From positions 62,001 to 126,000 of the forward strand of contig CALUYE010000002.1 of assembly GCA_944324945.1 (NCBI GenBank): DNA of 64,000 nt, written 5' to 3'. Below, in pieces: positions 1-64,000 of this stretch (its first letter is position 1; every line of letters starts with the position of its first letter). This DNA comes from Candidatus Gastranaerophilales bacterium (GTDB lineage: Bacteria; Cyanobacteriota; Vampirovibrionia; Gastranaerophilales; Gastranaerophilaceae). The notes below the pieces were generated by a model, which was given only the letters and a program-made list of their open reading frames with translations, was not told the DNA's origin and ran no database searches. The position numbers and the translations under genes were made by a program.

Positions 1-1550
1 TGAGCATCCGCTAATTTAACGGCACCTTCCATTACAACGCCTTTTCCCCCGTCAAGAGAAATTACGGTGTCTTTTGGATATACTGTACCGTCTGATGCAA
101 TTAAAACTTCCTTTTCTGCGTCAATTTTAACATCTTCGCATCCTGCAACGCAAGGAATACCCATACCTTTTGCAACTACTGCAGCGTGAGATGTTGCACC
201 GCCTCTTAGTGTTAAAACACCTTGTGAAACAGCCATGCCGTGGATATCGTCAGGACAAGTTTCAACCCTGACCAATATAACTTTTTCGCCCTTTTCGCCT
301 CTTTGAGCTGCTTCTTCGGTATCAAATACGATTTTACCGACAGCGGCGCCCGGTGAAGCGTTAACGCCGTGCGCTATAACTTTTGCAAGTTGAAGAGCGG
401 TTGAATCGAAGCAGGGCAATAATATTTGATTAACCGTATAAGGATCAACAAGTTGAATTGCTCTTTCTTTAGTGATAATACCTTCTTTTTCCATTTCAAC
501 GGCGATTCTAACGGCAGCTGCCGCTGTTCTTTTGCCGTTTCTTGTTTGAAGGATGTATAGTTTTCCTTTTTCAATCGTAAATTCCATATCTTGAACATCT
601 TTATAACCTTGTTCAAGTTTTTTTGCGATATCAACATATTGGCGATATAAATCGGGCATTTCATGTTCAAGTTCGCTAATAGGTTTAGGTGTTCTGATAC
701 CTGCAACAACGTCTTCACCTTGCGCATTTGTTAAATATTCGCCATAGAATTTATTTTCGCCTGTTGCGGGGTTTCTTGTAAATGAAACACCTGTAGCGCA
801 ATCATCACCCATATTGCCGAATACCATTGTTTGAACGTTTACGGCTGTTCCGAAGTTATGGTCGATTTTGTTCATTGTTCTATACGCAACGGCACGCGGA
901 ATATTCCATGAGCGGAATACCGCTTCAATTGCTTCTTGAAGTTGAATAAACGGATCTTGAGGGAATTCTTTTCCCGTAACTTCTTTAATTACATTTTTAT
1001 AGATGGGAATTAAAGATTTCCAACCTTGTGCAGATACTTGAGTATCTTCTTTTACGCCTTCTTTTTCTTTGATTTTTTCAACTTCCGATTCGAAGTATTT
1101 TTGTCTGTCCATATCCCAAGCGACTGAACCAAACATCGTTAGAAATCTTCTGTATGAATCATAACAGAATCTGGGGTTGTTGGTTAATTTAATCATTGCT
1201 TCAACTGTTTCATCGTTTAAGCCAAGATTTAAGATTGTTTCCATCATGCCGGGCATTGAAACTCTTGCACCTGATCTAACGGAAACAAGAAGAGGATTTT
1301 CTGATGAACCGAATTTTTTGCCTGTTTGATTTTCGACATCGGCCAAAGCTTTTTTTACTTCATCCATTAAGCCATCGGGCATTTTATTGCCTGCGTTAAT
1401 GTATTCCATACATACTTCAGTCGTAATGGTCAACCCCGGAGGGACAGGCAAACCAAGGTTTGTCATTTCTGCTAAGTTAGCACCTTTCCCGCCAAGGAGG
1501 TTTCTCATATCCGCATTGCCTTCTCTAAAAAGCCATACACGTTTTTGCAT
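1..1550 (-). CDS. ppdK: Pyruvate, phosphate dikinase (N-terminal part; gene runs off the window edge)
   Basis: Interconverts pyruvate, ATP and phosphate with PEP, AMP and pyrophosphate in the cytoplasm. The frame is open from an ATG at 1550 to base 1, about 516 residues of a family usually near 880. The nucleotide-binding domain starts right away (RNLLGGKGANLAEM near residue 17), and the phosphohistidine domain has GGATSHAAVVAKGMG with the catalytic His at residue 455, the same number as in the Clostridium symbiosum enzyme. The C-terminal PEP/pyruvate barrel lies outside the window. An AGGAGG ribosome binding site sits just upstream at about 1557-1562. A terminator separates it from dapA upstream, so it should have its own promoter. 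In anaerobes the enzyme often works glycolytically with pyrophosphate; that role here is inference. Confidence 0.96.
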   Translation of the reverse strand, partial: MQKRVWLFREGNADMRNLLGGKGANLAEMTNLGLPVPPGLTITTEVCMEYINAGNKMPDGLMDEVKKALADVENQTGKKFGSSENPLLVSVRSGARVSMPGMMETILNLGLNDETVEAMIKLTNNPRFCYDSYRRFLTMFGSVAWDMDRQKYFESEVEKIKEKEGVKEDTQVSAQGWKSLIPIYKNVIKEVTGKEFPQDPFIQLQEAIEAVFRSWNIPRAVAYRTMNKIDHNFGTAVNVQTMVFGNMGDDCATGVSFTRNPATGENKFYGEYLTNAQGEDVVAGIRTPKPISELEHEMPDLYRQYVDIAKKLEQGYKDVQDMEFTIEKGKLYILQTRNGKRTAAAAVRIAVEMEKEGIITKERAIQLVDPYTVNQILLPCFDSTALQLAKVIAHGVNASPGAAVGKIVFDTEEAAQRGEKGEKVILVRVETCPDDIHGMAVSQGVLTLRGGATSHAAVVAKGMGIPCVAGCEDVKIDAEKEVLIASDGTVYPKDTVISLDGGKGVVMEGAVKLADA

Positions 1551-1623
1551 TAAGTTTCCTCCTATACACTATACTTAATTATAAATTTTAAAAAATTGTA
1601 TCAAAAACATGACAACAAAGCAA

Positions 1624-1660
1624 CAAAAAATCTGCACCCGAAATGCGCTTGGGGTGCAGA
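1624..1660 (-). terminator. Rho-independent terminator after dapA
   Basis: A nine-base-pair stem, TCTGCACCC (1631-1639) with GGGTGCAGA (1652-1660), closes a 12-base loop. On the minus strand it is followed by a run of U (the A tract at 1625-1630). It ends the dapB-asd-dapA transcript before ppdK. A T tract on the other side would let it work in both directions. Confidence 0.85.
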
Positions 1661-1679
1661 TTTTTTTATAATTTATAAA

Positions 1680-2585
1680 TTATAGATTGTTTAATTTTGC
1701 AAGGGTTGAATCAAGACATTCTCTTAAATCTAACCTATCTTGTTCATCAAGCTCAACAAGCGGACGCCTTACGACATTTTCAATTAATTGCATTTTTGAT
1801 AACAATGCTTTAATCGGAGTCGGGTTTGGTGCCATAAATATCTTTTTAAATAACGGATATAAGATTTTGTGCATATTTGTTGCAGCTATTACCTGGCCTG
1901 ATTTAAAATTATGAATCATGGATTTAATTTCATTTCCCACAACATGGGATGCAACGGAAATTACCCCGTGTGCACCAAGTGAAAGCATGGGAAGTGTCAA
2001 GCTGTCGTCTCCTGAGTAAACAACAAAATCATCGGGTGCAAGCATTTTTATCTCCGAAATTAAATCAAGATTGGAATTTGACTGTTTAACAGCTACAATG
2101 TTAGGGTATTCTTTTGCTAAGAAAGCAATTGTTTCAGGCGCCATATCAACACCTGTTCTGCCTTGTATGTTATATAAAATTACAGGCAGGTCTACGCTTT
2201 TTGCGATTGCGCCAAAGTGCTCAATCATGCCTTTTTGGTTTGGTTTATTGTAGTATGGTACAACCGATAAAATTGCATCGGCTCCCGCTTCTTGAGCTAG
2301 TTTGGAAGATTTTATCGCAGTTTGTGTACAGTTTGAACCTGCGCCCATAATTACCTTTGCCTGTCCTGAAAGAGTTGATTTAACACATAAAAGAATTTCC
2401 TGTTCTTCTTCAAAGGTTAAAGTGGGGCTTTCGCCTGTTGTACCTGCAACAACAATTGCATCATTATTCTGGCTTAAAAGGTGTCGGGTTATCCTTTGCA
2501 GTGCTTCATAATCAACATTTCTTTCTTTATCAAACGGCGTAACCATTGCGGTTATTAATTCGCCAAGTTCACATCTTAGTGCCAT
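1680..2585 (-). CDS. dapA: 4-hydroxy-tetrahydrodipicolinate synthase
   Basis: Condenses pyruvate with aspartate semialdehyde, the first committed step of the diaminopimelate/lysine pathway. The 301-residue length is normal. Visible motifs are GTTGESPTL with the Thr-Thr pair at 49-50, the catalytic Tyr138 in VILYN, the GRTG loop at 142-145 and the Schiff-base Lys167 in VAVKQSN. The residues before GRTG are IQ rather than the usual VP, a mild variation. It is the last gene of a three-gene operon (dapB, asd, dapA), 17 bases after asd, so its substrate is made by the gene in front of it. The terminator at 1624-1660 closes the unit. Confidence 0.97.
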   Translation of the reverse strand: MALRCELGELITAMVTPFDKERNVDYEALQRITRHLLSQNNDAIVVAGTTGESPTLTFEEEQEILLCVKSTLSGQAKVIMGAGSNCTQTAIKSSKLAQEAGADAILSVVPYYNKPNQKGMIEHFGAIAKSVDLPVILYNIQGRTGVDMAPETIAFLAKEYPNIVAVKQSNSNLDLISEIKMLAPDDFVVYSGDDSLTLPMLSLGAHGVISVASHVVGNEIKSMIHNFKSGQVIAATNMHKILYPLFKKIFMAPNPTPIKALLSKMQLIENVVRRPLVELDEQDRLDLRECLDSTLAKLNNL

Positions 2586-2602
2586 AATATATTCCTTTTA
2601 AT

Positions 2603-3625
2603 TTAATATAATTCCATTTCGATTACTTTTTGGGCAATTCTTACCGTATTAAGCGCTGCGCCGATTCTTAAATTATCGGCAACGCAGAAGAAATCAAGCC
2701 CTTTATCAAATGCAATTGAATTTCTTATTCTACCGACATATACAGGGTTTTTGCCTGCGGCATCTTTCGGTGTCGGATAGGCGTATGTTGCAATGTCATC
2801 AATAACTTCAACGCCTTTTGTTGTTTTTAAAAGTTCGCGTGCTTCTTTAGCATCAACCTCTTTTTCAAATTCAACACTTACGGCTTCCGAGTGTCCGATG
2901 TACACGGGAACCCTGACAGCGGTGCAGGATATTTTAACATCATTGCTTAAGTGAAGAATTTTTCTTGTTTCGTTTGTAACCTTCATTTCTTCTTTTGTAT
3001 ACCCGTTTTCGCAAAAAGAATCTATTTGAGGTATAACATTGAACGCTATTTCATATTTAAAGGCGCTCGGGGTATAGGGCATGCCTACAAGGTTTGTTTT
3101 TGTGTTATCGGTTAATTCATTTATTGCCTTTAGTCCTGCACCGGATACTGCTTGATAAGTTGAAACAATAAGTCTTTTAACTTTATATTTATCATCAAGC
3201 GCTTTTAGAGGAAGCATTAATTGAGAAGTTGAGCAATTTGGGTTAGCTATAATTCCTTTGTGCTTTCTTAAATCTTCATCATTAACCCCTGCAATAACCA
3301 ACGGAACATCATCTTCCATTCTGAATGCCGATGAATTATCAATAAAAACGCATCCTTTTTTTGCTGCGACGGGTGCAAAGCGTTTACTTGTTTCACCGCC
3401 TGCTGATGCTAAACAGATATCAATATCATCAAAAACATCATCCACTGCTTCAATTACGGTATATTTTTCGCCGTTAAATTCAATTTCGCTTCCGGCGCTT
3501 TTTTTGGAAGCCAATAATTTTATGGAGTCGTATTTGACATCGTTTTCTTTAAGTATATTTAAAATTTCTCTTCCGACAACTCCCGTTGCCCCTAAAACTG
3601 CAATTTTTGGTAATGCTTTGGTCAT
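2603..3625 (-). CDS. asd: Aspartate-semialdehyde dehydrogenase
   Basis: Reduces aspartyl phosphate to aspartate semialdehyde with NADPH, feeding both lysine/DAP and threonine/methionine synthesis. The protein has 340 residues, the normal length. The N-terminal Rossmann motif is GATGVVG at 12-18, the catalytic Cys131 lies in NPNCSTSQ and the active-site His245 in PVYIGHSEAV. Its ATG overlaps the dapB stop as ATGA, which implies translational coupling. The product is used by dapA directly downstream. No lysC or hom is visible in the window. Confidence 0.97.
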   Translation of the reverse strand: MTKALPKIAVLGATGVVGREILNILKENDVKYDSIKLLASKKSAGSEIEFNGEKYTVIEAVDDVFDDIDICLASAGGETSKRFAPVAAKKGCVFIDNSSAFRMEDDVPLVIAGVNDEDLRKHKGIIANPNCSTSQLMLPLKALDDKYKVKRLIVSTYQAVSGAGLKAINELTDNTKTNLVGMPYTPSAFKYEIAFNVIPQIDSFCENGYTKEEMKVTNETRKILHLSNDVKISCTAVRVPVYIGHSEAVSVEFEKEVDAKEARELLKTTKGVEVIDDIATYAYPTPKDAAGKNPVYVGRIRNSIAFDKGLDFFCVADNLRIGAALNTVRIAQKVIEMELY

Positions 3626-4407
3626 AATATATTCTCCAATCCATAAATAAAGTTGTTATTTTTATATAAATGGTCAATAGCAAGTTTTACGCCTGACATA
3701 TAGCATTCGCGGTTAATTGTGTCATGGTGAATTTTTAATATTTGACCGTCAGAGCCGAATATTACTTCTTGAGACGCAACAAACCCAGGCATTCTGACGG
3801 AATGAATCTGAATATTGCCTTTATTGTTTTCAATGAAATTTCCGCCTCTTGAGCCTTTTATTGTTTCAATTTCCGCACAGTTTCCTTCTTTAAAGTTTGA
3901 ATTTTCGCTAATCATTAATTGTGCTGTTTTGATTGATGTTCCGGATGGTGCGTCTTTCTTTTGGTTGTGGTGGTATTCTATAATTTCCGCATTCGAGAAA
4001 TATTTAGACGCCTGGCGTGCAAATTGCATCATTAAAATTGCACCGATTGAAAAATTGGGGGCAATAATAATGCCTGTGTTATTTTCTTTTGACATTTTTT
4101 TAATTTCGTCAATTTGTTCGCTTGAAAGCCCCGTTGTGCCGATAACGGCTTTTGTTTTTGTTTTTTGATAAATTTTTATATTTTCAAAAATAACGCTTGG
4201 CTGCGTAAAATCGACCACTATATCAGGCTTAGCTTCGTTAATTGAATTTAATAAATCATCTTTTATGATAACATTGTCTTTAATTTTTTCGCCTGTTTTA
4301 AATTTATCAACTGCAAGCACAAGCTCTAAATCAGGGCTGTTTAAGACAAGTTTTACAACCTCTTGCCCCATTTTTCCGCATGCGCCGACTACTCCCGTTT
4401 TAATCAA
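3622..4407 (-). CDS. dapB: 4-hydroxy-tetrahydrodipicolinate reductase
   Basis: Reduces the DapA product to tetrahydrodipicolinate with NAD(P)H. The protein has 261 residues, typical for the family. It shows the nucleotide-binding GACGKMGQ at 8-15, the GTTG loop near 90 and the signature EYHHNQKKDAPSGT at 144-157, which holds the catalytic His and Lys. The start is TTG at 4407, chosen because a strong AAGGAGAG site lies five bases upstream and no ATG is available. First gene of the operon; the predicted promoter at 4433-4462 leaves a leader of only about 20 bases, too short for a lysine riboswitch. Confidence 0.96.
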   Translation of the reverse strand: MIKTGVVGACGKMGQEVVKLVLNSPDLELVLAVDKFKTGEKIKDNVIIKDDLLNSINEAKPDIVVDFTQPSVIFENIKIYQKTKTKAVIGTTGLSSEQIDEIKKMSKENNTGIIIAPNFSIGAILMMQFARQASKYFSNAEIIEYHHNQKKDAPSGTSIKTAQLMISENSNFKEGNCAEIETIKGSRGGNFIENNKGNIQIHSVRMPGFVASQEVIFGSDGQILKIHHDTINRECYMSGVKLAIDHLYKNNNFIYGLENIL

Positions 4408-4432
4408 AATGTCTCTCCTTTATTTGTCTTGT

Positions 4433-4462
4433 AGTATAACATAGCATACATTTAAAATACAA
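4433..4462 (-). promoter_or_regulatory. Sigma70-type promoter for dapB-asd-dapA
   Basis: On the minus strand TTGTAT (4462-4457) is followed after 18 bases by TATACT (4438-4433). Transcription would begin near 4426, about 20 bases before the dapB start. Seen in the sequence; activity is inferred. Confidence 0.6.
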
Positions 4463-4475
4463 GAATTTTGTTATA

Positions 4476-4500
4476 AAAAAAGCTGCTTATATAAGCAGCT
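4476..4500 (-). terminator. Terminator after the GlgC-like nucleotidyltransferase gene
   Basis: Bases 4481-4500 form a perfect 20-base palindrome (AGCTGCTTA, TA centre, TAAGCAGCT) with an A tract at 4475-4480 that gives a U run on the minus strand. It separates the upstream gene from the dapB promoter. A short T run on the other side could make it weakly bidirectional. Confidence 0.85.
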
Positions 4501-4508
4501 TTTGATTT

Positions 4509-6326
4509 TTATATGTTGCCTGCAACAAATATGTTGCCTCGTATATCTTCGACATCGTATTTATCTTTGAATGATTCAAGAGCTTGTTTTGCCAAAGGCG
4601 AATCATATACGATACCTGTTTCAAGATCAACATTTTTTCTAAAGTCGTTTAAAACAAATTCAGGTAAACCGTAGTATTTGTTTTCTTCTGTTGTACCATG
4701 GTTTTCAACTTCCCAAGCAACATCTTTGATTAATTTTAAATAAGCTTCCGCTGTTCCTATATCATCCCAAACGGCAAGTTTACCGCCTTTTGCTTCAAGA
4801 GGAACAGTGTATGCTTTTAATTTGTTTCCGTTTTTATCTACAAGTTTTCCTTCGTTTGCCATTTCAACGATTTTGGGCATAACATTACCGCCCAGACCTG
4901 TTTGTGATGCATCAATTATTCCTTGTGCCATAAGAACTTTAAGAGCTTCTTTGCTTAAGAAATACATGCCCGGGTTTGCAAGGTAGATACCTTCGCTGTT
5001 GGGATCACGTGCTGTTTGAACTTCAATCCATTTTGCGGATTCTTTATCGTAATCCCCCGGGGTTCCGAATTCTTGCGGAGTTGGCGGTTCGTCCGTGTAT
5101 TTAGGTTTTTCGATGAATTTTTTAATTTGCATATTGCCTTCTTCATCCTGTTCAATTCCCAACAAACCGAATGCTTTTGCTCTTTGCGGGTTAACAGGAT
5201 AATAAGGTATTACAAGACCTGCATCGGGAAGGGTTTTTAGAGCGTTATATGTTCTTGTAGGGTCTGCATTTGTAAAGATATCGGCATTTAATATAATTGC
5301 ATCTTTGTCGCTTCTTATAATATCACGCGCTAAACCTTCCGCAATTGCGCCGCCGTCTGTTTTATACATTTGTGAATAGTATGTATTTTCATCTTCGGGG
5401 ATTTCATGTTTTTGGCTTATATAAATAATTTCATCATCATCGTCGCCTTTTAAGATTTTGGCTGCTGCAGCCATGTTTAGAGTTGTTGCGATAATTCTAT
5501 AGTTATCGGATGTCGGAAGTTTTGCAGAGGGTTTATTTTCAAATTCTCTTGTAATATTTTTAAATCTTTCGCCAAAACCGCCTGCAGGAACGATAACTGT
5601 CGGATTATTTTGAGCAACTACATCGGCGTAATCTCCTTCGATTGTTTCCTGTTCAAGACCTGATGCTACATATTTATCTACTGCTTTTACGGTTCTTGGT
5701 TCTTTGTTTAGAGTTGTTACAACGACTCTTCCCGTAAATGAGATATCTTTAAAACCTTTAGAAGGTGTCGGTTCGTATTGACCGGGCATTCTAAGCTCAA
5801 AGCCTTCGCCTTTTAGAATACTTCCTGCAAGCATTTTAATTGATTTGCCGTTTAGGGATTCATCTTTTACGGTGATTTCAGGCATGTATTTACCTTGTTT
5901 GTATGTTACTTTGGGAAGTTTCTTTTCGTCTTTATCGAATTTTCCTATAAAGATTTTATCGCCTTTTGAATTTGTAATTTCGTATATATTGTATTGTCCG
6001 TCATTTGTTTTTATAACTTTTAAGCCTGCCATGTTAAGTTTTTGGCTTTCTTTCGGCATTTGAGTAACGGGAATATTTATATTTTCATCAATATCCAATA
6101 AATTGGGAATTCTTATTTCCGTATCACCGATTATGCTTTTTTCAAGCTCGGTTAATTCTGTTTTGCCTTTAAAATTTATACCTGATTGCATAGCACCAAG
6201 CATTTTATAGTTTGGCATTTGTTTTGAGATGGAATTTTGCGCTTTTTGTTCCTTTTTTGTATTTTGATTTTTTGAAGTTCTTTGAGAACGATTTAGAGTG
6301 TCAAGCGCACTTATTTTGGTAATCAT
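4509..6326 (-). CDS. GlgC-like NDP-sugar pyrophosphorylase with long N-terminal extension
   Basis: Residues about 243-560 are a sugar-1-phosphate nucleotidyltransferase. PAGGFGERF at 247-255 is the nucleotide-binding loop, with ENKPSAKL after it; LNADI at 346-350 is the metal/sugar site; FIEKPK and the late DIGTAEAYLKL resemble ADP-glucose pyrophosphorylases. Family members are often 300-430 residues; this one has 605. The first 55 residues are polar and low-complexity and end in INFKGK; residues about 100-200 form a separate beta-rich domain I do not recognise. The C-terminal left-handed helix of classical GlgC is not evident. It is a single-gene unit between two terminators. A role in storage polysaccharide or surface-sugar synthesis is plausible because glgA is in the same window, but the nucleotide and sugar cannot be read from sequence. 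Confidence 0.75.
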   Translation of the reverse strand: MITKISALDTLNRSQRTSKNQNTKKEQKAQNSISKQMPNYKMLGAMQSGINFKGKTELTELEKSIIGDTEIRIPNLLDIDENINIPVTQMPKESQKLNMAGLKVIKTNDGQYNIYEITNSKGDKIFIGKFDKDEKKLPKVTYKQGKYMPEITVKDESLNGKSIKMLAGSILKGEGFELRMPGQYEPTPSKGFKDISFTGRVVVTTLNKEPRTVKAVDKYVASGLEQETIEGDYADVVAQNNPTVIVPAGGFGERFKNITREFENKPSAKLPTSDNYRIIATTLNMAAAAKILKGDDDDEIIYISQKHEIPEDENTYYSQMYKTDGGAIAEGLARDIIRSDKDAIILNADIFTNADPTRTYNALKTLPDAGLVIPYYPVNPQRAKAFGLLGIEQDEEGNMQIKKFIEKPKYTDEPPTPQEFGTPGDYDKESAKWIEVQTARDPNSEGIYLANPGMYFLSKEALKVLMAQGIIDASQTGLGGNVMPKIVEMANEGKLVDKNGNKLKAYTVPLEAKGGKLAVWDDIGTAEAYLKLIKDVAWEVENHGTTEENKYYGLPEFVLNDFRKNVDLETGIVYDSPLAKQALESFKDKYDVEDIRGNIFVAGNI

Positions 6327-6385
6327 TTTTGTTCCTTTCGTTTACCATGGTACAACACAATGTATAACAACAACGTTTGTGAAAA

Positions 6386-6411
6386 AAATTTTTTGCTCTT
6401 GCAAAAAATTT
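6386..6411 (-). terminator. AT-rich terminator after the PLP decarboxylase gene
   Basis: An 11-base-pair inverted repeat, AAATTTTTTGC (6386-6396) with GCAAAAAATTT (6401-6411), surrounds a TCTT loop. Read on the minus strand it ends in a T run. It lies between the decarboxylase stop (6449) and the next gene start (6326). Confidence 0.65.
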
Positions 6412-6448
6412 CCTAACAACAGTTTTTCTTATAATAGCATAAATTAAA

Positions 6449-7777
6449 TTAATTGCTAATTATTTTTACATTATTGTTTAAATAATCAAGATGCCATTTT
6501 TGAATTGCTTCGCCGGGGTATAAAATGCCTATTCCCGGGGGATAGGGTATGATTGTGGTGCTTGAAATTTTAAGAAGAGAATCTTCTTTATTGGTATAGA
6601 TATAGTTTTTATTAAAAGCTTCAAGCGGTTGCATTTTTACAAGAGGATGAGGCTGAAAATCTCCTTGCGTAAACTCATAAGACGGGTTTGTTTTTATTTT
6701 TTTAAGCGCCTGTTTTAATTTTTCAAGCTTTTGTTTTGTTGTACCGATTCCCGTTAAATAAAGGCATGCTATTGAATTATTTAATTCATCTTCAATATCA
6801 TATTCATCATACATAAAATCAGATAAGTCAAACCCGCTTAATCCCTGTTTTCGTAAAAATAACTTCATAGGGTCATGATTTATATCTTCAAAAAATTCAA
6901 TGCCAAATCTTAAAAGCTCTTTTTTAAATTTCTCAATTTCCATTATTATTGAATCAATTTCATTTCTGCCTTTTTTTGAATTTAAATAATCAATACAAGC
7001 TTCGATATTTGCCAAAAGAGGATATGAAGGGGATGAGGTGTGAATTAAATTAATTGAATTTTGAAAAGCCTCCTCGTCATAATTTTGAATATCTTTTGAA
7101 ATATTTAATATCGCACACTGATTTAGTGCTCCTGCGGTTTTGTGAAGCGAATTAACGCTTACATCCGCTCCTTGTTCAAGCGCTGTTTCGGGTAAATTTT
7201 TACTGAAGTTATAAAGCGAACCGTGGGACTCATCAACAATCAGGTATGTTTTATATTTTTTACAAATTTTTGCTATTTCTTTAATATCCGAATTTACCCC
7301 TTCGTAAGTAGGACTTGTCATAATAAAAACTTTATAATCGTCTAATTTAAGCGTTGCTTCAAGTTTTTTAGGATCTATTTTTGTGTAAATCCCCCAAGTA
7401 TTGTTTTCATCGGGCATAAACCAATCAACAAGTGCAGCGCTTATTACAAGCCCGCTAAAGACTGATTTATGACAATTTCTTGCAACTAAAACTTTGTCCA
7501 TTGGTTTAATCAAGGTTTTCATAGCAGCAATCATTGCGCTTGTTGCACCTTGGGTTATAAAGAAAGTCTGTTTTGCTTTAAATATTTCGCTTGCTCTGCC
7601 CTGCGCTATCATTATTGAGCTTTTAGGATTTGAAAGATTGTCAAAACCTTCAATTTCCGAAAAATCATCTTCATAAAACGGCATGTATTTTTGCGAAAAA
7701 ATTGCCGTTTGATTGTGCGAAGGTGTTGTAAAAAGGGCTTTTTTTGTTTTTTTATTAAGTAATTTTATTATGCTCAT
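6449..7777 (-). CDS. Orn/Lys/Arg decarboxylase family PLP enzyme (probably arginine or lysine decarboxylase)
   Basis: A fold-type I PLP decarboxylase of 442 residues, the short biosynthetic form found in cyanobacteria and Firmicutes. The N-terminus has FTTPSHNQ; TQGATSAM at about 75-82 binds phosphate; VDESHG at 181-186 holds the PLP-ring Asp; SLHKT places the Schiff-base Lys at 213. The C-terminal domain has YPPGIGILYPGE, typical of this family. It likely makes agmatine or cadaverine for polyamine synthesis; which substrate is used cannot be decided from the sequence. It is a monocistronic gene, divergent from ligA across 87 bases and followed by its own terminator. Confidence 0.88.
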   Translation of the reverse strand: MSIIKLLNKKTKKALFTTPSHNQTAIFSQKYMPFYEDDFSEIEGFDNLSNPKSSIMIAQGRASEIFKAKQTFFITQGATSAMIAAMKTLIKPMDKVLVARNCHKSVFSGLVISAALVDWFMPDENNTWGIYTKIDPKKLEATLKLDDYKVFIMTSPTYEGVNSDIKEIAKICKKYKTYLIVDESHGSLYNFSKNLPETALEQGADVSVNSLHKTAGALNQCAILNISKDIQNYDEEAFQNSINLIHTSSPSYPLLANIEACIDYLNSKKGRNEIDSIIMEIEKFKKELLRFGIEFFEDINHDPMKLFLRKQGLSGFDLSDFMYDEYDIEDELNNSIACLYLTGIGTTKQKLEKLKQALKKIKTNPSYEFTQGDFQPHPLVKMQPLEAFNKNYIYTNKEDSLLKISSTTIIPYPPGIGILYPGEAIQKWHLDYLNNNVKIISN

Positions 7778-7829
7778 TAAAATTGCTTTCTTAATAACCT
7801 TATTTTGATTTTATTATAAAAATTTATAT

Positions 7830-10601
<2,772 letters not shown>

Positions 10602-10618
10602 GCACTTGCAATTTTATT

Positions 10619-10710
10619 TTGATAATGTTATCTTATAAATGTTCGCACTGTATGGATTAACCAATATAAAATTATGGGTTTTAAATTTGAAGTGCAATTA
10701 ATATTATCAA
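10619..10710 (+). other. Nested inverted repeats in the leader of the SNF2 gene
   Basis: The 131-base gap before the helicase gene holds two nested pairings: 10619-10630 with 10699-10710 (11 of 12 positions pair) and TTCGCACT (10642-10649) with AGTGCAA (10691-10697). A weaker AACC/GGTT pairing lies inside. A promoter-like TTGCAA (10606-10611), 17 bases, TATCTT (10629-10634) would put the structure in the transcript. It matches no riboswitch I know. Confidence 0.35.
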
Positions 10711-10732
10711 AGTAGTTTGTCGTGGACTTTCT

Positions 10733-13700
10733 GTGAAATATACGTTTAACAACAAATATTTAAAGGATAATTCCAAACCCGGTTCTTTTAGAAGAGGATA
10801 TGAGACTTTTCAAAAAGGTTATGTTGAAGATTTAAAATTCAACGAAAATATTGTAAGAGCCAAGGTAAAAGGAAATTTTAAATCGCATTATGAAACAGGG
10901 ATTAAATTTACAAAAGCGGGCGCAAAACCGACTTGCAACTGCCCGCTTGAAGAACCCTGGTGTAAGCATGCCATTGCATTAGGCTTTGCATCTTTAAAGA
11001 ATCATTTCTGGGATGAATATCTTTATGAAAAATTTGATATTGAACCTAATTTAATCGATGAAGAACTTCCCATGAATGAAAACCCTATGGGTGATTTTAT
11101 ATTTCATTTTAACCCCAAGCGAAGGCAGAACTTTTTTTCGATTCTTGTTATGAACCGCCACACAAAAAAAGTAATCAGAGACCTTGAAGCGGTATTTAAG
11201 CAGATTATTTTAAAACAAAAAGAAGAAGAAAATTTTGAATTAAATAATTCGCAAAAGCTTGAAGTTTTAATGTTTAAAATGCTTTTAAAACAGTCAAGAT
11301 TAGATAAAAAATCGGGCTGGTACGATGTTTCAATTAATAAATTTGATGAATTTTTTAAGATTTTAGCAAAAGTTGACGATGTAATTGATGCAAAGACACA
11401 TAAAAAAATAAGATTTTCGGACAGTATCTGGAATTTGTGTCTTGATGTAAACGTTTCTTATGTTGGAAATGTTTTATTGAGTCTTTATTGGAAAAGAAAT
11501 GATATTGATGAGATTTATCCTTTTGAAGAAGTGAGATATTTTTCGCGCCAGCTAAAATGGGGCAGATATAAAGATGTTATTTTTCAGGCGGATACTCAAG
11601 TAAGCGTTGTTCCGCAGTATTTAACAAAAGCAAGTTTTTCCGATATCAAAGATGCTGACGGGGGTAAGTTTGTTTATGAAGAACTTCCGAAATTAAAGGA
11701 AGTCATGACGGTAAATATGTCGGAAGAAATGGAGAAACTTTCTTTTGAAAAACGACCGCCAAAATGCATTGTTGAGCTTGGTGTTGATTATGACCAGTCT
11801 TTAAAAGCTTCTCTTGAATTTGAATATGACGGAGTAAGGGTTCCTTATCAAAAACAGTATAAAAGCCCTTATGTTACAATTAAAGACCCGTCAAAAGATT
11901 TATTGTACTGGGTTAAAAGAGATATGCAATTTGAGCAATCGGCGTATCAAATGCTACTTGCTTGCAGGTTTGCGCCCGTTCAATCAAACAACCTTGCTCT
12001 TGATAAGGAATATGCTATAGATTTTTATAACTACTACATTTCAAAAGCAGGCCCCGGTTGGGAATTTATTGAAAAAGACGATTTATCTTTTTATAAATTA
12101 AATAAAAAAGGTTTAAAATTAATCGCGGATATTGATTTTTCTTCGGAAGGCACGGATAAATTTGAAATCTCGCTTCGTGCTATGGCTGATGAAAAAGAAG
12201 TAGATTTTGAAACAATTATTGATTTAACCTACGAAGGTTCAAAGTATTATAATGTTCCTCAAGGAGGCCAGGTTTCAATTCCTGTTGACGATGTTTTATC
12301 TTTATTAAAATCGTTTAATACTTATGATGTTTATAAAAACGATGAAGATAAATATATTGTTAAAACCTATAGAGCGGGTGTTGTGTCGGAAATGGAAAAA
12401 ATGGGAATAAATCTTAAGATGTCGCGTAAATTTTCGGCATTTTGGAAAGAAATTTCAACATTTTCTACCATGGATTCAACTCCTCTGCCTAAAGCTCTAA
12501 AAGCAGATTTAAGGGAATACCAGCTTAAGGGTTATTCTTGGTTGTGGTTTTTATACAAATACGGTTTAAATGGAATTTTGGCTGATGATATGGGGCTTGG
12601 TAAAACGGTTCAAACCCTTGCATTATTACAGCGCGCAAAAGAAAAAGACAACAAAGAAACTTCGCTTGTTATATGCCCTACAAGTGTTGTTTTTAACTGG
12701 GAAAAGGAAATTGAAAAATTCTCGCCCAATTTAAAATATATGACTTTAACAGGTTCAGATAGAAAAACCAAATTTAAAGATATTGATAAGTATGATGTTG
12801 TCATAACTTCTTATGCGCTTGTAAGGCGTGATATTGATGTTTTGAAAAAATATAAATTCAGATACGTCATTTTGGATGAATCTCAAAATATTAAAAACGC
12901 AACAAGCCAGACATCAATTGCAACAAAAGAATTAAATTCAACACACAGACTTGCGCTATCGGGTACCCCGATTGAAAATAAATTGGAAGAATTGTGGTCT
13001 GTTTTTGACTTTTTAATGCCCGGGTTTTTGTTTGATGCTAAGGAATTTAACAACAGATATGTAACTCCTATTGTGGAAAATGAGGATACGGAAGTTCAAA
13101 AGCGTTTAAAAACACAAATATTCCCGTTTATTTTAAGGCGTATGAAAAGAGATGTTGCGCGTGATTTACCTGATAAGATTGAATCGGTTGCATATTGCGA
13201 ATTAACACCCGAGCAAAAAGATTTATATCTTCAAGTTCTTGATTCAACAAAAGAAGAATTATTTAAGTCAATCGAAACAGTCGGTCTTGAAAAATCAAGA
13301 ATGTCTATTTTCTCGGCGCTTTTAAGATTGAGACAAATTTGTTGTCATCCGAGACTTTACGATAAAGAAGGTAAATTGGGAATTAATGACTCGGGTAAAT
13401 TTGAACATCTGCAAGATATGCTTGAAGAAATTATTGCGGAAAAACACAGAATTCTTCTGTTCTCGCAATTTGTCGGCATGCTTGATATTATAAAAGATTG
13501 GCTTGAAAAGAAAGGGATTAAACACGAATATCTTTCAGGCAAAACAAAAGACAGACAGGCTGTAGTTGACAGATTTAACAATGACCCTACAATTCCTGTA
13601 TTTTTAGTATCTTTAAAAGCGGGCGGTACGGGTCTAAATTTAACGGGTGCCGATTATGTAATACATTATGATCCTTGGTGGAATCCTGCTGTTGAAGATC

Positions 13701-13900
13701 AAGCAACGGATAGAGCTTATCGTATCGGCCAAACAAAGAAAGTTTTTGTTTACCGTTTGATTACAAAAAATACCGTAGAAGAAAAAATTCAGGCGCTGAA
13801 ATCTAAAAAACGCTCATTGGTTGATAGTGTAGTGTCAATTGACAGAAATATAGTAAAATCTCTTACTTATCAAGATATTAAAGATATATTCTCTTTGTAA
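10733..13900 (+). CDS. SWIM zinc-finger SNF2-family helicase
   Basis: A DNA-dependent ATPase of the bacterial SNF2/Rad54 group, 1055 residues. The N-terminus carries a SWIM finger (CNC at 68-70, then C77 and H79). A large middle region of unknown fold follows. The ATPase has motif I DDMGLGKT near 617-624, a DESQ Walker B near 715 instead of the usual DEAH/DEAQ, SGTPIENK motif III, and motifs V-VI with GTGLNL and ATDRAYRIGQ near the end. Such proteins are common in cyanobacteria and Firmicutes and are thought to remodel or clear protein from DNA. The start is GTG at 10733; no clear ribosome binding site is seen. The structured leader is described separately. Confidence 0.93.
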   Translation: MKYTFNNKYLKDNSKPGSFRRGYETFQKGYVEDLKFNENIVRAKVKGNFKSHYETGIKFTKAGAKPTCNCPLEEPWCKHAIALGFASLKNHFWDEYLYEKFDIEPNLIDEELPMNENPMGDFIFHFNPKRRQNFFSILVMNRHTKKVIRDLEAVFKQIILKQKEEENFELNNSQKLEVLMFKMLLKQSRLDKKSGWYDVSINKFDEFFKILAKVDDVIDAKTHKKIRFSDSIWNLCLDVNVSYVGNVLLSLYWKRNDIDEIYPFEEVRYFSRQLKWGRYKDVIFQADTQVSVVPQYLTKASFSDIKDADGGKFVYEELPKLKEVMTVNMSEEMEKLSFEKRPPKCIVELGVDYDQSLKASLEFEYDGVRVPYQKQYKSPYVTIKDPSKDLLYWVKRDMQFEQSAYQMLLACRFAPVQSNNLALDKEYAIDFYNYYISKAGPGWEFIEKDDLSFYKLNKKGLKLIADIDFSSEGTDKFEISLRAMADEKEVDFETIIDLTYEGSKYYNVPQGGQVSIPVDDVLSLLKSFNTYDVYKNDEDKYIVKTYRAGVVSEMEKMGINLKMSRKFSAFWKEISTFSTMDSTPLPKALKADLREYQLKGYSWLWFLYKYGLNGILADDMGLGKTVQTLALLQRAKEKDNKETSLVICPTSVVFNWEKEIEKFSPNLKYMTLTGSDRKTKFKDIDKYDVVITSYALVRRDIDVLKKYKFRYVILDESQNIKNATSQTSIATKELNSTHRLALSGTPIENKLEELWSVFDFLMPGFLFDAKEFNNRYVTPIVENEDTEVQKRLKTQIFPFILRRMKRDVARDLPDKIESVAYCELTPEQKDLYLQVLDSTKEELFKSIETVGLEKSRMSIFSALLRLRQICCHPRLYDKEGKLGINDSGKFEHLQDMLEEIIAEKHRILLFSQFVGMLDIIKDWLEKKGIKHEYLSGKTKDRQAVVDRFNNDPTIPVFLVSLKAGGTGLNLTGADYVIHYDPWWNPAVEDQATDRAYRIGQTKKVFVYRLITKNTVEEKIQALKSKKRSLVDSVVSIDRNIVKSLTYQDIKDIFSL

Positions 13901-13979
13901 AATTTGTTATATAATTAAATAGCAATTTTTTATTATGTGTTGTTTTATATAAAATACGAAAGTAGTGAAAGGTGATTAT

Positions 13980-14297
13980 ATGGATGTATCCAAAATTACA
14001 GGCAATGTTATTAAAAGCGTTAATAAAATTGATATGCCAAAACCGAATAAGCTTGCTAAAGTAGCACAGAATACAATTCTTGGTGATGGCGATATAAAAT
14101 TACAAAAACAATTGGAAGCCATTGCCAATAGCGCAAAAATAAGCTTAGCGGATATCAAAACTCCTAATTCTCTTGAAGAAGCACTTTATATGACAGGCTA
14201 TATGAATAAGGTTCAATTTATTCCTGATGCTCAAAATTTGCTTCCAAAGCCGATGAGTGCCGTAGAGCAGCTTGCGCAATTTTATAAAGGCAAATAA
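13980..14297 (+). CDS. Hypothetical 105-residue protein
   Basis: No family recognised. The start was set at the ATG at 13980 because GAAAGGTG lies about eight bases before it; an upstream GTG at 13965 would sit inside that site. The protein is hydrophilic, starts MDVSKITGN, has a Lys/Pro-rich stretch (MPKPNKLAK) and then amphipathic helices ending SAVEQLAQFYKGK. It has no signal peptide or membrane segment. It follows the SNF2 gene by 79 bases and converges with prfA. Composition and a good ribosome binding site support a real gene. Confidence 0.6.
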   Translation: MDVSKITGNVIKSVNKIDMPKPNKLAKVAQNTILGDGDIKLQKQLEAIANSAKISLADIKTPNSLEEALYMTGYMNKVQFIPDAQNLLPKPMSAVEQLAQFYKGK

Positions 14298-14315
14298 TTT
14301 AAGAATTAAATAATT

Positions 14316-15407
14316 TTATTCTCCGACTTGCGCTAATTTTTCCAGCTTTATTTTTTGGTCGTATTCAATAAGCGCATTGATAAGCTTATCTAAATTGCCT
14401 TCAATAACCTCTCTGACATCAAAATTTTGTCCGATTCTATGATCGGTCAATCTGCCTTGAGGAAAATTATAAGTTCTTATTCTTTCGGATCTGTCTCCTG
14501 TTCCTACTTGTGAGCGGCGCAAGTCGGTAACTTCCTGCATTTGTTTTTGAACTTCCATATCATAAAGCTTTGCTTTTAAGATTTCAAGCGCTCTTTCTTT
14601 GTTTTGAAGTTGGGAACGTTCTTCCGTACAGAATATCATAATTCCCGTCGGTTTATGGTAAACCCTTGCTGCGGTTTCGACTTTGTTTACGTTTTGTCCT
14701 CCGGCACCGCCCGAGCGTGCTGTTGTAATTTCAATATCATTCATATTAAGCTCGATTTCAACATCGTCAACTTCGGGCATAACGGCAACCGTTGCGGTTG
14801 AAGTGTGGACTCTGCCCTGAGATTCCGTTTGGGGTACTCTTTGGACTCTGTGAACACCTGATTCGTATTTAAGCTGTGAATAAATATTGTCTCCACCTTT
14901 AACTGATATTACAACTTCTGATACCCCTCCTGCTTCGCATTCGTTGATTGATAAAATTTTCGTCTGCCAGCCTTTGGATTGAGCATATCTTAAATACATT
15001 CTCATTAAATCGCCCGCAAAAATATTTGCTTCATCGCCGCCTGCAGATCCTCTTATTTCAAGCATAATATCTTTATCATCCATGGGGTCTTTCGGAAGCA
15101 GAAGAACTTTTAATTTATGCTCATATTCTTCAATACGCGCTTCGTTTGTTGAAATTTCATTGTTTAAAAATTCTCTCATGGAAGAATCTTTTTCGCCATG
15201 AAGCATTTCGCGCGCTTCATTTATGGCATCAAGCGCTTCTTTGTATTTATAATAAATGTTAACCGTTTCTTCCATGGTTTTTCTTTGCTTGGATAGATCG
15301 CGGAATTTTTCATAATCCTGGATAACTTCGGGTTTAGATAAAACTACTCCGAGTTCACGGTATTTTTTTTCTATTTGTTCAACTTTTTCAAACATTGAAT
15401 TATCCAT
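14316..15407 (-). CDS. prfA: Peptide chain release factor 1
   Basis: Terminates translation at UAA and UAG. The protein has 363 residues. The GGQ motif that enters the peptidyl transferase centre is at 236-238 ([14 protein letters not shown]). The stop-codon reading tripeptide is PQT at 192-194 ([10 protein letters not shown]), a PxT form that marks RF1 and not RF2 (SPF). Domain 1 is an N-terminal coiled coil. Its first bases overlap the thyX end by eight, so it is translated from a thyX-prfA transcript. No prmC methylase is adjacent, unlike in many bacteria. Confidence 0.97.
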
Positions 15408-16095
15408 TTTTGGGTTTCATCCTTCCGCATGATTTATCTTCGTCGCAATAGCCTAATCTGACACATTTTGGAACAAGGTGTTCGCTAAGCCATGGTTCTT
15501 TTTCAATTACAAGATCGCACATTTTTTGAACAAGTATTCTTATTTCAAGCTGGGCTCTTGTGCATAATCTTAAATTTGCAATGTGGATTAATTCTCTTAA
15601 ATTTAAACTTGCAACCATGGAACTTGCAGTTGCATTGGGTAGAATTGCTCTTGCGTCTTCACTTTTTATTCCCGCTTCGATAAATTCCTGATAAGTGTTT
15701 GCAATTTGAGTCATTAATGATTCGAATTTTTCGTTTAATTTCGGGTTGTGTCTTATTGTAAGAGGTGTTATATAGTCAAATTCACCTTTTTCTTTAACAT
15801 ATCTTTGCGATTTTTGAGAAAAACTCATGTGTCTGTGGCGCACAAGCTGGTGTGTTAAAGCTCTTGAAACATTGTTTATTGCAAAACTCAATTGAATGTG
15901 TTCAATTGTTGAATAGTGTCCCGATGAAATAACCCTTTTTATAAGATTTAATTTTTTTTCGTTATCAGGCGTAATGTTATCAAAAATTTCAATTGCTCCA
16001 TCGGGGCTGTAGCAGGTTCTGCAAGCGGTATAAACAACATCAAGCAGATTATCGGGTATTGAAATTAATTTTACTTCTAATTCTTTAACAGCCAT
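15400..16095 (-). CDS. thyX: Flavin-dependent thymidylate synthase
   Basis: Methylates dUMP to dTMP using methylene-THF and reduced FAD. The ThyX signature [11 protein letters not shown] (RHR at 86-88, Ser95) is intact, and THQLVRHR precedes it. Length is 231 residues from the ATG at 16095. That start was chosen over an upstream TTG because GGGAG sits directly before it. Extra cysteines near the C-terminus (CRTCYS early, CVRLGYC late) are notable but not a known motif. It overlaps prfA and lies downstream of rpmE. No thyA is seen in the window. Confidence 0.96.
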
Positions 16096-16127
16096 AAATT
16101 CTCCCAAAAATACATTCCATTAAACTT

Positions 16128-16149
16128 TTGGCTGGTTTTACCCAGCCAA
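16128..16149. terminator. Hairpin between rpmE and thyX
   Basis: TTGGCTGG (16128-16135) pairs perfectly with CCAGCCAA (16142-16149) around a six-base loop. On the minus strand the following tract is AAAGTTTA and not a U run, so it may be a weak terminator or a processing or stability hairpin for the small rpmE message. Confidence 0.4.
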
Positions 16150-16164
16150 AAAATTTTACAACTA

Positions 16165-16362
16165 TTATTTTTCGTAACGTTTTTTGAATCTTTCAACTCT
16201 TCCTTCAGAGTCTAAGATTTTTTGGTTGCCTGTATAAAAAGGATGGCAGGCGTTGCAAATTTCAACAGTGATGTTTTCTTCAACGGAACCTGTTTCGATT
16301 TCATTGCCGCAAACACATTTTATAGTTGTTTTTTTGTAATTGGGATGAATATCTTTCTTCAT
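16165..16362 (-). CDS. rpmE: 50S ribosomal protein L31
   Basis: Large-subunit protein of 65 residues. It begins MKKDIHPNY and ends with the family motif [11 protein letters not shown]. Cysteines in CVCGN and CNACH are of the zinc-binding (C+) form. The ATG at 16362 has an AAAGGAT site before it; a longer frame to 16434 lacks one and adds residues foreign to the family. It is divergent from lepA, and a hairpin follows before thyX. Confidence 0.96.
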
Positions 16363-16451
16363 TGTTTTATCCTTTAATTTAGTGATGAAATCTATAATAA
16401 ATATTTTATTTGCTAAAAAAAATATTTCAAGCATGAAAATTTTTTTTCATT

Positions 16452-16457
16452 TATAAT
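16452..16457 (+). promoter_or_regulatory. -10 element just before lepA
   Basis: A perfect TATAAT ends eight bases before the lepA ATG at 16465, placing the predicted transcript start at the start codon. No convincing -35 hexamer or Shine-Dalgarno is present. Confidence 0.45.
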
Positions 16458-16464
16458 ATGTCTT

Positions 16465-18267
16465 ATGAATAAGCTTAACCACATTAGAAATTTTAGCATA
16501 ATAGCACACATTGACCATGGTAAATCCACTTTAGCAGACAGACTTCTTGAGGCTACAGGAACAATATCAAAGCGTGATATGCAGGATCAATTGTTAGATA
16601 CCATGGATATTGAGCGTGAAAGAGGGATTACAATTAAGCTAAATGCCGCAAAAATGAACTATAAAGCGCATGACGGTAAAAATTATATTTTAAATTTAAT
16701 AGATACCCCGGGACACGTTGATTTTTCTTATGAAGTATCTCGTTCGCTTGCCGCCTGCGAAGGTGCGCTTTTAATAGTTGACGCTACACAAGGTGTTGAA
16801 GCGCAGACGCTGGCTAATGTTTATCTTGCAATGGAGCAAAATCTTGAAATAATCCCGATAATTAATAAAATCGACCTGCCTTCTGCGGATGTCGAAAGGG
16901 TAAAAAAAGAAATAGAAGATGTACTTGGAATTGATGCTTCTATGGCTATCCCTGTTAGTGCTAAAACAGGGCAGGGAATAGATGATGTTTTAGAAGCAAT
17001 TATAAAATATATCCCTGCTCCTTTGGATACATCAAATAAGCCCTTAAGAGCGTTAGTTTTTGACAGCGCGTATGATGCTTATTTAGGTACAATTTGCTTT
17101 TTTAAAGTGGTGGATGGTTCAATAAAACTCGGCGATAAAATAAAATTTATGGCAACAGGCAGGGAGTTTGAAGTAATTGAGCTTGGTTTTTTAAATCCTA
17201 ATCGAAATAAAGTTGAAGAATTAAAAACGGGCGAAGTAGGATATTTTGCAGGCTCAATTAAAGAAATCACAAGGTTTGTAGGTGATACCATAACTCATGT
17301 TGATAACCCCGCACAAAGTCCTCTTGAAGGATATAAAGAAGCAAAACCCATGGTATTTTCGGGCTTGTATCCCGTTAATAACGAGGATTACCATGAATTA
17401 AAAGAAGCACTTGAAAAATTAAAACTCTCGGATAGCTCGATTACTTATGAACCTGAAACATCAAACGCTTTAGGGTTTGGTTTCAGATGCGGATTTTTGG
17501 GTATGCTTCATATGGAAATAGCACAGGAAAGACTTGAGCGTGAGTATAACCTTTCTTTAATCACAACAGCGCCTTCCGTTATTTACCATGTTTATAAAAC
17601 AGACGGTACGATGGTTGAAATAGATAACCCCGCCGAGCTTCCTGCTCCTCAATACCGTGAATATATTGAAGAACCTTATGTTAAGACAAACGTCTTTACT
17701 CCAAACGATTTTGTCGGCTCTTTAATGGAATTATGCCAGGATAAGCGCGGAATATTTATCAATATGCAATATATTGATGATAAAAGGGTTAATCTTGAAT
17801 ATCAAATACCGTTATCAGAAGTAATTACCGATTTTTACGATCAGTTAAAATCCCGCTCAAAAGGATATGCGTCTTTAGATTATGAATTTTGCGATTATAA
17901 AAAATCTGACTTAGTTAAGATGGATATTTTGCTTGCAAATGAGCCTGTGGATGCTTTATCTGTTATTTGCCATAAGGATAGTGCTTATAATATTGGTCAA
18001 AAACTTACAAATAAACTAAAAGAAATAATTCCCCGCCAGCTTTTTGAAGTTGCCATTCAAGCGGCAGTCGGCGGCAGAGTTATTGCAAGAACAAATATTA
18101 AAGCTCTTAGAAAATCGGTTTTGGATAAATGCTATGGCGGTGATATTTCAAGGAAAAGAAAGTTGTTGGAAAAACAAAAACGCGGTAAAAAACGCATGAA
18201 ATCAGTCGGAAGAGTAGAAATTCCTCAAGAAGCGTTTATGGCAGTTTTATCTTTGAATGAAGAATAA
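16465..18267 (+). CDS. lepA: Elongation factor 4 (LepA), ribosome back-translocase GTPase
   Basis: A translational GTPase that acts on stalled or mistranslocated ribosomes and in 30S maturation. The 600-residue length is standard. G1 is [10 protein letters not shown]3 is DTPGHVDF and G4 is NKIDLP. The LepA-specific C-terminal domain is present ([16 protein letters not shown], then [17 protein letters not shown] near the end). No Shine-Dalgarno is visible before the ATG; see the -10 element at 16452. It is a single gene, followed by rpmB under its own -10. Confidence 0.98.
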
Positions 18268-18352
18268 GTCTTAACAAAAATTAAATTCGCTCTTGATTTT
18301 TTTTCTTTATTAAATATGATTATAATAACAATACTTATGAAAGGATGTAGAA

Positions 18353-18544
18353 ATGTCAGTATATTGCGAAATCTGTGGTAAAAAATCACTTAAAGCAGCT
18401 AAGATTTCGTTCTCTCATAAACAAAATGTTCACAGACAACTTCCGAATTTGCAATCAGTTAAAGTAAAACTTGCAAACGGTTCGGTTAAAAGAATGACTG
18501 TATGCACATCTTGTATTAGAGCAGGCAAATTCACAAAAGCTTAA
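18353..18544 (+). CDS. rpmB: 50S ribosomal protein L28
   Basis: Large-subunit protein of 63 residues. It begins with the CEICGKK zinc-type motif and has a second pair in CTSCIRAGK, so this is the zinc-binding form. SFSHKQNVHRQLPNLQ matches the conserved basic core. An AAGGATG site precedes the ATG, and a TATAAT at 18321-18326 lies upstream, although its best -35 match (TTGATT at 18293) is too far away. The terminator at 18566 closes the unit. Confidence 0.96.
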   Translation: MSVYCEICGKKSLKAAKISFSHKQNVHRQLPNLQSVKVKLANGSVKRMTVCTSCIRAGKFTKA

Positions 18545-18565
18545 GTTTTAAGTAAAAAATATTTT

Positions 18566-18611
18566 AAAAAAGACGGTTAGACTATCATATTTTGGTTTGA
18601 ACCGTCTTTTT
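18566..18611 (+). terminator. Terminator after rpmB
   Basis: AAAAAAGACGGTT (18566-18578) pairs with AACCGTCTTTTT (18600-18611) across a 21-base loop, ending in a T run. It separates rpmB from the glycosyltransferase gene. Confidence 0.8.
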
Positions 18612-18629
18612 AAGTAAACGGAGAAATAA

Positions 18630-19814
18630 ATGAAAATAGGAATATACCTTGGGGATATCAAAAGACCGCAATCACTGGGAGGATTAACTTTTGAGCTTAC
18701 TTTTGTCGATGAACTTTTAAAGCAAAAGACTAATCATGAGTTTATTTTTTATTATTTCGGCGAAAAAAACATGTTTAAAAATAGACAAAACGCCAAATTT
18801 GTTTCTTTAAGATATTATAAAAAGCCTGCCGTTTCTTTTTTTCCTTTTTGTTTTGAACTTTATAAAATTCCTGTTTTTTCTCTTAATTATATTTTAAAAA
18901 GAGATTGTGTTAATGTTGTATACTTTTTAACTCCATATTTACACGAACACATTGAAGTTCCTTATTTTGCGCTTATAAGAGATGTTTCGCACAGAATTTT
19001 ACCTCATTTTCCTGAGTTTAGCTCAAACCGCATTTTTGAAAAAATGGAGCGAAAGCTGAATTTGTTTTTAACTTCCGCTTCAAAAATAATTACATGTAAT
19101 AATGTAGCTAAAAATGATATCGGGACTCTTTATGATGTTATTGGTGAAAACATAATTACAATGCCTCTACCGTATCCTGCCTGGGTTGAAAATGTTAAGG
19201 AAGACAGGAGAATCTTGGATAAAAATTCTCTTAACAAAAACAGTTATATCTTCTATCCTGCTCAATTTTGGACTCATAAAAACCATATAAGGCTTATTTT
19301 AACCGCTCAAATTATGAAAGAGCAGAATATTAACCTTAAGGTTGTGTTTACAGGGCTTGACAGGGGCAATAAGGATTATTTACAAAAACAGGTTGAAGAA
19401 TTAAATCTTGAAGATGATGTAATATTTTTAAATTACGTGAGCCAGTCTGAATTATATTCGCTTTATAAAAATGCTTACGCTCTTGTATATCCTTCGCTTG
19501 CAGGGCCTGACAGTTTAGCAGCGCTAGAAGCATTATATTTTAACTGTCCTGTTTTGATATCGGATCATCTCGGCTACAGCCAGCAATTAAGAAAAGCGGC
19601 ACTTTATTTTAACCCTTTGGATGAAGTGGATATAATTTCCAAGATAATGGAGCTGAATAATATGACAATAAGGGATGAATTAATTTCTTGCGGACAGATT
19701 CTTGTAAGAGAAAATTCATGCAAAAACTATATTGATAATTTTTTGAATATAATGGATAATTTTTATTTAACAAGACAATGTTGGTCGCTGGAGGAAAATT
19801 ACAACAATAAATGA
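18630..19814 (+). CDS. Glycosyltransferase family 4-like protein
   Basis: A GT-B fold glycosyltransferase of 394 residues. The N-terminal half starts MKIGIYLGDIKRPQSLGG with the usual donor/acceptor loop. The C-terminal GT1 domain has YPAQFWTHKNH, VVFTGLDRGN, and the nucleotide-sugar site YPSLAGPDSLAALEALYFNCPVL's pattern in split form (PSLAGPDSLA, then EALYFNCPV). The usual E-x7-E is degenerate: PDSLAALEA keeps the second Glu. The role is likely in cell-envelope glycan assembly; the substrate is unknown. The stop overlaps the next gene's ATG (ATGA), so the two are coupled. Confidence 0.82.
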   Translation: MKIGIYLGDIKRPQSLGGLTFELTFVDELLKQKTNHEFIFYYFGEKNMFKNRQNAKFVSLRYYKKPAVSFFPFCFELYKIPVFSLNYILKRDCVNVVYFLTPYLHEHIEVPYFALIRDVSHRILPHFPEFSSNRIFEKMERKLNLFLTSASKIITCNNVAKNDIGTLYDVIGENIITMPLPYPAWVENVKEDRRILDKNSLNKNSYIFYPAQFWTHKNHIRLILTAQIMKEQNINLKVVFTGLDRGNKDYLQKQVEELNLEDDVIFLNYVSQSELYSLYKNAYALVYPSLAGPDSLAALEALYFNCPVLISDHLGYSQQLRKAALYFNPLDEVDIISKIMELNNMTIRDELISCGQILVRENSCKNYIDNFLNIMDNFYLTRQCWSLEENYNNK

Positions 19815-21091
19815 TGGTTATAGGATTAGTTAGTTTTTCTTTTGTTCTTTTTATTCTTGTATTTATTTTGTTATTTTTATATATAAGAGCAAAAAGAAAA
19901 AAAAGGCAGGAAATATTAAACAGTGTCAAAACATCTCTGCAAAATCAAGGCTATATTGCGGATAATGTCTTATATATAAATTCTTCTCTTTCTTTAATGT
20001 TAAATAGAAGCGGGAATGTTTTATATGTAGTTAGAAATAATGAATCGGATTCTATGTTTAGCACAGAAACAGAAGAAGTATTGATTCAATTTATAAAAAA
20101 TTTTGAAATAACAAATAATACAATAATTTTAAGATATTTTAAAAGCGGAGAAGAAAAGAATCTTGTTATAAACCCTATAAATGATGAAATTAAAAAATTT
20201 ATCCACGATATTTTTGTAAAATCATGTTTATATAAAATTAAAGAAAAAATTCCCAATGTTAATTTTTCTCTTTATTGCCCGAGTGATTATCTTTGCTCAT
20301 ATTTTTGGGCGTATAATCCTTTAAAATCAATATTTTGTTATTTAAAACTTGACGATACCATCAAAAAACCATTGAATTACAAAGCAAAGACAATTAATCT
20401 TCTTAAGGAAAATTTTACAATCGATGTAAAATATAATTATTTTGAAGCGCCGATTGATGGAATTGCGCAGCAGCTTTCTTTATATGACGATAATTTTTTA
20501 TCGGATTTGTTTTATGTTCTTATAAAGTCAATCAAAAGCAGATATTCCTTAGTTAAAGAAGACATGATTTATTATAACTCTCTTTCAAATGTAGTATATT
20601 TAACAAACGGTGTTAGTTCTCTTTTGGGTTTAAGATTGGATGAAGTTTTTGAAGTTGAATATTTAAATTCTAAATTGAGTTTTCTTATGAGAGGCAATCA
20701 AAGAACAATAAATTATATAACAACAAGACAGTTTATCTCTGAATTTCAGGATTTTGTTACGGGATGCAATTTAAGAAAGATTGCAAACAATTTTAACTAT
20801 TCAACGGATAAATTAATCAATGCAACAGAAAATACAAAGTTTATTGTTGATTTTTCAAGAAGCAGGTTTATATATTGCGCAAATATTGATACTTTTTCGC
20901 ATTTTAATTTTATTATCTTTTCTTTTTATGATGTTGATAATGTAAAATTGGAAAATAATGCTAACAGTATATTTGTAAGAATCTTTAAAAAAGACAATAC
21001 AATACTTGATGTTTCATGCAACAAGTATGAAGTTGCCGAGTATTTAATGGCGGTTATAAGAAAAATTATGGATGATAATTATAATCTATGA
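19811..21091 (+). CDS. Membrane-anchored hypothetical protein coupled to the glycosyltransferase
   Basis: No family recognised. The 426-residue protein opens with one strong membrane helix (residues about 3-25) followed by a basic stop-transfer run RAKRKKRQE, so the bulk is probably cytoplasmic, with the N-terminus outside. The rest is rich in Asn, Phe, Ile and Lys with no visible catalytic motif. It overlaps the glycosyltransferase stop as ATGA and most likely works with it. The 3' end overlaps deoB by six bases in convergent orientation. Confidence 0.7.
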   Translation: MMVIGLVSFSFVLFILVFILLFLYIRAKRKKRQEILNSVKTSLQNQGYIADNVLYINSSLSLMLNRSGNVLYVVRNNESDSMFSTETEEVLIQFIKNFEITNNTIILRYFKSGEEKNLVINPINDEIKKFIHDIFVKSCLYKIKEKIPNVNFSLYCPSDYLCSYFWAYNPLKSIFCYLKLDDTIKKPLNYKAKTINLLKENFTIDVKYNYFEAPIDGIAQQLSLYDDNFLSDLFYVLIKSIKSRYSLVKEDMIYYNSLSNVVYLTNGVSSLLGLRLDEVFEVEYLNSKLSFLMRGNQRTINYITTRQFISEFQDFVTGCNLRKIANNFNYSTDKLINATENTKFIVDFSRSRFIYCANIDTFSHFNFIIFSFYDVDNVKLENNANSIFVRIFKKDNTILDVSCNKYEVAEYLMAVIRKIMDDNYNL

Positions 21092-22219
21092 TAAATATTC
21101 TAAGACCCTGTCTCCAACGTAAGATAAACTGTCTTTTATTCCTATATTTTTCGGTTTTATATTTTTTGAATATTCTATATAAGGCACCATTTCTCTTGTG
21201 TGATCCGTTCCTTTGTATGTCGGATCGCACCCATGGTCTGCTGTTATAATTAAAATATCATCATCTGTCATATTATTAATAAAATCAGGAATATAAGAAT
21301 CAATTTCTTCAATTGCTTTTTTATATCCTTTTGCATCACGTCTGTGTCCGTATAGCATATCGGTATCCACAAGATTGACAAATATAAAATCACTTTTTGA
21401 ATTTTTAATGGCATCAAGCGTTTTGTTTAATCCGTCGGTGTTTCCTTTTGTCGGAATTGTTTCATCTATGCCCGAGCCTGTAAAAATATCGTAGATTTTA
21501 CCAATTGCGAGTGTTTTTTTGTTGTTTTTTTGTAAAATATTTAAAACAGTGTCTTTAGGGGGTTTAACAGAATAATCATGTCTTAGGGAACCTATTCTTT
21601 CGGGCTTGTTATTGATTATTCTATACGGGCGTGCTATAACACGCGATATTCCGTATTCATATTCATCTAAAATTTCTCTTGCGATTTTTGACCAGTTATA
21701 AAGAGTTTCAACTGGTATTAAATCAATATCAAGAGCAATTTGAAATACACTGTCGGCACTTGTGTAGATAATCGGGTATTTTGTTTTTTGGTGTTCGTAA
21801 TTTAAATCCTGAATTATTTTTGTACCAGATGCGGGGTAATTTCCTAAAATTCCTTTGCAGTTTGTTCTTTTTATAAATTCATTAATTATGAAATCGTCAA
21901 ATTTTAAATAAGTTTTAAACGGCTTATCTAAAATTAATTTCATCATTTCCCAGTGTCCTGTTGTTGTATCTTTACCTTTTGATTTTAGTTTTAATTTCCC
22001 CCAGGAAGCACTGTAGTTATTTTCTTTTTTAACTCCTTTGATATCTATAATATTTCCAAAACCCATTTTTTCTAAATTGGGTACATAAAGCCCTCCTGTA
22101 GCATCGGCAAGGTTTTTAAGGGTGTTACAATTTAAATCATCACCGTATTTAGGGGCGTCTTCCATTGCTCCGCAACCCATTGAATCAACCACAATAACTA
22201 TTATTCTTTTTTTATTCAT
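21086..22219 (-). CDS. deoB: Phosphopentomutase
   Basis: Interconverts ribose-1-phosphate or deoxyribose-1-phosphate with the 5-phosphates in nucleoside salvage. It belongs to the alkaline phosphatase superfamily and has 377 residues, close to the usual 390. Metal ligands are visible in VVDSMGCGAMEDAP at the N-terminus and in TADHGCDPT and TDHTREMVP near the C-terminus. The phosphorylated Thr region is GKDTTTGHWEMM. It is monocistronic with a good promoter upstream; no nucleoside phosphorylase is adjacent. Confidence 0.96.
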   Translation of the reverse strand: MNKKRIIVIVVDSMGCGAMEDAPKYGDDLNCNTLKNLADATGGLYVPNLEKMGFGNIIDIKGVKKENNYSASWGKLKLKSKGKDTTTGHWEMMKLILDKPFKTYLKFDDFIINEFIKRTNCKGILGNYPASGTKIIQDLNYEHQKTKYPIIYTSADSVFQIALDIDLIPVETLYNWSKIAREILDEYEYGISRVIARPYRIINNKPERIGSLRHDYSVKPPKDTVLNILQKNNKKTLAIGKIYDIFTGSGIDETIPTKGNTDGLNKTLDAIKNSKSDFIFVNLVDTDMLYGHRRDAKGYKKAIEEIDSYIPDFINNMTDDDILIITADHGCDPTYKGTDHTREMVPYIEYSKNIKPKNIGIKDSLSYVGDRVLEYLS

Positions 22220-22237
22220 AAAATATCCTTTGATTTA

Positions 22238-22266
22238 ATGATATTTTGATTTTTTTGATGTGTCAA
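22238..22266 (-). promoter_or_regulatory. Promoter for deoB
   Basis: On the minus strand a consensus TTGACA (22266-22261), 17 bases, then TATCAT (22243-22238). The start of transcription would be near 22231, leaving a short leader with an AAGGATA ribosome binding site before the ATG. Confidence 0.7.
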
Positions 22267-22304
22267 CATAATAAATTTTCAAATAATCTGTTATTATTAT
22301 GATG

Positions 22305-22517
22305 ATGGAATATATTAAAATATTAAAAGATTATTCAAAAAATATTTTTGAAAAGCAGCTTGCAATTTATCTTGCAAACAGTGTCGATACTTCAATTTGT
22401 GAAGAATCCATAAAAAATCGCGAGTTTATTTTAAAAAATTTAAAACCCAAAAATGACTTTATAATTTATTCAACAGCTGTTGCATGTGAAGATAAGAAAG
22501 AAAATATTAATCAATAA
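22305..22517 (+). CDS. Hypothetical 70-residue protein
   Basis: No family recognised. Three ATG codons lie in tandem at 22299, 22302 and 22305; the last is chosen because a TATTAT -10-like hexamer (22292-22297) ends seven bases before it. The predicted protein is helical and polar (MEYIKILKDYSKNIFEKQ at the start) with two cysteines and a C-terminal acidic stretch. It converges with rnhA and overlaps it by 11 bases. No ribosome binding site is seen; the gene could be spurious. Confidence 0.4.
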   Translation: MEYIKILKDYSKNIFEKQLAIYLANSVDTSICEESIKNREFILKNLKPKNDFIIYSTAVACEDKKENINQ

Positions 22518-22992
22518 AACCGCTGTCTGTTTCGAGATTTTCTTTGTTCCTTGCACATACTGCCAATTTATCGCATATTTCATTGTACTTATTTGAATTA
22601 TGACCTTTAACCCAGATGAATTCAATTTCATGGTTTTTTTGTGCGGTTAAAAATTTTTCCCATAAGTCAATATTTTTAACGGGGTTTTTGGAATTTAATT
22701 TCCAATTTTTTTCAACCCAGCCATCAAGCCATTTTTGATTTATTGCATCAATTACATATTTTGAATCGGAATAGAGTTTGATTTTGCAGGGTTTTTTTAA
22801 AATATTCAACGCGTCAATAACAGCCATTAACTCCATTCTGTTATTTGTTGTATATTCAAAGCCTTTTGAAAATTCTTTTTGGTGAATTGTATTATTTTTA
22901 TCTTTATACATCATAACAATGCCATACCCGCCCTTGCCAGGGTTATTGGCACAGGCACCGTCCGTATAAATATCAACAAGTGGTTTTTCCAT
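22507..22992 (-). CDS. rnhA: Ribonuclease HI
   Basis: Cuts the RNA strand of RNA-DNA hybrids (primer removal, R-loop clearing). The protein has 161 residues. The four catalytic carboxylates are visible: Asp11 in YTDGAC, Glu54 in NNRMELMA, Asp76 in YSDSKYV and Asp141 in CDKLA. The WVKGHN loop carries the conserved His. The basic protrusion (handle) region QKWLDGWVEKNWK is present. It is single and minus-strand, divergent from the DAHP synthase gene. Confidence 0.96.
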   Translation of the reverse strand: MEKPLVDIYTDGACANNPGKGGYGIVMMYKDKNNTIHQKEFSKGFEYTTNNRMELMAVIDALNILKKPCKIKLYSDSKYVIDAINQKWLDGWVEKNWKLNSKNPVKNIDLWEKFLTAQKNHEIEFIWVKGHNSNKYNEICDKLAVCARNKENLETDSGFID

Positions 22993-23102
22993 AAAAAAAT
23001 TGTATCATAAAACAATATTTCTTAATAACTTATATACATTATTGTCTGTTTATGATTCAATATTCTTTGCGATATTTACATTTACTATGGAGATAAGAAT
23101 AA

Positions 23103-24137
23103 ATGATTGTAATAATGGAGCATGATGCAACAGCTGAACAAGTTAACAAAGTAATTAAATATATTGAAGATAAAGGTCTTAAAGTTCAGGTAAATAACGG
23201 TGAAACTCTTAAAGTGGTTGCGGTAATCGGTGATAAATGCGGTCTTAATATAGAAAATATATCTTCTTTCGAAGGTGTCAGAGAAGTTAAAAAAGTTCAA
23301 GAACCCTATAAACTTGTCTCAAGAATAACGCATCCTAAAGACACGGTAATTAAATTTCCAAACGGTGTTAAAATAGGCGGTTTGGAAAAACCTGTTTTAA
23401 TTGTCGGGCCGTGTTCCGTTGAAAAAGATTTTGAAGGTCTTTTAAAAGTTGCACAGGCTGCAAAAGAAATGGGATGTCATTTTTTAAGAGGCGGTGCTTT
23501 TAAACCGAGAACAAGCCCTTATGATTTTCAGGGTTTGGAAGAAAAAGGACTTCAATATCTTGCACAGGCAAGAGAAAAAACGGGGCTATTAATAGTAACT
23601 GAAGTTATGGATACCATGGATATTGCTCTTGTTTCAAAATATGCTGATGTTTTACAGGTAGGTGCAAGAAATATGCAAAACTTCAAACTTTTAAAAGCGT
23701 TGGGAAGAACTAAAAAACCCGTGCTTTTAAAAAGAGGAGCAGCAGCTTCAATTAAAGAATTTTTACTTGCAGCGGAATATATTCTATACAACGGAAATCC
23801 GAACGTAATTTTATGCGAACGCGGAGTGAAGAGTTTTGATACGCAGTTTGCAAGAAATGTATTGGATATTGCAGCGGTACCGATAATAAGAAAATATTCT
23901 CACCTTCCTGTTATGGTTGATCCATCACATGGTACAGGCAAGAAATATTTAATTGAGCCGATGAGTAAGGCTGCATTGGTCGCTGGGGCACATGGTATTA
24001 TGATGGAAGTTCATCACAACCCTGATTGCGCAATGTGCGATGGGGCGCAAAGTTTAAATATAGACGAATTTAAAAATGTCGCAAGAAGTTTGAATAAACT
24101 AATCGGAAGAATAGATTACGATAATAAAAATTCGTAA
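23103..24137 (+). CDS. aroF: 3-deoxy-7-phosphoheptulonate (DAHP) synthase, type I-beta
   Basis: Joins PEP and erythrose-4-phosphate at the entry to the shikimate pathway. The protein has 344 residues and a Thermotoga/Bacillus-type architecture: residues 1-70 form a ferredoxin-like ACT-related regulatory domain, then the barrel with VGPCSVE, LRGGAFKPRTSPY, KRGAAASIKE, ILCERGVKSF and the metal/substrate site VDPSHGTGKK. The N-terminal domain gives feedback inhibition by Tyr or Phe in homologues; that here is inference. It is the first gene of a likely cluster with glyQ (29-base gap). The gene name aroF follows the common label for this type. Confidence 0.94.
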   Translation: MIVIMEHDATAEQVNKVIKYIEDKGLKVQVNNGETLKVVAVIGDKCGLNIENISSFEGVREVKKVQEPYKLVSRITHPKDTVIKFPNGVKIGGLEKPVLIVGPCSVEKDFEGLLKVAQAAKEMGCHFLRGGAFKPRTSPYDFQGLEEKGLQYLAQAREKTGLLIVTEVMDTMDIALVSKYADVLQVGARNMQNFKLLKALGRTKKPVLLKRGAAASIKEFLLAAEYILYNGNPNVILCERGVKSFDTQFARNVLDIAAVPIIRKYSHLPVMVDPSHGTGKKYLIEPMSKAALVAGAHGIMMEVHHNPDCAMCDGAQSLNIDEFKNVARSLNKLIGRIDYDNKNS

Positions 24138-24166
24138 AAATTTTATAAGATGACAAGGATAATTAA

Positions 24167-25054
24167 ATGGCATTAACTTTTCAACAATTGATATTAAACC
24201 TTTCAAAATACTGGTCTGATAACGGATGTGTTATTCAGCAGCCTTATGATATTGAAAAAGGTGCAAGCACGATGAACCCTGCTACCTTTTTAAGAGCATT
24301 GGGGCCTGAGCCGTATTCAACCGCTATGGTAGAACCTTGCAGACGTCCGACTGATGCAAGGTATGGTGAAAATCCGAACAGATTAGGGCATTATTTTCAA
24401 TATCAGGTAATTTTAAAACCAAACCCGGATAATTCGCAAGAATTGTATTTAAATTCTTTATCTGCGATGGGTATTGATTTAGAAAAGCACGACGTAAGGT
24501 TTGTTGAAGATAACTGGGAATCGCCGACGCTTGGTGCTGCGGGTGTAGGCTGGGAAGTTTGGCTTGACGGTATGGAAATAACGCAATTTACATATTTCCA
24601 GCAAGTCGGCGGATTGGAAGTTAAACCCGTTGTTTTAGAAATTACATACGGTTTGGAACGTATCGCAATGTATTTACAAAATGTGGATAGTGTATTTGAT
24701 ATAAACTGGAATGAAAATTTAAAATACGGCGATATTTATCTTCAAAACGAAATAGAACAATCAAAATATAATTTTGAATATTCAAACCCGAAGCGTTTAT
24801 TTGAATTATTTGATTTAGCAATGGATGAAGCAAATGATTGTATAGAGCATAGTATAGTTCTACCTGCTTATGATTGGGTTTTAAAATGTTCTCATACATT
24901 TAATCTTTTGGATGCAAGAGGCGTTATAAGCAAAGATGAGCGCGTTAATTACATTAACCGCATAAGAACCCTTGCATCAAAAGTTGCTAAATTGTATGTC
25001 GAACAAAGAGAGAAACTTGGTTTCCCGTTAATTAAAAAACAGAAAGAAAAGTAA
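24167..25054 (+). CDS. glyQ: Glycyl-tRNA synthetase alpha subunit
   Basis: The catalytic subunit of the bacterial alpha2beta2 glycyl-tRNA synthetase. The protein has 295 residues; it opens [18 protein letters not shown], with the family signatures [17 protein letters not shown] and [10 protein letters not shown] (class II motif 3). The beta subunit gene glyS, usually next in line, is not here; it must lie elsewhere or be diverged. An AAGGATA site precedes the ATG. The first amino acid permease gene starts at the very next base after the stop. Confidence 0.97.
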
Positions 25055-26659
25055 ATGAACAAAAACGAGAGCAAAGATTTTATGCCCGAGTTTGAGCAAA
25101 AGGCTGAAGTTGGTGCATTAACAACATTTGTAAAAAATTTATTAAAAATGAAAAACCCTGATTCCATGTTAAAACAAGCACAGGAAGGCGGGCTTAAAAA
25201 AACGCTCGGTGCTTTTGATTTAATAATTTTAGGAGTGGGCGCAATAATAGGAAGCGGAATTTTTACGGTTGTTGGAATTGCTGCGGTTGGCTCGCCTGAA
25301 TCGGCAGGAGCAGGACCTTCCTTGATTTTATCCATGATAATAGCTTCAATGGCTTGTATATTTTCAGCACTTTGCTATAGTGAATTTGCTTCAATGCTTC
25401 CTGTGGCAGGAAGTGCTTATTTATATACTTATGCAACTATGGGTGAATTTATGGCTTGGATGATAGGCTGGATTTTGATGCTTGAATATTTGGTTGCATA
25501 TATTGCGGTTGTAAGTGCTTGGAGCGGTTACTTTATGCAATTTTTAAAAGGTTTTGGTGCTTTTTTGCCTGATTGGCTTGTTAATCCTCCCGTGTATTTG
25601 ATTCATGATTATTCAACCGCGGTAAATGAAATAACAAAACAAGGACTTGATGCAAACAGTGTAATTCCTCATTTTCTTGGTATTCCGATATGTATCAATG
25701 TTCCAAGTCTTGTAATTACAATAATTTTAATCTCTATTTTAATTAAAGGAATACAGGAATCAACCAAGATGGCAGGCTTGATGGTGGCAATTAAGCTTGG
25801 TGTTGTCGGCTTGTTTGTATTTACGGGCATGTTTTATATCAAGCCTCAAAACTGGACACCTTTTGCGCCTAATGGCTTAGAGGGTATGTTTATGGGTGCT
25901 TTTATCATATTTTTCGCATATATTGGTTTTGATGCAATTGCAACGGCAGCGGAAGAAACAAAAAACCCCCAAAGAAACCTTCCGATAGGTATTATCGGTT
26001 CTCTTTTAACATGTACCGTTGTATATGTTTTGGTTGCGCTTGTTTTAACTGGCGTTGTTCCGATTGATAAAATTGATGTACAAGCGCCTATTGCATCCGC
26101 TATGAATATGATAGGCAAAAATTGGATTGCGGGTTTAATTTCAATTGGTGCATTGACAGGGCTGACTTCTGTTTTACTTGTTATGCTTTTAGCGGGTACA
26201 AGAATATTATATGCAATGTCAAGAGACGGATTTTTGCCTAAAGTTTTGCAAACGGTTCATCCGAAATTCAAAACACCTCATGTTATTACTTTGATGACAG
26301 GTTTTATTTGTATAGTCGGTACAATTTGTATGAATATATCAACGGCAGCGGAATTATGCAACTTTGGGACTTTTGCTTCATTTATAATTGTATGCGTTGC
26401 GGTTTTGATTTTAAGAAAAACACAGCCTGACAGATACCGTCCCTTTAAGGTTCCTTTTTCTCCTTATGTACCAATGGCTGGAATTATCTGCTGCAGCGGA
26501 TTGATGTTTTATTCCATGAAATTTTTAAAAACTTCAAGAGTGTTATTCCCTGTTTGGATAATTCTTGGTATAGCTTTTTACTTTTTATACGGTTACAGAC
26601 AGCAAAGAAAGCTGGAAAAATGTGCGGAATTGACTGCAAATAAGGAAGATAATGTTTAA
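25055..26659 (+). CDS. APC-family amino acid permease (CAT type), first of a tandem pair
   Basis: A 12-14 helix secondary transporter of 534 residues. The signature GAIIGSGIFTVVG lies in TM1, ALCYSEFASMLP in TM3 and AYIGFDAIATAAEETKNPQR in TM6-loop, all typical of cationic amino acid permeases (YfnA/YhdG relatives). A hydrophilic N-terminus of about 50 residues carries GGLKKTLGAFDL before TM1. Its ATG directly abuts the glyQ stop. It overlaps the following paralogue by eight bases. The substrate is unknown; branched or cationic amino acids are common in relatives. Confidence 0.92.
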   Translation: MNKNESKDFMPEFEQKAEVGALTTFVKNLLKMKNPDSMLKQAQEGGLKKTLGAFDLIILGVGAIIGSGIFTVVGIAAVGSPESAGAGPSLILSMIIASMACIFSALCYSEFASMLPVAGSAYLYTYATMGEFMAWMIGWILMLEYLVAYIAVVSAWSGYFMQFLKGFGAFLPDWLVNPPVYLIHDYSTAVNEITKQGLDANSVIPHFLGIPICINVPSLVITIILISILIKGIQESTKMAGLMVAIKLGVVGLFVFTGMFYIKPQNWTPFAPNGLEGMFMGAFIIFFAYIGFDAIATAAEETKNPQRNLPIGIIGSLLTCTVVYVLVALVLTGVVPIDKIDVQAPIASAMNMIGKNWIAGLISIGALTGLTSVLLVMLLAGTRILYAMSRDGFLPKVLQTVHPKFKTPHVITLMTGFICIVGTICMNISTAAELCNFGTFASFIIVCVAVLILRKTQPDRYRPFKVPFSPYVPMAGIICCSGLMFYSMKFLKTSRVLFPVWIILGIAFYFLYGYRQQRKLEKCAELTANKEDNV

Positions 26660-28154
26660 AAGAATAATTAATAATGCACTTTCAAGAAAATCAACCACAG
26701 AACTTATAGATAATGCCAAAAAAGGAAGTTTAAAAAAGACTCTTTCGGCGTTTGACCTTTTTATAATAGGAATAGGTGCTGTTGTCGGGACGGGTATTTT
26801 AACAATAGTAGGAACGGCTATTCAAGGAGGGCCTGAGAGTTTAGGCGCAGGGCCTGCAATTATAATATCGATGGTTTTAGCTGCAATTGCATGTGTTTTT
26901 TCGGCACTTTGTTACAGTGAAGTAGCTTCTATTATTCCCGTATCGGGAAGCGTATACACTTATGCTTATGCTACATTGGGCGAATTTGCCGCCTGGATTG
27001 TAGGATGGGTATTGATGCTTAATTATGTAATCGGAAACATCACGGTTGCAAGCTCCTGGTGCGGGTATTTAACCCAGCTTTTAAAAGGATTCGGTCAATA
27101 TTTGCCGCAATTTGTAATTAATTTTCCGATATGGCTTAGAAGCGATGTTCGCTCCATAATTCATATGTGTGATAAATACGGCTTGGATTATCATGATAAA
27201 ATGCCTTATTTATTTAACCATATTCCGTTTGCAGTTAATGTTCCGGTTGTTTTATTGACTTTAGTTTCAACCTTGATTTTGATTAAAGGAATAAGAGAAT
27301 CAACGAGATTTGCAACAATTATGGTCTGTTTGAATATTCTAACAATTGTTTCTTTTATTGTTGTTGGTGCCTTTTATGTAAAACCGCAAAACTGGATTCC
27401 TTTTGCTCCAAACGGAATAGAAGGGATATTAATGGGTGCTTTTATAATATTTTTTGCATATATCGGTTTTGATGCCGTTTCAACTGCCGCGGAAGAAACA
27501 AAAAATCCTCAAAGAGATTTACCTATTGCAATATTGGGTACTTTGATATTTTGTACCGTTTTATATATTCTTGTTGCCCTTGTTTTAACGGGGGTATGTC
27601 CTTTGGGCCATATAAATACGCAGGCTCCCATTGCCGCAGCGCTTAGTGTTATTAATAAAGATTTTCTTGCGGGATTTATATCTGTTGCTGCAGTTTGCGC
27701 GCTTGCGAGCGTATTTTTAATTTGTCAATTGGCTTCAACAAGAATTTTATATGCAATGTCAAGAGATAAGTTTTTACCGAGGGTTTTAAGAGCAATACAT
27801 AAAAAATACAGAACTCCTCACATGCTAACCTGGATTGTCGGATTGGTTATTATTGTGTGCAGTTTATTTATGGATTTAAATATTTCGGCGCAATTGTGTA
27901 ATTACGGTACATTTACCGCGTTTATTGCAATTTGTGTTGCGGTTATTATTTTAAGAAAAACAGAACCCAAGCTAAAACGGCCCTTTAGAGTTCCTTTAGT
28001 GCCTTTATTCCCGATCCTTGGAATAATATCATCTTTAGGGCTTGTTATATTTTCTTTTAAGAAATTATCCTCAAGCGTTACCATGTTTATAGTTTGGATA
28101 ATAATCGGCGTAACGATTTATTCTATTTTCAGTTATAAAAATTTAAGAAAGTAA
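26652..28154 (+). CDS. APC-family amino acid permease (CAT type), second of a tandem pair
   Basis: A paralogue of the preceding gene, 500 residues, about 30 residues shorter at the N-terminus. It keeps the same landmarks: GAVVGTGILTIVG, ALCYSEVASIIP, AYIGFDAVSTAAEETKNPQR and a matching C-terminal helix block. The middle extracellular loop differs (WLRSDVRS...), hinting at a different substrate or a regulatory split. An AAGGAAG site inside the first gene's end supports coupled translation. This is most likely a tandem duplication. Confidence 0.92.
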   Translation: MFKRIINNALSRKSTTELIDNAKKGSLKKTLSAFDLFIIGIGAVVGTGILTIVGTAIQGGPESLGAGPAIIISMVLAAIACVFSALCYSEVASIIPVSGSVYTYAYATLGEFAAWIVGWVLMLNYVIGNITVASSWCGYLTQLLKGFGQYLPQFVINFPIWLRSDVRSIIHMCDKYGLDYHDKMPYLFNHIPFAVNVPVVLLTLVSTLILIKGIRESTRFATIMVCLNILTIVSFIVVGAFYVKPQNWIPFAPNGIEGILMGAFIIFFAYIGFDAVSTAAEETKNPQRDLPIAILGTLIFCTVLYILVALVLTGVCPLGHINTQAPIAAALSVINKDFLAGFISVAAVCALASVFLICQLASTRILYAMSRDKFLPRVLRAIHKKYRTPHMLTWIVGLVIIVCSLFMDLNISAQLCNYGTFTAFIAICVAVIILRKTEPKLKRPFRVPLVPLFPILGIISSLGLVIFSFKKLSSSVTMFIVWIIIGVTIYSIFSYKNLRK

Positions 28155-28156
28155 AA

Positions 28157-28549
28157 TTACGCTTCTTCGTCTTTAATATCAACGGTTGAGCGGGTTTCAT
28201 TAAGGGCGGGTTCGTATGCTTGGTATAATTTTTTAGTTTTTTTAATTTTATCAAATTCGTCTTGTGCTTCTTTTTTTAATTTTTCAAGAAGTGAAATATT
28301 TTCTTTTTCTTTTTTGATTAAATCAAGCTTGATTGAATAAAGCTCTTTGTCTTCCTTGATTTCTTTTTGATGAATTTTTTCAAAAGATGTAATTTGTTTT
28401 ATTAATTGATTTTTTTTGCCGAAAATGTAGTTTATTGTTTCAATATCATGCTTTTTTATTGCATCTTTAATATAGAGATTAATTTTTAAAAAATTATCAT
28501 ACAACAATTTTATATATTCTCTGTCATTTTGATTAAGCAAATTCGTCAT
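28157..28549 (-). CDS. FliT/FlgN-like flagellar chaperone candidate
   Basis: A predicted all-helical protein of 130 residues, with Lys/Glu-rich coiled coils (residues about 50-110). It is placed as a flagellar export chaperone only by position, directly after fliS, and by its helical hairpin character; sequence motifs are too weak to name it fliT. The start at ATG 28549 (MTNLLNQND) is preferred because upstream in-frame codons translate the fliS acidic tail in another frame. It overlaps fliS by 17 bases. Confidence 0.55.
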   Translation of the reverse strand: MTNLLNQNDREYIKLLYDNFLKINLYIKDAIKKHDIETINYIFGKKNQLIKQITSFEKIHQKEIKEDKELYSIKLDLIKKEKENISLLEKLKKEAQDEFDKIKKTKKLYQAYEPALNETRSTVDIKDEEA

Positions 28550-28979
28550 CGTCTTCATCTTCGTCATCATCAATATCGTCATCTTCAAAAACTTCTTGCG
28601 CCTGTTGTTTTTGGCTTAGTGCAATTGCCTTTTCCCAGGTTTGTTTTAAGCTTTTTAAATATCCCAAAACTTCATCAATTGCGCTGATATCTTTTTTCAT
28701 ATTTGCATGGATTAATCTTCTTATAAAATATTCATAAAGACTTGTGAGATTTTGTGCTAATTGTGGGGCAATTTCCCTGTCAAGCGAATCAATAAATTCC
28801 TGAATAATTTTTTGCGCGCCGATGAGATTTGAATGATATGATTCAAAATCTTTTTTATTAAGGGCAATTTTTGCTTTATTTAAAAATTGAATGGCGCCGT
28901 CATAGAGCATAATTAAAATCTGTTCTCTGGTGGCGGTTTCAATACTTAATTTTTGATATTGTTTAACATATTGATTCAT
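28533..28979 (-). CDS. fliS: Flagellar export chaperone FliS
   Basis: Binds flagellin in the cytoplasm and keeps it unpolymerised until export. The 148-residue protein shows the family core: YQKLSIETATREQILIMLYDGAIQFLNKAK, here split as SIETATREQI and LIMLYDGAIQFL, then an ARA-type helix and LYEYFIRRLIHAN. The C-terminal 18 residues are almost all Asp and Glu (EDDDIDDDEDEDDDEF), an unusual tail; in known FliS proteins the C-terminal helix is less charged. It lies two bases after the FlaG-like gene. Confidence 0.92.
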   Translation of the reverse strand: MNQYVKQYQKLSIETATREQILIMLYDGAIQFLNKAKIALNKKDFESYHSNLIGAQKIIQEFIDSLDREIAPQLAQNLTSLYEYFIRRLIHANMKKDISAIDEVLGYLKSLKQTWEKAIALSQKQQAQEVFEDDDIDDDEDEDDDEFA

Positions 28980-28980
28980 T

Positions 28981-29418
28981 TTAATATTTCCTGTTGATTA
29001 ATACTCCACAATAGTTTTTCAAATATTTTGTCAAGCTTGACAGCGTCTGTGTGTCAAATGTTTGAATGATTGATTGAGATGATTTTTCTTTTATTGAAAC
29101 AGTGTTTGTTTTGTCATCTATTTCAAGCGTATACTTTTTTGTATCGGATAAATCGTATTTTGTAATATCTTTTGCAGGTGTTTTTTTATTAATTCCATCA
29201 TTTTCATCGTTTTTATCATCTTCGTTTTCATCTTCCTGTTCTAAAATTTCCCCTTGAGCATGGTTTTGATTGTTTTTATCGTCCGCATCGATTCTTTGCC
29301 CTTTTGAAAGACCGTTAATAAATTGCGGGCTTGTCTGGGGGTTGATGTTATTAAGTTCATTTGAATTTAACTCTGAACCCATTCTTAATTGATTAACAGA
29401 TATCCCATCTAAACCCAT
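28981..29418 (-). CDS. flaG: FlaG-like protein
   Basis: Residues about 90-145 match the FlaG domain: KYTLEIDDKTNTVSIK, then IIQTFDTQTLSSLTKYL and a short C-terminal GVLINRKY. The first 85 residues are polar and acidic, with repeated Asn, Asp and Glu. FlaG proteins influence filament length; the exact mechanism is unsettled. The protein has 145 residues, in the family range. First gene of the flaG-fliS-chaperone unit; the fliD cap gene that normally sits between flaG and fliS is missing here. Confidence 0.72.
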   Translation of the reverse strand: MGLDGISVNQLRMGSELNSNELNNINPQTSPQFINGLSKGQRIDADDKNNQNHAQGEILEQEDENEDDKNDENDGINKKTPAKDITKYDLSDTKKYTLEIDDKTNTVSIKEKSSQSIIQTFDTQTLSSLTKYLKNYCGVLINRKY

Positions 29419-29554
29419 ATTAATCTTTCGTAAACAATTATAACGTATTTCACATTTCTATTAATAAATTATATAATGTATTTATAAAAAAATCTACGTT
29501 GTGTATAATAAATAAGGATTATTTTACGTTATAGTAATTATTTAGGAAATAAGA

Positions 29555-30304
29555 ATGCAAAAAGTTTCAGATGTTTTTTTGGATAATATAAAAAATTTGC
29601 CAATTTGGGTTAAGCAGGTAATGGCAAGAGAAATACTTGATGATATGAATAAAAAGTTGGCTGATTTTAATGAATTAACCCAAAGCGAAGTTTTATTTCA
29701 GTACATGGTTCCAAAACTTAGTTTTAAAGGTAAACAAGAACTTCAAGAAAAGTCTATGAGGCTATCAGGTGCGTTTTATACTTTTTTACAAGATTTATCC
29801 GAAGAAAATAATATGTTTGAAATAACGGTTAAAAATAGCTGGTCGTTTGCAGATACGGCTAAAATCTTTGTAAAATGCGATGAACTTGAATTTTTAAATA
29901 CGTCAGATAGAACGCTTGATAAAAATATTGCACTTGCGATGTTTATAGCAGGAAAAATTAAGACAGGCGAATTTTTGAAAAAAATCGGAAGAATCGATGC
30001 AATTCAATTGGAACAAGCAATAAGATATCAAAAACAATTGAATGATGAAGGCAGACATATAAAAATGGCAAGTATAATGATTAAAATGGCCTTTATTTCG
30101 GATAAAGGTCTTGATAGTCTGCTTTTATTAAAAGAGGAAGCAAAAAGAAGGCTTCCTGTCAGCATAGGTATTACATCAATCAAATGTGATTCACCTGAAG
30201 AAGAACAAAATCAGGTTTTAAGGCTTCAAAAGGAAATAACACGCCTTGAGAGCGAAAATTTGATTATGAAAAAACGCCTTAAAAAACTTTTAAATATTAA
30301 TTAG
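29555..30304 (+). CDS. Protein with a MshEN/T2SSE_N-like domain and C-terminal coiled coil
   Basis: A 249-residue soluble protein. Residues about 135-195 (KTGEFLKKIGRIDAIQLEQA, then IMIKMAFISDKGLDSLL) resemble the N-terminal domain of type II secretion/type IV pilus ATPases, which in MshE binds cyclic di-GMP. The first 130 residues are a mixed domain I do not recognise, with LSFKGKQEL near residue 55. The last 40 residues form a coiled coil. There is no ATPase domain. It starts with a good AGGAAATAAG site, is divergent from the flagellar genes and one base ahead of the asparaginase gene. Confidence 0.6.
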   Translation: MQKVSDVFLDNIKNLPIWVKQVMAREILDDMNKKLADFNELTQSEVLFQYMVPKLSFKGKQELQEKSMRLSGAFYTFLQDLSEENNMFEITVKNSWSFADTAKIFVKCDELEFLNTSDRTLDKNIALAMFIAGKIKTGEFLKKIGRIDAIQLEQAIRYQKQLNDEGRHIKMASIMIKMAFISDKGLDSLLLLKEEAKRRLPVSIGITSIKCDSPEEEQNQVLRLQKEITRLESENLIMKKRLKKLLNIN

Positions 30305-30305
30305 T

Positions 30306-31232
30306 ATGCACAAAATTCTGCTTACGACAAAAAGAAATGATATTTTGGATTGCTGCTATTATGGCAGCGTCTTTTTGGCAAATAAAAACGCTATATATAA
30401 AAGCTTTGGCTGCAATTGTGATTCGATTACTTTTATGCGCTCTCTTGCAAAACCACTTCAAGCAAGTATTATGGCTGATTGCGATATAGTTAGGGATTTT
30501 AAATTATCAAAAAAAGAAATAGCAATTTTTTGCGCCTCGCATTCAGGCTCCCCTTCTCATGTTAAACTTCTTGAAAGATTGGTTAAAAGGTTTAATATTA
30601 AAAAATCGGATATTTTACTTCAAGCCCAATACCCGCTCGATATGAGAAATTTTAAAGGCAGAAAGACAAAACTTCAAAATAATTGCAGTGCAAAACATAT
30701 TATGATGATATTAATGTCAAAATACCTTGGTTTTGATATTAAAGATTATCTTAATCCCAATGGCCGCCTTCAAAAATTAATTCAAAAAAAACAATTTGAG
30801 CTCTCGGGTTTTAATTCGGATATATTGACTTATGACGGCTGCGCTGCGCCATTATGGGGTTTGAGTTATAAAAATATAATCGATTCTTATTTTAATTTAT
30901 TCCACACAAAAAAATACGATTTTATTTTTGATTCCATTCTTAAAAATCCTTATCTTTTTGGCGGATTTGACAGATTAGACACAGAAATAATTACTCTGTC
31001 AAATAAAAAATTGTTTTCAAAAGTCGGCGCAGGCGGGTTTGTTATTGTTTATAATTTTGAAAAAGATGAAATACTGCTCCTTAAACTTGCGCAAAATAAT
31101 AACGATATAAGAAAATATATTTTGTTTGATATTTTAAATAAACTTAGCTGGCTTAAAGTTGACGCTAAAAAATACGATTTTAACCAGCACAATCAAAAAG
31201 TTGCAAAATATTGTTACGAATTTAATCTGTAG
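30306..31232 (+). CDS. L-asparaginase, Asparaginase_II (Rhizobium) family
   Basis: Hydrolyses asparagine to aspartate and ammonia. Family marks are visible: MRSLAKPLQAS near 44-54, CASHSGSPSHVKLLERL around 79-95, NNCSAKH near 127-133, YDGCAAPLWGLS near 178 and a late KVGAGGF. The protein has 308 residues against about 330 in relatives. No signal peptide, so it is probably cytoplasmic. It follows the MshEN-like gene by one base, hence probably co-transcribed, although the functional link is unclear. Confidence 0.85.
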   Translation: MHKILLTTKRNDILDCCYYGSVFLANKNAIYKSFGCNCDSITFMRSLAKPLQASIMADCDIVRDFKLSKKEIAIFCASHSGSPSHVKLLERLVKRFNIKKSDILLQAQYPLDMRNFKGRKTKLQNNCSAKHIMMILMSKYLGFDIKDYLNPNGRLQKLIQKKQFELSGFNSDILTYDGCAAPLWGLSYKNIIDSYFNLFHTKKYDFIFDSILKNPYLFGGFDRLDTEIITLSNKKLFSKVGAGGFVIVYNFEKDEILLLKLAQNNNDIRKYILFDILNKLSWLKVDAKKYDFNQHNQKVAKYCYEFNL

Positions 31233-31246
31233 TTAAAATTTTTTGA

Positions 31247-31252
31247 TAAAAT
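31247..31252 (+). promoter_or_regulatory. -10 element before the DivIC-like gene
   Basis: TAAAAT ends six bases before the ATG at 31259, and no Shine-Dalgarno is visible. The spacing predicts a leaderless or near-leaderless transcript. No good -35 hexamer was found. Confidence 0.35.
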
Positions 31253-31258
31253 AAATTT

Positions 31259-31708
31259 ATGACAAGCGAATACATGAATTTAAAATCAAGAGTTCAAAAA
31301 CAACAAAAAAAGAAGATAAGAAAAATCCGTTTTTATCATTCTTTTTTAACGATAGTGCTTTTGTTGTGTATTTGCCAGATTAGTTTTTCCGCATTGTTGA
31401 ATTTAGCTAAAATTGTAGTCTATCAAACAAAAATTTTTAAAGCACAGGAATTATATAATGAAGCTGATACAAGAAATAAAAATTTAAAAAATGAAATTCA
31501 AAATTTCAGTTCTATGTATAAAGTAGAGTCAATTGCAAGAAACAACCTTAAAATGGCAGCAAAAGACGAAGTTTTAATTATTATTAACCAGCCCCATCAA
31601 GAACCTGCAAAGGTTGACAAGCTTCCTGATAATAAATTCATTAAATTTTTAGAGGATTTTTCGGCTAAATTTAACTCTGACCTTGACCCTGATAAAATAA
31701 ACGAATAA
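31259..31708 (+). CDS. DivIC/FtsB/FtsL-like septum protein
   Basis: A bitopic membrane protein of 149 residues. A basic cytoplasmic N-terminus (residues 1-27) is followed by one membrane helix (about 28-52), a coiled coil (about 60-90), and the typical element YKVESIARNNLKMAAKDEVL, which matches the end of the DivIC/FtsB coiled coil. Such proteins bind the division complex at midcell. A Pro/Asp-rich tail follows. Assignment to FtsB, FtsL or DivIC exactly is not possible from sequence alone. Confidence 0.78.
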   Translation: MTSEYMNLKSRVQKQQKKKIRKIRFYHSFLTIVLLLCICQISFSALLNLAKIVVYQTKIFKAQELYNEADTRNKNLKNEIQNFSSMYKVESIARNNLKMAAKDEVLIIINQPHQEPAKVDKLPDNKFIKFLEDFSAKFNSDLDPDKINE

Positions 31709-31709
31709 A

Positions 31710-31853
31710 TTATTTAATAACTCTGATTTTAAATTCGTAATCGCAGGCTTTTGCAATCGAAGAAGATGCAAGTTTTCTTCTTTTAAGCATTCCGTTTATT
31801 ATTAAAGAATTGCATTTTAAAATATTTGACAATTTTTTATATTTTTTCTGCAT
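31710..31853 (-). CDS. Possible 47-residue basic protein
   Basis: A small open frame in the 265-base gap between the DivIC-like gene and trmFO. It starts with ATG at 31853 and ends TAA at 31710-31712, two bases after the DivIC-like stop. The product (MQKKYKKLSNILKC at the start, RRKLASSS in the middle) is Lys/Arg-rich with two cysteines. A weak TAGGG lies upstream. The rest of the gap (31854-31973) holds only the trmFO -10. It may be a small nucleic-acid binding protein or chance. Confidence 0.35.
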   Translation of the reverse strand: MQKKYKKLSNILKCNSLIINGMLKRRKLASSSIAKACDYEFKIRVIK

Positions 31854-31944
31854 ATTACGCCCTATTCTTTCTATATTAATAAAATCGGTTTATTTTTCGA
31901 AAACTTTAGTTATTATTAAAAATTATTTACAATTTTTTATGTTG

Positions 31945-31950
31945 TATAAT
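31945..31950 (+). promoter_or_regulatory. -10 element of trmFO
   Basis: A TATAAT hexamer lies 23 bases before the trmFO ATG, followed by an AAGGGC ribosome binding site. No good -35 match at 17 bases was seen. Confidence 0.45.
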
Positions 31951-31973
31951 ATTGTTAATTAAAAAGGGCAAAT

Positions 31974-33302
31974 ATGGAAAAAGTAATTGTAGTCGGCTCC
32001 GGGCTTGCAGGTTCTGAAGCGGCAATATATCTTGCAAATAAAGGTTATGAAGTTGATTTAATTGAAATGAGGCCCAAATATCAAACAGGTGCTCATAAAA
32101 CAAGCTATCCCGCTGAATTGGTGTGTTCAAATTCCCTTGGTTCATCAGATATCCTTCAAGCATCGGGTATGCTTAAAAAAGAGGCTATGATGCTCGGGTC
32201 TTTTTTGTTTTTTGCTGCATACAATAACTCGGTTCCGTCAGGAAATTCTTTATCTATAGACAGGAATACTTTTTGTGTTGAGGTTGATAATAAAATAAAA
32301 AGTTTGAAAAATATTAATGCAGTAAATGATAAATACGATAAAATCAATCCCGACATTCCAACCATTATTGCAACAGGGCCTTTAACTGATAGAAATTTAT
32401 GCGAAGATATTAAGATTAAATTCAATGAAGAGGAATTTCATTTTTATGATGCTATTGCACCTATTGTCGAAAAAGATTCAATTGATTTTTCAAAAGCGTT
32501 TTATGCTTCAAGATGGGATAAGGGAAGCGCTGATTATATCAATTGCCCTATGAATAAAGAGGAGTATGAAAAATTTTACGATTTTTTAATTAATGCGCAG
32601 TGCGCTCCTTTAAAAGAATTTGAAGCAAGCTATTTTGAAGGCTGCATGCCTGTTGAGGTCATGGCAAAAAGAGGGGTGGATACTCTGCGTTTTGGGCCAA
32701 TGAAACCTGTCGGGCTTTTTGATAAAAGATTCCCCACGGAATTTAAGAAAAATCAGTTTTATGCAGTTGTTCAATTAAGACAGGATGATAAAATTGCAAG
32801 TTTATATAATTTAGTCGGATTTCAGACTAATTTAAAATGGGGTGAACAAAAAAAGATGCTATCATTAATCCCCGGGCTTGAAAACGCGCAAATTACAAGA
32901 TATGGTGTAATGCATGCAAATACTTTCATTAATTCTCCAAAAATTTTAAATAAACATCTTCAAACAAAAAAATATGAAAATATATTTTTTGCAGGTCAAT
33001 TAACAGGTGTTGAAGGCTATTGCGAAAGTATCTCAACGGGTTTATTTGCAGCAATTAATATGGATAGATTTTTAAAAAATAAACCGTTGATTGAATTAAA
33101 TTCCAAAACGGTTTTAGGGGCATTGATTGATTATATTACCTATGAACACCATAAAAAATTTCAGCCTGTTAATGCTTCCTGGGGAATTGTGGATGAAATT
33201 GAAACGGATAAAAAAATAAAAGATAAAAAATTAAAAAACGAAATGCGCTCCAAAAGGGCAATTGAATGTATTGAAAAAGTATTAAATATAATAAATGAAT
33301 GA
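31974..33302 (+). CDS. trmFO: tRNA (uracil-5-)-methyltransferase, folate/FAD dependent
   Basis: Methylates U54 in the T-loop of tRNAs using methylene-THF and FAD. The protein has 442 residues. The FAD-binding N-terminus is VVGSGLAGSEAA at 6-17; LIEMRP and ELVCSNSLGS follow, the last holding a catalytic Cys. The C-terminal dinucleotide site is FFAGQLTGVEGYCESISTG in shortened form (GQLTGVEGY). Length and order fit the bacterial family. An AAGGGC site precedes the ATG, and pepA follows by 18 bases. Confidence 0.97.
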   Translation: MEKVIVVGSGLAGSEAAIYLANKGYEVDLIEMRPKYQTGAHKTSYPAELVCSNSLGSSDILQASGMLKKEAMMLGSFLFFAAYNNSVPSGNSLSIDRNTFCVEVDNKIKSLKNINAVNDKYDKINPDIPTIIATGPLTDRNLCEDIKIKFNEEEFHFYDAIAPIVEKDSIDFSKAFYASRWDKGSADYINCPMNKEEYEKFYDFLINAQCAPLKEFEASYFEGCMPVEVMAKRGVDTLRFGPMKPVGLFDKRFPTEFKKNQFYAVVQLRQDDKIASLYNLVGFQTNLKWGEQKKMLSLIPGLENAQITRYGVMHANTFINSPKILNKHLQTKKYENIFFAGQLTGVEGYCESISTGLFAAINMDRFLKNKPLIELNSKTVLGALIDYITYEHHKKFQPVNASWGIVDEIETDKKIKDKKLKNEMRSKRAIECIEKVLNIINE

Positions 33303-33320
33303 TAGAATCAGGAGAATTTT

Positions 33321-34811
33321 ATGAGATTTTTAACAAAAAAACCTGCTCAAACAGAGGCAAATAATGCAATTTTATTTATGTTTGAAGACGTTGATTCAAG
33401 AAGTGAATTTTTTAATTATTTAAATGAATTATCGGATGGTAAACTTGAAGAGCAGGTTTTTAAATTTAAAGCAACAAAAAGAAATTTTTGCGAGATTTTT
33501 AAAATCGCAATAAATGAAAATTTAAGAGTTTTTATTGTAGGTTTAGGTAAAAAAGAAAAACTTACAAGAAGAAAATTTTCTCAAGCTGCTTCAAGTGCTG
33601 CAAGAGCAGTTAAAGCTAATCTTCAAGGAGACAGTATTGCAGTTGAACTTATTGATAATTTAGAAGAATGTAACAGTGTTTTGGCTAATTTTAACAAAGC
33701 TCAGTGCGCTCAAATTTTAGTATGCGCGCTAAGAATAGGATTATATGAATTTTCAAGATACATATCAACAAAAAAACCTTCAATTGAAACGCTTGAACTT
33801 ATATGCGATGACATTACGCCGCAAATTGAACTGGCTGCGCAAATTGGTGTTTATACATCTTATGCAATGAAATTTGCTAAAGATTTAATAAATGAGCCTG
33901 CACAGATTGTAACACCTGAGTATGTTGCAAATTTAGCGTTAAATATTGCAAAAGAATACAATCTTGAAATTAAAGTTTATAATAAAAATGAAATTGCGGA
34001 TATGAAAATGAATGCATTTTTAGCGGTTTCGCAAGGAAGCGTTAACGAGCCTAAGTTTGTTCATCTTATTTATAAACCAAAAAATAAGACTCCAAGAAAA
34101 AAAGTAGCGCTTATTGGCAAAGGAATAACGTTTGATGCGGGCGGAATGAATATTAAACCCGCAAGTTCAATGCTAACAATGAAGAGCGATATGTCGGGTG
34201 CTGCGACGGTTTTAGGTATTATCCAGGCAATTTCAAAATTGGAGCCTGATATTGAACTCCATGTAATAAGTGCGCTATGCGAAAATATGACTTCAGGAAG
34301 TGCGTATAAACAGGGGGATATTTTAATTGCTTCAAATTCGAAATCAATTGAAGTAGATAATACTGATGCTGAAGGCAGATTGACTTTAGCGGATGCATTG
34401 TGTTACGCGGATAAATTAGGAGTTGATGAAGTTATTGATATAGCTACCCTAACAGGAGCCGTTATAGTTTCTTTGGGTAACGATATAACAGGTGTTATGG
34501 GAAATAATCAAAAGCAAATTGATAAATTTATCGAAATTTCAAAAGAATCTTGCGAAAATACGTGGCAAATGCCGATTTTTGATGAGTTAAAAGACAATTT
34601 AAAATCCGACATTGCTGATTTTAAAAATACGGGAGGAAGAAACGCAGGTACTTCAACTGCTGCGTGGTTTTTATCTAATTTTACAAAATCAAACGCCTGG
34701 ATGCATTTAGATATTGCAGGAACGGCATATTTGGATAAATCAAATAAAGAAACTCTATCTGGCCCAACGGGCGTTATGATTAGAACATTAATTAATTATT
34801 TATTAAATTAG
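33321..34811 (+). CDS. pepA: Leucyl aminopeptidase (M17 family)
   Basis: A two-metal exopeptidase that removes N-terminal residues from peptides in the cytoplasm. The protein has 496 residues. Metal and active-site motifs are GKGITFDAGGMNIKP, MKSDMSGAA and NTDAEGRLTLADAL, all in the C-terminal catalytic half. The N-terminal macro-like domain is present but poorly conserved. In some bacteria M17 enzymes also bind DNA; no sign of that can be read here. It follows trmFO closely and ends at a strong bidirectional terminator. Confidence 0.95.
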   Translation: MRFLTKKPAQTEANNAILFMFEDVDSRSEFFNYLNELSDGKLEEQVFKFKATKRNFCEIFKIAINENLRVFIVGLGKKEKLTRRKFSQAASSAARAVKANLQGDSIAVELIDNLEECNSVLANFNKAQCAQILVCALRIGLYEFSRYISTKKPSIETLELICDDITPQIELAAQIGVYTSYAMKFAKDLINEPAQIVTPEYVANLALNIAKEYNLEIKVYNKNEIADMKMNAFLAVSQGSVNEPKFVHLIYKPKNKTPRKKVALIGKGITFDAGGMNIKPASSMLTMKSDMSGAATVLGIIQAISKLEPDIELHVISALCENMTSGSAYKQGDILIASNSKSIEVDNTDAEGRLTLADALCYADKLGVDEVIDIATLTGAVIVSLGNDITGVMGNNQKQIDKFIEISKESCENTWQMPIFDELKDNLKSDIADFKNTGGRNAGTSTAAWFLSNFTKSNAWMHLDIAGTAYLDKSNKETLSGPTGVMIRTLINYLLN

Positions 34812-34813
34812 TT

Positions 34814-34844
34814 AAAAAACCCTTGCAAACTGCAAGGGTTTTTT
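34814..34844. terminator. Bidirectional terminator between pepA and the zinc-ribbon gene
   Basis: AAAAAACCCTTGCA (34814-34827) pairs with TGCAAGGGTTTTTT (34831-34844) around a three-base loop, a 14-base-pair perfect stem with A and T flanks on both sides. It serves the two convergent genes. Confidence 0.9.
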
Positions 34845-34847
34845 ATT

Positions 34848-36803
34848 TTAATTTTCTTCAGGCGGTTCGATATTTTGAGCGGGCGGTGAATTTAATAAGT
34901 CTTCATCCGATTTATCTTCTTTTATTTTATTATCGTTATCGCCTATTTTTGGCTTAATGACGGGTTTATAGTGTTCATCCCGAGGCGCTTCGTTATTTGT
35001 TTTTTCATCATATTGAATGATTTCTTGTTCATGAATCGGAACTTCACTTTGCTGCCCCATGGTATGAATTCTAAAAAGGTATGTGGGCGCTGATTCTGAA
35101 GTTTGCGAATCAATATCGTTTGAGCGAAGTGCTATATCAACGTCATTTAAAGAGTTAACCACAAACATATTAGGAAGAATCGTTTGGGTTATTTGTCCTT
35201 TGATTGCTTGAATACTGTAATTTTGCCAGCCTTGAGTGTATTTTGAAATAATTATAAACGCTTCTTTTGCATTGTCTTTTTCAAGATAAATATTATAACT
35301 TGAATAATTATCAATATTAATAACATTAACCCCGGGGAAAATGGATGTTATATCGCTTGTGCTCATGTTAGCGATATTAAAGCTTTTAGAGTTAAAATTA
35401 ATTTTTGAAATTGACAATCTGTCTTTATTGTAAATATATAATTTAGAATTTACCAGAAGTAAATTTGAATATTTCGGAAGGGTTAATTCCTGAAATAGAG
35501 ATAGAGTGCTGTTGTATATTAAAATATTATTATTTTCATCAATTTCAGTAATTACATATTCGACAGGTCTTAGCGTTGTTCCTTTTTTAAATTCGCTCCA
35601 GGTATTTTTGATTGTGTTGTAGATATATTTAAAATCCGTTTTTGTATTTTGCGAAAAAAGAGTATTTCTCAACTGCGAAAAAATATCCTGCAAGGAACTA
35701 TCCTGAACGGTTTCTTCAAAAGTTTTTTCAAAGATTTTATAAGGGTAATCGTTTTTAAAATTTTCTTCACTGTATTCTTTTTGTTTATCAAGATAGCTCA
35801 TAACAACAGGAGCCAGGTTTGAATCTTTTTTTGTTTTTATAAAGTATAAATAAGCTTCTTTAAAGTCTTTTTTCATTTCCTGCGTTGTTGTAGCATAGAT
35901 TGAGGGCGTAAATATGAATTTTCTAAAATCGTTATAGATTATATATTCGCTGTCATCTTTTATATAATCATCCTGTGTTGTGTTGAATACTTTTTCCCAG
36001 TCATATATTTTATTTGCAAGTTTTTTGGGGGTTATATTTAAATTCAAGCCTACTGATGAGGGAGCTGAATATTTTGCTTTTAGTGCAAGGTAATCTTTAA
36101 GGTTTTTATTTATATATTTTGAATATTTTTTTTCAATGTTTTTGTAATCGGGGTATAAATAGACTATATTTAAATCATTGTATGCTTTTGCTCCCGTATT
36201 TTTAAATTTTTTATTTAATTTTGAGCTGCATAGTTTAGCTTGAGCACTTGATTTAATGCTGTTACATTCTTTTATGTTTTCATCAATCATATTTTCGCTT
36301 GTGATATGGGGAATTTTGTTTATTTCGTTAAGATAGTTAATAAATATCTGTTGTTTTTTTTCTTTTGAATCGGTTGAATATTTTAAATATAAACTTAAAA
36401 ACTGCTCCGTTTTAGTAAGGTTATCCGATAACTCGGAATAATTTTTCGGCTCTTTTAATTCGGGGATTAATTCGGGCTTATTCATCATATTTTTATATTG
36501 AAGTTTAAGCTTATTTTCTGTCTGTTTTGATAAAAAGAAATTTAACGACAGAGAAAAGATTAAAATTATAACAATTAAAAAAATAAGATACCCTAAAAGT
36601 GCATTGTTATTTTTGGCGCTTGAATCAAAATATTCCGTTTTTGAAGGCTTGTAATTGCCGACAAAAGAATCTATTGTTTTATTTAATTCCTCGTTTTGCT
36701 CTGAATTTTGCGAGTTATTTTGTTTGATTTTAGTGCCGCATCTTGCGCAATAAATATCATATTCGCCATATTCATAACCGCAATTTGGACATTTACCCGT
36801 CAT
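34848..36803 (-). CDS. Membrane protein with N-terminal zinc ribbon
   Basis: Function unknown. The 651-residue protein starts with a zinc ribbon (Cys5, Cys8, Cys19, Cys22), a polar linker, and one membrane helix at about 69-91. The remaining 560 residues should be outside the cytoplasm: a helical region to about 330, then a beta-rich part, ending in a Pro/Glu/Asp-rich tail (SPPAQNIEPPEEN). No enzyme motif is visible. It is coupled by orientation with the small secreted protein gene upstream (25-base gap), so the two may form an envelope complex. Confidence 0.65.
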   Translation of the reverse strand: MTGKCPNCGYEYGEYDIYCARCGTKIKQNNSQNSEQNEELNKTIDSFVGNYKPSKTEYFDSSAKNNNALLGYLIFLIVIILIFSLSLNFFLSKQTENKLKLQYKNMMNKPELIPELKEPKNYSELSDNLTKTEQFLSLYLKYSTDSKEKKQQIFINYLNEINKIPHITSENMIDENIKECNSIKSSAQAKLCSSKLNKKFKNTGAKAYNDLNIVYLYPDYKNIEKKYSKYINKNLKDYLALKAKYSAPSSVGLNLNITPKKLANKIYDWEKVFNTTQDDYIKDDSEYIIYNDFRKFIFTPSIYATTTQEMKKDFKEAYLYFIKTKKDSNLAPVVMSYLDKQKEYSEENFKNDYPYKIFEKTFEETVQDSSLQDIFSQLRNTLFSQNTKTDFKYIYNTIKNTWSEFKKGTTLRPVEYVITEIDENNNILIYNSTLSLFQELTLPKYSNLLLVNSKLYIYNKDRLSISKINFNSKSFNIANMSTSDITSIFPGVNVINIDNYSSYNIYLEKDNAKEAFIIISKYTQGWQNYSIQAIKGQITQTILPNMFVVNSLNDVDIALRSNDIDSQTSESAPTYLFRIHTMGQQSEVPIHEQEIIQYDEKTNNEAPRDEHYKPVIKPKIGDNDNKIKEDKSDEDLLNSPPAQNIEPPEEN

Positions 36804-36828
36804 TGTAACCTGCTTTCAATTTTTATGA

Positions 36829-37245
36829 TTATTCAACCGTGATTCTAGGTATCTGTTCTTCTTCCATCAATTCTCTTACTTTTTTATGACAGCTGTGAAC
36901 AACGGAACCGTAAACAGCAAGTTCAAGTTTTGGATTAAAATTGTTTGCTATATTTTGATAATCTCCATGGAGATTATCGTATTCTTGTTCGGTATAGGTT
37001 TTTAATCTTGCACTGTAAGCGTTATGAAGTGCCGATTGAACGGTTAAAATTTTAAATTCATCCTGTGGTGTTGTTTTATATTTTATATTATAAAAATAGT
37101 ATTTATCTTTTTTAAGCAAGCTGTCTTTATCAACAAAAGCAACTTTGCCGTTTTGAGTTTCCGCTTGAACCCAGTTTATGGCATAAGCTGAAACATTTGA
37201 TAAAATAAAAATCGTTAATATAAAACCGTTGATAAATTTGTTCAC
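36829..37245 (-). CDS. Secreted 138-residue hypothetical protein
   Basis: A GTG start at 37245 is supported by a strong AGGAGG site. The N-terminus is a signal peptide (MNKFINGFILTIFILSNVSA, cleavage near residue 20-22). The mature part begins INWVQAETQNGKVAFVDKDSL, which loosely resembles small surface-adhesin-E-like domains; that is a weak guess. One Cys pair is not present (single Cys near 118). It is transcribed ahead of the zinc-ribbon membrane protein. Confidence 0.6.
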   Translation of the reverse strand: MNKFINGFILTIFILSNVSAYAINWVQAETQNGKVAFVDKDSLLKKDKYYFYNIKYKTTPQDEFKILTVQSALHNAYSARLKTYTEQEYDNLHGDYQNIANNFNPKLELAVYGSVVHSCHKKVRELMEEEQIPRITVE

Positions 37246-37284
37246 ATTGCCTCCTATTATTTATTGTATTGCCGACATGTAAAA

Positions 37285-37313
37285 TTGCAAAAACTTTTAA
37301 AAAAAGTTATAAT
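37285..37313 (+). promoter_or_regulatory. Promoter for rmuC
   Basis: TTGCAA (37285-37290), 17 bases, then a consensus TATAAT (37308-37313). The transcript would begin near 37320, which places the rmuC start downstream at 37341. Confidence 0.7.
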
Positions 37314-37340
37314 TTCTTAAAGTATTTATCGAGGATAAAA

Positions 37341-38342
37341 TTGCTAAATTATATAGTTATTTTAATTTGTTTTTTGCTTGGGCTTGTAATTTCATTCTTT
37401 TGCGGATATTTAACGGCAAAATTGTCTCAGAAATTCAATAAAGAAGATAAATTATCCTATGTTTTAGAGCAATTTAAAAATGAAATAAAAAATTTAGCTC
37501 AAAAAAATGATATTAATAACCATGAATTTAAAAATATGCTGTATGAAACAGCTAAACTTGCAAAATCTCTTACAACCAATCAAAATCTTAAAGGAAATTT
37601 TGGAGAAGATTGCTTAGAGGCTGTTTTAAGAGCTTGCTTTCCGAATAAAAACATAAATTATATTAAACAGCTTGAAACATACAATGAAGAAAATAAAAAA
37701 ATTAAACCTGATTATGTGGTATATTTACCCAATAATAAAAGCATTATAATAGATTGCAAATTAAATCTTGAAAAGTTTATCGAATTTCAAAACGCATCTG
37801 ATGAATATAAAATCGATAAAAAAAATGAATTAATTAAAGATTTAAATTCAACAATCAATAACCTTTCAAATAAAAAGTACGAAAGCGCTATAAATCTTGA
37901 ACAGTGTGATTTTATTTTGATGTATATTCCATTAGAATCATTGATTTCATATATTTATACGGATAGCGATTTTATTTCGGTTATAAAAAATGCGCAGGAA
38001 AAAAATATCATAATTGCGGGTAATTCATCAATTATTACAATAATAAGGCTTGTATCAACGCTTTGGGCAAATTATGCGCAAGAAAAAAATATTGATAAAA
38101 TAATAAATATCGCAGGTGAAATTTATAACCTTATTGCACTTCATTCGATTAATTTATCAAATATGAAAAATATAATAAATAATTTAAATGACGCTTTTAA
38201 TAAAGAATTTGATAAACTACAATCCGATAACAAACTTTTTTGCGCCGCAGAAGAATTAAGAAATTACGGAATCCAAGCGCAAAATAAAAAACAGGGAAAA
38301 AAATTAAACGAAATAAAAATTGATGAAGCATTTTTAAAATAA
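37341..38342 (+). CDS. rmuC: DNA recombination protein RmuC
   Basis: A membrane-anchored protein of the RmuC family, implicated in limiting recombination at inverted repeats. From the TTG at 37341 it has 333 residues, shorter than E. coli RmuC (475). An N-terminal membrane helix is followed by a coiled coil, then the PD-(D/E)XK-like core: NLKGNFGEDCLE, KIKPDYVVYLPNNKSIIIDCKL split as IKPDYVVYLP and IIIDCKLNLEKF, and FILMYIPLESL. The TTG start is chosen because GAGGA lies five bases upstream and the promoter would miss an upstream TTG at 37269. A strong terminator overlaps its stop. Confidence 0.88.
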   Translation: MLNYIVILICFLLGLVISFFCGYLTAKLSQKFNKEDKLSYVLEQFKNEIKNLAQKNDINNHEFKNMLYETAKLAKSLTTNQNLKGNFGEDCLEAVLRACFPNKNINYIKQLETYNEENKKIKPDYVVYLPNNKSIIIDCKLNLEKFIEFQNASDEYKIDKKNELIKDLNSTINNLSNKKYESAINLEQCDFILMYIPLESLISYIYTDSDFISVIKNAQEKNIIIAGNSSIITIIRLVSTLWANYAQEKNIDKIINIAGEIYNLIALHSINLSNMKNIINNLNDAFNKEFDKLQSDNKLFCAAEELRNYGIQAQNKKQGKKLNEIKIDEAFLK

Positions 38343-38370
38343 CGGCTTCCTCTAAATTGAGGAAGCCGTT
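38341..38370. terminator. Terminator between rmuC and ycf23
   Basis: A perfect 12-base-pair stem, AACGGCTTCCTC (38341-38352) with GAGGAAGCCGTT (38359-38370), six-base loop, then ATTTTTAT. It overlaps the rmuC stop and also faces the convergent ycf23 gene. Confidence 0.9.
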
Positions 38371-38392
38371 ATTTTTATAGACTTTATCTTAT

Positions 38393-39175
38393 TTATCTTA
38401 GAGAAAGTTCTCTTGAAGTTCTTACGATTTCTTTGTTGATTGAATTTCTGTATGAAATTGAACTTACGATTGACATAACCGTAGCGCACATAGCAACTTC
38501 GGAATCCAATTTATTAACTGCAGCACCGACACCAACAGCGCTTGCGCCTGAAGCAAAAGCAAGAGGTGCTGTTTTTGCACTGATTCCCGATGCGCTCATA
38601 ACAGGGATTGAAGTGTGTTGAATTAATTCCATGGTGTTTTCAATTGTTGCTTTTGCGTAATTTACAAGATGGCTTGAAGGGTTTGTAGAATTTGTAACTT
38701 CTTTTAAGCCTTCTGTTTGAATTAAGTCAACTCCTAAAATTTCAAGTTTTTTAGCAAGCTCGATTTGTTGAGCTATGTCAATATTACCCGGAATTGTAAC
38801 GCAGGTAAATATATCGTATTTGCTAACCAAACTTAAAGTTTCAAGTGCGATTTCATAAACTTCATCCGCGCTGAATGTCATATTCTTTTTGTAAAGTGCA
38901 TCAAAATTTCCGATTTCAATGGCATCTGCACCCCATTGAGCTGCTTGAAGCAATTCAAAAGGATGAATTGATGAAACAAAAATAGGTAATTTTGTATTTT
39001 TTCTTGCTGTATCATATACTTTTTTATCACATGCAATATCAACTGCGCTTGCGTGTCCTTTTTGAGCGGCACGGCAAACACTTGCAACGTTTTCAAGATT
39101 ATAGTTATCAATACCTGCAATAATTTTTACTGCTCTTTTTTCTCTTAAGTGTTTTTTAAAAACTTCGATTCCCAT
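38393..39175 (-). CDS. ycf23: Ycf23 / DUF561 family protein
   Basis: A TIM-barrel protein of 260 residues, known from cyanobacteria and plastid genomes and of uncertain function. It begins MGIEVFKKHL and has KIIAGIDNYN, ACDKKVYD, WGADAIEIGNFDA, VTIPGNID, LGVDLIQTEG and a late MSASGISAKTAPLAFASGA with the phosphate-binding type loop GVGAAVNKL. The ATG at 39175 has a GAGGAAAAT site; an apparent upstream extension of 57 residues is hydrophobic junk over the promoter. It is a useful phylogenetic marker for a cyanobacterial-lineage host. Confidence 0.88.
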   Translation of the reverse strand: MGIEVFKKHLREKRAVKIIAGIDNYNLENVASVCRAAQKGHASAVDIACDKKVYDTARKNTKLPIFVSSIHPFELLQAAQWGADAIEIGNFDALYKKNMTFSADEVYEIALETLSLVSKYDIFTCVTIPGNIDIAQQIELAKKLEILGVDLIQTEGLKEVTNSTNPSSHLVNYAKATIENTMELIQHTSIPVMSASGISAKTAPLAFASGASAVGVGAAVNKLDSEVAMCATVMSIVSSISYRNSINKEIVRTSRELSLR

Positions 39176-39204
39176 TATATTTTCCTCTTTATTGCTACAA
39201 ATGA

Positions 39205-39233
39205 ATTTTATCACAATTAGATATTGTTGGCAA
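39205..39233 (-). promoter_or_regulatory. Promoter for ycf23
   Basis: On the minus strand TTGCCA (39233-39228), 17 bases, then TAAAAT (39210-39205). Transcription would start near 39198, 23 bases before the ycf23 ATG. It also lies in an open frame that would otherwise extend the gene, which supports the shorter start. Confidence 0.65.
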
Positions 39234-39293
39234 TGTATACTCTGCCTTATTGTAGTAACATCAATAAGACTATAAACAATAAGGAATTGTGTG

Positions 39294-40010
39294 ATGTATA
39301 TTAATATAAAAACAAGTCTTGCAAAAAAGTTGCTATTTTTTTTCATATTTTTTAATTTGTTTATTCCGACTCCCTCGTTTTATTCCTGCGCTCAAAACCA
39401 ATTTACGTCGGAAGAAAAGAGTTTTATTGATATTTATGAAAAAATTCTTCCCTCAACGGTTACAATTGAAGCCGATATCGATAAAGGAACATCGGGCGGC
39501 ACAGGCTGTATTATCACCAAATCGGGAGTAATTTTAACAAGTTCTCATGTAATTGAAAATTCAAGAAATATTCAAGTTACAACTCATAGCGGAAAAAACT
39601 ATAGCGCCATCGTTTTAGCTATTTTAAAAAACAAAAACGATCTTGCACTTATAAAAATTAACCCTAAAGAAGACTTACAGCTTGCAAAATTCGGAAATTC
39701 CGATGAAGTAAAAGTAGGGCAGAGAGTATTGGCTCTTGGCTGCCCTTTTGGTTTTAGGGATACATTAACCGTTGGAATTGTTTCAAGGATTGATTATGAA
39801 AGAAATAAAATCCAAACAGATGCTGCAATAAATCCGGGCTGCTCAGGAGGACCGTTGTTGAATTTAAAAGGCGAAATAATAGGAATCAACCAATCAATAT
39901 ATAACCCTGATAACAATCGCTCAAATATTGGAATAGGTTTTGCACTTCCTTCAAATTATGCCGTTGATTTTATTGCAAAGGCAAAAAAGAAGCTGGCACA
40001 CATTAATTAA
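39294..40010 (+). CDS. Exported trypsin-like serine protease (HtrA-like, no PDZ)
   Basis: A chymotrypsin-fold protease of 238 residues with an N-terminal signal peptide (LLFFFIFFNLFIPTPSFYSC region). The catalytic triad is readable: His in TSSHVIE, Asp in NDLALIK and Ser in NPGCSGGPL. The usual Asn before the Ser is Cys here. Relative to DegP/HtrA it lacks PDZ domains, so it is probably a simple envelope protease. A Cys near the signal peptide end could be a lipoprotein site but lacks a clear lipobox. ATG 39294 is preferred because AAGGA lies eight bases upstream; a GTG is three bases before it. Confidence 0.88.
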   Translation: MYINIKTSLAKKLLFFFIFFNLFIPTPSFYSCAQNQFTSEEKSFIDIYEKILPSTVTIEADIDKGTSGGTGCIITKSGVILTSSHVIENSRNIQVTTHSGKNYSAIVLAILKNKNDLALIKINPKEDLQLAKFGNSDEVKVGQRVLALGCPFGFRDTLTVGIVSRIDYERNKIQTDAAINPGCSGGPLLNLKGEIIGINQSIYNPDNNRSNIGIGFALPSNYAVDFIAKAKKKLAHIN

Positions 40011-40089
40011 TATAACTTAATATACTCTTAAAAAATAACAATAATTTGCCCTAAAAACTCTTTATTTAATTATATCAGAGAGTAAAATT

Positions 40090-42099
40090 ATGTCGGGCGA
40101 ATTAAGTATTAGCAATACAAGTTTTAATAAAATAAATTACGGTTATTTGAAATCAAATAATGTTGTTTCAAATAACTCTTCTTGTATTTTTACCGATAAT
40201 AATTCAAATTCAACTCAAGATATTGATTATTTATTTAATAAACTTGACGATGCAAAAGAAAATGACGGAATTTTTACTTCTCTGTGGGATAAATTTAAAG
40301 GGTTTGTTAATCTCGGCTCAAGTTCTTCAAAGTGCGAAAAAGCAATTGAAGATTATAAAGAAGGAAAAATTGATTTTTGTGAAGTTGAATCAATGATTGA
40401 TAAATTTGATTCAAAACAAAAAGATTCGCTGAATTTATTTGCTAATATTGTAACGGGTGTTGCATCAGTTGCGGTTATTTCAAGTGCATTCTTAACGGGC
40501 GGCTTGCCTTTAGCGCTTTTGGGCGCAGCAGGTATTGGTGCATTAAGTAAAACGGGAATAAAATTTTTAGATAGAGCAACAAATAATCTAAAAGGTGATG
40601 CGGCGGATAAAAAAGAGTTGTTAAAAGATGCGCTAACAGGTGCTTTAGATGGTGCTGTTAGTGTTGCTACCATGGGATTTTCTCCATACAGCGTCTCGCT
40701 TGGTACCGTAACAAAACAATCACTAAAACAAACGGCAATTCAAGGTTTTTCAAACGGTGCAAAATCGGGCGCAATCTCGGGTGCCATAACCGGTGCAGGG
40801 GATTATACAATAAATACTTTTGTTGATGATGATGAATTTAATTTTGGTGATTTTACAAAAAATACAGTAATGACTGCTGCTTTTGGAGGATTAACGGGCG
40901 GCATATTTGAAGGAATTTCAGGCTCAATTCAATATAAATCAAGCTATAATACCTTTTTAAGAAGAAAAGAGCAGTTTCCTTCGCTTGATGATGATACAAT
41001 TATAAAATTATCCTCTGAAGCGGATTATTTAAAAAACAGCTATATTTATAACGATATAGTTGAATATGAAACGCACAATAACTTTGATAATGTTGATTCA
41101 ATTGTAAATATCAGTGCAAGAGTAAAAGGAAATGATTCAATTTTTTCAAAGCTTGCAAGTAAATATTCTAATGGTCAATTAAATGAAATTACGCATTCAA
41201 ATTGTTTTGAAGCAATAGCGGATGCGTACGGCACAAGGCTTCAATTGAAAAGTTTGAGTACTGATGATGCAGCGGATATAATAAATAATTTCTTAAAAGA
41301 TTCTCCTTATGATTATAATGACTATTTGAGATTTCTAAATAATGAACAGATAGATTTAACTATGCGCGATTATTTCAAAAAAGAAAATAAGAATATTTTA
41401 AACATCTTAAAAGAAAAACAAACAAACGAAGCGTTTACGGCACTTTTAGATGCCATTGATAATAAAAGATTAAATATTACGGAATTAAATAACTACGGAG
41501 ACGAATTTTCGTCTTATTTTACGGATAAACAAATAAATCAAATAGCTGATACTTATTACGATCGCTACAATAAAACCCTTACTGTTGTTACTGATATTTC
41601 AAATATAGATGCCAAAGGGGCAAAAATCACTCTGGATGATGAAGGTAACACTGTTTTAGAGTTCAAAAATTTAATTGTTAAAGAAAAAAATGCAATTAAA
41701 AAATCAGGCTATGCATCAAGCCAGATGAATACGGTTTATGATTTTGGCAAAGGCGAAAAAGGCCTTGGTGAGCTTCAAATAAGGGGAGCACAATTAAATG
41801 AATTTGCCGATGCAGAACATGTTCCCTATGATATAAGAAGCGGTAAAATTGTAAGGTCTGATAAGAAATATTCTTCCATTTACGAAGTTATTAAATCGAT
41901 GTCTAAAAAAAGTTTCAATAAATATAATGAATATTTAACATCGGTTTATCATTATTACAGATTAAAAGAACTGGGTATAAATATAAATGTACCAACGCTT
42001 TCAGGCAGATTTTTTACCACGGAAGGTGATGAAATTACAAATTCAGTTGTCAATTTATTATCTTCAGATGCTTTAATACAATTAAAAAATACCAAATAA
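40090..42099 (+). CDS. Toxin-like protein with C-terminal RelA/SpoT-type alarmone synthetase domain
   Basis: 669 residues, three parts. Residues 1-110: polar, no signal peptide. Residues 113-280: Gly/Ala-rich hydrophobic repeats (VTGVASVAVI, GAISGAITGAGDYT, FGGLTGGIFEGISG), as in pretoxin or membrane-insertion regions. Residues 340-585: a nucleotidyltransferase matching RelA/SpoT synthetases: ARVKGNDSIFSKL (Arg344, Lys346, Ser350, Lys354) against RVKxxxSIxxK; IADAYGTR with Asp378 at the metal site; SGYASSQMNTVY (Gly540-Tyr541, Tyr550) against NGYxSxHTxVY; GELQIRG with Glu561 and Gln563 against EIQIRT; then AEHVPY. An insert of about 150 residues (385-535) splits the domain. No HD hydrolase or TGS domain. 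Known relatives include toxSAS toxins and Tas1. Product and target are unknown. The gene at 42129 follows. Confidence 0.75.
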   Translation: MSGELSISNTSFNKINYGYLKSNNVVSNNSSCIFTDNNSNSTQDIDYLFNKLDDAKENDGIFTSLWDKFKGFVNLGSSSSKCEKAIEDYKEGKIDFCEVESMIDKFDSKQKDSLNLFANIVTGVASVAVISSAFLTGGLPLALLGAAGIGALSKTGIKFLDRATNNLKGDAADKKELLKDALTGALDGAVSVATMGFSPYSVSLGTVTKQSLKQTAIQGFSNGAKSGAISGAITGAGDYTINTFVDDDEFNFGDFTKNTVMTAAFGGLTGGIFEGISGSIQYKSSYNTFLRRKEQFPSLDDDTIIKLSSEADYLKNSYIYNDIVEYETHNNFDNVDSIVNISARVKGNDSIFSKLASKYSNGQLNEITHSNCFEAIADAYGTRLQLKSLSTDDAADIINNFLKDSPYDYNDYLRFLNNEQIDLTMRDYFKKENKNILNILKEKQTNEAFTALLDAIDNKRLNITELNNYGDEFSSYFTDKQINQIADTYYDRYNKTLTVVTDISNIDAKGAKITLDDEGNTVLEFKNLIVKEKNAIKKSGYASSQMNTVYDFGKGEKGLGELQIRGAQLNEFADAEHVPYDIRSGKIVRSDKKYSSIYEVIKSMSKKSFNKYNEYLTSVYHYYRLKELGININVPTLSGRFFTTEGDEITNSVVNLLSSDALIQLKNTK

Positions 42100-42128
42100 A
42101 CTTTTTAAGTTATAATTAAAGGAAAGAT

Positions 42129-42566
42129 ATGGATTTAACACTAAATAATATAAAAATCAATAAAAATAAGCCTTTGTTTATGGGGAGTAGATTAAAATTG
42201 ATGTCAAAAGATGAAAAAATGTCAAAATTGATTGATGCTTCAATAAAGTATTTAAACGGCACTCTTGAGCGCGAAATGCCCGAGAATGGTAAATTTGCAA
42301 AAGTATTTGTAAGTTTTGATATTCCAAATACCAATAACGAGGCAATTTTGTTTGCAAAATATGATGAAGAAGAACCTGCCCTAAAAAGGCGCTTAATCCT
42401 TGGAGTAAGGCATAAAAACAGGGACAGATTAGCATCAGCTCAACTTATCTGCGGCACAAAAAAAGATATCCTTGAATATCTTTCAAATTCTCAAAATAAA
42501 TCTGAAATAAAGTCGCTTTTAGAAAATTTATCAAAAAATACGGATGATTATTATTCAAGTTTTTAA
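42129..42566 (+). CDS. Hypothetical protein downstream of the RelA/SpoT-domain gene (possible partner)
   Basis: No family recognised. The protein has 145 residues and starts MDLTLNNIKINKNKPLFMGS after a good AGGAAAG site. It is mixed alpha/beta with no signal peptide: a central strand pattern KVFVSFDIPN, AILFAKYDEE, RRLILGVRHK and a C-terminal helical region with many Lys and Glu. It begins 29 bases after the preceding gene, and a TATAAT at 42111-42116 could give it extra transcription. Toxin-immunity pairs often have this arrangement, so an immunity or chaperone role is possible, but nothing in its own sequence proves it. Confidence 0.6.
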   Translation: MDLTLNNIKINKNKPLFMGSRLKLMSKDEKMSKLIDASIKYLNGTLEREMPENGKFAKVFVSFDIPNTNNEAILFAKYDEEEPALKRRLILGVRHKNRDRLASAQLICGTKKDILEYLSNSQNKSEIKSLLENLSKNTDDYYSSF

Positions 42567-42640
42567 TTTAAATTCAACTTGTGAAGTTTTTTAAAAAATT
42601 GTATAATTATTTTTATTAAATTTAATTTAAGGAGAGGATT

Positions 42641-43369
42641 ATGCAAAAAATTAAAGAATTTCAAGTTTTGATTTCATGTCTTTTAGTTTGTTTAGTTGTA
42701 TTGATTTCATCTTTAATTTTTGCATCAAAAATTCAGCGCAATGAAAATATCACGGTAACAGGTTCAGCCTATAAAATTGTTACATCAGACAGCGCTAAAT
42801 TAACCGTTCAGGTAAAAACAAAAGCACCTAATTTAAAAGATGCTTATGAAAAAATGAAAGTTCAACAGCCAAAAGTCGTAGACTATCTTTTATCAAAAGG
42901 TATAGATAAAAAAGATATCGAAATTAAAACCTTTGGCGGATATTATAACTATAAATCACTGCCCGGTGGCGGTACAAACATGAATGAACCTGTCAGCTAT
43001 AACGGCGAACAAAATATTGAATTTAAATCAAGTGATGTAAATAAAATTAAAGAAATTTCAACCGATATTCAAAATCTTACATCAAGCGGGCTTAATATCT
43101 GGGTTATGCAGCCTGAATATTATTATTCAGACTTAGGAAAAGTAAAAATTGACCTTTTAAAAGAAGCAGCGCTTGACGCTAAACAAAGAGCAGCTTCAAT
43201 GCTAAGTGCAACAGGTTCAAAAGTCGGCAAAGTACAACAAATGAAAATGGGCGTTTTTCAAATTACCCCTCCTGATAGCACCATGGTATCGGATTACGGC
43301 TATAATGACACAACAACAATAGACAAAAAAGTTACGGCAGTAACAAACGTTGTGTTTAAGGTTAAGTAG
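42641..43369 (+). CDS. SIMPL (DUF541) domain protein, membrane-anchored
   Basis: A 242-residue member of the same family as the gene at 9882. The N-terminus has one hydrophobic helix (residues about 8-30) without an obvious cleavage site, so it may be anchored. The SIMPL core is visible: ITVTGSAYKIVTSDSAKLTV at the start of the domain and AALDAKQRAASMLSATGSKVG near the end. Function in the family is uncertain. It is preceded by an AAGGAGAGG site. It stands alone, 72 bases after the possible partner gene. Confidence 0.85.
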   Translation: MQKIKEFQVLISCLLVCLVVLISSLIFASKIQRNENITVTGSAYKIVTSDSAKLTVQVKTKAPNLKDAYEKMKVQQPKVVDYLLSKGIDKKDIEIKTFGGYYNYKSLPGGGTNMNEPVSYNGEQNIEFKSSDVNKIKEISTDIQNLTSSGLNIWVMQPEYYYSDLGKVKIDLLKEAALDAKQRAASMLSATGSKVGKVQQMKMGVFQITPPDSTMVSDYGYNDTTTIDKKVTAVTNVVFKVK

Positions 43370-43376
43370 CTTTAAT

Positions 43377-44359
43377 ATGGAAAATATTATTTTAAATAAC
43401 AAAGTTATATAAAAGAGTAAATTTTAAACTTGAAGATAACCTTGAAGATTTGGTTGTGAAATATTCAAAAGAGATTTTTGGTAAAGATACTCTTTATTTT
43501 GATATCAAAAAAAAGAATGTCAAAAGATAGAATAATATCAATTCCGGATGCTTATTTAATTGATTTTACTTTTGAAAATGACCCTAAATTTTGCATTATT
43601 GAAAATGAACTAACACAGCATGACGTTTTTAAACATATCGGAGAGCAAATTTTAAAGTTCGATGTTTCTTATAAGGCAAGCGGTCATAAGCTTAAAGAAG
43701 TCATTTTAAGCGAAATTCAAAAAGATTCCAAAAAAGAAAATTTTATCAAAGAAAAAATTGTCAGGTCTCAATACCGTAATATTGACGATTTTTTAGAAGA
43801 TATAATTTTTAAAAAAGAACCGACATGTATTGTTGTAATTGATGATGATTCTTCGGAGCTGCAAAATGTCCTGAGCCGTTTAAAAATAAATACTGATACA
43901 GTGATTTTCCAAGCATTTAAAAACGGTTCTGATTATGCCTATAAATTCACCCCTTTTCAGGATGAAATAAGAGAAATTGAGGACAATATGCCAAAAGTAA
44001 ACATTGATGAACTCGATACAATAATTGTCCCCGCGCGTGAAGAAGGCTTTAATAGAGTATTTTTGGGTGAAAATGCATGGTATGCAATAAAAATATCGTC
44101 ATCAATGATACCAAAAATTAAATATATTGCATCTTATCAAACAGCGCCTGTTTCCGCAATAACTTATTTTGCACAGGTTGATAAAATTGAAAAATATCAG
44201 GATAGCGCAAAATATATAATATATTTTAAAGAACCTGCAAAAAAACTTCCAAAATCGGTTAAAATAGGCAAAAACAGTGCTCTTGCGCCGCAAGCTCCAA
44301 GATATGTCAATTTTAACAAATTATCAAACGCAAAAACGCTTGATGATATTTTTAAATAA
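43377..44359 (+). pseudogene. Frameshifted gene for a PD-(D/E)XK nuclease-like protein
   Basis: Coding sense continues across three frames. Frame A: ATG at 43377 gives MENIILNNK, then hits a stop at 43410. Frame C takes over at 43405 (LYKRVNFKLEDN, ending FDIKKK), through an A8 run at 43507-43514, and stops soon after. The third frame continues from 43514 as MSKDRIISIPDAYLIDF to 44359. Deleting one base near 43404 and one A from the A8 run would give a single protein of about 326 residues. The core IPDAYLIDF...IENELTQHDVFKHI looks like a nuclease-type PD...ExE site, and homologous proteins with this exact order (as I recall the family) start with the frame A peptide. Either two real mutations, ribosomal slippage at A8, or sequencing error. 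The longest intact piece alone (43514-44359) could still be made. Confidence 0.6.
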
Positions 44360-45430
44360 TCAGTCTTTAATTGATTTTATAAATTCAAGTTTTGATTTTG
44401 TTGTCAAATAAAGGTCTTTGTAAGTTGTTTTATGATTTTGCAGAATTATTTTTTGTAATTCATCAATTGCGATAAATTTTTCAAATTGATTGAAATCGTT
44501 TATATTTCTTGTGCACATTTTAAAAAGAACGGTGTATAGTTTTCTTTTTAGTTTTGATATTATTGAAGAATTGACACATTCTTTTCTTTTATTTGAATGT
44601 GATGAAATAATTATATCTTTTGGCATATTCATAAAATTTGAATACTGCAAGCGCGCAAATTCTTCTTCTTTATTTTGTACATTAATTTCAATATTTTCAA
44701 AAGAAAGTTTTTTAAGAGGAAAAATCGTTTCTTCATTGAAAAAACCATAAATTGATAGAATATAGTTATCTATATTATCGGGGCCATAGAATATTTTTTT
44801 GCTTGTTTTGTCAAATATGGGATTGTTTTCAATTTCATTGTTAAAAAATTCAATAACTTTACCCCAGTTATCTATGGATAATTTTTTATATTTTAAATAT
44901 TCAACATACTTTTTATATTCTTCTATTGTTAAATCTTCCCTGTATCTGTCATGCGCAAATATATCGATATTGACGCAGTTGTTGATATCTTTTCCGTAAA
45001 TTAATTGAATATGATGCGGAGTTTGGGAATATAGAATTTGATTGGGATATTTTTTTAAATATTTATCCCAAACAAGCGAGCGGTTGTCTAATGAGAAGAA
45101 AATTAAGGAAGGAGGGATATATTTAAAAGTTTTATTACAAAAATTCAGAAATTTATTGTAATCTTCTCTCATCATTCCTAAATCAAAATCATCATCCCAA
45201 GGCACAAACCCACTGTTTCTGATTGCACCGATTAAAGTCCCGCCTATCGGGAAATAAGGGATATTTAGAGAATCAATATATGAAATAATTGTTTTTGCAA
45301 AATCAAGTACAGATAGCTGGTATTTTCTTAAATTACCTTCTGCGCATTTAAGATTTTTGGCGTCAAGAGTTTTATATATTTCTTTATATTCTTTTATTGT
45401 TTTTTTATAAAGTTTTTTATAGTCGTTCAT
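44360..45430 (-). CDS. LicD-family phosphotransferase
   Basis: A 356-residue protein of the LicD/fukutin nucleotidyltransferase-fold family, which transfers phosphocholine or similar groups to surface glycans. The signature GGTLIGAIRNSGFVPWDDDFD is intact in two parts (GGTLIGAIRN; PWDDDFDLGM, with three catalytic Asp). The rest is specific to the host lineage and rich in Lys and Asn. It is the last gene of a minus-strand cluster with two FkbM methyltransferases. Its stop abuts the end of the frameshifted gene on the other strand. Confidence 0.85.
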   Translation of the reverse strand: MNDYKKLYKKTIKEYKEIYKTLDAKNLKCAEGNLRKYQLSVLDFAKTIISYIDSLNIPYFPIGGTLIGAIRNSGFVPWDDDFDLGMMREDYNKFLNFCNKTFKYIPPSLIFFSLDNRSLVWDKYLKKYPNQILYSQTPHHIQLIYGKDINNCVNIDIFAHDRYREDLTIEEYKKYVEYLKYKKLSIDNWGKVIEFFNNEIENNPIFDKTSKKIFYGPDNIDNYILSIYGFFNEETIFPLKKLSFENIEINVQNKEEEFARLQYSNFMNMPKDIIISSHSNKRKECVNSSIISKLKRKLYTVLFKMCTRNINDFNQFEKFIAIDELQKIILQNHKTTYKDLYLTTKSKLEFIKSIKD

Positions 45431-45438
45431 TTTTTCCC

Positions 45439-45843
45439 TTAAAATAATATCTGTTTTATTAAAAAAGAGAGTGTTGGTTTTAATAGGTTATCAACCTTTT
45501 TCTCTTCGTTTTTTGAATTGATTAAAATTTCATGTTTTATATTTTCTATAGCGCCCACGCTTTTTCTTAAATTAACTAAAATTAAATCAAAATCTTTTTC
45601 TTTTAGTTCAATAGGGTTTATAACAGGGTATGACATAAATTTTTCGCTTGAATTTATTTTATATTTTGAATCACAAAACGCTACTATGTTTAATTTTGAA
45701 AAATCATAGTTTTCAAAAAGAATTTTGCTCATAATTCCTGCGCCGTATAAAATGATTTTTTTATTTTTATATTTTTTTATAAGCTTATTAATTTGCTTTT
45801 TTGTGTTTATATTTTTAAAATAATTTAAATATTGACTATCCAT
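45439..45843 (-). CDS. Small Rossmann-type nucleotide-binding protein of the glycan cluster
   Basis: 134 residues from the ATG at 45843, chosen because GAGG precedes it by seven bases; a TTG three bases upstream is less likely. After a polar N-terminus it has KKIILYGAGIMSKIL, a GxG nucleotide-binding loop, then IVAFCDSKYKI and a helix. This is the same type of domain found at the N-terminus of the two FkbM proteins next door, here as a stand-alone unit. The function is probably as a sugar or nucleotide binding partner; it lacks any catalytic domain. Confidence 0.65.
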   Translation of the reverse strand: MDSQYLNYFKNINTKKQINKLIKKYKNKKIILYGAGIMSKILFENYDFSKLNIVAFCDSKYKINSSEKFMSYPVINPIELKEKDFDLILVNLRKSVGAIENIKHEILINSKNEEKKVDNLLKPTLSFLIKQILF

Positions 45844-45859
45844 CAAAAATCCTCAAAAA

Positions 45860-46981
45860 CTATTTATTCAATTCATCGGGTATGGCATAAATTACGCTTT
45901 CGCAGTAATTATAAGAGTAATGACCAAGGTAGAATTTATAATTTTTAAGGTGTGATTTTAAATAAATCGGAATATTAACAAAATCATCGTTTGAATGATA
46001 TATTGAAATTGCAAGCTGGGGTCTGTCTTTTGCTATTGTTTCTGCTGCACCATAAAGCGCATATAATTCTGAACCTTCTATATCCATTTTAATAAAATCC
46101 GCTTTTTTATTTTTTTCTTTTCTGATGTTATCAATGCTTTGCGCTTTTATTTTATTTAGAATTTCGTTTTTATTTTGTTCTTTAACCCCCTTAACACCGC
46201 GAACTCTTGAAGCGGCACTGCTTGCCGTATTTTCAAAAAAGTCAAGTTCGCATTCTTTATCCCACATAGCGTTTGGGATAATTTCGACAAAATTTCCCTT
46301 TGTTAAAAAGTAATCGAAATTTTTGTCTTTAAATTTATCGTACATAGGTTCAAACGCATATATTTTTTGAAGGTTGGGTAGTTCTTTTTTAAAAGCAAGC
46401 GCATGGATTCCGTTGCAAAATCCCCCGTCATATATTGTTTCAATTGCATCTTTATTTATGTATTCAAGATATTGTTTAAAATAATCTCTAAAATATCCTG
46501 TTTTTGAGATATTGTATTTATTTGATACATAATTTTCAACTTCGCTATAGTTTTTAATTCCTCTTTTGCAATCCCATAATAAATTATAAAGCTCTTTATT
46601 TTCCCTTGTTTCAAAAACCATAAGTGCCTGTTTTTGTTTATCGTTAAATTTCATTGTGCGAATATAGGATTCTAATTTTTTGGGTATCACCAAATGGTTA
46701 ATCCCTAAATATTTAAATATTGCATCTGTGTGGCATGAAGCTTGTCTTACGGTAATCAGCGCGGTGTCGATTTTGTTTTTATGGTTTTCAAAATCTTTTA
46801 TATTTATAACTTTCAAGCCGTCTTTAATTGAATTACCTTTATATGAATCAATAAAAAATTCAATTTCAACATCTTTTCTATTTGTCTCTATATAATCCCT
46901 TATGACCTCAGCACAGCTTCCTGCGCCATATAGGGCAATTTTTGCATTCTTTTTAATTTTATCCGTAAATTCTTTTAGCAT
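45860..46981 (-). CDS. FkbM-family methyltransferase with N-terminal nucleotide-binding domain (copy 2)
   Basis: 373 residues in two parts. Residues 1-100: a Rossmann-like domain (KIALYGAGSCAEVIRD, EFFIDSYKG). Residues about 180-370: an FkbM methyltransferase (TIYDGGFCNGIHALAF as the SAM loop, IYAFEPMYDKF, DFIKMDIEGSELYALYGA, LAISIYHSNDDF). FkbM enzymes O-methylate sugars and other small groups. A linker in between has no match. It is close to the neighbouring copy in order and sequence, so the pair arose by tandem duplication. It lies 52 bases after the first copy. Confidence 0.85.
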   Translation of the reverse strand: MLKEFTDKIKKNAKIALYGAGSCAEVIRDYIETNRKDVEIEFFIDSYKGNSIKDGLKVINIKDFENHKNKIDTALITVRQASCHTDAIFKYLGINHLVIPKKLESYIRTMKFNDKQKQALMVFETRENKELYNLLWDCKRGIKNYSEVENYVSNKYNISKTGYFRDYFKQYLEYINKDAIETIYDGGFCNGIHALAFKKELPNLQKIYAFEPMYDKFKDKNFDYFLTKGNFVEIIPNAMWDKECELDFFENTASSAASRVRGVKGVKEQNKNEILNKIKAQSIDNIRKEKNKKADFIKMDIEGSELYALYGAAETIAKDRPQLAISIYHSNDDFVNIPIYLKSHLKNYKFYLGHYSYNYCESVIYAIPDELNK

Positions 46982-47033
46982 ATTCTTTCCTTTTGTTTGA
47001 TTATATCAGTTCCAAAAAGACAATTTAATAATG

Positions 47034-48152
47034 TTAAGCATTTTTATCAATTTCACATGGAATTGCATACAATACGGTGTCGCAGCCTGAAGGCATGTAA
47101 TGACCCAGGTAGAAGTTGTAATTTTTTAATTTTGAATTTAAATAATTCGGGATCTCAATAAAATCTTTTGTAGAATGATATATTGAAATTGCAAGCTGAG
47201 GTCTGTCTTTTGTAATTGAATTAATTGCACCTTGCAGGGCATATAGCTCAGAACCTTCTATATCCATTTTAATTAAATCTATTTTGGAATTTTCTTTTTG
47301 TCTTATTTTATCAATCGTTGTTGTTTTAATTTTTGTTGTCGGTTTATGGTTTTTTGGATTTTGATTATTATCTATTATTCTCGATGCTTCATTATTTAAA
47401 TTATCCTCATAAAATTCAAGCTCGCACTCATTATTATAAAGCCCGAGAGGTATTATTTCTGCAATTGAATCTTTATTTATAAAATGTTCAAAAATTTTAT
47501 TTTTAAATTTATCATACATAGGTTCAAACGCATAAATTTTTTGCAGATTTGGTAATTCTTTTTTAAATATAAGGGAATTTATTCCGTTATAAAATCCGCC
47601 GTCGTATATTGTTTTAATTGTGTTTTTATTAATGTATTCAAGATATTGCTTAAGATAATTTCTTGCAAGCGTATTTCTTGAAATTGAGTGCTGTTTTAAA
47701 ACATATTCTTTAATTTCATTGATTTCTTTTTGCCCTGTTCTATAGTCCCAGAGAAGATTGTAGAGATCTTTTGATTCTTTTGTTTTAAAAATTTGAGATA
47801 TTGCTTTTTGTTTATCGTTAAAATTCAGAGTTCTTATATATTTTTCAAAATTTTCCGTTATTACAACGGCTTTAATTCCTAAATACCCTAAAAGTGCATA
47901 TATTTCATAGTTTTTAGGGCGAATTGTTATAATTGCGCAGTCGATTTCATTTTTATGATTTTCAAGCTCAAGTATATTTACAATTTTAAGTCCTTCAAAG
48001 TTTCCTGTTTTATTTGAATCAATAAAAAATTCGATTTTTACATCTTTTCTTTTTTCTTCTATATGGTTTTTAATAAAGAGCGCTGTAGTGCCTGCGCCGT
48101 AAAGTGCTATTTTTGAATTTTTATCAATTTTATTAAGAAGTTCCTTAAGCAT
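47034..48152 (-). CDS. FkbM-family methyltransferase with N-terminal nucleotide-binding domain (copy 1)
   Basis: 372 residues, tandem paralogue of the next gene. The N-terminal domain has KIALYGAGTTALFIKN and EFFIDSNKTG; the methyltransferase part has TIYDGGFYNGINSLIF, IYAFEPMYDKF and DLIKMDIEGSELYALQGA. The two differ most in the middle linker and in residues near the substrate pocket (CNGIHAL versus YNGINSL), suggesting different sugar targets. First large gene of the cluster; the membrane protein at 48164 lies just upstream by 11 bases. Confidence 0.85.
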   Translation of the reverse strand: MLKELLNKIDKNSKIALYGAGTTALFIKNHIEEKRKDVKIEFFIDSNKTGNFEGLKIVNILELENHKNEIDCAIITIRPKNYEIYALLGYLGIKAVVITENFEKYIRTLNFNDKQKAISQIFKTKESKDLYNLLWDYRTGQKEINEIKEYVLKQHSISRNTLARNYLKQYLEYINKNTIKTIYDGGFYNGINSLIFKKELPNLQKIYAFEPMYDKFKNKIFEHFINKDSIAEIIPLGLYNNECELEFYEDNLNNEASRIIDNNQNPKNHKPTTKIKTTTIDKIRQKENSKIDLIKMDIEGSELYALQGAINSITKDRPQLAISIYHSTKDFIEIPNYLNSKLKNYNFYLGHYMPSGCDTVLYAIPCEIDKNA

Positions 48153-48163
48153 GGTTTTTATTT

Positions 48164-48358
48164 TTAATTATCAATTTTTCTAAAAAGTATCCACCTGATA
48201 AGCCCGATAAAAGGAAGAATATAAGCGCCTATTATTATTTTTGAATGAATTGAGTGCGGTAAAAAATCGATTTGTTGTTGTGCTAAATTAAAAAATATTA
48301 GCGACGCGATTATACCTAAAACCGTATAGATGATTAAATTTATTGTCGATCTTTTCAT
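48164..48358 (-). CDS. Small two-helix membrane protein
   Basis: 64 residues from the ATG at 48358; the longer TTG start at 48373 overlaps a TATACT-like -10 element. Two hydrophobic helices (residues about 7-25 and 40-57) flank a short polar loop. No family recognised. It lies between tRNA-Gln and the methyltransferase genes in the same direction. It may be a small subunit of the envelope cluster. Confidence 0.5.
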   Translation of the reverse strand: MKRSTINLIIYTVLGIIASLIFFNLAQQQIDFLPHSIHSKIIIGAYILPFIGLIRWILFRKIDN

Positions 48359-48396
48359 TTTTAAAGTATACAATTTCTATGAAATATTTGCAAATA

Positions 48397-48423
48397 AAAA
48401 GACCGCATTGTATGCGGTCTTTT
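48397..48423 (-). terminator. Terminator after tRNA-Gln
   Basis: AAAAGACCGCA (48397-48407) pairs with TGCGGTCTTTT (48413-48423) across a five-base loop. A-rich sequence before the left arm gives a U tract on the minus strand, just after the tRNA. Confidence 0.85.
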
Positions 48424-48425
48424 AG

Positions 48426-48501
48426 TGGCTGGGGCGGAAGGATTCGAACCTCCGAAATGCCTGGACCAAAACCAGGTGCCTTACCACTTGGCGACGCCCC
48501 A
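48426..48501 (-). tRNA. tRNA-Gln (anticodon UUG)
   Basis: 76 bases including an encoded CCA. Acceptor arms TGGGGCG and CGCCCCA pair fully, with discriminator G. The anticodon loop is TTTTGGT between CCTGG and CCAGG arms, so the anticodon is UUG (reads CAA and, by wobble, CAG). The T-arm has GGTTCGAATCC. Read on the minus strand; the terminator at 48397 follows it. Confidence 0.97.
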
Positions 48502-48554
48502 TCGCGCAATTATTATATTAATATATAAATATATTTTGTCAAGAAAAATTTTAA

Positions 48555-49406
48555 CTATAAACTAAGGTGCTTATCGCTTGTAACACTTACAATTGCGTTA
48601 ATGAGTTCGTTTATAAAGTCTTCTATATATTCCTGTGTGGTCATTCCGTTAATTACAACATCAGCTATATCCATAGTGGGGCGGATGTATCTGAATGCCG
48701 TTTGATTAACGTCATGGAACTGCATTTGGGCTGCAAGCCCTGTTTTACCTCTGCTTGTAGCACGCGAGAACCATCTGTCTTTTATTACTTCAAAGGGGGT
48801 GTAAACGTATATTTTAACATCCGCAATATCTCTAACAGACTCGTTTAAGACATATAAACCTTCGTTTAAGATTAATTTTGCGGGTTTTTTCAAGATTGAA
48901 TCTTTTTTACTTACGCATGTTACAAAGTCATAAAGGGGTGAATATATTTCCTTGCCTTCTTTTAAGCTGATTAAATGTTCTTTCATCAAAGCAAGGTCGA
49001 TTGCATCGGGTGTATCAAAGCTAAAACCCGATTCAAAAAGATTTTCATAGCTTCCTGCGGCTTGAAGTTCTTTTGAAGCGTCTTTGTAATAATCATCGCA
49101 ACACACAACCGTGTAAACACTGTTTGTGTCTGATTTTAAGCAGGCTTTTGCGGTGTTTTTAACAAGAGTTGTTTTACCTGAAGCGCTTTCACCCGCTATT
49201 GACATAATAAATGTTGAGTCTTTTTCCGTTATTGCTCTTCTTGCTATGTTAAAAATAAATGCTTCGTTAATTCTTAAAATCAGCGGCTGTTTTTGCATTT
49301 TATCTTTTGCAATAACATTTCTTATGTTTTCTAAAATTCTTGAAATTTTAGACATTTGCGCGATTTTTCGTGCTTGATTCAGTTCGGACTCATTTAATTC
49401 TGTCAT
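48555..49406 (-). CDS. Uridine kinase-like P-loop phosphotransferase
   Basis: 283 residues of the uridine kinase/phosphoribulokinase superfamily. Walker A is GESASGKTT at 72-80, followed by VVCCDDYYKD (substrate Asp), SFDTPDAIDL, EIYSPLYDF and LILNEGLYVL, which match uridine kinase order. The N-terminal 60 residues are helical and extra to the family. Phosphorylation of uridine or cytidine is likely but a different sugar or nucleoside cannot be excluded. It is followed by tRNA-Gln. Confidence 0.8.
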   Translation of the reverse strand: MTELNESELNQARKIAQMSKISRILENIRNVIAKDKMQKQPLILRINEAFIFNIARRAITEKDSTFIMSIAGESASGKTTLVKNTAKACLKSDTNSVYTVVCCDDYYKDASKELQAAGSYENLFESGFSFDTPDAIDLALMKEHLISLKEGKEIYSPLYDFVTCVSKKDSILKKPAKLILNEGLYVLNESVRDIADVKIYVYTPFEVIKDRWFSRATSRGKTGLAAQMQFHDVNQTAFRYIRPTMDIADVVINGMTTQEYIEDFINELINAIVSVTSDKHLSL

Positions 49407-49432
49407 TTTTTATTAAAACCTTTAAATATTAG

Positions 49433-49699
49433 TTATTCAAATTCACACTCATCAAAAATTTGAGATAAATTATTATCGTTATTTGATTCGTTTTCAAGCA
49501 GCTTATATGCCATATAAGCACCAGTAGCAACGGCTTTTGGGTCTAAATCCGATTTTTGCGCAAGTTCAATGATTGCGCTGTTAAGCTCGGGGTTTTCGTC
49601 TTTAATATAATGAATCATAGATTTTCGCCAGGATGAAATATCTTGAAGTATTTCATCTATGACTTTTTCCATATTTTCATTGCTTATTAAAGGTTGCAT
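49433..49699 (-). CDS. Hypothetical 88-residue helical protein
   Basis: No family recognised. The product is acidic and helical (ENMEKVIDEILQDISSWRK at the start, then DLDPKAVATGAYMAYKLLE, and an acidic C-terminus NLSQIFDECEFE). No signal peptide. It lies between the kinase-like gene and the aldolase gene, all in the same direction with short gaps, so it may be part of one transcript. Confidence 0.55.
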   Translation of the reverse strand: MQPLISNENMEKVIDEILQDISSWRKSMIHYIKDENPELNSAIIELAQKSDLDPKAVATGAYMAYKLLENESNNDNNLSQIFDECEFE

Positions 49700-49736
49700 A
49701 TTTAAATTATAATAAAATACAATTTGAAGGTCAATT

Positions 49737-50372
49737 TTATTTTTTTGAATATATCTTTCTTATCTCGTTTACGGCTTTTTTATTAAGCGCTTTTGCGCCT
49801 CCCAAGACTTCTGCGCCGAAATAAGTTTCAATGTAACATCTTATTGATTCAAGTTCATAAAAAGCATTTTGTAATGTGTCTGAACCTATAACAACACCAT
49901 GGTTTTTTAAAAGCGCAACATTGTGCGTTTTAAAACATTCTCCCACTTTAGTTGCCAATTCAATGCTTGAAGGACAATAAAACGGTATTAAAGGAATTTC
50001 ATCATACATTAGGGCAAAATCGGGTAATATCGGTTTTTTAATCGGCTGACCCGCAACGGCAAACGCCGTAATAACAGGGCAGTGGCAGTGAATAATTGCA
50101 TTTATGTCGTCTCTTTGAGTGTATATTTCACTGTGCATTATTTTTTCGCTTGACGGCTTTTTATTTCCTTCTTTTAAATTGCCGTCATAATCGATTAAAA
50201 CAATATCGTTTTCATCCATATCGTTTAAGCAGGTGCCTGATGCGGAAATTAGAATTCCTTCTTTGACTTTTAAGGAAATATTTCCGCTTTTTGCAGGGCT
50301 CATTCCCTTTTGGTACAAGCGTTTTGACCAGTATAAAATATCGTTTTTTGTTCCTGCTTCTTTAAAATCCAT
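49737..50372 (-). CDS. Class II aldolase/epimerase (FucA/AraD-like)
   Basis: A zinc-dependent aldolase of 211 residues. GNISLKV and ISASGTCL match the substrate loops, HCHCP (about 95-99) and KNHGVV (about 155-160) supply the zinc His residues, and PSSEKIMHSEIY holds the catalytic Glu. Relatives act on fuculose-1-phosphate, ribulose-5-phosphate or methylthioribulose-1-phosphate; the substrate cannot be set here. It is a single gene upstream of the small hypothetical gene, and divergent from ispH. Confidence 0.85.
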   Translation of the reverse strand: MDFKEAGTKNDILYWSKRLYQKGMSPAKSGNISLKVKEGILISASGTCLNDMDENDIVLIDYDGNLKEGNKKPSSEKIMHSEIYTQRDDINAIIHCHCPVITAFAVAGQPIKKPILPDFALMYDEIPLIPFYCPSSIELATKVGECFKTHNVALLKNHGVVIGSDTLQNAFYELESIRCYIETYFGAEVLGGAKALNKKAVNEIRKIYSKK

Positions 50373-50485
50373 AATTTATCCTAAAAAAATATCAAATTGT
50401 GTAATATATTTTTATTGTACTAAAAAAATGTTTATGTTTAAATATTTTTAGCAATATTTTTTAAATATTGACTTTATTATGAAAG

Positions 50486-51373
50486 TTGGTTTTAACCATT
50501 AGCAAGAATATTAAACTGGCAAAGAACGCAGGCTTTTGCTATGGTGTCAAAAGGGCGGTTGACACAACAAAAAAAATTAAATCCAATAACCCTAATATAC
50601 AAGTTTGTGTTTTAGGGGAATTAATCCATAATTCCCATGTTATTTGTGAACTTGAAAAATTAGGCATTAAAACTCTTGACTCAATCCCTCAAATAGGAGA
50701 TGGCATCTGTATTATAAGAAGCCATGGAGAGAGCGAGGATGTATTTTTAAATATTAAAAATGCCGGTTTTGAATTGGTTGATTTAACATGCCTTGATGTT
50801 AAAAAAGTTCAAAATAAAGCGGTAGAATTAGCAAAAGATAATTATTTTGTTATTATTTTAGGCAAAAAAGAACACCCTGAAGTTAAAGCAATTTATTCTT
50901 ATGCACTGAATAATGCAAAGGATTCCTCTTTTGTTTATGTTGCGCATGATATAAATGCACTTGTTGCAATCGAAGATAAAATTAAAAATGCAAATAAGGT
51001 AGGTATAGTTTTACAAACAACTCAAACAAAAGAGTTTTTATTTGAAGTTGTTGATTATTTATCTAAAATTTGTAAAGTTTTAAAAGTTCAAAATACTATT
51101 TGCCCATCAACCGCACTAAGACAGCAGGAAGCTAAAAATTTGGCTTATGAATCTGATTTAATGATTGTAGCCGGCTCTAAAAAAAGCGCAAATACAACCC
51201 ATCTTGCAACTTTATTAAAAGAAATTACAAATACAATTCATATTGAAGATGAAAATGAATTGGATAATTACTCGGATTTAATTAAAAAATCAAATAATAT
51301 CGGAATAACTGCAGGTGCTTCAACGCCTGATGATATTATAAATAAAGTTATGGAAAAATTAAAAACATATTAA
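50486..51373 (+). CDS. ispH: 4-hydroxy-3-methylbut-2-enyl diphosphate reductase
   Basis: Last step of the MEP isoprenoid pathway; an iron-sulfur enzyme giving IPP and DMAPP. The three cluster Cys are at 18 (AGFCYGVKRAV), 102 (LTCLDVKKV) and 206 (NTICPSTALRQ). The second site is usually TCPLVKKV, so the residue after Cys is changed. IRSHGE and EHPEV carry further active-site residues. The start is ambiguous: TTG at 50486 is used because no in-frame ATG lies before Cys18; a -10-like TATTAT (50475-50480) sits five bases before it. It is followed by rpsA after 19 bases; in many bacteria the two are joined or adjacent. Confidence 0.93.
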   Translation: MVLTISKNIKLAKNAGFCYGVKRAVDTTKKIKSNNPNIQVCVLGELIHNSHVICELEKLGIKTLDSIPQIGDGICIIRSHGESEDVFLNIKNAGFELVDLTCLDVKKVQNKAVELAKDNYFVIILGKKEHPEVKAIYSYALNNAKDSSFVYVAHDINALVAIEDKIKNANKVGIVLQTTQTKEFLFEVVDYLSKICKVLKVQNTICPSTALRQQEAKNLAYESDLMIVAGSKKSANTTHLATLLKEITNTIHIEDENELDNYSDLIKKSNNIGITAGASTPDDIINKVMEKLKTY

Positions 51374-51392
51374 TAGAAAGGACAATATAAAA

Positions 51393-52466
51393 ATGGCAAA
51401 CGAAACTATGTCAAACCAGGAATTTGAACAATTACTGTCAAGCTCCTACACTTACAAAATCAATGTTGCAGACGTTGTAAAAGGCGTTGTTGTAAAAAAA
51501 GAAAAAGACGGATATCTTGTTGATATCGGCGCTAAAACGGAAGCTTTTCTTCCCAACCGCGAAATTTCAAACTTTCCCGATAAAAATGTTGACGACATTA
51601 TCAAACTTTGGGATGAAAAAGAATTTTATATCATAAAAGACGAAGAAGATGATGAGGTTGCGGTACTTTCATTGAAAAAAGTTTCCTGCGCTCAAGCATG
51701 GCAAAAACTTGCCGATATTAAAGCAAACAATGAAACCGCAGTTGCAAAAGTTGTATCTTCTGTTAAAGGCGGTTTAATTGCTGAAATCGAAGGTTTAAGA
51801 GGATTTATCCCATCAAGCCAATTAAGAACGGGTGCACCGTCTGAAATGCAAATCGGACAAGATATTGAAGTTAAAATCTTAGAAGCTGATCCTAAGAGAA
51901 ACAAATTAATCTTATCTCAAAGACAAGTTTACACTCAACAAAGAGAAATGGTTGCAGATGAAATCATTTCAAGACTTGCAGTTGATCAGGTTGTTGAAGG
52001 TGAAGTAGTTAGAATCGCTGATTTCGGCGCATTTGTTGATATTGAAGGCATAGACGGTTTATTGCCTATTTCTGAAATTTCCTGGGAAAGAATCAAACAC
52101 CCGAGCGATGTTATTCAATTGGGTCAAAAAATTCAGGTTAAGATTATTAAAATCGATGAAGACCTAAAAAGAATCTCTCTTTCTTTAAAGAGAATGGGTG
52201 CTAACCCTTGGGATGAAATTGTTGATAAATTTAAAGAAGGCGATGTAATTAAAGGAACCATCAATAAAATCACTTCTTTCGGAGCTTTTATCAATATTTA
52301 CCCCGGTGTTGAAGCGCTACTGCCTTCTTCTGAAATCGGCAACGGTCAGGTAAATTTAAATACCATGTTTAATTTAGGTGATGAAATTGAAGTATTAATC
52401 AAGAAATTCACTCCTCAAGAACACAGAATCGGTTTATCTATGAAAGATATTCAAAAAGAAGGATAG
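51393..52466 (+). CDS. rpsA: 30S ribosomal protein S1 (four S1 repeats)
   Basis: Binds mRNA on the small subunit. The 357-residue protein has four S1 OB-fold repeats, centred near residues 25-90, 105-175, 190-260 and 275-350; the third (EGEVVRIADFGAFVDI, ISEISW) and fourth (KGTINKITSFGAFINI) are the most canonical. This is shorter than the six-repeat E. coli form and closer to cyanobacterial and Firmicute types. An AGAAAGGA site precedes the ATG. A strong terminator follows. Confidence 0.93.
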   Translation: MANETMSNQEFEQLLSSSYTYKINVADVVKGVVVKKEKDGYLVDIGAKTEAFLPNREISNFPDKNVDDIIKLWDEKEFYIIKDEEDDEVAVLSLKKVSCAQAWQKLADIKANNETAVAKVVSSVKGGLIAEIEGLRGFIPSSQLRTGAPSEMQIGQDIEVKILEADPKRNKLILSQRQVYTQQREMVADEIISRLAVDQVVEGEVVRIADFGAFVDIEGIDGLLPISEISWERIKHPSDVIQLGQKIQVKIIKIDEDLKRISLSLKRMGANPWDEIVDKFKEGDVIKGTINKITSFGAFINIYPGVEALLPSSEIGNGQVNLNTMFNLGDEIEVLIKKFTPQEHRIGLSMKDIQKEG

Positions 52467-52481
52467 ATTTTTATATAAAAT

Positions 52482-52513
52482 AAAAGCGGATGCGTTTTTT
52501 AGCATCCGCTTTT
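52482..52513. terminator. Bidirectional terminator between rpsA and the XRE gene
   Basis: AAAAGCGGATGC (52482-52493) pairs with GCATCCGCTTTT (52502-52513) around an eight-base loop, with a T run on both strands. The right arm touches the stop codon of the convergent XRE gene. Confidence 0.9.
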
Positions 52514-52788
52514 TAAATATCATCATCAAGTTTAAAATTATCGCCTAAGTTATTTTCTAAAATTTTAATTAACTCAGAAAGCTTTAATCCGATTGCCTCG
52601 GAGATTTTCCATAGAGTTGTAAATTTGCAATCTATAAGCCCGTTTTCAATTCGATTTAAATTGCCTTTATCAATATCAAATTGATAGGCAAATTTTGTGC
52701 AGGATAAATTTTTTCTCATCCTTTCATTTCGAATCAATTCGCCTAATTTTTTGGTTAAATGTAAAGTTTTTTCACTATGGCGTTGCAT
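52513..52788 (-). CDS. XRE-family transcriptional regulator
   Basis: 91 residues with one helix-turn-helix of the Cro/CI (XRE) type at about 15-70 (LGELIRNERMRKNLSCTKFA, GNLNRIENGLID). A short acidic tail follows. Its start codon lies inside the left arm of the inverted repeat at 52787-52831. It is divergent from the prepilin gene and may control it and itself. Confidence 0.8.
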   Translation of the reverse strand: MQRHSEKTLHLTKKLGELIRNERMRKNLSCTKFAYQFDIDKGNLNRIENGLIDCKFTTLWKISEAIGLKLSELIKILENNLGDNFKLDDDI

Positions 52789-52831
52789 ACATACATAATA
52801 ACTGTTATATTTTTTATAGTATTGTATGTAT
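52787..52831. promoter_or_regulatory. Inverted repeat (candidate operator) between XRE and prepilin genes
   Basis: ATACATACA (52787-52795) and TGTATGTAT (52823-52831) are perfect inverted repeats 27 bases apart. The left arm covers the XRE start codon; a -10-like TATAGT (52815-52820) for the prepilin gene lies between the arms. The arrangement is typical of a small repressor that blocks both divergent promoters. Confidence 0.5.
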
Positions 52832-52853
52832 ACAACAAAAGATAGGAGTTTAA

Positions 52854-53627
52854 ATGAGAAAAAAGGTTAATAAAACACAAGCATTTACTTTGGCTGAAAT
52901 TTTAATAGTGCTTGTTATAATCGGTGTTTTGACCATGATCCTTTTACCTATGGCTTTTCGCTCATCCCCCAATGAAGATGTTATGAGATTTAAAAAAGGA
53001 TATAATACATTATTAACCGCAATAAGAGAACTTGTTTCATCAGACAGATACTACCAAAACGGCGACCTTGGCAGAAGAGCAAACGGAGATTTGGTTGACG
53101 GTAAGCATGATGGTGATCTGACTTATTTTTGCGAAACGCTTGCTGATATCTTAAGTACAAAAGAAGTAAACTACAACGAAGGCGGTTTGGATAATTACGG
53201 TTCAACCGCTGGTATGGTTAGAGATGACGGCCAAAAGAACGATTTAGCAATAAATTCGATTAAAACTGCTGTGGATGAAGTTTGTTCAAGAAGCGATGTT
53301 CAGGAATTAATGGGTAAACAAATTGTTACAACGGATAACATTTATTATTTTGAATCAGGCCCCGAGCGCACTTTTGGTTCTAATCACGGAGGCAAAAATT
53401 GCAGCTGGGAAGATTGCATAGAAAGAAGTTTGGCAGGCCCGGATGATATACCTTATTATCAGAATGAAAACGGTTTTGATTTAAATTATAAAATTTTTTG
53501 TATGGATATAGACGGACCATATAAAGGCGAAACTCCTTTTGGCTTTGGAATACGTGCTGATGGGAAAGTGATGACGGGTAAAAAAGCGGATGAATGGATG
53601 AATAAAAAAATAAGCGGCAATAATTAA
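52854..53627 (+). CDS. Type IV prepilin-like protein (pseudopilin)
   Basis: 257 residues. The N-terminus has the prepilin leader and methylation site AFTLAEILIVLVIIGVL, with cleavage predicted before Phe and the conserved Glu5 (FTLAE). The 20-residue hydrophobic helix is followed by a large, soluble head with two paired Cys near 181-185 and an acidic surface. Prepilin peptidase and pilus ATPase would be needed; a PilB-like but degenerate ATPase is at 60587. A GATAGGAG site supports the ATG. Confidence 0.88.
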   Translation: MRKKVNKTQAFTLAEILIVLVIIGVLTMILLPMAFRSSPNEDVMRFKKGYNTLLTAIRELVSSDRYYQNGDLGRRANGDLVDGKHDGDLTYFCETLADILSTKEVNYNEGGLDNYGSTAGMVRDDGQKNDLAINSIKTAVDEVCSRSDVQELMGKQIVTTDNIYYFESGPERTFGSNHGGKNCSWEDCIERSLAGPDDIPYYQNENGFDLNYKIFCMDIDGPYKGETPFGFGIRADGKVMTGKKADEWMNKKISGNN

Positions 53628-53974
53628 TATACAATTACAAAAGCAATTGCCTTATCTTTTTCATGGGATATGGAAAGCGAAAAATTATATTTTTTTAATT
53701 CGTCAATTAGGATGTTAATATAAACGGAGCCGTTTTTGTTTTTTAAAATTTCTATTTTGTTATATGAAATTGTTTTATCGTATAGATTAGACAATGCTTT
53801 AACTGCTGCTTCTTTTGCGCAGTAGCGTGCGGCTAAATGAGGGGCCGCGTTTTTATTTTTAAAGCAGTAGTCAAGTTCGTTTTTTGTAAATATTCTATAC
53901 AAAAATTTTGAGTCATTATCAAGAGTTTTATTTTGAAATCTTGAAATATCTTCTATGTCGCAGCCTATATTCAT
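53624..53974 (-). CDS. acpS: Holo-[acyl-carrier-protein] synthase
   Basis: Transfers the phosphopantetheine arm from CoA to acyl carrier protein. 116 residues, normal length. It starts NIGCDIEDISRF with the metal Asp at 6, has FTKNELDYCF, and RYCAKEAAVKAL with the catalytic Glu. C-terminal LSISHEKDKAIAFVIV is typical. It overlaps the convergent prepilin gene by four bases and is read from the minus strand. Confidence 0.95.
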   Translation of the reverse strand: MNIGCDIEDISRFQNKTLDNDSKFLYRIFTKNELDYCFKNKNAAPHLAARYCAKEAAVKALSNLYDKTISYNKIEILKNKNGSVYINILIDELKKYNFSLSISHEKDKAIAFVIVY

Positions 53975-53991
53975 TTTATTATTTTAGCATA

Positions 53992-54015
53992 AAAAAATGA
54001 CCTTATAATAAGGTC
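53992..54015 (-). terminator. Terminator after the LuxR-type regulator gene
   Basis: GACCTTA (53999-54005) pairs with TAAGGTC (54009-54015) around a three-base loop, followed on the minus strand by a run of seven U (A tract at 53992-53998). Confidence 0.8.
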
Positions 54016-54063
54016 GAAATCGAATAAGTAGAGAGTTAATTAATGTTAAAAAATTTTGAGGAA

Positions 54064-54390
54064 TCAATGTTCATCTTTTAAAACTTTTTTAAAGGAATTT
54101 TCTAATTGTTCCTTGAGGGATTTAATTTCGTTTTTAAGTCGTTTTATATTTTTTTCATAAATTTCATGTCTGATTTTGTGTTCTTTTAATATTTCTCCAA
54201 AAATAGCAACAATATACTGAGTTCTTGTTTTTACTTCATATTTGTTAAACAAATATTTTATTCTTGAAGATATTGTAGATTTTGAATAATTTAACTTTTT
54301 TGCCATTGCGCTTGTTGTATAGCCTTCAAGCATTAGTTTTGTTATATCTTTACATTCAGTCAGTATTTTTTCCTTTTCCATTATTTCCAT
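54064..54390 (-). CDS. Stand-alone LuxR/GerE-type helix-turn-helix protein
   Basis: 108 residues without a receiver domain. Residues 10-60 match a LuxR-type HTH (ITKLMLEGYTTSAMAKKLNY, STISSRIKYLFNKYEVKTRT). The C-terminal half is a coiled coil rich in Lys and Glu. ATG codons at 54390 and 54381 are both possible. Its target is unknown; it sits next to acpS and the XRE gene at 54508. Confidence 0.72.
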   Translation of the reverse strand: MEIMEKEKILTECKDITKLMLEGYTTSAMAKKLNYSKSTISSRIKYLFNKYEVKTRTQYIVAIFGEILKEHKIRHEIYEKNIKRLKNEIKSLKEQLENSFKKVLKDEH

Positions 54391-54406
54391 CCGAATTAAA
54401 AATATT

Positions 54407-54436
54407 TTGTCAATTAATGATTTATTATGTTATAAT
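54407..54436 (+). promoter_or_regulatory. Promoter for the XRE gene at 54508
   Basis: TTGTCA (54407-54412), 18 bases, TATAAT (54431-54436). It gives a leader of about 65 bases before the ATG, where a GGAG ribosome binding site is present. Confidence 0.6.
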
Positions 54437-54507
54437 GTAATTGATACTTATATGGTATACGAATAATTTACTAATGTCAATAGAGAATTTATAACTTTGG
54501 AGTAATT

Positions 54508-54804
54508 ATGGACAATATTGCACAACGTTTTAAAAAAATCCGTAAACTTTTAAACAAGTCTCAAGACGAGCTTGCAGGCGATTTAGGACTAACTAAACAA
54601 GCGATTTCAAACATTGAAAATTCAAAAAGTTTGCCTGGTATTAATTCATTAAGTAAATTAATACTTAACTTTGATGTAAATGCCAATTATATAATCTCGG
54701 GCAAAGGAGCATATTTTGTTTCGAACGAAGCTGATTTTACGAGATTGAAATCAAGCTTAATGAAAGAAGTGGAAGAATTTCTTGATTCCAAAGGAATCAG
54801 GTGA
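54508..54804 (+). CDS. XRE-family transcriptional regulator
   Basis: 98 residues. An XRE HTH at about 5-60 (FKKIRKLLNKSQDELAGDLG, TKQAISNIENSKSLPG) is followed by a short acidic helix. An NANYIISG segment is typical of phage-type repressors. The ATG follows a GGAG site. It is a single gene, with hairpins after it. Confidence 0.85.
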   Translation: MDNIAQRFKKIRKLLNKSQDELAGDLGLTKQAISNIENSKSLPGINSLSKLILNFDVNANYIISGKGAYFVSNEADFTRLKSSLMKEVEEFLDSKGIR

Positions 54805-54852
54805 ATACTATTCAACAAAATGTATAGTATATGTAACAATTTAGTAATAAAT

Positions 54853-54878
54853 TTGCACAGGTATTGTTTTTTGTGCAA
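54853..54878 (+). other. Hairpin in the gap after the XRE gene
   Basis: TTGCACA (54853-54859) pairs with TGTGCAA (54872-54878) across a 12-base loop. It lies 49 bases after the XRE stop and ahead of the terminator at 54920. It may belong to a 3' UTR or to a small RNA; no promoter was found. Confidence 0.3.
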
Positions 54879-54919
54879 TAATTAAATTGTTAATAGTCTA
54901 ACCATTCCTTTCTTGACTT

Positions 54920-54948
54920 ATGCGGTTAATAATACCGCATTATTTTTT
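54920..54948 (+). terminator. Terminator before panD
   Basis: ATGCGGT (54920-54926) pairs with ACCGCAT (54934-54940) around a seven-base loop, followed by TATTTTTTG. It ends transcripts from the XRE gene and isolates panD. Confidence 0.75.
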
Positions 54949-54960
54949 GCTTATTTTAAG

Positions 54961-54988
54961 TTGCAAAATTTTTTTGTAGTAATATATT
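54961..54988 (+). promoter_or_regulatory. Promoter for a probably leaderless panD transcript
   Basis: TTGCAA (54961-54966), 16 bases, TATATT (54983-54988). The start of transcription would fall at the panD ATG (54995). No Shine-Dalgarno lies before it. Confidence 0.5.
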
Positions 54989-54994
54989 TATGTT

Positions 54995-55348
54995 ATGTTA
55001 AACGAATTTTTATATGCAAAAATACATAGAGCTACCGTTACTGAGGCGAATTTAGAATATGTCGGCTCTATTACAATAGATAAAACTCTTCTTAGCGCAT
55101 CAGGAATTAAAGAAAATCAAAAAGTTGAAATATTAAATATAAATAACGGAGAAAGATTTTCAACTTATGTTATTGAAGGAAAAGCAAATTCGGGCGTAAT
55201 TTGTCTTAACGGTGCTGCTGCAAGAAAAGTGCAGATTAAGGACAAGATAATAATTGTTGCATACGCACTTTTAAACGAAGAAGAACAAAAAACACACAAA
55301 CCAAAAGTTGTACATGTTGATGAAAACAATAAAATCGTTTCCCTTTAG
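54995..55348 (+). CDS. panD: Aspartate 1-decarboxylase
   Basis: Makes beta-alanine for pantothenate and CoA. The protein has 117 residues and is made as a proenzyme that cleaves itself at Gly24-Ser25 to form the pyruvoyl group (YVGSITID). Lys9, Tyr22 and a later Arg in [10 protein letters not shown] match the active site. [19 protein letters not shown] ends the core. It is convergent with ilvN (four-base overlap). Confidence 0.96.
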
Positions 55349-55854
55349 TTTGTTTTTTTGAAGTTAATAAATTGATTTCCTTTTGTGATTGCAACTTTTC
55401 CCGATCTTACAAATTCTTTAATACCATAGGGGCGCACAAGTTCTGCAAAAGTTTGTACGTCTTTTTCGTTTCCGTCAATTTTTACTATGTATGTTTTATC
55501 GCTTACATCCATAATTTTTGCACCTGACTGAGCAACTATATTCATAAATTCCGCTCTGTTTGTGTCTGATACGTTAACTTTTAATATTCCGATTTCATAT
55601 TCAATTGCTTCGCCGATTGTAAGGTTTGCAACTTTAATAACGGGTATCAAGCGGTTTAATTGCTTACAAATTTGTTCAATTACATCCTCATCACCCGCAG
55701 TTACAATGGTTACTCTTGAATATATGCTATCAAGAGTGGGTGCAACAGTTAAACTTTCAATATTATATCCGCGGCCCGAGAATAAATCGACAATTCTTGA
55801 AAGTACACCGACTTCGTTTGTTACTAAAACAGATATTGTATGTTTTGTTGTCAT
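55345..55854 (-). CDS. ilvN: Acetolactate synthase small (regulatory) subunit
   Basis: 169 residues with two ACT-like regions. The N-terminal one ([36 protein letters not shown]) binds valine in relatives. The start codon directly follows the ilvB stop, and the ribosome binding site (GAGGAGG) is within the ilvB end, which implies coupling. It regulates and stabilises IlvB. The gene ends by overlapping panD on the other strand. Confidence 0.95.
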
Positions 55855-57564
55855 TTATACCTCCTCGCGAGACAATAAAACTTTATCAATCGGTTCGCCC
55901 GCTAAAACCCATGGGTAAACCATTTCAAAGTTTTCACAAACAAAATCAATCATAACAGGGCCCTTAAATTCAATTGCTTTTTTAAGGGCGGGTATAATTT
56001 CTTCTTCTTTTTCAACTCTTATACCAAGCGCCCCGTAGCTTTGAGCTAATTTAACAAAATCGGGGGATGAGATTTTTGTTTGCGAGTAGTGCTTATTATA
56101 TATTTTTTCCTGCCATTGGCGCACCATTCCAAGATAGCCGTTATTAATAATGCAGTTAATAACTTTAAATTTATAATCAACACAGGTCATTAGTTCCTGA
56201 ATATTCATTTGAATGGAACCGTCGCCTGCAATATTTAATACGTAATTGTTTTTATTTGCAACACATGCTCCCATTGCAGCGGGAAAACCAAAACCCATGG
56301 TGCCCAAACCGCCTGAAGTTATTAATTTTCTCGGGTGGTTGAATTTGAAGTTTTGCGCACACCACATTTGATGCTGCCCTACTTCGGTTGAAACAACGGG
56401 TTCGTCTTTTTTTGTATAGTCGTAAATTGCTTGAAGAACAGTTATTGCGCTTAATTTATCCGAAGTTTTTTGCGGAATTGCAATTTTCTTCTTCCATTCT
56501 TCAATTTCTCTAAACCATTTATCTTTTAATTCGTTGTTGATTTTATGGTGTTTTTTGGATAGCTCCTGAAGCATAGCAGCAAGAATATTTTTAATATCTC
56601 CGACAATCGGGATTGTTGCTTTAACGTTTTTTGATATTGAGCAAGGGTCAATATCAACATGTATTACCTGCGCGTCGCGCGCAAAACGTTTTAAGCAGCC
56701 TGTAATTCTGTCTGAAAATCTTGTTCCTATCGCAAAAATTACATCGGCATTACAAACCGTTAAATTGGCACAGTAATTTCCATGCATTCCCATCATTCCA
56801 AGGCTTGTTTCAAGGTTGTCAGGATAAGTACCCGAGCCCATTAAGGTATGAACGACAGGGATTTTTAGTTTTTCTGCAAGCTCTTTTAATTCTCTGTGTG
56901 CGTTTGATGCTACAACGCCGCCTCCTGAGATGATAACTGGTCTTTTTGCTTCAAAAAGAGTATTAAGAGCTTTTTGAATTTGCAAAGGATGACCTTTATA
57001 CGTCGGGTTGTATCCGGGCAGTTCAACATTTTTAGGATAATTAAATTCATATTTTGCGTTAAATATATCAACAGGTATATCTATAACAACAGGGCCTTTT
57101 TTGCCTGTTGTTGCAATATAAAACGCTTCTTTTACTATTCTTGCAAGGTCTTTAACGTCTTTAACAAGGTAATTATGTTTGCAGCATGAGCGCGTAATAC
57201 CTACTATATCGGCCTCTTGAAAAGCATCTCCGCCGATTAGTTTTGAATTAACCTGTCCTGTTATTAAAATCAAAGGCGTTCCGTCATAATATGCATTTGC
57301 AAGACCAGTGATGGTGTTACACGCCCCTGGACCCGAGGTTACAATTGCAACACCTGCTTTTCCCGATACTCTTGCATACCCTTCGGCTGCATGCACGGCT
57401 GCCTGCTCGTGGCGCACAAGATAGTGCTTAATTTCATCCTGCATATATAAAGCATCATATAAAGGTAATACCACTCCGCCCGGGTAGCCGAATATTTCTT
57501 TAACACCTTCTTTAACAAGTGATTTTAAAAGGATTTCTGCTCCGCTGTACATTATCTTATTCAT
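55855..57564 (-). CDS. ilvB: Acetolactate synthase large (catalytic) subunit
   Basis: A ThDP enzyme that forms acetolactate or acetohydroxybutyrate for valine, leucine and isoleucine. 569 residues. The ThDP-activating Glu is at 53 in RHEQAAVHAAEGYARVSG; SGPGACNTITGLA follows. The diphosphate site is GDGSIQMNIQEL and the FAD region lies in the middle. A GCAGGAC site precedes the ATG. First gene of ilvB-ilvN; a TATAAT-like region lies about 40 bases upstream on the minus strand. Confidence 0.97.
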   Translation of the reverse strand: MNKIMYSGAEILLKSLVKEGVKEIFGYPGGVVLPLYDALYMQDEIKHYLVRHEQAAVHAAEGYARVSGKAGVAIVTSGPGACNTITGLANAYYDGTPLILITGQVNSKLIGGDAFQEADIVGITRSCCKHNYLVKDVKDLARIVKEAFYIATTGKKGPVVIDIPVDIFNAKYEFNYPKNVELPGYNPTYKGHPLQIQKALNTLFEAKRPVIISGGGVVASNAHRELKELAEKLKIPVVHTLMGSGTYPDNLETSLGMMGMHGNYCANLTVCNADVIFAIGTRFSDRITGCLKRFARDAQVIHVDIDPCSISKNVKATIPIVGDIKNILAAMLQELSKKHHKINNELKDKWFREIEEWKKKIAIPQKTSDKLSAITVLQAIYDYTKKDEPVVSTEVGQHQMWCAQNFKFNHPRKLITSGGLGTMGFGFPAAMGACVANKNNYVLNIAGDGSIQMNIQELMTCVDYKFKVINCIINNGYLGMVRQWQEKIYNKHYSQTKISSPDFVKLAQSYGALGIRVEKEEEIIPALKKAIEFKGPVMIDFVCENFEMVYPWVLAGEPIDKVLLSREEV

Positions 57565-57688
57565 AGTTGTTGTCCTGCTTAATTCTTTTGATATTATTAT
57601 AACAAAAGAAAAACAAATTGTTTAATTTACATAACTTAAAAGTTTATAATATTTAATTTTTTAATTTATAATTAACTTAGGAGTTTGA

Positions 57689-58300
57689 ATGTACGATTAT
57701 ATTAAAGGAATTTTGACCGATAAAAATTATCCTTATTGCACGATTGAAAATAACGGCATAGGATACAGACTGCTTGTAAATTCAAGAATATTATCGCAGA
57801 TTGGCGAGATTGATGACAGTGTTAAAATATATGTAAAATTAATCCACAAAGAAGATTCCATGACTCTTTGCGGCTTTAAAAACAAGCAAGACAGAATAAT
57901 ATTTGATATTTTAACATCCGTATCCGGAATCGGCGTTAAGGTTGCTTTTGCTCTTTTTGATGAATTTGAAACAAATGAATTAATTGAAGCGGTACTTGAT
58001 GAAAATTATAAATTAATTTCAAAAGCAAAAGGGGTCGGTTCCAAAATGGCTCAAAAAATCGTTCTTGAAATTAAAGATAAACTAACAAAAATAGATATAA
58101 ATACGGATATTATTATTTCAAAACTCCCGAAAACAAACGTATCTCAAGAAACAATTCAACAAACAACAGCTGTTTTAGAATCTTTAGGCTATAACAGAAA
58201 CGAATATAACAATGCTCTTGAGACGGTTATTAAAAATCTTGATAAGGATGATTCAAGCGAGCTTTTAAAAGAGACGCTTAAAATATTATCGCTGTTTTAA
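57689..58300 (+). CDS. ruvA: Holliday junction branch migration protein RuvA
   Basis: Binds the four-way junction and loads RuvB. 203 residues. It starts MYDYIKGILTDKN, with the OB-fold to about 65, the two helix-hairpin-helix motifs in the middle (VSGIGVKVAFALF and AKGVGSKMAQKIVLEI) and a C-terminal RuvB-binding domain (AVLESLGYNRNEY). An AGGAG site precedes the ATG. No ruvB or ruvC is adjacent. Next is glgA, 26 bases on. Confidence 0.97.
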   Translation: MYDYIKGILTDKNYPYCTIENNGIGYRLLVNSRILSQIGEIDDSVKIYVKLIHKEDSMTLCGFKNKQDRIIFDILTSVSGIGVKVAFALFDEFETNELIEAVLDENYKLISKAKGVGSKMAQKIVLEIKDKLTKIDINTDIIISKLPKTNVSQETIQQTTAVLESLGYNRNEYNNALETVIKNLDKDDSSELLKETLKILSLF

Positions 58301-58326
58301 AATATATTAATTAAGGATAGAATTAT

Positions 58327-59796
58327 ATGAAATTAGATGATTTTACAAAAAAATTCAAAAAACAAAAAAAAGAATTGAGAGTTCTTTTTGCTTCAAGTGA
58401 AGTTGCTCCTTATTCAAAAGTCGGCGGATTAGCCGATGTTGTCGGCGAATTGCCTTTATATTTAGATAAACAGGATGTTGAATGTGCGGTTTTCACGCCT
58501 TTATACGGTTGTATTGATCAGGAAAAATATAATATTGTGGAGCTTGAAAATTCTCAATTAACAATGGATATGGGACACAGCCGCCATATTTTTAAATTGA
58601 AAATGTGTGAAGTGCCTAAAACAAAAGTAAAAGTCTTTTTCGTTGATAATCCTAAATATTTTTCTTGTTTTAATGTAGTTTATCCGAAATGGTGCGATGA
58701 AATGTATGAAATGCAGCGCTATGTTGCCTTTTGTCTTGCAGTTATGGAATATGCAAAACTATTGAACTTTAAACCCGACATCATCCATGCCAACGATTGG
58801 CACACTGCAATGCTGCCTGTTTATTTAAAAACAAATTATAAATACGATGAATTTTATAAAGATACAAAATCTGTTTTCACTATCCACAATCTTGCCTATC
58901 AGGGTTCTTGTGATAAATCGATAATCGATTTTGCAAATATGAGATGGGATAATGTTTATAAAGATAATTGTTTAGAACACTACGGAAGAGTTAACTGGCT
59001 TAAAGGTGCTCTATATTGCGCAGATAAAATAACAACCGTTTCACCAAGATACGCTCAAGAAATCCTGGGAGGAGAATTCGGTGAAGGCATGGATTATACC
59101 CTAAGGGGTCAAACATATAAACTATGCGGTATTTTAAACGGTACAAAGTATGATAAAAAATCTTTTAATATAAAAGAAAAACCTGAATATAAAGCACAAA
59201 TTCAAAAATTGTTCGGCTTGCCTCAAAATCCTAATCGCCCTTTGATTGCAATGATTTCGCGCTTAGTGTATCAAAAAGGTTTAGATTTAATTGATTTTTG
59301 TAAGTTTGATTTAATGAATCAGCCTGCTGATTTTGTATTTTTGGGTACGGGTGATGAAGGATATCAAAATATGCTTATATGGGCTTCGAATAATTCTTCT
59401 AATATTCGTGCCTGGATTGATTTTAAAGCAGATTTATCGGAAAAAATTTATAAGGCATCGGATATGTTTTTAATGCCCAGCTTGTTTGAACCTTGCGGAA
59501 TATCGCAAATGATAGCTATGAAATACGGTTCAACTCCAATAGTTCGTGCTGTAGGCGGGCTTGATGATACAGTCATTGCATATCCTAATGAATGCGCTAC
59601 AGGTTTTAAATTCTTAGGCTATGATGCTCAATCTATGCTGAATGAAATCAAAAACGCAATCTGGACTTATTATGACAGAAAAGATGACTTTAAAAAGATT
59701 GTCAAAAATTGCATAAATGCACGTTTTTTGTGGGAGGATTCGGCTATGAAATATAAATTTTTATATCTTGATGTACTGAATCGGAAGAATTTTTAA
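58327..59796 (+). CDS. glgA: Glycogen/starch synthase
   Basis: Adds glucose from ADP-glucose to alpha-1,4-glucan. GT5 family, 489 residues, normal length with a 16-residue extension. The ADP-glucose site is KVGGLADVVGELP (usually KTGGL), HANDWHTA is in the first half, and the C-terminal domain has MISRLVYQKGLDLI, FLGTGDEGYQ and MPSLFEPCGISQMIAMKYG with the catalytic Glu. A GGATAG site precedes the ATG. No glgB or glgP is in the window; a GlgC-like gene is at 4509. Confidence 0.96.
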   Translation: MKLDDFTKKFKKQKKELRVLFASSEVAPYSKVGGLADVVGELPLYLDKQDVECAVFTPLYGCIDQEKYNIVELENSQLTMDMGHSRHIFKLKMCEVPKTKVKVFFVDNPKYFSCFNVVYPKWCDEMYEMQRYVAFCLAVMEYAKLLNFKPDIIHANDWHTAMLPVYLKTNYKYDEFYKDTKSVFTIHNLAYQGSCDKSIIDFANMRWDNVYKDNCLEHYGRVNWLKGALYCADKITTVSPRYAQEILGGEFGEGMDYTLRGQTYKLCGILNGTKYDKKSFNIKEKPEYKAQIQKLFGLPQNPNRPLIAMISRLVYQKGLDLIDFCKFDLMNQPADFVFLGTGDEGYQNMLIWASNNSSNIRAWIDFKADLSEKIYKASDMFLMPSLFEPCGISQMIAMKYGSTPIVRAVGGLDDTVIAYPNECATGFKFLGYDAQSMLNEIKNAIWTYYDRKDDFKKIVKNCINARFLWEDSAMKYKFLYLDVLNRKNF

Positions 59797-59797
59797 G

Positions 59798-60151
59798 TTA
59801 TTCTTTCAACTGGTCATAAATGTTGTTAAAACCATAGCGCGCAAGAAAAGAAAGATTTATATCCATAGCAGTTCGCGTCTCGTATTGTTTAATGTATGAA
59901 ATATATCTTTCTATACCGTGCTTTCTTGCCCATTCTTTGGCTTTTATATAATATTTTGCATCGTCATAGCAAAGCGTAATAAAAAATTTGTTTAATTTGT
60001 GCAGTTTTGTAATAAATTCTTTTGCACCTCTTCTGATGCACGGTATTGTATCATGTTCGATATGGTATTCTATATCTTTAAAAACCACATTAAGATGCAG
60101 AACCACGGATACTCTTGTGGGCTTACCCACTTCGGTCTTATTGTTAGCCAT
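59798..60151 (-). CDS. HAD-like small protein (degenerate)
   Basis: 117 residues. RRGAKEFITKLHKLNKFFITLCYDDAKYYIKAKEWARK resembles in split form (GAKEFITKLHKLNKFFITL; DDAKYYIKAKEWARKHG) the region of HAD phosphatases that follows the nucleophile, but the expected DxD at the start of the fold is VLHLN here. It may therefore be a non-catalytic homologue, or a different fold. It is convergent with glgA (one base between stops) and divergent from the XRE gene. Confidence 0.5.
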   Translation of the reverse strand: MANNKTEVGKPTRVSVVLHLNVVFKDIEYHIEHDTIPCIRRGAKEFITKLHKLNKFFITLCYDDAKYYIKAKEWARKHGIERYISYIKQYETRTAMDINLSFLARYGFNNIYDQLKE

Positions 60152-60194
60152 AAATTCCTACTATAATTAGTTGATAATATTTAATAACGTTAAA

Positions 60195-60249
60195 ATTATA
60201 CCACTTTGTCATTAAAATTTCCACTAAAAGATTATACGACTTAGTCATG
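60195..60249. promoter_or_regulatory. Tandem direct repeats upstream of the XRE gene (candidate operator)
   Basis: ATTATACCACTTTGTCAT (60195-60212) and ATTATACGACTTAGTCAT (60231-60248) match at 16 of 18 bases, spaced 36 bases start to start. The second copy contains a nine-base palindrome GACTTAGTC and covers the XRE start codon at 60247. A repressor site for self-control is the natural reading. Confidence 0.55.
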
Positions 60250-60582
60250 AATGAAAATGAATTAAAAACATTATTAGGGCTTGCCATTAGAGCCGAAAGA
60301 AAAAGACAAAAATTAACCCAGGAACAGTTAGGCGGTTTGATAAACTTAGATTTTAACAATTTAAGCAGAATCGAAAAGGGTAAAAATTTTCCTTCTTTTG
60401 AAACTTTTTGCAAGCTTGTAATGGCGCTTCATATATCACCAAACGATTTATTGAGTTTTATGCCGTTTGACGGAAAAGAAAAATCGGTGCCTGATTTTGA
60501 ATTTTTCAATAATTTTAATACATTGCCCGAAAATTTGAAAAATAATATAAAAGATTTAGTAAATAATTTAAAAAGAAAGTAA
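60247..60582 (+). CDS. XRE-family transcriptional regulator
   Basis: 111 residues. The XRE HTH at about 12-65 includes AERKRQKLTQEQLGGLINLD and NNLSRIEKGKNFPSFETFCK. The C-terminal part is polar with a Lys/Asn-rich end. It starts inside the second direct repeat, which suggests tight self-regulation. No Shine-Dalgarno is seen. Confidence 0.8.
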   Translation: MNENELKTLLGLAIRAERKRQKLTQEQLGGLINLDFNNLSRIEKGKNFPSFETFCKLVMALHISPNDLLSFMPFDGKEKSVPDFEFFNNFNTLPENLKNNIKDLVNNLKRK

Positions 60583-60586
60583 ATGT

Positions 60587-61984
60587 TTAAAAAAGGTATT
60601 TGTTAAGTTTTTCTTTATTAAAAACTTCAATGCTTTCCTTATTGTGGATAAATATAAGACAGCTTATAACCGATTTAAATAAATTAAATTCGCTGTATTC
60701 AAATTTTCTCCTTAAATCATCCATGTTTTCAGCTAAAAATTCGGTTAAAAGAGTTTTGTTTTTAATGGCTAAAGATGTAAAGTAGTCAAGCCCTTCTTTT
60801 GTTGCAATTCCTTCAAAATAAATAATATCTGGAGACTGAAATTCAATGAAGCGCATGGCTTTATCAAGGTTAAAGCCTATGTTTTCATTAAGTTCGCACT
60901 GAGATATTCCTTTAAGCTTGAATTTTGCAATCGATTCAAGGGTCATAACGTTTTTATTTTTCGGAATAATGTTTGATAAAATAGAATAAATTAAGTGCGT
61001 TTTGCCCGATAGTGATGCTCCGCAGACTAATATCACCCCGGGTTTTTCAAGGGAGGATTTTATTAAATCTATGTTTTCTTTTGAAATTTTTAAATTTTCA
61101 ATTGATGTCGGCGGATGGTAGATTTTAATTAAAATTCTCTCACCGTTAATTGTGGGGAAAGCACTTATGCTTGCCGTTAACTCATGCCCGTCGACATTAA
61201 ACACTAATTTTCCCAATTGAGGTATTTCAAATACGTTAGGATCTAAATTGCACATCATTTTAAGCGATTGTATGAAAGGGTTGATTAAAAGACTCGGTAT
61301 TATTCCTGTTTGAAATATTTCGCTTGATTTTTTAAAGTTTACGCTTAATCCTTCAGGTGTTGTTTCAAAATACAATTCATGGATATTATTTGAAATTGCC
61401 TGTTTTAGAATCGCTCTAAAAAGTGCTTGGATATGTTCTTGCGAAAGGTCGTTGTTGTGAAGCTCGTCTCTCCAGGAGTAATTTTTTGAATTTTGAGTGT
61501 TAATATCGGCAACCTTTGATTTTACATCGTAATATTCGTTAATTTTTTTAAGGATACTTTTTTCTGATGCTATAACGGGATCTATATTTTTGCCTGTGAT
61601 TTGAACAATTTTATCTATTGAAAATAAATCCATAGGATCTGCCATAGCAATTGTAAGAGTGTCTTCAATAATAAACAGGGGAAGTATTTTGAACCTCATT
61701 GCATCTTTGTAGCTTATAAATTCAAGGCATTTTTTATCGATTGTATAATTTTCAAGATCAACGCTCGGTGTGTGAAGTTTTTCTTCAAGAAATTTCATTA
61801 AAGTTTCTTCATTAATCATCCCCGTATTGATTAAAATTTGACCTATATTTGTATTTTGTGCAAGCGCAAGCTCCTGCGCATGTTCGATATCATCATAAGT
61901 TACAAGGTTGTCTCTTACAAGGTCATATTTTAGTTTATCAATTGTTTTATTATCAACGGGTGTGTTGTCGTTTATTAAATCCAT
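60587..61984 (-). CDS. PilB/GspE-like ATPase, degenerate
   Basis: 465 residues from the ATG at 61984 (GGAT upstream), chosen over a TTG at 61996. Residues about 20-150 form the T2SSE_N/MshEN-type domain (NIGQILINTGMINEETLMKF). The ATPase has Walker A CGASLSGKTHLI near 315, but the Walker B/Asp-box region reads IIYFEGIATKEGLDYF where active ATPases have GEIRD, the His-box is lost and the tetracysteine zinc motif is absent. It may not hydrolyse ATP efficiently, and could be a regulator of the active ATPase. It is downstream of a receiver protein and histidine kinase. Confidence 0.75.
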   Translation of the reverse strand: MDLINDNTPVDNKTIDKLKYDLVRDNLVTYDDIEHAQELALAQNTNIGQILINTGMINEETLMKFLEEKLHTPSVDLENYTIDKKCLEFISYKDAMRFKILPLFIIEDTLTIAMADPMDLFSIDKIVQITGKNIDPVIASEKSILKKINEYYDVKSKVADINTQNSKNYSWRDELHNNDLSQEHIQALFRAILKQAISNNIHELYFETTPEGLSVNFKKSSEIFQTGIIPSLLINPFIQSLKMMCNLDPNVFEIPQLGKLVFNVDGHELTASISAFPTINGERILIKIYHPPTSIENLKISKENIDLIKSSLEKPGVILVCGASLSGKTHLIYSILSNIIPKNKNVMTLESIAKFKLKGISQCELNENIGFNLDKAMRFIEFQSPDIIYFEGIATKEGLDYFTSLAIKNKTLLTEFLAENMDDLRRKFEYSEFNLFKSVISCLIFIHNKESIEVFNKEKLNKYLF

Positions 61985-61997
61985 ATTTTTATCCAAA

Positions 61998-62360
61998 TTA
62001 TGCTAAATATTTATTTATTTTTTCAAGAACATCGGAAAACTCAAACGGTTTTGTAATATATTCGTCTGCTCCCGTTTCTTCTCCTATTATTTTGTCTTCA
62101 TCCTGGCTTCTTGCAGTTATCATAATAATCGGTATTTTTTTATATTTATTGTCAAATTTTAAAAGTCTGCAAATTTTATACCCGTTAATTTTTGGCATCA
62201 TTACATCTAAAATTACAAGATCGGGGTTTGAATTTTTAGCTAAACTTAAACCTTCTTCCCCGTCATATGCGCAAATACATTCAAACCCTTTAGTTTTAAG
62301 CATAAATGAAAGGGTTTCAACGATATCTTTTTCATCATCCACTATTAATATTTTTTTCAT
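61998..62360 (-). CDS. Single-domain response regulator (CheY/PilH type)
   Basis: 120 residues with a receiver domain only. Acidic pocket Asp8-Asp9 (KKILIVDDE), phosphoacceptor Asp52 (LVILDVMMPKING), switch Thr in IIMITA and Lys in ITKPF. The start at ATG 62360 has a TGAGGA site; a longer frame would include part of the kinase end. It sits between the histidine kinase and the PilB-like ATPase, so it likely carries phosphate from the kinase to a pilus or motility target. Confidence 0.92.
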   Translation of the reverse strand: MKKILIVDDEKDIVETLSFMLKTKGFECICAYDGEEGLSLAKNSNPDLVILDVMMPKINGYKICRLLKFDNKYKKIPIIMITARSQDEDKIIGEETGADEYITKPFEFSDVLEKINKYLA

Positions 62361-62367
62361 TTTTTCC

Positions 62368-64000
62368 TCAATTATTAAGATTTTCAATCATACAAAACGC
62401 ATCGGTGTTTTTGTCGTAATTATAAATGCTTTTTAATATTATATCATGTTTATTTTTGTCTTTATTTGAACAGTAATCACTAATTGTTTTTGTCATTGCC
62501 TCGAAAGAACCGGATGAAATTTTTGCAATAAATACATAGTAGTCTGTTTTATTGCTATTTTCAATAATAAGCTCTTTAGATAACCTTGTCAGGTTTAATA
62601 TTTTATTTGCTTTTAATTCTTCAATAAGATTTAAATCGCTGTTGTATGATATTTTAATTATGCCTATATCTTCGTTATTTGTAAGAACATGCGATAAATC
62701 CATTTGAAATATTTTAAATTTATCCAAAAGCGGCAAAATAACGCTAAAGGTCGAGCCTTTTTGTTCTTGTGATTCAACCCAGACAGCGCCTAAATGTGCA
62801 TCAATTAATTGTTTTGTAATGGTTAGGCCTAAACCTACTCCGCCTTTGTTGCGGTTTAGCGAAGTTTCAATTTGAGAAAATTTATCAAAAATTTTGGGTA
62901 TGTCTTCTTTTTTCATGCCTATTCCGTTATCTTTAACGGAGATTTTTATGTATTTGCCGTTTGGTTTTATTTTGGGCATGATTAAATTATCATATTCTAC
63001 TTGGTTTTCATCAATAACACTTGCTTCTACTTCAATCATACCGCCTTGCGAGGTAAATTTAAGAGAGTTTGACACAAGATTTGATAAAATTTGCTCTATT
63101 CTTCTTGAATCAGCATAAATTTCAGGAAGTTTTTCTTTGATTATAAGGTTAATTTTGATATTTTTTTCTTGTGCGACCTGTAAAAACGTATTTTTCAAAA
63201 GTTCAAGCGAAGGAGTTATGTCGCATATTTTGTATCGATAATCGAGTTTTCCTGTTTGAATTCTTGATAAATCAAGCAAGTCTTCAATTATACCCGATAA
63301 TCTTTGAATATTTCTTTTTGCCATGGAAATAAAATTATTAATTTCAGGTGTTAATTCTCCTGCCTGCCCTGATAGTACTATTTCAAGAGAGTTGTTTATG
63401 GGTGTTAGAGGTGTTCTTAATTCATGGGATACGATTGAGATAAATTCCGATTTTAATTTTTCAAGTTTTTCAAGTTTTTTATTTGTAATACTTATTTCTT
63501 CATACAATTTAGCGCTTCTTAAAGGCAGTGCAACCTGGTGTGCTATTGCTTGAAAACATGTAACATCTTCGCTTGAAAAAGGAGTTTGTCTGAATAGTTC
63601 GACAATTCCAAAAAAATCATCCCCTACTTTAATCGGCGCAAATAGTGTATCAAAACTTATTGTTTCAAGACCGAAAATTTTATTTGAGCGCATTTGTTTT
63701 GTTTTTTGAATTATTTCAATTTCCTTAATTTCTCTTTCATTTAAAACAAGCGGATTATCGAGTATTGATTTATAATTTAAAACAGAGCGTATTTTAAGCG
63801 CATCAACAAGACTTTCACTTGGAGGATAGAGAGTGTTTAAGTTTAATATCGGGTTTGTTAAGGAATTATAAGTTAAAACGCAGGATAAATCAAAACTAAG
63901 CGTTTTTTCCATTGCTTCAATCATAATGTCATACAGTTTTTTTGTATTTAAGGTACCCGTAAATTGAGAGCTTGTATTATACAATACATTTAATTGATAA
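62368..64000 (-). CDS. GAF-domain sensor histidine kinase (5' end outside the window)
   Basis: The frame stays open past the TTG at 63984 to the window edge (YQLNVLYNTSSQ is read through), so the start is not here and at least 544 residues are visible. Order: an N-terminal GAF domain (KLYDIMIEAMEKT, FFGIVELFRQTPF), a HisKA dimerisation helix with the phospho-His in FISIVSHELRTPLTPI, and a HATPase with N-box LVSNSLKFT, G1 DNGIGMKKED, G2 GVGLGLTI. About 120 residues follow the ATPase with no known fold. It is eight bases from the receiver gene and likely its kinase partner. Confidence 0.93.
   Translation of the reverse strand, partial: YQLNVLYNTSSQFTGTLNTKKLYDIMIEAMEKTLSFDLSCVLTYNSLTNPILNLNTLYPPSESLVDALKIRSVLNYKSILDNPLVLNEREIKEIEIIQKTKQMRSNKIFGLETISFDTLFAPIKVGDDFFGIVELFRQTPFSSEDVTCFQAIAHQVALPLRSAKLYEEISITNKKLEKLEKLKSEFISIVSHELRTPLTPINNSLEIVLSGQAGELTPEINNFISMAKRNIQRLSGIIEDLLDLSRIQTGKLDYRYKICDITPSLELLKNTFLQVAQEKNIKINLIIKEKLPEIYADSRRIEQILSNLVSNSLKFTSQGGMIEVEASVIDENQVEYDNLIMPKIKPNGKYIKISVKDNGIGMKKEDIPKIFDKFSQIETSLNRNKGGVGLGLTITKQLIDAHLGAVWVESQEQKGSTFSVILPLLDKFKIFQMDLSHVLTNNEDIGIIKISYNSDLNLIEELKANKILNLTRLSKELIIENSNKTDYYVFIAKISSGSFEAMTKTISDYCSNKDKNKHDIILKSIYNYDKNTDAFCMIENLNN

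Follow-up and report, generated by a model that had tools for sequence, protein, structure and literature searches.

A frame-disrupted copy of a predicted accessory restriction nuclease, from a family present in bacteria and archaea, in Candidatus Gastranaerophilales

Positions 43377-44359 on the forward strand of the 64,000-nucleotide stretch analyzed here (the window) most probably carry an accessory restriction nuclease gene of a laterally spread family, in a copy that has recently been inactivated or has lost its N-terminus, a reading to which we assign a probability of about 0.65. By reading the frames directly, we found that each of the three forward frames encodes its own segment of protein at this locus. 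The features discussed below are as follows.

42641-43369, forward strand: upstream neighbor, encoding a SIMPL (DUF541) protein, present in all but one of the genus's 28 genomes (27, with the window genome included)
43377-43412, forward strand: segment 1, which opens with an ATG and encodes residues 1-11 (MENIILNNKVI) before a TAA stop at 43410-43412; residue 1 of intact relatives aligns at this segment
43408-43510, forward strand: segment 2, in the second frame, residues ~11-45, covering helix alpha-1 of the nuclease fold and the first core strand, with E19, E23, F34, G35, Y40, and K44 kept
43478-44359, forward strand: segment 3, in the third frame, the longest ORF, from residue ~46 to the C-terminus
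43507-43514, forward strand: A8 tract, in which the second register change falls
43547-43609, forward strand: predicted catalytic motif D...ExE (IPD and ENE), from columns invariant in 46 members (D57, E75, and E77 in L002 numbering) and from the fold match
44000-44335, forward strand: C-terminal PUA-superfamily domain (ASCH/EVE/YTH-like), from fold matches; also seen fused to GIY-YIG nucleases
44360-45430, reverse strand: convergent downstream neighbor, encoding a LicD-family protein, at the end of a glycan-modification cluster

The disrupted gene starts 7 bp past the SIMPL gene, and the convergent LicD gene follows directly. Translation of the frame beginning at 43378 yields YKRVNFKLEDNLEDLVVKYSKEIFGKDTLYFDIKKK, and the frame beginning at 43379 is open as far as the TAA codon that ends at 44359, with an ORF of 293 amino acids if read from a TTG at 43478 or 280 amino acids from an ATG at 43517. 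Near the LicD gene, positions 45860-48152 hold two adjacent, similar genes for FkbM-type methyltransferases, possibly a tandem duplication within the glycan cluster.

A preliminary description had read this interval as one protein spread over three frames, and its coordinates were right. By using a custom-written, frameshift-aware protein-to-DNA alignment with the intact relatives L003 and L015 (and also L016) as queries, we could map residues 1-325 of L003 and L015 to 43377-44353. The alignment contains no amino-acid gaps, and the register shifts by one base exactly twice, at 43407 and at 43504; with L016, the second change is placed at 43507. The L003 alignment scores 1111, versus 1006 when shifts are disallowed. 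For the N-terminal 46 residues, alignment to 43370-43530 scores 131, whereas none of 100 shuffles exceeded 35, and segment 2 matches the relatives at E 3.5e-10. The intact copies L002 and L015 yielded zero shifts by the same procedure. The earlier proposal of two changes of one base each is confirmed. Its restored protein of 326 residues likewise agrees with intact relative L002, which is 326 amino acids long. The frame is broken relative to that of the homologs, as in a pseudogene.

Among the 46 aligned sequences, 45 are encoded in a single frame, and the window copy is the sole exception. The preliminary description had favored decay as the leading reading, as do we, and had asked whether the third-frame ATG might be the natural start of the gene. 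The single-frame relatives argue against such a start: nearly all full-length ones have their start at residue 1, the position of the ATG at 43377, or no more than a few residues away. The same observation weighs against the idea that the third-frame ORF encodes a shortened protein that still functions, such as a reader that binds modified DNA and does not cut it, made from TTG 43478 or ATG 43517. This ORF does stay open for 280-293 well-conserved codons, and its C-terminal domain is a module that also occurs with GIY-YIG nucleases. However, a naturally truncated, conserved form was not seen among the relatives, and when the sequence was read, neither internal start was seen to have a convincing ribosome-binding site. 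We consider a functional truncated product improbable.

The broken copy is otherwise well preserved. It keeps all six near-invariant residues of the out-of-frame segment and, downstream of that segment, 44 of 45 strongly conserved positions, the one deviating column being ordinary for the family. Differences from L002, L003, and L015 within the segments still fall predominantly at third codon positions. This residual conservation and third-position bias indicate that the breakage is either recent or not real, and conservation this strong could equally mean wrong base calls in an intact gene.

Base-calling or assembly errors might account for one or both register changes, and the retention of conserved residues in all three segments, together with the position of the second change in an A8 tract, a classic site for indel errors, is in keeping with such errors. 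The first lesion, in contrast, lies outside any homopolymer. We judged the rate of frameshift errors on the window plus 100 kb of flanking sequence, and a strict comparison with 21 sister stretches covers nine genes. The surrounding sequence is 93% coding, and the 164 kb contain 26 runs of at least eight A or T residues inside intact ORFs. Approximately 10 genes could be compared near full length with the sister genome G026, and all are unbroken and in a single frame. To produce two errors in ~100 bases, the error rate would have to be higher than the neighboring genes suggest. We regard sequencing or assembly error as less likely than decay, though with an appreciable probability.

The preliminary description also raised the possibility that the A8 tract supports slippage and hence controlled expression. 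The tract is real, at 43507-43514, but is ordinary: runs of A8 or T8 occur 15 times in the 64-kb window. There is precedent for rescue at an A tract, in that transcriptional slippage on an A11 tract restores the frame of tssM1 in Citrobacter rodentium (PMC4256274). Production of the full-length protein here by slippage, whether programmed or leaky and whether on the ribosome or during transcription, would, however, require two independent slips, and the first lesion site, GTTATATAAAAG, has no homopolymer, slippery run, or recognized recoding signal. Among relatives, the A run at the second site varies in length from 2 to 8, and L016 (1893-2870) and L024 (425-1402) carry A8 at the homologous codons (DIKKR) yet remain in frame, so the A8 was rejected as a conserved slip site. 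These observations indicate that the tract arises where an AT-rich genome (GC 0.32) encodes a conserved lysine-rich motif. The direction is also unfavorable: in Escherichia coli and Buchnera, A/T runs favor insertions during transcription, and deletions, which are what would be needed here, are rarely associated with them (PMC5574713). No programmed-frameshift layout is conserved in the other 45 aligned members. We conclude that expression through slippage is very unlikely, and the suggestion of controlled expression is not upheld.

The distribution of the gene fits the decay of an accessory gene. It is missing from the other genomes of the genus (27 same-genus genomes). In G026, the closest sister examined, the 669-145-SIMPL order is kept and is followed by a different gene set, indicating that the window gene is an accessory insertion. 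The idea of a core gene broken only in the window strain was rejected, given its absence from sister genomes. Intact copies, 68% and 65% identical, are carried by G235 (L002/L013) and G241 (L003/L014), genomes that belong to a different genus of the family and whose records bear the name Candidatus Gastranaerophilales. A scan of genome contigs recovered 50 loci, of which 24 align over nearly the full query with at least 49% identity and most others show 34-44%; they span Bacteroidota, Chloroflexota, Proteobacteria, Aminicenantes, Methanophagales, and Heimdallarchaeota, among others. Intact members are ~325 amino acids long, and the family is found in both bacteria and archaea. Viral contigs gave 99 pattern matches and no true relatives, and no relatives were found in phage records. 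Plasmids contributed only the C-terminal domain, located behind GIY-YIG nucleases on a Tolypothrix plasmid and a Magnetococcus plasmid, which marks this domain as a portable module.

Other copies are broken as well. A member in an Acidobacteria MAG (L057, 6001-7005) has an in-frame stop near codon 36 and otherwise reads cleanly, L061 is a truncated copy, and in L004 (713-1650, reverse strand) what is probably a GIY-YIG nuclease lies next to the same C-terminal domain but in a different frame, as if one GIY-YIG/ASCH gene had been split. These three loci suggest that such genes are often lost, and loss is common among restriction genes. A distant homolog of the nuclease domain, in L005 (1336-2361), has a DUF5655 C-terminus and matches the PADLOC model PDC-S18 through that different C-terminal part.

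Searches by sequence did not place the family. The window ORF has no match in Pfam, NCBIfam (searched with the window ORF only), or PADLOC, and its best hits are only E 0.017 in PHROGs and E 0.39 in the PDB; nine full-length relatives gave no convincing family match in Pfam or PADLOC. An intact relative was modeled with AlphaFold2 from the 46-sequence alignment (mean pLDDT 92, pTM 0.87). In VIA-align comparisons, whose Z values of 7-9 here lie near the level flagged by that program as a possible common arrangement, the N-terminal half matches NucS/EndoMS (2vld, Z 9.1; 5gke, Z 8.9), FokI (Z 8.5), and SduA (Z 8.3); residues 17-181 of the model align with NucS/EndoMS at Z 8.9-9.1, and SduA and FokI align over overlapping ranges at Z 8.3-8.5. 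Residues 208-319 align with ASCH, EVE, and YTH structures at Z 6.7-8.5, including ASCH (Z 8.5), EVE 2p5d (Z 8.5), EVE 2hd9 (Z 8.0), YTH (Z 7.9), and the EVE domain of VcaM4I (6yex, Z 7.6). Independently, Foldseek also ranks ASCH at the top for the C-terminal domain, though only at E 0.002. SRA structures are not among the fold matches listed, an absence that carries no weight against an SRA relationship.

The modeled core fold and the D...ExE site formed by D57, E75, and E77, invariant in 46 members, place the N-terminal half in the PD-(D/E)XK superfamily, with catalysis predicted; the PD-(D/E)XK-like core had been anticipated from the letters of the window. BamHI also has an ExE variant of this active site. 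As modeled, the beta-barrel of the C-terminal half belongs to the PUA superfamily (ASCH/EVE/YTH), and the predicted protein has a type IV-like architecture, in which a putative modified-base sensor fold is fused to a nuclease fold. The C-terminal domain and the restriction context of the family are features that go beyond the preliminary description.

The relatives adjoin restriction genes of several kinds. Among 80 of their neighbors, we counted ResIII (9), Eco57I (8), N6_Mtase (7), and type ISP C-terminal (4) domains, as raw counts with no background set, and numerous neighbors match PADLOC restriction-modification models. HsdR lies 4 bp upstream in L060, and a type III Res subunit lies 12 bp upstream in L018, with neighbors of the same size in L021 and L033. 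Other neighbors include a type ISP protein (L042), an N6_N4 methylase (L046), a DndB-like protein (L028), Piwi (L032), a reverse transcriptase (L043), and type IIG restriction genes. In G235 (C1:230134-234503), two tandem C5-cytosine methyltransferase genes and a NOV_C gene precede the intact nuclease gene (L013) in one same-strand cluster, possibly an unnamed restriction-modification locus, and in G463 a C5-methyltransferase gene lies ~1.1 kb from the nuclease gene. From these restriction-gene neighbors, we read the family as an accessory restriction nuclease that senses modification. Within the window itself, PADLOC reported matches to DpdE and ZorD, which we rejected as most likely reflecting a generic SNF2 helicase; a 1055-amino acid protein at 10733-13900 is probably the SNF2 helicase responsible for these model matches.

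In the mechanism that we propose, the C-terminal domain would bind a modified base, probably via base flipping, and the nuclease domain would then cut the DNA carrying it, giving nearby restriction-modification systems a backup against phages whose bases are modified. Because some members lie beside 5mC or m6A methyltransferases, the putative reader could not recognize those marks in the contexts used by its host without self-damage; since hosts methylate their own DNA, the mark that is read should differ from the host's own. In the window strain, the two single-base register changes, both within the first 140 bases, would block full-length translation, and the largest possible product, of 280-293 amino acids, would lack both the first core strand and helix alpha-1, to which the conserved residues E19 and E23 belong. 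Given these missing elements, such a product would probably not be an active nuclease; its reader domain would be whole and perhaps would retain the predicted binding function. The analysis itself shows the disruption, the homology, the predicted fold, and the genomic context, from which the substrate, the mechanism, the loss of activity, and the recency of the breakage are proposed.

Modification-dependent enzymes that join a PUA-superfamily sensor to a nuclease are an established class (PMC7897488, PMC11037411). The present family resembles enzymes of the PvuRts1I type (PD-(D/E)XK-SRA) in having an N-terminal PD-(D/E)XK nuclease and a C-terminal PUA-superfamily sensor (domain order from PMC7897488), but its sensor resembles ASCH, EVE, and YTH rather than SRA among the matches listed. 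Like VcaM4I, a 5mC/5hmC-dependent EVE-HNH enzyme whose EVE domain is among those aligned above, it joins such a sensor to a nuclease, although the nuclease fold differs and the domain order is reversed. Fusions of a restriction-type nuclease to ASCH have already been noted, near Orc/Cdc6 and DndG-like genes (PMC10853773). At the level of domain description, these share with the present family the joining of a nuclease to an ASCH-type domain and the mobile defense neighborhoods, and they differ in being described with Orc/Cdc6 partners. The mismatch endonuclease NucS/EndoMS provides the best N-terminal fold match, yet identity is at most 14% over ~110 residues and the C-terminal half is unrelated. 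A PDB search found no sequence match between the family and solved structures.

A broader proposal, which we put forward tentatively as possible rather than probable, is that the family represents an undescribed restriction accessory class shared between domains of life, in which a D...ExE nuclease reads a modified base via an ASCH/EVE-like domain and is encoded directly behind restriction subunits of many restriction-modification types, with the window copy being shed, possibly via conflict with host DNA methylation. The window genome contains N6_Mtase genes and no PF00145 gene, and so a conflict with its own methylation remains speculation.

Gene decay of the kind proposed here is ordinary, and greater interest attaches to the gene family: a widespread nuclease-plus-reader family of ~325 amino acids, without a Pfam or PADLOC model in the members scanned and located beside several types of restriction systems. 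If its members do sense modified DNA, they would supply new modification-dependent enzymes ready for use and fill a gap in catalogs of defense genes.
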